From a virus, in IMG/VR virus record IMGVR_UViG_3300009149_000202, positions 1-28,799 of that record: DNA of 28,799 bases; one strand, given 5' to 3'. Each line of letters begins with the position of its first letter. The first letter of the stretch is position 1. A program made the position numbers and the translations under genes. Shown piece after piece: positions 1 through 28,799 of this stretch. A model generated the notes under the pieces. The model had not been told where the DNA came from. It saw only the letters and a program-made list of their open reading frames with translations, and searched no databases.

Positions 1-63
1 AAACGGATTATGGGTCTCAACGTACTCGTTAGTGGATTACTACCTGAAGGTGGATTCATGTTA
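1..63 (+). repeat. 63-bp exact direct repeat, copy 1
   Basis: Bases 1-63 are identical, base for base, to 268-330. Identity stops at base 64. Whether it extends left of base 1 cannot be seen. Perfect identity at third codon positions points to a recent duplication, gene conversion, or an assembly effect at the edge. Confidence 0.9.
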
Positions 64-69
64 ATATAG
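1..69 (+). CDS. 3' end of an upstream paralogue (partial)
   Basis: The reading frame is open from base 1 and ends at TAG 67-69. Its first 21 codons encode exactly the same residues as codons 61-81 of the next gene (KRIMGLNVLVSG and onward to GGFML), then it reads Ile-stop where the next gene continues. This is either the end of a shortened tandem copy or a fragment left by a duplication. Only the 3' end is in the window, so full length and function are unknown. Confidence 0.5.
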   Translation, partial: KRIMGLNVLVSGLLPEGGFMLI

Positions 70-87
70 AAGAACAGGAGTGATATT

Positions 88-498
88 ATGAGTAATGTTT
101 ATGGAGACTTTGATTATATTATTCATAAGATATTCCGCGAGGTTGATGATAGAATAGCAAATACAGGGTACGAGCCAAAGGTACTTATTGTGGCTGTTGA
201 TATTGAATTAATGCTTAGGCGTTGTGATGAAGCTATTAGAATGGGGCCCGTTGAAATACATCCATTAAAACGGATTATGGGTCTCAACGTACTCGTTAGT
301 GGATTACTACCTGAAGGTGGATTCATGTTATTAGATGAACATGATGTTGCATTAATAGAAGAGTATAAAAGAATTATTAAAGAGAACAGTTATAACGTGA
401 AAGAAGATGAAGTTAACTTTGATATGACTGAGTTTACAACTGCAAGAATATTAGCTAAGACAAATGTATTGGTGGGATTTGATGCCGGAAAAAGGTGA
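88..498 (+). CDS. hypothetical protein, first complete gene
   Basis: A 136-residue soluble protein of unknown function, starting at ATG 88 behind AGGAGTGAT. It has mixed alpha/beta character, with a hydrophobic strand around residues 31-39 (KVLIVAVDI), and no membrane segment or motif I recognise. Codons 61-81 are the internal copy of the repeat at the window start, so a paralogue probably lies just upstream. It overlaps the next gene by 17 bp and looks like the first visible member of the early operon. The ORF and its ribosome binding site are clear; no role can be assigned. Confidence 0.75.
   Translation: MSNVYGDFDYIIHKIFREVDDRIANTGYEPKVLIVAVDIELMLRRCDEAIRMGPVEIHPLKRIMGLNVLVSGLLPEGGFMLLDEHDVALIEEYKRIIKENSYNVKEDEVNFDMTEFTTARILAKTNVLVGFDAGKR
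268..330 (+). repeat. 63-bp exact direct repeat, copy 2
   Basis: Internal copy of bases 1-63, lying in frame inside the 136-residue hypothetical gene. The two copies start 267 bp apart. Confidence 0.9.
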
Positions 499-694
499 TA
501 AACTTTGGTGGTGGTGTAGCCGTTGGGGTTTAATGGTTTATAATGAAATGTGTGATATGGCTTGTTTGCCTGAGGAAGTGTCTGAATGCACAGATAAGAA
601 AGAAAAGCCGCAAAGTGCTTATGCACCAATCAATCCGAATTTGGATAGAAGATTAAAGAAAATGCTTGAAAGAAAAAAGGAGAAGAGACAATGA
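482..694 (+). CDS. small Trp/Cys-rich hypothetical protein
   Basis: A 70-residue protein. I chose ATG 482 because GGTGGG sits at a good distance upstream; an earlier in-frame ATG at 464 has no better signal. The N-terminal half contains the run KLWWWCSRWG and further cysteines, and the C-terminal third is strongly basic (RRLKKMLERKKEKR). It overlaps the preceding gene by 17 bp and the following gene by 4 bp (ATGA), so translation is probably coupled. The family is not recognised. The aromatic/Cys head and basic tail could suit a small nucleic-acid- or protein-binding factor, but that is speculation. Confidence 0.6.
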   Translation: MPEKGDKLWWWCSRWGLMVYNEMCDMACLPEEVSECTDKKEKPQSAYAPINPNLDRRLKKMLERKKEKRQ

Positions 695-909
695 CACTAT
701 TTTTATTAGCGGGGAACTTTCAAGAGTTCCAAAGGTACATGAAAGAAAAGAACATGACTCGAGGAGTATTCTATGTTTCAGGATTATCCAGACTCAAAGG
801 ACGTAAAATTGGGCCACGAGATAAAATCCTTATATATGGTACTTTCTACCAACGAAAAGATGCCGAAGACATAATCAAAGAAATTACAATATGTAAGACA
901 GTCACTTAG
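691..909 (+). CDS. small hypothetical protein
   Basis: A 72-residue protein starting in an ATGA overlap with the gene before it. It has alternating hydrophobic stretches (TLFLLAGNF, GVFYVSGL, KILIYGTFY) that read as a small alpha/beta fold, with no cysteine motif or membrane helix. I do not recognise the family. It is followed by a 58-bp gap with a TATA-like box, so it may end the first small transcription unit. Confidence 0.6.
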   Translation: MTLFLLAGNFQEFQRYMKEKNMTRGVFYVSGLSRLKGRKIGPRDKILIYGTFYQRKDAEDIIKEITICKTVT

Positions 910-910
910 C

Positions 911-918
911 TTTATATA
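911..918 (+). promoter_or_regulatory. TATA-like promoter element
   Basis: TTTATATA lies in one of only two + strand gaps longer than 50 bp between genes in the left block, 50 bp before the ATG at 968. The spacing suits an archaeal TATA box with a short leader carrying the GGGAGG ribosome binding site. Read as bacterial, TATACT (915-920) could be a -10 box, but no good -35 box stands 16-18 bp upstream. Weak evidence either way. Confidence 0.3.
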
Positions 919-967
919 CTATAAACGCTATTGTAAAAATAAAAATAAAAAACCAGGGAGGTATAGA

Positions 968-1279
968 ATGGTTAAACTGATAGAAGTAGTAGATGAACAA
1001 GGTGAGCCGTCAAAAGAACCTAAAGACATTATTAAGGAATTTTTGGATTCTGCAATGAGTGAAGCAAAATTTGAAGAAGAAGAAATTGGTAGGTCAGACA
1101 AAAGGGTTAATAATTTTATGGCTAGAACTAGGGTTTATTTGAAATATCATAAGTATGATACGATGGTAGATATTTCAAGAAAGAAGCCCTATATATATTT
1201 AAAAAGAATAGATAAGAAGGAGGTAGAAGAAAATGTCAACAGAAATGATACCAATGAAACAGATTCGATTGATGGATAA
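968..1279 (+). CDS. hypothetical acidic protein
   Basis: A 103-residue protein starting at ATG 968 behind GGGAGGT. It is charged and mostly helical in look (KEPKDIIKEFLDSAMSEAKFEEEE), with a basic centre (RVNNFMARTRVYLKYHKYD). Its last 47 bp overlap the start of the ParB-DpdA gene in another frame, so the two are tightly linked in expression. The family is not recognised. Its place as the first gene of the modification operon makes an accessory or regulatory role possible but unproven. Confidence 0.65.
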   Translation: MVKLIEVVDEQGEPSKEPKDIIKEFLDSAMSEAKFEEEEIGRSDKRVNNFMARTRVYLKYHKYDTMVDISRKKPYIYLKRIDKKEVEENVNRNDTNETDSIDG

Positions 1280-2825
1280 TCAACCGAGGAGCGAGTACGA
1301 CGATAAATACATTAAGGAACTCTGTGATACTTTTAAGACAAAGGGATTCAAAGGGGCCTTGACTGTATGGCAGCCTCCAGGAGAAGAATATTACGAGATT
1401 ATATCCGGTCATTGTAGATATTTAGCGCTGGAGAAATTAGGAACTGATGAAGTTGCTTGTGCTGTATATGAAGATATAGATGCTGCAAAAGCATATGAGT
1501 TAGCTATATTGTTCAATGAACAGAGAAAAGATTTGTCTTTGTTAGAACTTGCTGAGTCATATCAGGTTTTGATGGAGAAACATGGGAAGGATATAAAATT
1601 TATATCTTCGACATTCCATTCGTCACAGTCAAGTGTATCGAATGTTTTGTCTGTTCTTAAGCAACCCGATTATATAAGAGAGCAAGCACATAAGGGTAAG
1701 TTAACTCTTTTTGATATTAATACACTGAAACAGATACCTAATGTTGATGAAAGGGTAAGATATGCAAAGAAAGTTGTATCTGGTGATATTGCAAAGACAA
1801 GACTTGCAGACGAAGTAAAAATGCATATTAGAAGACAGAAAATTGTTGATGCTGTTCCAGATTTAACTAATGAGTTGTTAGATAAGCCTGAAAGCAGTTC
1901 AAAACAAGGTAAGAATATTTTCATACCACCAGACTTCAAGTTGTATTTTACAATGGGTGCTGCAGTAAGACTTGACTGGGCATTATTGCCTCAGACAAAT
2001 ATACTTGTTAGTGCATATCATATATTGCATGCAAGAAACAGACTTCCAATGCTTGATGACATTATTAATAGGAGAAGTGAAATGGATTCTCTTATGATTG
2101 ATTCAAGTTCCATTATTGCAATGGATAAGGGAGATACTGATTGGTTTGGCAAACAAAAAGAGATAGTTGCACTTGCAAATGCTGTTAATGCAGATGTGGT
2201 TGTTCAACTTGATGTGTTGTGCAAACCAAAATTGTTAGATAAGTGTGGTATGTCAGTTGCTGAAGCACAAGCAATAACTATAGAAAATGCAGAGAACTTT
2301 ATGGATTTGGAAACAGATGCACGTAAAGTATATGTATTGCAAGGATACGAGAAGAGAGAATATATGACTTGTATTAATGCGTTCCATGAACTTGGCATAT
2401 TTGAAAATAACAACAATATTATTGGTGTTGGCAGTTCAGCTGGTGAGAAGGCAGAGGCAACATTGGATAGGTATAAATTCTGTTGTGATGCAGTACATAA
2501 GATAAATCCAAAACTTGGAATACATGCTTTCGGTATTGGTTCACCTGATATCATTACAAAACTATATGGTTATGGAGTAACACAAGTTGATAATCAGACT
2601 CCAACTGTATTGTCACGTATTAATCAGTGGGTCAATCCCGAAGATGGTGAGTCTTTTAAAGGACTTACACTTGCAAAAACAAGAAATACCGCAATGTATC
2701 AAGCACAACTGTTATGGAACTATGGTGCATATTTCAATGGTATAAATAACAAGTTTGCAGCGTTAAAAGGCATTGAGCCAAGAATAGTTGACGAAGCAGT
2801 TGACGAAACACCAGAAGAGGAGTGA
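1233..2825 (+). CDS. dpdA: ParB-DpdA fusion, DNA 7-deazaguanine transglycosylase
   Basis: A 530-residue two-part protein. Start ATG 1233 follows a strong GGAGG. Residues about 5-100 match the ParB/Spo0J N-terminal fold, with the box SGHCRYLAL (58-66) and NEQRKDLS (95-102). Residues 105-200 look like the ParB helix-turn-helix region (SQSSVSNVLSVLKQP at 131-145). After a linker, residues 228-510 resemble tRNA-guanine transglycosylase/DpdA: MIDSSS with D290, VQLDVL with D327, VLQGYEKREY (368-377), VGSSAG (399-404), HAFGIGS (431-437), and VDNQTP with D453 as possible nucleophile. I see no CxCxxC zinc motif after it. DpdA enzymes exchange guanine in DNA for preQ0. The nearby preQ0 genes support the same role here. 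In bacterial dpd islands a separate ParB/DndB-like partner, DpdB, works with DpdA, so this may be a natural fusion of both jobs. The ParB half could guide DNA binding or site choice. The ParB call is firm; the DpdA call is strong but rests on motifs only. Confidence 0.82.
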   Translation: MSTEMIPMKQIRLMDNQPRSEYDDKYIKELCDTFKTKGFKGALTVWQPPGEEYYEIISGHCRYLALEKLGTDEVACAVYEDIDAAKAYELAILFNEQRKDLSLLELAESYQVLMEKHGKDIKFISSTFHSSQSSVSNVLSVLKQPDYIREQAHKGKLTLFDINTLKQIPNVDERVRYAKKVVSGDIAKTRLADEVKMHIRRQKIVDAVPDLTNELLDKPESSSKQGKNIFIPPDFKLYFTMGAAVRLDWALLPQTNILVSAYHILHARNRLPMLDDIINRRSEMDSLMIDSSSIIAMDKGDTDWFGKQKEIVALANAVNADVVVQLDVLCKPKLLDKCGMSVAEAQAITIENAENFMDLETDARKVYVLQGYEKREYMTCINAFHELGIFENNNNIIGVGSSAGEKAEATLDRYKFCCDAVHKINPKLGIHAFGIGSPDIITKLYGYGVTQVDNQTPTVLSRINQWVNPEDGESFKGLTLAKTRNTAMYQAQLLWNYGAYFNGINNKFAALKGIEPRIVDEAVDETPEEE

Positions 2826-2830
2826 GTATA

Positions 2831-3619
2831 ATGGTTAGGCAGTACATGGAATTTAATTTCGATACAGTAGCAATAAGTAAATCAGGTATACATATGTATA
2901 GACAGTGCCCGAAGAGATTTGAATATATGGTAGTAAAGGATATGGGTTTTAAAGATACAGACCTTCCTGAGGCCATGGTTGTCGGGACTGAGTTTCATGA
3001 TGCTGCCGAACTGATATATGACCAAATAGATAAGGAAGCCATATTAAGGGGAGATATTTCGGTTGTTGATGAATATTCCAAGTATATGGAATATACAGAA
3101 CATAGAAAGAATTTTATTGATATGGAACAACGACGTTTCGACTCGTTGGGTGGTGTAGGGAAGGTAGATGAATTCTTCTTCCCTTTGCACCGCGAACTTT
3201 ATATGGAAGACAAAGAATTAAATTTCTATGGCACATTGGATAGAATTGATAAAATGCCAGATGGGGAATATGTTGTTATTGATTATAAGGTAAGTAAGTA
3301 TCCTAAACATCAAAGCGCATTTAGTAAGTACAGATTAGAATTAGCAGGATATGCACATTTGGCTTATGCTTGTGGTATAGTTGATAAGCCAGTAAAGTAT
3401 ATTGGAATTATGTTTATGAAAGATGATGATGAAGGTGGACACGGGGGTATGTTCTTTGAAAAATTAAAAGAGACCTCTATAAATGCATTTCACAGAAATC
3501 TTAAGAAGGTACAAGAAGGAGCACGTAATAGAATATTTGATGCAAAACCTGGCTGGGGATGTCAATGGTGTCCTTATGAGAGGGTTTGTATAGTTGATGA
3601 AGCACAACAGGTGAAATAA
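2831..3619 (+). CDS. Cas4-like Fe-S PD-(D/E)XK nuclease
   Basis: A 262-residue nuclease of the PD-(D/E)XK superfamily (RecB/AddB/Cas4-like). I chose ATG 2831, 8 bp after GGAG; a GTG at 2822 is possible. Motifs in order: C26 in RQCPKRFEY, H56 in GTEFHDAAEL, D137 in FYGTLDRID, D151-x-K153 in VVIDYKVSK, then E170 and Y174 in the ELAGYAH helix. At the C-terminus, C244, C247 and C253 (CQWCPYERVC) together with C26 give the four-cysteine layout of an iron-sulphur cluster. Such enzymes trim DNA ends, usually 5'-3' on single strands. It lies directly between the DpdA fusion and a phosphoesterase, with almost no spacing. A role in recombination, end processing or attack on unmodified host DNA is plausible. 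It is not a CRISPR Cas4 in context, as no other cas gene is present. Confidence 0.82.
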   Translation: MVRQYMEFNFDTVAISKSGIHMYRQCPKRFEYMVVKDMGFKDTDLPEAMVVGTEFHDAAELIYDQIDKEAILRGDISVVDEYSKYMEYTEHRKNFIDMEQRRFDSLGGVGKVDEFFFPLHRELYMEDKELNFYGTLDRIDKMPDGEYVVIDYKVSKYPKHQSAFSKYRLELAGYAHLAYACGIVDKPVKYIGIMFMKDDDEGGHGGMFFEKLKETSINAFHRNLKKVQEGARNRIFDAKPGWGCQWCPYERVCIVDEAQQVK

Positions 3620-4782
3620 TGGTAGTGAACAGAAAACAGGTATTAACCAGGATTGAGAAAGAAATTTACGATATATTAGTAGACGAAGGTGGAGTAACTG
3701 CAGAAGAAATTGCAAGAACGCGTCATGTTAAAAGGAACCAGATACAAAAAATGTTTGTTAATTTAAGAAAGAAAGGTGTTATAATAAGACAACAAAAAAC
3801 TGGTAGTGGTCCTGGAGACGATGCTATATATTGGATAGATGAAGAAGACGTATTTGAAGGCAAACCTACATATAAGAAAGAATATAAAACACGTGCAGAA
3901 TATGGATATGATTTACTGCAAGGTGTTAAAATGGTTGCTGAGGTGCAAACAAATCGTTTTATGCCAGAGGTTAGGCATTTTGATTTTGAAAGTCAATTGA
4001 GTATTGCTATATTGTATTTAGCTGATTTTCACATTGGACACCAGCATGGAGATTATGGTGCTATGGAATTTATGTTTGATTTAATTGCAAATACTGAAGG
4101 TTTATATGTTGTGTTTGTTGGTGATATGATAGATAATAGTGTTAACGCTATTGCGCCTACAGGTAGTACAAATATAGTGGACAAAGACGGACAATTAGCC
4201 ATATATGAAAGCCTATTGGCTAAAGTCACTGACAAAAAGAAATTACTCATTATGTTTGAAGGTAATCATGAAGTCAGGTCTATTATATCTGACCACTTTA
4301 GAGTAACACAATATATTGCAAAACAACAAGACACAGAATATGGTAACTTTGGTCATCAGTTTGTTGTGACAATGAATGGCAGTCCAACAATTATATATTG
4401 TAGACACAAGATGAAGGGTCATTCACAATATAATCCCTTGCATCAAATGGTAAGAGCAGTGTTGTTTGATAATTGCAGACATGCAGGAAATGCAGATGTA
4501 TTAGTAAGAGCACATACACATGAAAGTGCAATGGGTGTATTTAAAGTAGGTAACAAAGTTCGAGAAATGTTAGTATGTGGTAATGCTGTAGTATATGATG
4601 ATTTTGCAGATAGGGTAGGATATGAAAGTATGAAATGGTCTATGCCTATGACTATAATAAGACCCGATGGCACAAGAAGAAATTATCGTCGTTTTACTGA
4701 AGGCATACAAGATTTGAAAGACTTCAGAGAAATTGAAATGAGAAGAATTGAACCAGAAGATGATGAGGAGGATGGAGAATAA
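3619..4782 (+). CDS. winged-helix metallophosphoesterase
   Basis: A 387-residue protein whose ATG overlaps the preceding stop (TAATG). Residues about 10-65 form a winged helix-turn-helix (ILVDEGGVTAEEIARTRHV, then NQIQKMFVNLRKKGVIIR). Residues 127-350 carry the calcineurin-like phosphoesterase set: D136-x-H138 (ADFHIG), G168-D169 (GDMID), G215-N216-H217-E218, H263 (CRHKMKG), and H299-x-H301 (RAHTHES). These are the two-metal ligands of SbcD/Mre11-type nucleases and related enzymes. The C-terminus is acidic (EPEDDEEDGE). No SbcC/Rad50 partner is visible. Adjacent to the Fe-S nuclease, it probably works on DNA, as an exonuclease or repair/recombination enzyme. The fold is firm, the substrate inferred. 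Confidence 0.8.
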   Translation: MVVNRKQVLTRIEKEIYDILVDEGGVTAEEIARTRHVKRNQIQKMFVNLRKKGVIIRQQKTGSGPGDDAIYWIDEEDVFEGKPTYKKEYKTRAEYGYDLLQGVKMVAEVQTNRFMPEVRHFDFESQLSIAILYLADFHIGHQHGDYGAMEFMFDLIANTEGLYVVFVGDMIDNSVNAIAPTGSTNIVDKDGQLAIYESLLAKVTDKKKLLIMFEGNHEVRSIISDHFRVTQYIAKQQDTEYGNFGHQFVVTMNGSPTIIYCRHKMKGHSQYNPLHQMVRAVLFDNCRHAGNADVLVRAHTHESAMGVFKVGNKVREMLVCGNAVVYDDFADRVGYESMKWSMPMTIIRPDGTRRNYRRFTEGIQDLKDFREIEMRRIEPEDDEEDGE

Positions 4783-5414
4783 TGGTTAATATAATAGATG
4801 CTGGATTTATTATTAATTTGTCACCTGGTGATGAAATTAAAATAATGGAAAATATAGAAAGAGCTGGTCGAACTGCATACAAATCTGAAGCAAATATTAC
4901 ATCTGGTTCAGCAAAAGATTTTGTTGAAATGCTTATTAATAGAGGACATGAAAGTGTTTTAGAACATGAATGTGTATCAGTGAGAGTGATTTGTGATAGA
5001 GGTGTATCTCATGAGATAGTGAGACATAGAATAGCGAGTTATAGTCAAGAGAGTACCCGTTATTGTAATTACAGTAAGGAAAAGTTCGGTAATCAAATAA
5101 CAGTTATTGATATCAGAAAATATTTGAAGGATGATGAATATGATGATTGGATAGAAGCTGTTGAGAATACCGAAATACATTATTTCGAATTATTAAGAAA
5201 AACAGGTTCACCTCAACTTGCAAGAAGTGTATTACCGAATTCGTTAAAAACTGAAATCTTAATTACAATGAATTTGCGTGAATGGAGACATTTCTTTAGA
5301 TTGAGAACAGCTAAAGCTGCACATCCTCAAATGCGAGAGATTGCAATACCAATGCTTAATGAATTTAAGGGAATATTGCCTGCGGTATTTGATGATATAA
5401 AGGTGATTGAATGA
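4782..5414 (+). CDS. thyX: flavin-dependent thymidylate synthase ThyX
   Basis: A 210-residue protein that makes dTMP from dUMP using methylene-tetrahydrofolate and FAD. The signature RHRX7S is intact: R81-H82-R83 ... S91, within RHRIASYSQESTR. The upstream segment LINRGHESVLEHECVSVRV (about 51-69) and the C-terminal MNLREWRHFFRLR stretch are also typical of ThyX, and the length matches. The start overlaps the preceding stop by 1 bp and has GGAGG upstream. In a virus this supplies thymidine nucleotides during genome replication. It sits among other nucleotide genes. Confidence 0.95.
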   Translation: MVNIIDAGFIINLSPGDEIKIMENIERAGRTAYKSEANITSGSAKDFVEMLINRGHESVLEHECVSVRVICDRGVSHEIVRHRIASYSQESTRYCNYSKEKFGNQITVIDIRKYLKDDEYDDWIEAVENTEIHYFELLRKTGSPQLARSVLPNSLKTEILITMNLREWRHFFRLRTAKAAHPQMREIAIPMLNEFKGILPAVFDDIKVIE

Positions 5415-5620
5415 GTGATGATGCAATAAATCCTAAACATTATAAGGATACGGAAGTTGAGCCAATAAAAGCTATAGAGGCTTGGGGATTGAATTTCAGT
5501 TTGGGCAATGTGATAAAATATATTGCCAGATGTGGAAAGAAAGATGATGAGATACAGGAGTTGAAAAAAGCTCGATGGTATCTTGATAGAGAAATTGCCC
5601 GGAGGGAAAAAAATGAATAA
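5411..5620 (+). CDS. DUF3310 small protein
   Basis: A 69-residue protein that matches the DUF3310 family by pattern: INPKHYKD near the start, then VEPIKAIEAWGLNF, and the helix GNVIKYIARCGKKDDEIQELKKARWYLD. Such proteins are common in phage nucleotide-metabolism regions; some are annotated as nucleotide-kinase-like, but the activity is not established. It overlaps thyX by 4 bp (ATGA) behind AAGGTGAT and overlaps queD by 8 bp. Confidence 0.85.
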   Translation: MSDDAINPKHYKDTEVEPIKAIEAWGLNFSLGNVIKYIARCGKKDDEIQELKKARWYLDREIARREKNE

Positions 5621-6044
5621 GACAACAATAGGATTACAGGAAATAAGCTTAGCAGCTGCACATATGGTACATACAGTCGATACAAAATGTTATAGGCTTC
5701 ACGGTCATAACTGGATTGTAAATGTAGAGTTAATTGGCGATATAGCTGATGATGGAATGATAGTAGATTACGGTCTTATCAAAGAGTATCTCGATATGTT
5801 TGACCATAAGGTTTGGTTCATTGAAGGATATACAGATGATGTAAAGTATGAAGCATATAGGGAAATGTGTGTTCAGTATGGCGATGCAATGCAAATTGCG
5901 GTTCCAGTAATTACTAGTGAACATATGGCAAATTTCTTTGCAAAAGAGATAAAAGAAAAGTTCGGACTTAAAGGTGTTCAGGTAACTGTATTTGAGGGTC
6001 TTAGGTCATACGCTACGGGAGTGTGTTATGATGAAGATATCTGA
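5613..6044 (+). CDS. queD: QueD, 6-carboxy-tetrahydropterin synthase
   Basis: A 143-residue enzyme that converts 7,8-dihydroneopterin triphosphate to 6-carboxy-5,6,7,8-tetrahydropterin, the second step to preQ0. Start ATG 5613 is set by GGAGGG 7 bp upstream; an in-frame upstream ATG lies inside the DUF3310 gene. Motifs: H17 (AAAHMV), then C26-x3-H30-G-H32 (CYRLHGH), which is the QueD-type CxxxHGH giving the zinc histidines and catalytic cysteine; D65-H66 (FDHKV); and E128 (VFEGLRS). Typical length for the family. It overlaps queE by 17 bp. Confidence 0.92.
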   Translation: MNKTTIGLQEISLAAAHMVHTVDTKCYRLHGHNWIVNVELIGDIADDGMIVDYGLIKEYLDMFDHKVWFIEGYTDDVKYEAYREMCVQYGDAMQIAVPVITSEHMANFFAKEIKEKFGLKGVQVTVFEGLRSYATGVCYDEDI

Positions 6045-6738
6045 GATATTTTGGAGTATTCAGGGCGAGAGCACATTCGCTGGTATTCCTACTTTGTTTA
6101 TTCGATTTCAGGGATGTAATTTAAGGTGTAACTATTGTGATAGTGCTTATACCTTTGATATGGAAGCTGAAGGTGTAAAAGATATGACTGTTGATGAAGT
6201 AATGGCTGAAGTATATGAAGAGGCTGTTACCAAGACAAAGAACAATATGTTCATTTGTATTACCGGCGGCGAACCACTTATACATGCTGCTGACTTACAA
6301 ATATTGTTGCAGAAACTTATTGCTGAATTTGGCGAAAGTGTTATTATCACGATAGAAACTAATGGTAGTATTAAAATACCAAAGGAATTGAGATTACCAC
6401 AAGTGTTCTGGATTGTTGATATTAAGTGTCCTTCTTCAGGTCATGAATTAAATGATATGTCAGTATATGGTTTGTTGAAAACTTTAGGAAAACAGGATGA
6501 GATTAAGTTTGTCATTGGAGATGAAAATGATTTCATTTATGCACATACTATTGTTAGGCACTTCATACCTGAATACTTTTTGAATCAGCGCAGTGTTATA
6601 TTTTCACCAGTTATACTTGATGATAATAAGGAATGGCCTGCAAAACTCGCACAGATGGTATTGGATGCTGAGTTACCGGTAAGAGTACAAATACAGTTAC
6701 ATAAGGTGATTTGGCCCAATGAAAATAGAGGATATTGA
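6028..6738 (+). CDS. queE: QueE, 7-carboxy-7-deazaguanine synthase
   Basis: A 236-residue radical-SAM enzyme that contracts 6-carboxytetrahydropterin to 7-carboxy-7-deazaguanine. ATG 6028 (or the next ATG, 6031) fits GGGAG upstream; the longer frame overlapping queD has no better start. The N-terminus EIFWSIQGEST and the cluster motif C30-x3-C34-x2-C37 (CNLRCNYCDS) are typical, followed by FICITGGEPL (75-84) for SAM binding and IETNGS. Its last 20 bp overlap the next small gene. Length fits the family. Confidence 0.93.
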   Translation: MMKISEIFWSIQGESTFAGIPTLFIRFQGCNLRCNYCDSAYTFDMEAEGVKDMTVDEVMAEVYEEAVTKTKNNMFICITGGEPLIHAADLQILLQKLIAEFGESVIITIETNGSIKIPKELRLPQVFWIVDIKCPSSGHELNDMSVYGLLKTLGKQDEIKFVIGDENDFIYAHTIVRHFIPEYFLNQRSVIFSPVILDDNKEWPAKLAQMVLDAELPVRVQIQLHKVIWPNENRGY

Positions 6739-7021
6739 GTCTACAGTAGATATATTTGAGGATGAAAAAACTGGGGAAATCTCAATGGTTTTAAAAAGAG
6801 CTACCATAATGTTTATGGATGGTTCAAAGTTGAAACTCGTATGTACAATGGATAGTTGTGAGGATAAACTGGATACTGTATGCGTGGGCATTAATTGCGA
6901 ACATTATAAAGCATATGATGGAAAAGGTAATGAGTTAAAAAGAGAACATTATGATAGTAAGTTGTTGCCACAATTCATTAAAAGAGTATGGCGAAGTAGA
7001 AAAGGAAAGAAGAGGGAATAA
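6719..7021 (+). CDS. hypothetical protein between queE and folE2
   Basis: A 100-residue protein; ATG 6719 has AAGGTGAT 7 bp upstream and lies within the end of queE. The N-terminal half looks beta-rich (TGEISMVLKRATIMFMDGSKLKLVC) with cysteines at residues 42, 47, 55 and 60, which could bind a metal, though the spacing matches no motif I know. The C-terminus is very basic (RVWRSRKGKKRE). Function unknown. Its location inside the preQ0 run suggests co-expression with it. Confidence 0.65.
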   Translation: MKIEDIESTVDIFEDEKTGEISMVLKRATIMFMDGSKLKLVCTMDSCEDKLDTVCVGINCEHYKAYDGKGNELKREHYDSKLLPQFIKRVWRSRKGKKRE

Positions 7022-7022
7022 T

Positions 7023-7148
7023 ATGGAAATAAGATTTGATGAACTACTCGAAATGTTTAATACTTGTTGCGAAAAGTTCAAAGATGAAAAAGTAGACTGT
7101 GTTCTATTTGAAGATGACTTTAAGCAAATATTAGTAACAAGGAAGTGA
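7023..7148 (+). CDS. 41-residue hypothetical protein
   Basis: A very short ORF starting at ATG 7023 directly after the preceding stop, with AGAGGGAA upstream. Acidic and helical at the start (RFDELLEMFNTCCEKF), ending in FKQILVTRK. It fills the space between its neighbours exactly. Not recognised. Confidence 0.5.
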   Translation: MEIRFDELLEMFNTCCEKFKDEKVDCVLFEDDFKQILVTRK

Positions 7149-7152
7149 AATT

Positions 7153-7923
7153 ATGCACGATATGCAAAATGAAGAAGATAAGAGAGGGATTGAAATACAA
7201 GAGGTAGGTGTTACGGGGGTAGTACTACCTTTTAGAATAAAGGATAAGACAAGTGGAACACAACACACGGTCGGTATGTTCGATGTAGGTGTATCTTTGA
7301 ATGCTGACTTAAAAGGTACACACATGAGTAGGTTTGTACAGTATTTGTCTAGTATTGATGAACCACTTTCATTGAAGTTATTGTCTATGACTATATTACC
7401 GGACATAAAGAGAAAGTTGGAAGCCAACAGTGGTTATATTAAGGTTAGATTTCCTTATTTTGTTAAAGTACTTGCACCCGTATCTGGTAAGTATTCATAT
7501 TTGAAGTTGTCTGTTGAATTTGAGGCAAGGGATGAAGAAGTATTTCTTACTGTAACAACACCCGTGACTACTCTATGTCCATGCAGCAAAGAAATAAGTG
7601 AATATGGTGCACATAATCAGAGGAGCCATATAATGATTAAGATACAATCTGATGGTTGGGTGTGGGTTGAAGAATTAATGGATATTGCAGAAAAGAGTTC
7701 AAGTTGTCCGATTTATCCTTTGCTGAAACGACCTGATGAGAAACACGTAACAGAACAAGCCTATGATAATCCTAAGTTTGTAGAAGATGTTGTTCGAGAA
7801 GCTAAGTTACTTCTTGCAAGGCATCCTCAAATTACGTATTACAGAGTAGAAGCAATAAACCACGAGAGTATACATGCACATGATGCATATGCTATAGTCG
7901 AAGGGAGGAAATACAATGAATGA
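7153..7923 (+). CDS. folE2: GTP cyclohydrolase FolE2/MptA family
   Basis: A 256-residue enzyme of the COG1469 family that opens GTP to a dihydroneopterin phosphate, the entry step to preQ0 and folates. Conserved stretches: THMSRFVQYL (56-65), PYFVKVLAPVSG (101-112), C142-P-C144-SK (LCPCSKEIS), GAHNQR (152-157), LLKRPDEK (190-197), EQAYDNPKFVEDVVR (201-215) and NHESIHAHDAYA (236-247). Bacterial FolE2 forms dihydroneopterin triphosphate; archaeal MptA forms the cyclic phosphate. The sequence alone does not tell which. The start ATG follows GGAAGTGA, and the end overlaps the next ORF by 8 bp. Confidence 0.93.
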   Translation: MHDMQNEEDKRGIEIQEVGVTGVVLPFRIKDKTSGTQHTVGMFDVGVSLNADLKGTHMSRFVQYLSSIDEPLSLKLLSMTILPDIKRKLEANSGYIKVRFPYFVKVLAPVSGKYSYLKLSVEFEARDEEVFLTVTTPVTTLCPCSKEISEYGAHNQRSHIMIKIQSDGWVWVEELMDIAEKSSSCPIYPLLKRPDEKHVTEQAYDNPKFVEDVVREAKLLLARHPQITYYRVEAINHESIHAHDAYAIVEGRKYNE

Positions 7924-8167
7924 AGAAAAAGAAAATGTCGAAACAAAGACAGAAACGAAAAAGGTGAACTTGGTTCCGAAAAAAGTAATTGCCGAAATGG
8001 TATTTAATGAGGAAACAGGTAAAGTGGAAACGAACATAAAAGAGAGTGTTGTAAGAAAGCTTGTGAAAGATGACGTACAGGCCGGTCCTATAGCAATCGA
8101 TAAGGGCATGAGAGAACTTCGTAAAGATATGACGAAATTGATAAAGAGTCCTAGGCGAAATGAGTGA
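7916..8167 (+). CDS. small charged hypothetical protein
   Basis: An 83-residue protein with a strong GGGAGG before ATG 7916, overlapping folE2 by 8 bp. The N-terminus is a low-complexity Lys/Glu/Thr stretch (NEEKENVETKTETKKV). The C-terminal half is amphipathic and basic (KGMRELRKDMTKLIKSPRR). No family recognised. It is the last gene before the only long gap in the left block. Confidence 0.6.
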   Translation: MNEEKENVETKTETKKVNLVPKKVIAEMVFNEETGKVETNIKESVVRKLVKDDVQAGPIAIDKGMRELRKDMTKLIKSPRRNE

Positions 8168-8170
8168 TTG

Positions 8171-8281
8171 TTTATAGGTGCATCCTAATAATGGACTACT
8201 AATCGTTAACACATAGTAAATGAAGTCTACCATAGTGTCTATATTGGCGAATCGAAAAAATTGTTGGGATATACCTATAAA
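8171..8281 (+). ncRNA. candidate structured leader RNA
   Basis: The 152 bp between the stop at 8167 and the ATG at 8320 contain no supported gene. A perfect 9-bp inverted repeat brackets it: TTTATAGGT (8171-8179) and ACCTATAAA (8273-8281), continued inward by ATCC/GGAT after a two-base internal loop. Inside, TGGACT can pair with AGTCTA, with ACTA/TAGT nested in it. The structure ends about 25 bp before the AGGAGGT of the HD-queC pair. It does not match the preQ1-I pattern I know. It could be a cis-regulatory leader or a small RNA. Pairing was found by eye only. Confidence 0.35.
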
Positions 8282-8319
8282 AAATGAACATAAATGACTG
8301 TCTTTCAGGAGGTAGTACA

Positions 8320-8883
8320 ATGTTGGAAAAAGAGATAAATTTAATAGGAAACAAGGAAATGCAAGATGGTGTTAGGGCCATCATTGAACAATATGAGGAA
8401 TGGGTAGGGTCCTGTCCTCCAAGCCCAAGTGGTAAATATCATACGCATGAGAATACCATGGAAGAACATATACAGGATACAGTTACTTGTGCACTTGATG
8501 TTGCAAAAGAGTTTAAGATTCAAGGAACTGATTTTGATATATTGATTGCTGCGTGTATTCTTCATGATATAGGTAGAGTGAAAACCACATGTCTGGGCGA
8601 GAGTAAAGAGAGAGGTAATTGGAAATATTATCCAAAGACTGGATGGAGTCAGAAAGATTATGGAAAGAACCATCCGTTCGATAGCAATGATATTATCAAG
8701 AACATGCCATTCGAACATAGTGATAGAGTAAGAGACTTAGTGAAATGCCATATGTCTCATTGGTTAGCATATGCCCCACAGCCTAATAATTTGCTGGAAT
8801 ATGCAATGTGTATGAGTGACTACCTTGCTGTTCATATCCCAAGGATAAAGACTGATATGGATTCAAGGAGAGGAAGCAAATGA
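8320..8883 (+). CDS. HD-domain phosphohydrolase
   Basis: A 187-residue protein. ATG 8320 is chosen because AGGAGGT lies 6 bp upstream; an upstream ATG at 8284 lacks one. HD-superfamily metal ligands are visible: H50 (TMEEHIQD), H82-D83 (ACILHDIGR), H118 (NHPFDS), H144 (VKCHMSHW) and D167 (CMSDYLA). Such enzymes hydrolyse nucleotides or cyclic nucleotides; phage members are often in dNTP metabolism. It overlaps queC by 4 bp and shares the structured leader with it, which ties it to the modification pathway. The substrate is unknown. Confidence 0.8.
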   Translation: MLEKEINLIGNKEMQDGVRAIIEQYEEWVGSCPPSPSGKYHTHENTMEEHIQDTVTCALDVAKEFKIQGTDFDILIAACILHDIGRVKTTCLGESKERGNWKYYPKTGWSQKDYGKNHPFDSNDIIKNMPFEHSDRVRDLVKCHMSHWLAYAPQPNNLLEYAMCMSDYLAVHIPRIKTDMDSRRGSK

Positions 8884-9620
8884 AAAAGGATACAAGTAAA
8901 GAAGTAAAGGCAGTTGTATTAACATCTGGTGGATTGGACTCTAGTACTTGCATCGGTATGGCTATAGAAGAGGGAAGAGAAATCTTTCCTTTGTCTATAG
9001 AGTATGGCCAAAAGCACCTTAGAGAGGTCAAGTCTATTTCTGATGTGGTGGTCCATTATAGGACTAAAACGAGGAATATTGAACCTTATGGTTTCCGCTC
9101 TCAGGTCAATCCACTTAAAAAAGTGAAGATTGACCTTCGTGCTATCGGCGGCAGTGCCTTGACTGATGATAGTATTGCAGTTCCAGAGGGACGTGATGAA
9201 TCGGAGATGTCCGAATCTATTCCCCTAACCTATGTTCCAGCTCGCAATACCATTATGTTATCCATTGCGTTGGGATATGCAGAAGTTATAGAGGCCGATG
9301 AAATATGGATTGGTGCCAATGACGTAGACTATTCGGGTTACCCTGATTGCAGGCCCGAGTTCCTTGAAGCTTATGAAACTCTTGCACAATTAGCAACAGT
9401 CAGGGGCATACAAGGAAATCCATTAAAAATTAGAGCCCCCCTTCTATCTCTCACAAAAGCTGAAATCATAAAAAAAGGAAATTCGATAGGCGTACCATAC
9501 CATTTGACATGGTCTTGTTACAACGGAGCTAACAAAGCTTGCAGTGTATGTGACTCATGCACATTGCGCTTAAAAGGATTTAAAGAAGCAGGAAGTGAAG
9601 ACCCTATTGATTACCAATAA
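8880..9620 (+). CDS. queC: QueC, preQ0 synthase
   Basis: A 246-residue enzyme that makes preQ0 from 7-carboxy-7-deazaguanine, ATP and ammonia. Features: PP-loop SGGLDS (16-21), YGQKH (42-46), GGSALTDDSI (90-99), YVPARN (118-123), YSGYPDCRPEF (151-161), and the zinc site CYNG with C213, C221, C224 and C227. It begins in an ATGA overlap with the HD gene. Residues 52-86 before GGSALTD appear somewhat long and diverged, but no key residue is missing. It is the last gene of the left block; its final 17 bp overlap the end of the opposite-strand gene, and a terminator hairpin covers its stop. Confidence 0.95.
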   Translation: MKKDTSKEVKAVVLTSGGLDSSTCIGMAIEEGREIFPLSIEYGQKHLREVKSISDVVVHYRTKTRNIEPYGFRSQVNPLKKVKIDLRAIGGSALTDDSIAVPEGRDESEMSESIPLTYVPARNTIMLSIALGYAEVIEADEIWIGANDVDYSGYPDCRPEFLEAYETLAQLATVRGIQGNPLKIRAPLLSLTKAEIIKKGNSIGVPYHLTWSCYNGANKACSVCDSCTLRLKGFKEAGSEDPIDYQ

Positions 9621-9639
9621 GGTCTTCCAGTATTTTTTT
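9598..9639 (+). terminator. stem-loop plus T-run ending the left operon
   Basis: AAGACC (9598-9603) pairs with GGTCTT (9621-9626); after one C-A mismatch, TATTG (9605-9609) pairs with CAATA (9615-9619) around a 5-base loop. Seven T residues follow at 9633-9639, six bases after the stem. The T-run is only on the + side, so it ends the queC transcript. It lies across the stop codons of both converging genes. Confidence 0.6.
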
Positions 9640-9954
9640 ATACTCAATCTTGGCCCACTCATCTGCGTGAGCTGCGTATAAGTCCAACTTGGCTTCCACT
9701 GCTGCTCTCAATACTTCGTTCTTGATGTACTTGTGAGTAGCGGTTGAAATCTCAACATCAACTTCTATCATGATGTCATCTATGTACATATCGCAGTACA
9801 TATATATCTCGTCCTTATACTCTCTATACATCTTTTTCACATACTTGTTTACAGCGACTCTGAATTTAGGACTTTTCCAATATGCGACACCAAAACTTAT
9901 GGCCGCTATTGTTCCTGCAACAATCAGAATTGCTGTTTCTGTATCTATTTCCAT
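9604..9954 (-). CDS. small membrane-anchored protein
   Basis: A 116-residue protein with one N-terminal membrane segment (about residues 8-26, AILIVAGTIAAISFGVAYW), then a basic stretch (KSPKFRVAVNKYVKKMYREY) and a long helical, acidic tail. ATG 9954 follows GGAGGT. It is the last gene of the virion operon, after the fibres, where holins or tail accessory proteins often sit. A single N-terminal helix with a long soluble tail could fit a class III-type holin or an anchor protein; no lysin lies next to it. Role uncertain. Confidence 0.65.
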   Translation of the reverse strand: MEIDTETAILIVAGTIAAISFGVAYWKSPKFRVAVNKYVKKMYREYKDEIYMYCDMYIDDIMIEVDVEISTATHKYIKNEVLRAAVEAKLDLYAAHADEWAKIEYKKILEDLIGNQ

Positions 9955-9966
9955 TTCTTTACCTCC

Positions 9967-11055
9967 TTAAACTATATTATTAACATCAAGACAGCCGACA
10001 CCATTAAGTGTTATGTCGCCTCCACTTGGATTATTTATATAATTTCCTGTAACTAATATATAATCCGATGTTGATGGCCCGTATACCGCGTCTACAAAAT
10101 TACCTACAAACATATTACCACTTATCACAATCTTATCTGCACCATTTGTATCTATGGCTCTATAACCATTATTTTTGAAACGATTATTCCTTATAATAGC
10201 GCATACTGCAGGTGTATCAAACGTTATGCCTATATCCATATTATCAAATATATTATCTTCAATAATAACTCCAGAACCTGTACATTCAATAAATGTTGTT
10301 ACTGTATGTAAACCAGTAAACACACATTCTTTAACAAAACTATTATTTGATATTCTCATCCAACAATCATTATCAAATTTGCATTTGTAAATCATTGATT
10401 CAGCAATATTTAGATTTGTTGACAAAAATTCTATGTTTTCAAACATGCAATAGTCACCTGATGCTATACTATAAGTATTACCCCCTGTTATTGTAACTTT
10501 TCCTATACCTCTAATCGTAATATAATCACCCATGCCCAAATTGGCATTGATAATATAATCTCCTGCATTGACTATGATTTCTCCACCTGTTGCAGCAAGA
10601 GAATTTACAGCATCAACTATATTATCATAATCTGCATTACCCGCCAAATTAACAGTAACAGAAGCAGTAACCGACCCAAATGGGTCATCAATTCCAATAT
10701 GTCTGTCATTATGTGATTCAATTACCATATTATTAATTGTTGCTACTTCAACATTGTTATAAACCGAACCACTTATATCCCAAAATTCAAGATTCTCATC
10801 AGTAAGACTCTTTAATATAACATCAAGAGTATCTATATATATTTGACCTTTAGCTACAGGAACAGAGTCAGCTATAATAATATCCTCTGTAATTATATCA
10901 TTAACAAATGTCTTATTCCCATAAAATGTCATATCATTATTATGCAAATCATCTATAGCTTCCTCTAGTCTGTTCATTTCTGAAGTTAATATTATTTCTG
11001 TGCCCCAAGTCTTCTTAGTAAATCCCTTTGTACTCGGTGGTGTTGGTACTGCCAT
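9967..11055 (-). CDS. beta-helix tail fibre/spike, copy 3
   Basis: A 362-residue receptor-binding candidate. GGAGG lies only 1 bp before ATG 11061 but 7 bp before ATG 11055, so the latter is the better start. The N-terminal module (FTKKTWGTEIILTSEMNRLEEAIDDLHNN, split here as KKTW...MNRLEEAIDDL) is shared with the two fibres upstream and probably docks to the tail. From about residue 120 it shows parallel beta-helix character of the pectate-lyase/NosD type: short strand repeats ending in Asn (IIEDNIF, IIRNNRF, VISGNMF, LVTGNYI). Such domains bind or cut surface polysaccharides. No catalytic residues can be assigned. Confidence 0.8.
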   Translation of the reverse strand: MAVPTPPSTKGFTKKTWGTEIILTSEMNRLEEAIDDLHNNDMTFYGNKTFVNDIITEDIIIADSVPVAKGQIYIDTLDVILKSLTDENLEFWDISGSVYNNVEVATINNMVIESHNDRHIGIDDPFGSVTASVTVNLAGNADYDNIVDAVNSLAATGGEIIVNAGDYIINANLGMGDYITIRGIGKVTITGGNTYSIASGDYCMFENIEFLSTNLNIAESMIYKCKFDNDCWMRISNNSFVKECVFTGLHTVTTFIECTGSGVIIEDNIFDNMDIGITFDTPAVCAIIRNNRFKNNGYRAIDTNGADKIVISGNMFVGNFVDAVYGPSTSDYILVTGNYINNPSGGDITLNGVGCLDVNNIV

Positions 11056-11067
11056 ATTCATTCCTCC

Positions 11068-12060
11068 TTAAAATTCTATATTATTGTCATCGGTGTTTGC
11101 TCCATTATCAATGATACTACCAACTACGTTAGTAGTTAATTGATTACCAACACTACCCGCTCCAAACGTTACATTAGTCGATATTATATTGTCCGCAATT
11201 ATATTATTATCACCGTTCATTATAAAATATTCTAATACATTACCAACATATATAGCATTTGATACATGGGCATATGCTGCTTCAATTTTGTAAAAATTAC
11301 AACCAGCTATTATAACCCCATCTGTATTATTTAAACAATTAACAGTTTCTAAACTAATACAGTTTATTAATTTTGTACCCATTAATATGTATAAAGCGCC
11401 TGCAATAAATACATTGTAAATTAAAGTATCAATAATATTACCATTGATATTCACTTTACAATTATTAATAATACAATTCGACACATCGCCTAACGTTATA
11501 TGTGTTGTATACCCTTCACCTATAATTACACGGGCGTAGACAGATACAGGTGAAGAATAATTACCCGCACGCACATATAAAATGTCATGATTTGCTGTAG
11601 CTGCAATTGCTGTATTTAAATTAAGAAAGTCACCTTTGCCTGAAGGGTCTACAATATACATGGTCGCTCTTGGCACAACATCCCCCCCACCACTACCTCT
11701 AGGCGAATGTCTCATTCCATGAAGCTGTGGGTATACATCATTTACCAACCTTGTAACAAAATTCCCTAGAGAACCGTTTTGTAGAATTCGTGTGGAGAGT
11801 CCACCTGATTGTTGTATCCCTAAAGATATTCCTGAATATGTATAAAATGTACCATTAAGTGTAGGTGCAGAACTATCTTCGACTTTTAAATCCTTTGTAC
11901 TTGTTTCACAATTAGTTATCCATAACGTTTTCAGAAACGTTTTTTCTCCATTAATGGTCATGTTATTATTAAATAAGTCATCGAGACCATCCTCTATGTT
12001 TTGCATTTCTGCAGCAGATATGTTATTTGCTGAAACCCATGTCTTTTTCGAAAACGCCAT
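11068..12060 (-). CDS. beta-helix tail fibre/spike, copy 2
   Basis: A 330-residue paralogue of its neighbours, start ATG 12060 behind GGTGAT. The head module (FSKKTWVSANNISAAEMQ, then IEDGLDDLFNNNMT) aligns with copy 3. The body after about residue 130 (TMYIVDPSGKGDFLNLNTAI, YVRAGNYSS) opens as a right-handed beta-helix and goes on with NCIINNCKVN- and NVLEYFIMN-type turns. The C-terminal part differs from the other copies, which suggests different receptor specificity. It is 6 bp from copy 3. Confidence 0.8.
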   Translation of the reverse strand: MAFSKKTWVSANNISAAEMQNIEDGLDDLFNNNMTINGEKTFLKTLWITNCETSTKDLKVEDSSAPTLNGTFYTYSGISLGIQQSGGLSTRILQNGSLGNFVTRLVNDVYPQLHGMRHSPRGSGGGDVVPRATMYIVDPSGKGDFLNLNTAIAATANHDILYVRAGNYSSPVSVYARVIIGEGYTTHITLGDVSNCIINNCKVNINGNIIDTLIYNVFIAGALYILMGTKLINCISLETVNCLNNTDGVIIAGCNFYKIEAAYAHVSNAIYVGNVLEYFIMNGDNNIIADNIISTNVTFGAGSVGNQLTTNVVGSIIDNGANTDDNNIEF

Positions 12061-12068
12061 TATATCAC

Positions 12069-13205
12069 CTAAGTTATATTACCATATGTAATACTGCCAG
12101 CACCCAAATTGGTTATAGCTGTACCAACAATATTTAACACTATATTATTACGTATTATCGTCTTACCACTGGCTGAATAAATTCCACTCCAAAAATCATC
12201 AATATAATTATCTTCAATTATTGCTCTTCCTAAACTTACATCGATTGCTATTGAAGTTGTACCATTTCCTTCATAAATATAATTACCCTTGACTATATTA
12301 TAATAACCACTATTTATGCTAACACATTTTGAATCTCCGCCTAATCCACGAATATCATTATAAGATATTATATTATAATCTCCACCATTAATATATATAT
12401 TATGTACAATACCTGCAACACTCATATGATACAAAGTGCAATGTGACACATTATTATTGCTTCCTGTAATTACTATTGAACTAACCGTTGTGGTCCACAC
12501 ATCATTTCTTATGGTAATACCTCTTACTATATTATTATCGCCACTTACAATAAGTGATACTGTAGCATATGTAAATGATACTGCCATATTTTCAAAAACA
12601 ATATTATCACCCGCTATATCAATAGTATAAGTCAAACCGGCTGGTGCATTAAGTTCTGTATGATTACCACTGCCAATGATAGTTAAATTATTTGTTGAAA
12701 TTGTAATATTAGAAGTTATTTCATAAGCCCCTGGTTCTATATATATTTTATCACCAGAAACCGCAGCTGCTAATGCGAGTTGCAAAGTTGCATAATCCCC
12801 ATCAGGCCCTACTATTATTTGTGCACCTTTAGTAATATAATCACTACCACCGTGCATATGCCTAAGATGATGATTTTCTACAACAACACCATTAATAGAA
12901 CCCAAATCTACATTTTCGGTAGAACCAGAACTGTCCAAACATTTAACAGAACCACCCAATGAATCGATATACATACCTTTGGCTGCTTCTATTCCAATAA
13001 CGCCTCTAAGGTCAACTCCATCCATCAGTTCTATTCTTGCACCATTAGGATTCTTATCTATAACAAGAGCATCTTCGAACATTTTAATATTATCAACATC
13101 AGATACATTTTGATTATACCAATCATCAATACCAGTTTCAATTCTATTGAGCTCTGTAGCACTTATCTTTTCTGCGGTTACCCAAAGCTTTTTGACGAAT
13201 GTCAT
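12069..13205 (-). CDS. beta-helix tail fibre/spike, copy 1
   Basis: A 378-residue fibre with AGGAGGT before ATG 13205. The head (FVKKLWVTAEKISATELN, then RIETGIDDWYNQN) matches copies 2 and 3 but is more diverged. The body has the beta-helix opening QIIVGPDGDYATLQLALAAA and IYIEPGAYEI, then repeated strand-turn units rich in NNLT, NNIV, NNNVSH and YNIV. It directly follows the tail-protein genes, so it may be the original fibre, with copies 2 and 3 derived by duplication. Confidence 0.8.
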   Translation of the reverse strand: MTFVKKLWVTAEKISATELNRIETGIDDWYNQNVSDVDNIKMFEDALVIDKNPNGARIELMDGVDLRGVIGIEAAKGMYIDSLGGSVKCLDSSGSTENVDLGSINGVVVENHHLRHMHGGSDYITKGAQIIVGPDGDYATLQLALAAAVSGDKIYIEPGAYEITSNITISTNNLTIIGSGNHTELNAPAGLTYTIDIAGDNIVFENMAVSFTYATVSLIVSGDNNIVRGITIRNDVWTTTVSSIVITGSNNNVSHCTLYHMSVAGIVHNIYINGGDYNIISYNDIRGLGGDSKCVSINSGYYNIVKGNYIYEGNGTTSIAIDVSLGRAIIEDNYIDDFWSGIYSASGKTIIRNNIVLNIVGTAITNLGAGSITYGNIT

Positions 13206-13218
13206 AAAGTATACCTCC

Positions 13219-13686
13219 TTATGCGAACGTTATATCCCATGTAACTGTAATCGAATCACCTGCAAGTTTAACAATATTAATCGGTGCAACTCTACATGCA
13301 CAATTTCTACTACTCTTTGCAGCATTAGTATCGGCTATAACAGCTTCACCCCATGTACCGGTTCCTACACCTGCAGCAAACGTTGCTACAAATCTAGCTA
13401 ACCCAGTACTAGGTGAACTATTACTTGTAGGACTTACATATCCTAGCTCAGTACCTAACAATTCTGTGTCTGTTACCAATGCAGCAGTATTATCATCACC
13501 AACAGCAATGGTCTTAAGATATGATTCAGCAAACGCCATTTTATTGACATTGGTCAATAAACATGCAGCTAAATCTAAACCATCATCTAACACAAGATTG
13601 TGTTCTTCCACTTGTTTTAAGTTTCCATCTTTATCAAAAACTTCAAACTTTACGTTCGATTTCATACCTATTGTTTTCTCTTTCAT
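13219..13686 (-). CDS. tail-associated protein before the fibres
   Basis: A 155-residue protein, ATG 13686 behind AGGTGT, starting at the stop of the tail protein I gene. N-terminal pattern VKFEVFDKDGNLKQVEEHNLVLDDGLDLAACLL (key residues FDKDG and N-LVLDDGL) resembles small phage tail/fibre proteins found before fibre genes, often left as hypothetical. Beta-rich with a C-terminal TVTWDITF. Probably a baseplate-to-fibre adaptor; inferred from position and composition. Confidence 0.65.
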   Translation of the reverse strand: MKEKTIGMKSNVKFEVFDKDGNLKQVEEHNLVLDDGLDLAACLLTNVNKMAFAESYLKTIAVGDDNTAALVTDTELLGTELGYVSPTSNSSPSTGLARFVATFAAGVGTGTWGEAVIADTNAAKSSRNCACRVAPINIVKLAGDSITVTWDITFA

Positions 13687-14336
13687 TATAACACCTCATT
13701 TAACGAGTCAGTGCTCGTAATATCTGTTCTGTGTATTAATATATCTTCATCATCAACAATGCTAATAGGTTCAATATAAGCCAAGTCACCTGATGATTGA
13801 TAAAATGAATCTGTCATACTAATTGTTTCACCCGAATATGGTCCTATACCATCAAAGTATATACCTGCTGCCTTAACATCATTTATTAAAGTCACTAGTT
13901 TATTCCAATCTTGTATAACTGTCCAACCAGCATTCATGTCTATAGCAATAAGAAAATGACCATAAGCACCAGCATCTATATATCCATCAATTACATCTAC
14001 AGATATGATATCAATGCCTAGGAAAACAGATACAGCTTCTCTAATACTATATTTAGTTCCACCACCAACAAACCCTGCAACTCTTGCTTGAATTCTAGCA
14101 CGAAATTGTGTATCTGTTTCTGCAGTCTGTCTTGTGAGTCCAACTATTTCACCAATGTTATCTAACGATTCACCTATAGCTGTAGAAACAAAATGTGAAT
14201 CTCTTACATCATCAAGCGTATCACTAATATCGTCATACTGTTCTCCGTCCAGAGAAAGTAACTTGTAATTATTACTTGTGGTCTCACGATTAAAGACATC
14301 AGTCAATCTTCTAATTATATTGTCTACTCTACCCAT
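13686..14336 (-). CDS. tail protein I-like baseplate protein
   Basis: A 216-residue protein after baseplate J, where gpI-type proteins lie in contractile tails. The start ATG 14336 follows GGTGAT. It contains FVSTAIGESLDNIGEIVGLTRQ (here shortened: STAIGESLDNIGE, VGLTRQ) and DTQFRARIQARVAG, patterns also seen in baseplate J and I proteins, then a beta-rich end with DSFYQSSG. It likely caps the baseplate wedge and receives fibres. Confidence 0.75.
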   Translation of the reverse strand: MGRVDNIIRRLTDVFNRETTSNNYKLLSLDGEQYDDISDTLDDVRDSHFVSTAIGESLDNIGEIVGLTRQTAETDTQFRARIQARVAGFVGGGTKYSIREAVSVFLGIDIISVDVIDGYIDAGAYGHFLIAIDMNAGWTVIQDWNKLVTLINDVKAAGIYFDGIGPYSGETISMTDSFYQSSGDLAYIEPISIVDDEDILIHRTDITSTDSLNEVL

Positions 14337-14345
14337 TTAATCACC

Positions 14346-15458
14346 TTATGGTGGACTTATTGGATTAATAGTCGCAGTTATATTTCCTATAACTGTTTCT
14401 GCTTCTTGTATATTCGATATTACTATATTAACAGTTGCAACTGGTGGTGTAACTGTATCTAATGTAAGAGCGGTTACATCAATGACCCAATTACCAACAT
14501 TATAAATAACATCATATAACTTTGCGTATATAACATCATCACCCAAACCAAGTGTATCATTAATATATGTAGTAATCGCTTGTTCAATCTGTGTAATAGC
14601 ATCTGTTGGATAAATATCTTGATTTACATCTACAGTACATGATGCATAACAAGTTACACCTGTAGGATTCTGCCACGTAAATGCAATACCAGCTGCCCTT
14701 GTTTCATCAATTGCTACATATACAGGGTCTGTAACCAAAGGTGAATATGCTGGTCCTTTAACAACAACATTAATATTATGTAATGTCAAATTCTCAATTA
14801 CTAATACCTCTGTAACACCCGCAACTGCCAATACAGCTTGTGTAATAGCTTCAATTGTGGCATTTCCACTACCTTCTAATGCTAATTTAATTCTTAATCT
14901 TAATGCAGCATCTGTTTCTATATCAGTTCCCCCGGATGCCGCTGCAACATTGGTAATAGAAGTTACACCTGGAATACCAGTAACAAGTTGTGTAATAGTA
15001 CTACTTGATACATTCCAACCAATACCATAACCCATAGCTTCAGCAGCTAATATAAGTGTACCTCCAGCAATCGTTCCACTTGTGGTTGTCTGGAAAGTAA
15101 TACCATCAATAGTCTGTACACCCTGTCCAATACCAACAAATGTACCATTAATACCATTAAACGTTATATTAACAGTAGCCTTATTAGCTGGTATCCTGAT
15201 TATGCTGAGAAGCTCTCCTAATTTATCCAGAGAGGCACCAGTTGCAGTACTCACGAATCCAGAGTAATATATACCTTCTGCCATATTCCACAAATTAGCT
15301 TCTTCAAATGCACATACTTGTATAAATTTATACAAAGGAGATGTATCAGTTAAATCTGCATCTGCACCAAATAATGCTAAAGCATCAGCTTTCTTTTCGT
15401 TTAATATCACTTCATACAGTTTCTTAATAAAACCGTCAACCGTAACTCCATATGCCAT
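14346..15458 (-). CDS. baseplate J-like protein
   Basis: A 370-residue baseplate wedge protein of the gpJ family. Visible signatures: STATGASLDKLGELLSI near residues 70-86, a beta domain with ATVNITFNGINGT and GTIAGGTLILAAEA, then the hallmark GGTDIETDAALRLRIK and TEVLVIENLT. Length matches the family. Start ATG 15458 overlaps the gp25-like gene by 1 bp with GGTGGT upstream. It assembles with the gp25-like and gpI-like products around the tail hub. Confidence 0.9.
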   Translation of the reverse strand: MAYGVTVDGFIKKLYEVILNEKKADALALFGADADLTDTSPLYKFIQVCAFEEANLWNMAEGIYYSGFVSTATGASLDKLGELLSIIRIPANKATVNITFNGINGTFVGIGQGVQTIDGITFQTTTSGTIAGGTLILAAEAMGYGIGWNVSSSTITQLVTGIPGVTSITNVAAASGGTDIETDAALRLRIKLALEGSGNATIEAITQAVLAVAGVTEVLVIENLTLHNINVVVKGPAYSPLVTDPVYVAIDETRAAGIAFTWQNPTGVTCYASCTVDVNQDIYPTDAITQIEQAITTYINDTLGLGDDVIYAKLYDVIYNVGNWVIDVTALTLDTVTPPVATVNIVISNIQEAETVIGNITATINPISPP

Positions 15459-15832
15459 TAGAATACCACCGTAAATACTATGTTTTCTTCACCAAATACT
15501 GCACTAACTTCAACACGCATTGTCCTGTTAATGTAATCTTTATCTATAATCTTGATGTTCTTTATCATTCTAAAATACCGATACTTAATAAGAGCTTCTC
15601 TAATAACAGTTTCAATAACAATATCGGGAGATTTTGCATTTAATATTACACTTATATTAGTACCAAAACTGGTATTAAACATATCTTCACCCACTTGTGT
15701 TTTAAATAAGAAAACAATATCCTGCCCTACTTTATCGCTATCTGTCAGCATAATAAGATTCTTTGTCGAATCATATACTAAATCGAGACCATCGATTGTA
15801 TCTTCCATCTCAAATGTTTGACCATATGCCAT
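15458..15832 (-). CDS. gp25/gpW-like baseplate wedge protein
   Basis: A 124-residue protein. ATG 15832 (MAYGQTFEMED) is preferred to an upstream in-frame ATG at 15889 because it follows GTGAT and clears the previous gene. The pattern FKTQVGEDMFNTSFGTNI and VIREALIKYRYFRMIKNIKI matches the small lysozyme-like gp25/DUF2634 wedge family. Position between the spike and baseplate J is the standard one. Confidence 0.8.
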   Translation of the reverse strand: MAYGQTFEMEDTIDGLDLVYDSTKNLIMLTDSDKVGQDIVFLFKTQVGEDMFNTSFGTNISVILNAKSPDIVIETVIREALIKYRYFRMIKNIKIIDKDYINRTMRVEVSAVFGEENIVFTVVF

Positions 15833-15878
15833 TATATCACTTATCCTTTTCTTACTATATATAGTTTGCGGACTACTT

Positions 15879-16532
15879 TTAAACTCCACCGTTAGCTATT
15901 TCGACCCACGAATACGCGTCCGCATCACTTTTCATACACATATATACCCTGTCTCTAAATCCAGCAGCACCTTCAACAGTCATAATCTGCCCTCTGTACG
16001 TTACACTTGCAGAGGGTAGTGATGACATATCATAAAACTTTAAAGCTAAACAACCAAAGACATTAGCATATATATCATCTTCACTTAACATTGTAATTTT
16101 GTCAGGAATTTTAATATCAATACCATCAATACTACTTCCTATTTCTGAATCTAATATAAATCCACCTAATATGAAAGCGTTATCAGAACTAAAGAACTTA
16201 GTGGCTATTTCTTTTCTGGAACTACTGTCAATGATTGCCTTCGAGATACTTTCCTTCGAAAAGGCAATCATCACAGTGTCCCCCTCTGTAATTGGGTACA
16301 TTATAATATTATTTCCGCCCCTTGGATATAATATTGGAACATTTTTAAGAACACTTATTGAACCCCTATTAACAGTACTTGAAACTTTAATTCTTACATC
16401 GCATCTTACAGTATCTGAATTAACTGCTATAACTGTTCCTATACTAATTATAAACATGTCAAACAATCTTTTATTAACAATATCATCGACAATATCTTGT
16501 ATAGTGGTATTACGTTGAAGCATCTTCTTCAT
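15879..16532 (-). CDS. Gp138-like baseplate spike protein
   Basis: A 217-residue protein; ATG 16532 follows GGGAG within the end of the hub gene, and longer starts are unlikely. The N-terminal domain shows the Gp138/gpV OB-fold pattern: GTVIAVNSDTVRCDVRIK, VPILYPRGGNNIIMYPI, and EGDTVMIAFSKESI. The middle repeats short polar strands; the end (YRGQIMTVEGA, RVYMCMKSD) looks like a beta C-terminal segment. It is expected to form the central membrane-puncturing spike. Confidence 0.75.
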   Translation of the reverse strand: MKKMLQRNTTIQDIVDDIVNKRLFDMFIISIGTVIAVNSDTVRCDVRIKVSSTVNRGSISVLKNVPILYPRGGNNIIMYPITEGDTVMIAFSKESISKAIIDSSSRKEIATKFFSSDNAFILGGFILDSEIGSSIDGIDIKIPDKITMLSEDDIYANVFGCLALKFYDMSSLPSASVTYRGQIMTVEGAAGFRDRVYMCMKSDADAYSWVEIANGGV

Positions 16533-17928
16533 CTCCCGGGAAAGTATCAGACACATACAAAGCTTGGTCTTTATATGCAGATGCTGGTCTACATTTAAAC
16601 TCAACAATGTGTTCATCTTCTGTGGACTTATAATTAATAGAATTAATAATAAAATATTGGTCTGTATTTACATCAAATGCAGACGCTGACGTTTGTATGG
16701 CAATTAGCGATTCAGGAAATATATTAGGTAATAGAACAGATTGAACAGTGTATTCAGATAATAACTCTCCACTAATTTCATTAGACCTTGGTGTTTCATT
16801 AAAGTTAATAAGTCCAGTTAAATATGACAATCTTACTGAAACAGGCAATGTTAATCCAGGCCATATAATATATAACCTACCATTAATTATCATCCAATCG
16901 AAATACAAATTATTTTTTAATGCATTTAACCCAGCTTCATATGTTTCTGTATTTTTGACAAATTGATATTGATAAACAGGTTGAGTCAGGAAACTAATAT
17001 CAGAGAAAAAATCTTCTCTTTCAAAATTTTCATCAATGCCGGCTATTGCTCTCATTAAAGCTAAAAAGCTATCATCTTGTGGAAACTGAAATACTATATC
17101 AATGCCATATTTGTATAGTGGAATTCTACTAGTATCTATAGTGGGCGAAACACTATCTGTAACTCCAGCATTAAGCCATTCTTCTATACATTCTCTTACA
17201 CCCTTATCTCTTACATACGCAACAGTATCAGTATTATTTGTAGTTATACCACTTAATATGGTACCATTAATACATGGAGCTGTTAAAGCTTTTGGATAAC
17301 CGCCTGAAATTTTCAACATGGTTCTTACATCTTCGTCTTCTCTTTCAGTTATTACTTCGGTTATAGTACCTATAAAAATATTATTGTATAAATAATCATA
17401 ACCAGATTTAATTTGGATATGAGCCCCTGCTTTTATAACTTGAAGTGTGCCTGCACCCAAGTTCCACATTTCTACGTCTCCTTCAATACTTTTTGTATTA
17501 GCGCCATTATGTTGTATATCAAAATAAATCTTTACACCTTCATTCCACATTTTTCCTCTTGTATCATAATAATTACGATACTCAGGTAAAATCTGGCCGC
17601 CCAACCTATCAGTAATACTTTCAAATCTTCCAGTATGTAATGTTGCTTGTAACTTCCTTACATCAACAAATGACGGGTCAAGTAATTCTAACTTATCTCT
17701 TAATTCTTGTTCATCTTCATTTAAATCACCATAATTGGTATTTAATATATGGTCAAGAGTATAAGTATACTCAGTGGAAGCAACACGATTGCTTTCCCTA
17801 TAATATTCACCTAGTCCGATTTCACCCTCACTCTTAAGAGTAAAGATATCTTTCAAACTAAAACTGCCTGTATTAAGCCCCAGAGAATCAGCAGTAGGCG
17901 TAACTGTAACTTCAGTATATCTAACCAT
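16510..17928 (-). CDS. baseplate hub protein (gpD-like)
   Basis: A 472-residue protein. ATG 17928 has GTGGAGG just upstream; an earlier in-frame ATG lies within the previous gene. It has a beta-rich core with NIFIGTITEVITERED followed by VRTMLKISGG, typical of gpD/gp27-like hub rings, and later YFDWMIINGRLYIIWPG and FNETPRSNEISGELLSEYTV patterns of tail hub proteins. It lies directly before the spike gene, as hubs do. The fold call is by pattern and context. Confidence 0.65.
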   Translation of the reverse strand: MVRYTEVTVTPTADSLGLNTGSFSLKDIFTLKSEGEIGLGEYYRESNRVASTEYTYTLDHILNTNYGDLNEDEQELRDKLELLDPSFVDVRKLQATLHTGRFESITDRLGGQILPEYRNYYDTRGKMWNEGVKIYFDIQHNGANTKSIEGDVEMWNLGAGTLQVIKAGAHIQIKSGYDYLYNNIFIGTITEVITEREDEDVRTMLKISGGYPKALTAPCINGTILSGITTNNTDTVAYVRDKGVRECIEEWLNAGVTDSVSPTIDTSRIPLYKYGIDIVFQFPQDDSFLALMRAIAGIDENFEREDFFSDISFLTQPVYQYQFVKNTETYEAGLNALKNNLYFDWMIINGRLYIIWPGLTLPVSVRLSYLTGLINFNETPRSNEISGELLSEYTVQSVLLPNIFPESLIAIQTSASAFDVNTDQYFIINSINYKSTEDEHIVEFKCRPASAYKDQALYVSDTFPGDEEDAST

Positions 17929-18250
17929 TATCCTCCACGTATTGTAAATCACTTGCATCTAATATCCATACCTTTGGATCATAAATATTAGACACGTCAT
18001 ATGCATATAATGCTATTAAAAATCTACCATTAACATCTTTAATAATATATGTGCCTTGGTCAACCAACTTTGTAGTTAATACTATTCTCAACTGAAAATA
18101 GTCATTAATTCTTAAAATCAAACTATCATCAACATTATTATAAACCCAATATGCCTGATATAATCTACCACTATATGTAAACATAATCTTTTGAGAAGGT
18201 CCCTTATTTTTATCATATGGTATCATACTGTGTCTTGCATTTGTTAACAT
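17921..18250 (-). CDS. small baseplate plug-like protein
   Basis: A 109-residue beta-rich protein (GRLYQAYWVYNNVDDSLILRI, shown here as YQAYWVYNN and SLILRIND) between two hub genes. Size, place and pattern resemble the baseplate plug protein seen in simple contractile phages such as Pam3 (gp18). Start ATG 18250 follows AGGTGT; the end overlaps the hub start by 8 bp. Moderate confidence in the name. Confidence 0.55.
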   Translation of the reverse strand: MLTNARHSMIPYDKNKGPSQKIMFTYSGRLYQAYWVYNNVDDSLILRINDYFQLRIVLTTKLVDQGTYIIKDVNGRFLIALYAYDVSNIYDPKVWILDASDLQYVEDNG

Positions 18251-18259
18251 TTATACACC

Positions 18260-18946
18260 TCATAATATTGGGTCTAATACTCCACCTAGTACTTCAGAAT
18301 TAAGTCTCATAAGATATGACTTTTGTTCATCTGTTATTGGCGTGAAATCAGTAAGCTGTATATTTACAAGCTCACCTGTTTCAAGGGAAGTTGATACTAA
18401 TGAATTTGATTCACTATCATACACAAATTGAACATTAGCTGCTGTTATAATTCCCATTAAAATCTTTTTCAATGTAAAAGAAACTTCGAAACTGTTAAGT
18501 GAGTCCGATGATTCGGTTACTTGAAAATCAGTAAATATAACATAATCAAATGTACCAAAATCACATTCTATAGTAAATGGGTCTCTCGTATTTAACAAAG
18601 TTGTAAGAGCGTTCATCAATTCTGTTCTGTCAGTAAGCAATGTATTTGAATTCTCCCATTCATCTGTAAGTATACAACTTACATCAAATGTAGGCCTGCT
18701 CATACTATAGTGGTCTGAAACTTTGAATCCGTAGTCAGTAGTATATTCAGGTGAATCAATATCATATGAAAGAGTCAATTTACTAACTCCTTTTAACGTA
18801 ATGCTAATCTGATTTTTCTCTTGCTTCAATATTAAATTACTGTTCCTAGCCGTGGCTACAGGCAAATTAGACGGTGTATATCCGCCCCCACCAGCCATTA
18901 TCTGAATATCACTACCTAATCCTATTCCGCTTCTAAAGTGTGGCAT
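18260..18946 (-). CDS. tail/baseplate initiator-like protein
   Basis: A 228-residue protein immediately after the tape measure gene, with GGGGG before ATG 18946. The N-terminus is Gly-rich (GIGLGSDIQIMAGGGGY), followed by beta strands. The position corresponds to distal-tail, LysM-like or gp53-like proteins that link tape measure to baseplate. I see no LysM motif. The role is inferred from gene order. Confidence 0.6.
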   Translation of the reverse strand: MPHFRSGIGLGSDIQIMAGGGGYTPSNLPVATARNSNLILKQEKNQISITLKGVSKLTLSYDIDSPEYTTDYGFKVSDHYSMSRPTFDVSCILTDEWENSNTLLTDRTELMNALTTLLNTRDPFTIECDFGTFDYVIFTDFQVTESSDSLNSFEVSFTLKKILMGIITAANVQFVYDSESNSLVSTSLETGELVNIQLTDFTPITDEQKSYLMRLNSEVLGGVLDPIL

Positions 18947-18948
18947 AT

Positions 18949-21495
18949 TTATACCCCCTGTTGGGCTGCACGCTTAGCCCATTCTCTATTACTTTTTCTA
19001 ACAGCTTCTTCGACCCCTTGTTTCACCATAAATTTCATTTTCTCTAAATCTTTAGGAGTACCACTAAGTGTAATATTACCCATTGTTACGGTAGTACTTG
19101 GACCTGCTACATAAACTGTTTTATTACCAAATCCACTTGCATCACTACCCATACTAGGTTCATTTGGTGATATGTCAGTACCCTTAATATCGTGTTCTAA
19201 TGTACCCAGTGTCTTTCTTATGTGTTTACTACCACTTTTAAATGCATCTGGAATAGTACTATGAGCCATTGTCTCATCAGCTACTTCTTCTTGGTCTCTC
19301 ATAGCCATTGCTACAGCGCCAATTGCAAGTGCTATAGCGCCCATTATACCTAAAACAGGCAACATTGATATTGTAAGTGCTTTAAATGAGTTTGATAATG
19401 CATAATTAGCAGCTACCCCAAACCATGTTTGAATTGTAAACATTTTAGTAACCAGATAATCCTTGACCTTTAATAATATACTCCATAATTGGCCAGCTAT
19501 AACCTTCATTCTGGCGTTTTTAACACCCATTAAAGAAACAACAGCTGCTCTATTTGCGGTGTTTAATTTCCACGTTGCGTAAGCATCTGCTATATTAGCA
19601 GCTGTCGAACTTTTGGTAATTATTACCTCTTTTAATTGAGCCATATACTTAGCGACAATTGCTCTTTGAGTCTTATATATTTTAGCATTAAGGAATACAT
19701 AAGCATAAGCAAGTGTTAATACAATACCGGTTAACCAACCTGCAGCTTTTCCATACTTAATTGATACATGTTCTGCAACCAAGAATATCAAAATTAGTGG
19801 TGCTATCACAGCCATTAGTTTTAAGAAACCCCCTACCGTTAACTTAATTATTTCCCATGTTAGTTTTTGGGTCTCTATTCTTAAGAATTTAAATGATGCC
19901 GAAAGCATTTTAGTATCTATATTAACCTTCATCATATCTTTACCCATAGCTTTAAAAGCTGCAATCATCATAATAAATGAACCTAATAACATTAATGTCT
20001 TGGCAAATAAACCACCAAACACTGTTATTAATATAATACCTAAACCAATAATAGTAGCTAACCAAGGCGGCATCTTAGCAAGAGCATCAGCTGTAATTCT
20101 AATAAGATTATTCCAAGTTTGCATTACTGGTGCCATTTGCGAACCAATAGATTCCCACATCGTGTCCATAGAAGCTTGTAACAATATAATACTACCATTA
20201 AGTGTTTGCAATCTTTCTCTAACAATTTCACTAACAGAAGAAATAGCTTCCATTTCCTCTACCCATCTAGCTGTTGCATCGGCAGCAGACATTCCTTCTT
20301 CAGTATATTGTTTTATTGTTTCTCTACCAGAAACTAACACATTTTCAATATCTATTGCCGCTTCTACTGAATAACCCAACTCTTCTGTAAAGTAATCAAT
20401 GGCTGTTTGCCCAGCCTGTAATTGATTAACCCATGTACCTAAAACTTCAGCAGAATTTTCAACTATATTACTATGTATTGTTGTACGAGCACTTGCTACC
20501 TGCATCTCATATTCCCATTTTTTCATCTGTGCAATTGCTTCATCATCTAATGCTGCTGCCCATGCGGTAGCTGCTCTTGCACCGAATAAAGCTGACAATG
20601 CTGCAAGTTTTTGTGTAGCTGTTAAATCACCTAACTTATTATTTAATTCATCGGCGATATCAATCATTTGAATCATGCTACCATCTGCATTTGTCAATTC
20701 CAAACCATATTGTTCAATAACACTTCCAGCATTTAATCCTTCATCGGTAGTTATTCCTAAAGCTTTAGACAAATTCAATAAAGACTGTCTTAAACCTCTA
20801 CCAGCAATACCACCTCTAATCATATTGTTACCAGCATTCATAAGGAAGGCATTAATTCCTTCGAATTCTAAACTTAATTGTGATGCAATTGCACCTACGA
20901 ACTTAAGTGCTTCTCCTAAGTCAGTAGCTGTATTTGCAGAATTTGTAATAGCATAAGCAACTTCAGCAACAGTTGCTTCTAAATCTGAAGCATCTAAATT
21001 AAAAGACCTAATAATACCTGCAGTTAAATCAGCTGCTTCTCCTGTATCTATCATACCTATAGTAGCTAAACTAAGAGTAGATTCAGTGGCTTGTAATACT
21101 TCATTCATTTCAAAACCAGACATAGCTAATCTTTCCATAGCTTGTCCAGCCTGTTTAGATGTAAATTCAGTCTCTATACCTAATCTAATCATTTCTTGTC
21201 TGACAGAACCAAAATTATCTTCAATGCCGGGTAATAAGGTATTAACAACTGTTGCCTGTTGTTCAACAGCTCTTGTAGCTTCCATCATTGTTTGTTGCAA
21301 CTGACTAGTAATATTAACAGCTTTATTAATAATACCAGCCATAGCGTACATGCCAAAAGATAGGAAAAGTGCCTGATTTCTGGTAAGCTCCATAGATTGA
21401 CCAATACCCGCCAATCCTGCTTTAACATTACCAGCATCTTTACTAAACTGGGCTGTACCACCCAATTGTATATCTGCTTGGGCTACTTCAGTCAT
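18949..21495 (-). CDS. tail tape measure protein
   Basis: An 848-residue protein that sets tail length. ATG 21495 (MTEVAQADIQLGG) follows GGAGAAG and clears the frameshifted chaperone stop by 10 bp. Residues about 80-400 show the TP901-type core: TEFTSKQAGQAMERLAMSGF, ATDLGEALKFVG, GIAGRGLRQSLLNLSKALG, LSALFGARA. Hydrophobic segments lie near residues 490-540 (WLATIIGLGIILITVFGGLF and more), 570-600, 625-645 and around 730 (VLGIMGAIALAIGAVAMAM); these may help DNA passage at the host membrane. At roughly 0.15 nm per residue the tail would be near 125 nm. Confidence 0.92.
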   Translation of the reverse strand: MTEVAQADIQLGGTAQFSKDAGNVKAGLAGIGQSMELTRNQALFLSFGMYAMAGIINKAVNITSQLQQTMMEATRAVEQQATVVNTLLPGIEDNFGSVRQEMIRLGIETEFTSKQAGQAMERLAMSGFEMNEVLQATESTLSLATIGMIDTGEAADLTAGIIRSFNLDASDLEATVAEVAYAITNSANTATDLGEALKFVGAIASQLSLEFEGINAFLMNAGNNMIRGGIAGRGLRQSLLNLSKALGITTDEGLNAGSVIEQYGLELTNADGSMIQMIDIADELNNKLGDLTATQKLAALSALFGARAATAWAAALDDEAIAQMKKWEYEMQVASARTTIHSNIVENSAEVLGTWVNQLQAGQTAIDYFTEELGYSVEAAIDIENVLVSGRETIKQYTEEGMSAADATARWVEEMEAISSVSEIVRERLQTLNGSIILLQASMDTMWESIGSQMAPVMQTWNNLIRITADALAKMPPWLATIIGLGIILITVFGGLFAKTLMLLGSFIMMIAAFKAMGKDMMKVNIDTKMLSASFKFLRIETQKLTWEIIKLTVGGFLKLMAVIAPLILIFLVAEHVSIKYGKAAGWLTGIVLTLAYAYVFLNAKIYKTQRAIVAKYMAQLKEVIITKSSTAANIADAYATWKLNTANRAAVVSLMGVKNARMKVIAGQLWSILLKVKDYLVTKMFTIQTWFGVAANYALSNSFKALTISMLPVLGIMGAIALAIGAVAMAMRDQEEVADETMAHSTIPDAFKSGSKHIRKTLGTLEHDIKGTDISPNEPSMGSDASGFGNKTVYVAGPSTTVTMGNITLSGTPKDLEKMKFMVKQGVEEAVRKSNREWAKRAAQQGV

Positions 21496-21505
21496 TACAC
21501 TTCTC

Positions 21506-22044
21506 CTATCTGTACTGTTGTGACATGCGACCAACAGCGGACCGTGGTCTTGAAGATGCTCTTGCCATATCACGCATTATTTTTTCTGCATCGGATGGAT
21601 TCTTTGCATTTTTTACAGTTATTATTCCAGCCTGACGCAAATATATCAAATGCTTAACAATGGTCTTATAGGGCCACTTCTTTACTTCTTCTACTCGTTC
21701 TCCAAATTCGTGGGCAATGGCATAGTAGGCGGATTCTCTTCCAACCTCACGCTCGAGTTTTTTTGCACCACCTCATTAAGCCCAAGAGTTTTTTCAATCT
21801 CTTGTACAAGCATAACAAGTGCTTTCGACTTTAATTTATCGATGTTAAGGTTTTTGGGTTCATTAACTGCTAATCTAATCAGTTTCCTAATATAGGCAGA
21901 GCTATCCATATTTTCAGGATTATCACCCATAATCTTTGACAATTCAGTACCTGAAAGTTCTCGCCACTTAAAGGTTACACCACAAATTTCGGCTTCAAAT
22001 TCCTCATCACATACATAGATGCTGCTTAAATCTTGCTCCGGCAT
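21506..22044 (-). CDS. tail assembly chaperone, -1 frameshift product
   Basis: Two overlapping frames are joined by a -1 shift. The zero-frame product runs 22044-21691 (117 residues). At A AAA AAC (21763-21757), slipping back one base opens a second frame of 83 codons, ending in TAG at 21508-21506 with GRMSQQYR. The shifted product would be 179 residues. The second frame has no good ATG near its beginning, fills the space exactly up to the tape measure gene, and reads as well-formed protein (VKKWPYKTIVKHLIYLRQAG). This mirrors the G/GT chaperones of many long-tailed phages. Confidence 0.85.
21691..22044 (-). CDS. tail assembly chaperone, unshifted form
   Basis: A 117-residue protein with GGAGG before ATG 22044. 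It has an acidic N-terminal half (EEFEAEICGVTFKWRELSG) and a helical core (SSAYIRKLIRLAVNEPKNL). In the family the unshifted form is made in excess over the shifted form, and both coat the tape measure protein during tail assembly. It follows the tail tube gene directly. Confidence 0.85.
   Translation of the reverse strand: MPEQDLSSIYVCDEEFEAEICGVTFKWRELSGTELSKIMGDNPENMDSSAYIRKLIRLAVNEPKNLNIDKLKSKALVMLVQEIEKTLGLNEVVQKNSSVRLEENPPTMPLPTNLENE
21757..21763 (-). promoter_or_regulatory. -1 ribosomal frameshift site
   Basis: On the - strand the codons CAA AAA AAC contain the heptamer A AAA AAC, in the correct phase for X XXY YYZ slippage. It lies within a run of seven A. No strong downstream stem was identified by eye. 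Confidence 0.8.
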
Positions 22045-22056
22045 TTTCTATCCTCC

Positions 22057-22509
22057 TTAAGATGATTCTTCTTCGTACCCAAATCCTATGAGTGTATATT
22101 CGATATCTGGTGCTTCCTTGCCACTTGTTTCAAATGGTGATGGGCTCTGAATGTAGGCGTAATTAACTGTCCTTTTCCTAAATCCAAAAGCAAGAATCCA
22201 ATCAGGGTCAACTTCAACCAGAATTGTTACAGGGCCCTTTAGTCCTGCTTTCTGTTGCTTATAGATTTCATTCAGTACCGTATGCGACTTGCTAGAAGAC
22301 TTCAGATTTATAACACAAGTAGCTGCGTTTGAAGGGTCGATATTAAAACCAATATCTCCTGTCAAACCTTTAATCAGTGTGTTCTCTGCTTCAGGTGTTA
22401 ACCCAAAACCGTCTTCTGAAAGACCTTCTATTTCGTTTCCATCAACATACAAGGTAATCTTGCTTACGTCATACACCCTATACGGGTTTGTTGGTTCATT
22501 TATAGCCAT
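22057..22509 (-). CDS. tail tube protein
   Basis: A 150-residue protein after the sheath gene, with GGGGG before ATG 22509. It has the DUF3277-type tube pattern: VYDVSKITLYVDGNEIEGLS, then a beta-rich centre with NAATCVINLKSSSKSH and a hydrophobic C-terminal strand (YTLIGFGYEEES). It would polymerise as the inner tube inside the sheath. Size and order fit. Confidence 0.85.
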   Translation of the reverse strand: MAINEPTNPYRVYDVSKITLYVDGNEIEGLSEDGFGLTPEAENTLIKGLTGDIGFNIDPSNAATCVINLKSSSKSHTVLNEIYKQQKAGLKGPVTILVEVDPDWILAFGFRKRTVNYAYIQSPSPFETSGKEAPDIEYTLIGFGYEEESS

Positions 22510-22513
22510 TTAA

Positions 22514-23797
22514 TTAACCCCCTATCTCGAGTGTGAGATTCAAACGAATCTCCTGTATATGTCCAGGCAATCTTGCTGTAACAAACACGTTCCTAAGTAT
22601 CCTAGCTGTTTTATCTGCAGCTGATATTGTACTATAGGCAGGAACCTCAACATCATAACCTTTTGTCAACATGTTATTAACAAGATATGGTTCTCTTAGT
22701 GCACCAACATTTACTGCATCCTGGCAAGCTGCTTCAACGGTTGACCTAACAAGTGCAATACCAGATGGTGTATACTGTATATGTGTACCAGCAATCAAAT
22801 CGCTTAGCCTGTCAATTATAAGCTCTTCCAGGTAATATTGTGACCTTACAATATCCACATACTCGTACAAGGTACCAGTGCCTCTTGTTAAACCATCACT
22901 TGCTCTGTCGAGGTCCGACTTATTAATAATCACATTAATATTGTCAGCTTCAAAGGTTGCTACATTAGACTTGCTAAAGTATGCATCCATTTCAACACCA
23001 GTGACTGTTTTCCACATTAGTTTGTCCCAAGGCACTACACCACTAAGAACGCCTGCCATCATAGCAGCAACATCCTGTGTATCATCCTGATGAGCAAATG
23101 CAACAAGATGTCTTGTAGTGAACTCTGTTATTGGGTCAGAGATATCAGCCACTGATTCACTTCCAGTCCATCCACCCATACCTACACCGATAACACGGCT
23201 TACATCAAGATATGAATTTATCATTGTGTACCAATCACCATAGAATAAATAGGTAATCGGACTCATTGCAAGCATAGCGATATCTATGTTTAAATCCTCG
23301 AGTGCAGTTATCAGGGTTGTCCAGTCAGTATAACTATATGCAATGTTTACAGTACCGCCACCACCAACATTAACCCATATCTTACCGGTCAATGTATTAA
23401 TCATGGCCTTTGATGCACCTGGGTCTGTTGGCACACCACTTGTATACTCTATTGTATGTGCGGCAATTACCGGGGCTGTTACACCTGCAACTGGGAAATT
23501 TGTAAGTGTTTGCAATGAACCCATTGTTACAGCTTCAGCTGCTACATCTGTATTTGTTGCTCTTACAAAATACGCTGATGCAACTCCCTGTGCAAACAGT
23601 TCAACTGCTGCAAGATATATATCACTTGTTCCCCCAAAATAGGTTGAAACATCGGTCAAATTACTTAATTCCATAGGTGTGTTGTCTGCGGCAGAACCAC
23701 CCGCTTCTCTGCCAATTACTAACACTGTGCCGTAGTTGGGAATCTTAGAACCGACTGCGACAATTGTAGTATCTATAAATACTGGGTCTAAAGGCAT
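22514..23797 (-). CDS. contractile tail sheath protein
   Basis: A 427-residue protein that identifies the virus as myovirus-like. The start ATG 23797 follows GTGAT. It opens FIDTTIVAVGSKIPNYGTVL with GTVLVIGREAGG, has YFVRATNTD near residue 75, a variable middle domain, and the conserved C-terminal half (VRSQYYLEELIIDRLSDL, RSTVEAACQDAVNVGAL, RNVFVTARLPGHIQEI) typical of sheath subunits with N- and C-terminal arms. It lies right before the tail tube gene. Confidence 0.9.
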   Translation of the reverse strand: MPLDPVFIDTTIVAVGSKIPNYGTVLVIGREAGGSAADNTPMELSNLTDVSTYFGGTSDIYLAAVELFAQGVASAYFVRATNTDVAAEAVTMGSLQTLTNFPVAGVTAPVIAAHTIEYTSGVPTDPGASKAMINTLTGKIWVNVGGGGTVNIAYSYTDWTTLITALEDLNIDIAMLAMSPITYLFYGDWYTMINSYLDVSRVIGVGMGGWTGSESVADISDPITEFTTRHLVAFAHQDDTQDVAAMMAGVLSGVVPWDKLMWKTVTGVEMDAYFSKSNVATFEADNINVIINKSDLDRASDGLTRGTGTLYEYVDIVRSQYYLEELIIDRLSDLIAGTHIQYTPSGIALVRSTVEAACQDAVNVGALREPYLVNNMLTKGYDVEVPAYSTISAADKTARILRNVFVTARLPGHIQEIRLNLTLEIGG

Positions 23798-23801
23798 TAT
23801 A

Positions 23802-24260
23802 TCACTCTATCCATTTCTCGATAGCTTTGAGCAAATCAGCCTTATACATTGTACCTGGGTCCAATCCTATTTCACTTGCGTATTCTACAAGTTCATCCTT
23901 GCTCATCTTATCGAGTGGTTTCTGAGGTTTTGGAAAATCGACTTCGTCATCGTCTTCCTCATCTTCCTCATTTTCGTTCTCTTGCTCAGGCTTCTCTTCC
24001 TCTTTCTTCTGTTCTTTTACCTGTTCCTGTTTCTTCTCTTCTTTTGGGGGTTCAGGCGGATTTACAGAAGGCGGCAAAGGAGCTGCCATGGGCTCCGTCT
24101 TGTCTTCAACTTTATCCAGCATAATTAGTCCTTGCCTTTGGGCCATTTCTAGTTCTTTAGGAAGTTCCTTACCTTCCCATTCGTATGTTGCGCCCGATGG
24201 CAGAACCTGTCCTATGCTTAAAAGTTGAACACTTCCTTTTGCTGTTATTTTGTATTTCAT
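23802..24260 (-). CDS. charged-linker protein with SAP/HeH-like end
   Basis: A 152-residue protein in an ATGA overlap with the gene before it. Residues 1-50 form a small beta head (YKITAKGSVQLLSIGQVLPSG). Residues about 60-112 are a low-complexity Pro/Lys/Glu/Asp linker (EEKKQEQVKEQKKEEEKPE, then a long Asp/Glu run). Residues 117-152 (MSKDELVEYASEIGLD, then KADLLKAIEKW) look like a helix-extended-helix SAP/Rho-N type module. It sits between tail completion and sheath genes, where small proteins of unknown role are common. Function not known. Confidence 0.65.
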   Translation of the reverse strand: MKYKITAKGSVQLLSIGQVLPSGATYEWEGKELPKELEMAQRQGLIMLDKVEDKTEPMAAPLPPSVNPPEPPKEEKKQEQVKEQKKEEEKPEQENENEEDEEDDDEVDFPKPQKPLDKMSKDELVEYASEIGLDPGTMYKADLLKAIEKWIE

Positions 24261-25018
24261 TCGATGTCCACCTCTTGGTCTATTTCTTCAACAGATTCGA
24301 CCAGAGTTTCAACTAATTCAACGTGTCTTATTTTTACATCAAATTGGCGTCTTCTCTGATATTCTCCCTCAACGAGTGCGTCAAGGTTCACAATTGTTGC
24401 TTCTGTGACATTAACTGTATTATCAGGCATAGTCATGCTATACTCGAAATACTTATGAAGCTGACCTGCTATGCTGTCAGCTAATACTATTCCATTAATA
24501 TAAGTGCCTTCATCTACATCACCGTAATCTTTGGTAAGTACATTAACAGATAGTATATCGAATTTTTCTCCCCCTTTAAGTATTCTTATCCATTTAGATT
24601 TAAATGTTACATAGAAATATGAACCATTATCAGGTTCATCAGCACCTAACCATTCTATAGTATCACCTGTTAATTGATAATCAACTCCGTTAACAAATGT
24701 ATGTAATCTATCTAACAGAAATCCTTGCACTTCATCTATTATCCATACGAGAGTCATAGATAGAGAGTACACGCTTGTTCCAGATGTGAAAGTTATTTCA
24801 TCCATTTGCTGATTCGTTTTATTATATACCAAGTTAATAAAATCATATGACTTTTCACTAAGTGATGTATACTCTAATATAATACAAGGCCATGTATCAT
24901 TTTCCCATTGACTAGCATATCTTATTGGTATAGTTAAAGATTGACCATTAACTACAAACTCAGAGGGAATTGCTCTAAATAATTCTAATCTTTGCTCAGG
25001 AGTCAACACGGGTAACAC
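24257..25018 (-). CDS. tail completion/neck protein
   Basis: A protein of about 253 residues with a non-ATG start. GTG 25018 and TTG 25021 both follow AAAGGTG; GTG 25009 is possible too. It shows beta-rich stretches (WPCIILEYTSLS, SVYSLSMTLVWIIDEVQGFL, shown here as VWIIDEVQGF) and ends in an acidic tail (ESVEEIDQEVDI). It overlaps the preceding gene by about 20 bp. The position suits a neck or tail terminator protein; the family is not recognised with certainty. Confidence 0.6.
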   Translation of the reverse strand: MLPVLTPEQRLELFRAIPSEFVVNGQSLTIPIRYASQWENDTWPCIILEYTSLSEKSYDFINLVYNKTNQQMDEITFTSGTSVYSLSMTLVWIIDEVQGFLLDRLHTFVNGVDYQLTGDTIEWLGADEPDNGSYFYVTFKSKWIRILKGGEKFDILSVNVLTKDYGDVDEGTYINGIVLADSIAGQLHKYFEYSMTMPDNTVNVTEATIVNLDALVEGEYQRRRQFDVKIRHVELVETLVESVEEIDQEVDIE

Positions 25019-25355
25019 CAAACACCTTTGTATTCGCTATATCTTCATAGTCGAATCTTTCAATAACCTTCCATTTATCATCTTTAGAATCTATTATAAT
25101 ATCATTTAACACTAAATCAGGATACCATTCTTGCGACAATCTTATATACAATAATCTTGTAGCTACAGGCCTAACACCTTGAATTTCAGCAATTGCATTC
25201 TTGTTATCTACTAATATCCCTTTGAATGGTTTCTCATACGATTTGTCAGGATTCCTATAACCATCTTCCCATCCTATATCTTCAGTTTGCACTACATGTA
25301 ATGTTTCTTCAAACATCCGAAACGGAAGAGCTAAATCACCGAGTAACTTTGACAA
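24996..25355 (-). CDS. head closure-like neck protein, TTG start
   Basis: A 119-residue protein. The best start is TTG 25355, with GGAGG 6 bp upstream; an ATG at 25316 lacks a close signal. It has the beta-barrel look of head-closure proteins (FEETLHVVQTEDIGWEDG, FKGILVDNK, LVLNDIIIDSKDDKWKVIERFDYEDI shown here as IDSKDDKWKVIER). It overlaps both neighbours, as is common in neck gene clusters. Confidence 0.65.
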   Translation of the reverse strand: MSKLLGDLALPFRMFEETLHVVQTEDIGWEDGYRNPDKSYEKPFKGILVDNKNAIAEIQGVRPVATRLLYIRLSQEWYPDLVLNDIIIDSKDDKWKVIERFDYEDIANTKVFGVTRVDS

Positions 25356-25812
25356 AAGAAGCCTCCAATTCTGCAGTAAATTCTTTTATTATGGGTTTAG
25401 CAATTTGAGTCATTTCTCTATTAACTTGTCTTATTGCTGGTCCTATAAACGGTCTAGCTGGAACCCAAGTACCTGATTTATGAACAAACCCAAATTCATG
25501 TAATTTGGGGTCAAATTTATCACTCTCTACCCCAAAAGACCAACCAGTAGGAGTTTTTTTAACAAAAATACTTTTCATCAAATCGCCTGTTTCCCAAAGA
25601 ACGGCATCAAAACCTTTTCTATCTCTGGTAGATTTGGCGAGTGGAGCCCAAGGAGTACCCTCAATAGTACCCTCTATAGTGAACTCCATATCTAAAATTT
25701 TCTTACCACGTTCGGCCATGGCTTGAGCTAGATGCTGTTGTGCAATATATGCAGCTCTTTCAGCTATGCCTTTGTCTAGCCCTTTCATCTCGAAGTTGAA
25801 TAATACTTCCAT
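25336..25812 (-). CDS. Mu gpG-like virion morphogenesis protein
   Basis: A 158-residue protein. I prefer ATG 25812, with GAGG upstream, over ATG 25866, which has none. Patterns: EGTPWAPLAKSTRDRKG, LWETGDLMKSI, and the C-terminal VPARPFIGPAI, all typical of the Mu gpG / HK97 gp10-type tail completion family. It lies between the connector and neck genes. The 56 bp before it hold a small hairpin (CCTTCT/AGAAGG, 25840-25858). Confidence 0.85.
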   Translation of the reverse strand: MEVLFNFEMKGLDKGIAERAAYIAQQHLAQAMAERGKKILDMEFTIEGTIEGTPWAPLAKSTRDRKGFDAVLWETGDLMKSIFVKKTPTGWSFGVESDKFDPKLHEFGFVHKSGTWVPARPFIGPAIRQVNREMTQIAKPIIKEFTAELEASFVKVTR

Positions 25813-25868
25813 TCCACAGCCTCGCGTGAGTTTTTCACACCTTCTAAAAAAAAGAAGGGAGGTCATCT

Positions 25869-26264
25869 TTATCTAGTTCTTGGCCAATTACAATGGGAGT
25901 TTTCCCCATCATCTTCTGGCCTATTGTCGAACATTGGAGTTGAATCTATATCGTATTCATCTCCCAATGCGTCTTCTAATGATTCGTCCATTGCGGCTTT
26001 TAATGCATTCAATTTATCTTTAATTGACCGCTGAACTTGTAAATCGTGAATCTCAATTCTTGTATATAATTCAGACTGAATAAAAGAGTAATACGCAGCC
26101 CGCCTGCGGATGAATTCTTCAGATGCATCATCAGTTAAAGTCATACCTAATCCACTTGCCTTTCTCTCGGCTGATTGGATTTCTAACTCGATTGTGTTAG
26201 TCGATATTTCCTCTTCTGAGATGTCGTTCAACTGAAATCTAACATCCGCAACGGTAACCGCCAT
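25869..26264 (-). CDS. head-tail connector (gp6-like adaptor)
   Basis: A 131-residue, mostly helical protein right after the major capsid gene. AGGT precedes ATG 26264. Its helices (VADVRFQLNDISEEEIST, ELEIQSAERKASGLG, EFIRRRAAYYSFIQSELYTR, shown in part) match the SPP1 gp15/HK97 gp6-like adaptor style. It would join the portal ring to the neck. Confidence 0.75.
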   Translation of the reverse strand: MAVTVADVRFQLNDISEEEISTNTIELEIQSAERKASGLGMTLTDDASEEFIRRRAAYYSFIQSELYTRIEIHDLQVQRSIKDKLNALKAAMDESLEDALGDEYDIDSTPMFDNRPEDDGENSHCNWPRTR

Positions 26265-26297
26265 TTTATTTACCTCATACAGTATAAGGCTTTCACC

Positions 26298-27113
26298 TTA
26301 TGATATTGCAATCACTTTTCTCGAAGCAGCTGCAAGCACCTGCTTTGGCTCAAGGAAATCGGCAATTGCCCAACCATCGTAGAAAGCCGGTCCACCCGGG
26401 TATTTCTCTACGAGCTCTGGACCATCTGCTAGTGCAAATGCTGGAGCTTTCTGGTCAAGTATCCATGCTGTCTTTGCAGTGAGCTGTGGGTCGATAACAA
26501 TCTCTAACCCAAGAACGCTTGGAATCATACCTGTTACAGTAGAACCCCTAATGTATGCATCTACGATAAATGGACTTACTGCAAACGCCTTGTATACTGC
26601 AGGCGGCATTGCCAAATACTGTGGATTGTATCCATTGTCGTTCAGCGTGGTGATACCAGTCAAGATATCATCAAGCGGGTTATTGGTTGATGTACTCCAA
26701 ACACCAGCAGATGTAAAGGCTGTCGAACTAACCATTTCCTCTGCAATCTGTTTGTTCTCCATTCTCGCCATATCTCTGGCTGCATCCATGGCTGACATTT
26801 TCATGATGTCATGAATTGACCTAAGCTTGGACTCTTTGGACTGGGCCACGTGGACCACATTCTTCCAAAGACTAAAGTCGAGGTCAACGAAGCTTAGAGC
26901 ACTCAACTCGGCTTCTACCAACTCACCAACTTTTTCCTGGCCTTCGAGGTTTGTCTGTATAGGGAACTTTCCTTCGATTCTATTACCGAAAGGCAATACC
27001 CGGCAAAGCTTTCTCAGATTGTACTGTGGTGTTGCCTGAAGCAAAACCTCCTCTGCGATAACCTCTGCTTTCATTGCATCGGTAATATCTTCACTGACTA
27101 TAATTTTACCCAT
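26298..27113 (-). CDS. major capsid protein (HK97 fold)
   Basis: A 271-residue protein with GAGGTGAT before ATG 27113. It shows HK97-type capsid features: a long N-terminal helix (DAMKAEVIAEEVLLQATPQY), FPIQTNLEGQEKVGELVEA with E-loop-like charge, the spine helix region MKMSAMDAARDMARMENKQI, the DNNP/LDDI turn, and a C-terminal P/A-domain with VLGLEIVIDPQL and ADGPELVEKYPGG. No N-terminal scaffold or protease domain is fused; the gene at 27530 may scaffold instead. Its codons are more GC-rich than those of the tail genes. Confidence 0.88.
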   Translation of the reverse strand: MGKIIVSEDITDAMKAEVIAEEVLLQATPQYNLRKLCRVLPFGNRIEGKFPIQTNLEGQEKVGELVEAELSALSFVDLDFSLWKNVVHVAQSKESKLRSIHDIMKMSAMDAARDMARMENKQIAEEMVSSTAFTSAGVWSTSTNNPLDDILTGITTLNDNGYNPQYLAMPPAVYKAFAVSPFIVDAYIRGSTVTGMIPSVLGLEIVIDPQLTAKTAWILDQKAPAFALADGPELVEKYPGGPAFYDGWAIADFLEPKQVLAAASRKVIAIS

Positions 27114-27122
27114 TTAATCACC

Positions 27123-27530
27123 TCAGATTAATATCTCCGCGACAACAGCTAATGCTGCGGCATCTGTAGTTACTAAACCAACAAATACACCACTACCGGT
27201 ACTGTCATCAACGCTTCCGCCAGTTGCACTTGTAAATGCTCCCTGGCCCTGTCTAAGTGCATTACCAGATACCTTGTTCACTGTTACGTTTCCACGCACA
27301 AGAACTCTAATATCATGCTGTGTAGCTGCTACTGCGGCAACACTAGGACTGACCATAACACCATAAGGTGCTACATCTGCAGCCAACGTTGGCCTCCAAC
27401 CGTCATCTGCAATTACACTACACACAACACTTCCAATTGTGATTGCTGTGTTTGTCTTGGATAGACCATCAACTACCAGGAATCCAACCCCAGTCCTATT
27501 GATGCTACCTGCTGTTATTGTATTAGCCAT
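27123..27530 (-). CDS. capsid decoration protein (DUF2190-like)
   Basis: A 135-residue beta-rich protein between the scaffold-like and capsid genes. The TAATG overlap and GGAGG set ATG 27530. It is rich in Ala, Val, Gly and Thr with GFLVVDGLSKTNTAITIGSV and ALRQGQGAFTSATGG (shown in part), as in DUF2190 capsid cement proteins. No cysteine cluster apart from one Cys; no membrane segment. Confidence 0.8.
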   Translation of the reverse strand: MANTITAGSINRTGVGFLVVDGLSKTNTAITIGSVVCSVIADDGWRPTLAADVAPYGVMVSPSVAAVAATQHDIRVLVRGNVTVNKVSGNALRQGQGAFTSATGGSVDDSTGSGVFVGLVTTDAAALAVVAEILI

Positions 27531-28120
27531 TATTCAGCCTCCGGTTTGTTCTCGCGCCCGAAAAGTTCTTTCCTAAGCGCGTTCTTTCTAATATCTTTCT
27601 CATCGAGTCCATTGTCTCCGTCCTCAGGGGTTACTGGAGGCTCAGGTGTATCCTGAGGGTTCGCAGACAGACTGCGGATATCCTCAAGCTGCACCTCCAA
27701 CTGCTCACTTGTAAGTGAGGAAAGCTTCTTGATGAAAGAATCCTTGTCTTCCTCTTTGAGGAAACCTTTGTCAATTCTAAGGCTTGCCATTTCTTCAATT
27801 ACTGTAGCCTTTTTCTTTGTCTCGATTTCTTCAAATTTGGCAGACAACTCTTCACGAGTAGCCTTCTCTGTTTTGAGTGAGGAAACCAGTTCCTCGTTCT
27901 TTGCAGAAAGCTCGGAAACTTTCTTCCTCAAAACAGCGTTCTCAGTCTCGTACGCTGATAGCGCAGGGTTCTGAGAAATATGTCCCTTTGGCAAGAGTAC
28001 AACGCCTTCTATTTCTGTTCCATTGATAATCAATGGATTTCCATCAGCAAGTGGTGCCTGAGGTGCTGGATAAGCTCCCTCAATTACATCTTGCGGTTCT
28101 GGTGTGTTATCGTTCGGCAT
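27530..28120 (-). CDS. capsid scaffold-like coiled-coil protein
   Basis: A 196-residue protein, first gene of the visible virion operon, with AAGGTGA before ATG 28120. A Pro-rich N-terminus (PAPQAPLADG) is followed by a long charged coiled coil (about residues 55-115: ENAVLRKKVSELSAKNEEL and more) and an acidic, Pro-rich C-terminal end (PEPPVTPEDGDN). The layout resembles phage scaffolding proteins upstream of capsid genes. No protease catalytic residues are visible. Confidence 0.7.
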   Translation of the reverse strand: MPNDNTPEPQDVIEGAYPAPQAPLADGNPLIINGTEIEGVVLLPKGHISQNPALSAYETENAVLRKKVSELSAKNEELVSSLKTEKATREELSAKFEEIETKKKATVIEEMASLRIDKGFLKEEDKDSFIKKLSSLTSEQLEVQLEDIRSLSANPQDTPEPPVTPEDGDNGLDEKDIRKNALRKELFGRENKPEAE

Positions 28121-28295
28121 CGTAATTCACCTTAAATATACTATATCTTCCATCGTATATATACTCTGTGTGGAGGGTAATTAACCATGTGCCTAAAACA
28201 TAGGAAAAGCAATGTCAGTCAGAAGGATTTATATAGGGTAAGCGCGATATACTAATTACCCCAAACAACATAAGGCGAGGGTTAAGTCTCTCGTC
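28121..28295. promoter_or_regulatory. non-coding region with TATA-like boxes and repeats
   Basis: No gene is seen here. TTTATATA (28228-28235) and the palindrome GTATATATAC (28155-28164) could be promoter boxes, on either strand, for the virion operon that starts at 28120. GGGTAATTA (28175-28183) pairs perfectly with TAATTACCC (28253-28261), while a nearer GGGTAA (28236-28241) can pair with TTACCC (28256-28261). These two pairings exclude each other. Confidence 0.4.
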
Positions 28296-28308
28296 TTATT
28301 CTTTCTTT
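28271..28308 (+). terminator. terminator-like hairpin on + strand
   Basis: TAAGGCGAG (28271-28279) pairs with CTCGTCTTA (28290-28298), 9 bp with one G-T pair, and is followed by TTCTTTCTTT. On the - strand the G-T pair becomes A-C and no T-run follows, so it acts, if at all, on a + strand transcript. It overlaps the stop codon of the opposite gene. Confidence 0.4.
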
Positions 28309-28679
28309 AAGTCCGGCTCTTGAACTACCACCTGAGACTTTTTCTTTCTAGTTTTGTCGCCCCTAGGGCACAGGTCCATAATTTCTACCATGCCGCTTAA
28401 AGTCAGGTGCTTGCCTTCATCAAATTTCATCATGCACTCCCTGAACCATTTCTGTTTCACAAATGGAGCCACAATCATGCAGTTTTGGATTCCTTGAATC
28501 CTCAAAAAATTATTCCTAATAGTACAGCCTATACTAAGTGCCAACAATTTATTTTGAATGTCACGCAATTTTCCCTCTTCATCGCGAATTTCCACATATG
28601 GATTAAGTCTTACACCATTGTCCCTGCGATTAGTACTTACTCCCACATAAGCATTTTTAAATACGGATTCATCCAACAT
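28296..28679 (-). CDS. LAGLIDADG homing endonuclease-like, likely truncated
   Basis: A 127-residue protein. Residues 11-46 (YVGVSTNRRDNGVRLNPYVE, then LRDIQNKLL) and 50-110 (FLRIQGIQNC, PFVKQKWFRE, GKHLTLSGMVEIMDL) fit single-domain LAGLIDADG endonucleases. The LAGLIDADG helix that should come before YVGVS is missing: the ORF starts MLDESVFKN instead, and no Shine-Dalgarno precedes ATG 28679. It has probably lost its N-terminus and catalytic acid. The C-terminus is basic (KTRKKKSQ). It starts at the centre of an inverted repeat shared with a second copy. Confidence 0.6.
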   Translation of the reverse strand: MLDESVFKNAYVGVSTNRRDNGVRLNPYVEIRDEEGKLRDIQNKLLALSIGCTIRNNFLRIQGIQNCMIVAPFVKQKWFRECMMKFDEGKHLTLSGMVEIMDLCPRGDKTRKKKSQVVVQEPDLKKE

Positions 28680-28798
28680 TTAAAAATGATTATGTTGGAG
28701 TAAGTGCTAATCGCAGGGATAATGGTATTAGGCTTAATCCATATATAGAAATTCGCGATAATGAAGAGAGTTTACGGGATATTCAAAATAAGCTGCTG
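28542..28798. repeat. large imperfect inverted repeat
   Basis: Arms 28542-28661 and 28679-28798, each 120 bp, are separated by 17 bp. Counted by eye they match at 98 of 120 positions, and the 40 encoded residues at 33. Differences favour third positions and conservative changes, so both arms evolved as coding DNA. The right arm may go on past the window. Confidence 0.85.
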
Positions 28799-28799
28799 A
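28679..28799 (+). pseudogene. second LAGLIDADG-like fragment, opposite strand
   Basis: The + frame reads FKNDYVGVSANRRDNG and on to LRDIQNKLL, closely related to the - strand gene. The in-frame stop TAA is at 28658-28660 and no ATG, GTG or TTG lies between it and the fragment, so this copy has no evident start. It runs off the window. A decayed or rearranged copy is most likely. Confidence 0.55.

Follow-up and report, generated by a model that had tools for sequence, protein, structure and literature searches.

The window, i.e. the whole 28,799-nucleotide stretch analysed, comes from a tailed virus and carries on its plus strand (1233–2825) a single uninterrupted open reading frame for a ParB-DpdA fusion protein of 530 aa, with an ATG start and a strong Shine-Dalgarno sequence (AAGGAGG) 5' of it. 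Pfam matches above the gathering score confirmed the original prediction that both modules lie in one polypeptide, with ParB_N at residues 4–95 (5.6e-10), HTH_ParB at residues 99–186 (5.3e-10), DpdA (PF23859) at residues 324–461 (9.1e-13; 48.3 bits, cut-off 27) and TGT (PF01702) at residues 305–466 (1.3e-6), the C-terminal half scoring higher for DpdA than for TGT (28.2 bits). PHROGs and NCBIfam concurred in placing ParB-like families at the N-terminus, and the C-terminus matched PHROG 1279, the phage queuine tRNA-ribosyltransferase (1.7e-16). The residues predicted from the sequence were all located, namely box II (SGHCRYLA, 58–65), D290, D327, LQGY (369–372) and D453. Three parts could be delimited, all on the plus strand: a ParB_N and ParB helix-turn-helix module at about residues 2–200 (1236–1832; PF02195/PF17762), a poorly conserved linker at residues 201–230 (1833–1922), and a TGT/DpdA barrel at residues 231–516 (1923–2780). 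A small conserved open reading frame of no known family (968–1279, +) overlaps the start of the fusion gene and is 56% identical to its counterpart in a related viral record, L007.

The preQ0 pathway is complete downstream of the fusion gene, in genes that all lie on the plus strand. Profile matches identified a QueD-like protein of the PTPS family (5613–6044) and a QueE-like radical SAM protein (5992–6738, listed from a TTG, the true start probably being a downstream ATG), followed by the GTP cyclohydrolase FolE2 (7153–7923; 3.6e-84) and QueC (8880–9620; 2.5e-69), the latter two over their NCBIfam cut-offs. QueF was not found in the 28.8 kb record, which is a fragment, and QueC has no amidotransferase domain; the simplest product predicted from the gene content is therefore dPreQ0. 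Other genes in the neighbourhood include a metallophosphoesterase (3619–4782, +) that begins with a winged helix of the TrmB/TFIIE type, an arrangement that recurs in L007 at 68% identity, and ThyX (4782–5414, +), which lies between the nuclease genes and queD and has no L007 counterpart. On the minus strand, three tandem paralogous genes (9967–13205) have an N-terminal segment in common (FTKKxW...ELNRIE...), and their C-terminal halves are repetitive; these are probably tail fibres, and L007 likewise has three. The virion proteins gave mixed matches, the capsid to a Methanomicrobiales-associated virus, the sheath to the Halobacterium virus ChaoS9 and the baseplate to bacteriophages. No host copy was found in two scans of genome contigs.

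FolE2 is rare in viruses, and a FolE2 search of viral records led to L007, while a further scan led to L011 and then to L093; the relatives found are a lower bound. The same domain pair was present in L007 as a fusion of 539 aa with 75% identity and the same gene order, and in L093 with both halves retained at 52% identity overall, so that in these close relatives the two halves are joined and not separate proteins. A fourth copy (L011/L092) starts within the linker at a contig end, with the gene order of the window (PDDEXK, QueD, QueE, FolE2, QueC); the preQ0 gene block is syntenic in L007 and L092. As the fusion is kept in independent viral contigs, a chimeric assembly was rejected, and chance and two separate genes were likewise excluded. 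In the 14 kb of L093 examined, the fusion was the only gene detected in common with the window, and from this comparison it therefore appears to have been transmitted as a unit; QueC and FolE2 were absent from the L093 record, which is incomplete. The L093 reading frame (4738–6183) stops after RINQ, just past the catalytic Asp motif, with the C-terminal piece in another frame, and this frameshifted copy may be inactive, representing a natural truncation or a sequencing error. The L093 record also carries a sulfotransferase-domain gene (10688–11422) beside its terminase region. Identity to L007 was 83% for the TGT half versus 72% for the ParB half, and pN/pS values against L007 (Nei-Gojobori) were 0.18/0.72 for the ParB half, 0.44/0.64 for the linker and 0.13/0.74 for the TGT half; in this comparison purifying selection acts on both halves, and the linker is relaxed.

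An AlphaFold2 model of the fusion, built from 21 viral sequences, had a mean pLDDT of 85.7 and a pTM of 0.59, with a weak linker at residues 221–226 and a barrel made of eight strands that lie between residues 236 and 454. Residues 231–516 of the model superimposed on the archaeosine TGT 1iq8 with a Z of 23.8 and an rmsd of 3.3 over 270 residues (VIA-align), and Foldseek matched the C-terminal half to TGTs and to the crystal structure of the DNA preQ0 insertase DpdA (7ui4, 1.8e-8), placing it in the TGT/DpdA fold within the boundary of 228–530 that had been predicted. D290, D327, Q370, G371, H431 and D453 were invariant across the alignment of 21 viral DpdA-like proteins. Pairing by motif related MIDSSS (D290) to TDSGGF (D89) and LDVLCKP (D327) to FDECTP (D143) of the E. 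coli TGT, and a profile alignment, weak alone (E 0.06), related VLQGY (Q370-G371) to IIQGS (Q187-G188) and VDNQTP (D453) to FDCVMP (D264). The DSSS context of D290, versus the usual DSGGF, counts against the DpdA reading. The C-terminal zinc site of TGTs (CxCxxC...H) is absent, the fusion having no Cys after residue 418, and these cysteines are likewise missing in several viral DpdA proteins. Against the NCBIfam model of bacterial dpd-island DpdA (NF041059), the fusion scored 25 bits and did not reach the equivalog cut-off of 200, and its C-terminal half is therefore distinct, at the level of sequence profiles, from the bacterial island DpdA. A profile of the viral DpdA-like alignment gave chance-level matches only when compared to PDB sequences.

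The N-terminal half is a canonical ParB of the Spo0J/Noc kind (PDB 1vz0, 5e-19; NCBIfam Noc, 2e-28), with Foldseek matches to Noc and ParB structures, among them the Noc structure 7ol9 (1.6e-12). The original prediction had drawn a parallel with DpdB, the partner of DpdA in bacterial islands, but this parallel was not borne out: the ParB half had no DpdB or DndB match in NCBIfam or PADLOC, libraries that may or may not each include a DpdB model, and on these profile searches a DpdB-type partner is disfavoured. In the alignment to 1vz0, GERR corresponds to G59-H-C-R62 and ENLQR to F94-N95-E-Q-R98, so that G59 and N95 of the CTP pocket are retained and H60 and F94 stand in place of E78 and E111. 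In Bacillus subtilis ParB, substitutions at the E78 and E111 positions abolish CTP hydrolysis while CTP binding and clamp closure remain, and PadC, likewise without both glutamates, binds CTP without hydrolysis (PMC8494293). Since both hydrolysis glutamates are replaced, the ParB half is predicted to bind CTP without hydrolysis, if it binds at all; this binding is uncertain because R62 is not clearly kept in the L093 copy. The C-terminal dimerisation domain of ParB is also missing, the C-terminus being the TGT barrel. TGTs are generally dimeric, and one speculation is that the barrel could supply the dimer contact that normally comes from the ParB C-terminus. The suggestion of nucleotide-driven DNA clamping is thus still possible, but it is weakened by the replacement of the hydrolysis glutamates and by the missing dimer domain.

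In a search of 50 DpdA-bearing viral records, ParB_N was found within the DpdA reading frame only in L007, ruling out the idea that such fusions are common among viral DpdA proteins. L011 is also among the 50, with its gene cut before the ParB part, and none of the 48 others had ParB_N fused to DpdA; in the record of L088, ParB_N was matched weakly at a distance of about 4 kb. The viral ParB proteins A0A6J5RUN9 and A0A0F7L836 gave whole-length structural matches with very high rmsd. Further ParB-DpdA fusions may exist beyond those found. Within the literature searched, to which the claim of novelty is confined, no ParB-DpdA fusion was described; a 2023 study reportedly treats further DpdA subfamilies and might include one. 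The fusion is apparently an undescribed and rare one-protein version of a pair known as neighbouring genes.

Such neighbouring pairs are found in several isolated actinobacteriophages. In Gordonia phage Sour, a ParB-like gene 1 overlaps dpdA (gene 2) by 4 bases and is followed by queC, queD, queE and folE; this arrangement recurs in Mycobacterium phage Arbiter, whose gene 1 is labelled as a transcriptional regulator; and in Arthrobacter phage Mufasa8, dpdA is followed by a ParB gene whose product, gp91, matches ParB_N (8.8e-10). Sour gp1 and Arbiter gp1 reach no Pfam family, their ParB label coming from the deposited annotation or from the study that proposed a ParB identity for the CRB2 counterpart (PMC6392294). 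The dpdA products of Sour, Arbiter and Mufasa8 likewise reach no Pfam family, and that of Mufasa8 was present among the structural-search matches. Like the window, Sour, the Rosebush-group phages (Arbiter, CRB2) and Mufasa8 combine a ParB-type gene with dpdA and a queC/D/E and folE set. However, theirs are two genes overlapping by a few bases, their ParB-type proteins are very distant from that of the fusion (only Mufasa8 gp91 reaches ParB_N), and they have an annotated GTP cyclohydrolase I where the window has FolE2. The DpdA of other phages (PF23859, PHROG 1279; for example in mycobacteriophages Bella96 and Mufasa) shares the barrel and catalytic residues at 28–31% identity over the matched stretch, but is without a ParB part. 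With the bacterial dpd-island DpdA (7ui4) the fusion shares the transglycosylase fold, as well as GVTxxDxxTP, a motif of the active site, whereas its canonical Spo0J/Noc half gave no DpdB/DndB profile match; the adjacent ParB-type gene and dpdA of phages are the better precedent. Compared to the CTP-dependent clamps ParB, Spo0J and Noc, the ParB_N and HTH fold is the same, but a TGT barrel replaces the dimer domain, both hydrolysis glutamates are lost and no ParA was found. The halovirus HVTV-1, an archaeal tailed virus known for 7-deazaguanine, likewise has its own preQ0/preQ1 locus, but its gene 69 product (HVTV1_69, DUF6610), unlike the fusion, has no ParB domain match. Gene 69 (L002, 33803–34963) lies beside GTP cyclohydrolase and radical SAM genes, and is a candidate for the transglycosylase missing from this archaeal virus.

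The reading we favour, with a probability of roughly 0.75, is that the fusion is a DpdA-type transglycosylase for preQ0 that is self-contained and tethered to DNA, with a ParB module in place of a separate ParB-type protein. The fusion, folds, catalytic residues, pathway and conservation are seen in the sequence and the model, and from there we infer DNA as the substrate, preQ0 as the base, and roles in genome protection and tethering. FolE2, QueD, QueE and QueC would make preQ0 from GTP, and the DpdA/TGT half would swap guanine in viral DNA for preQ0, most likely as a shield against host nucleases. The enzyme would be kept on double-stranded DNA by its N-terminal ParB/HTH module, a function that in other phages would fall to the ParB-type protein encoded on its own beside dpdA; by being fused, ParB and transglycosylase would be set at 1:1. 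In the most speculative step, the ParB module may bind CTP without hydrolysis and stay closed on DNA. The extension of this step to clamp-tethered base exchange, in which a CTP-bound closed ParB slides, the TGT supplies the dimer contact and many guanines are replaced per loading, is tentative and somewhat doubtful.

A possible, if less probable, alternative is that the ParB half reads the DNA in a sequence-specific way, with guanines modified only near HTH-bound viral sites, as ParB_N-methyltransferase fusions might do. The HTH_ParB domain and the frequent fusion of ParB domains to phage DNA methyltransferases (PMC12783734) are consistent with this, as are the phage ParB matches that include DNA modification methylases; against it, no parS-like, Noc-like or common palindromic site was found in the window or between relatives. 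Similarly, no parS or Noc site occurred above chance in the window and no ParA was found in the four fusion-bearing records, all of them fragments, so a partition system is unlikely. That the fusion serves chiefly as a ParB for partition or transcription regulation, with the TGT half as a relic, would fit the well-conserved ParB core, but this has only the slightest probability given intact catalytic residues, the lack of ParA in these four fragments and the better conservation of the TGT half noted above.

It is also quite improbable, though less extremely so, that the fusion works on host tRNA and not DNA, as a tRNA-guanine transglycosylase equipped with an accessory domain. The barrel is structurally closest to tRNA TGTs (Z 23.8), whereas the higher Pfam score for DpdA, the lack of the zinc site, the fusion of a DNA-binding ParB core to the barrel and the virus's own preQ0 supply all argue against this alternative.

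Under the favoured reading of a DNA-tethered transglycosylase, the fusion links the ParB-type partners of phage dpdA, so far unexplained, to the transglycosylase in a single molecule and implies that the two act jointly. It is also a single protein in which cuts at the linker would allow ParB's part in DNA base exchange to be dissected. Should the clamp model hold, a ParB clamp would here serve processive DNA modification, not chromosome segregation.
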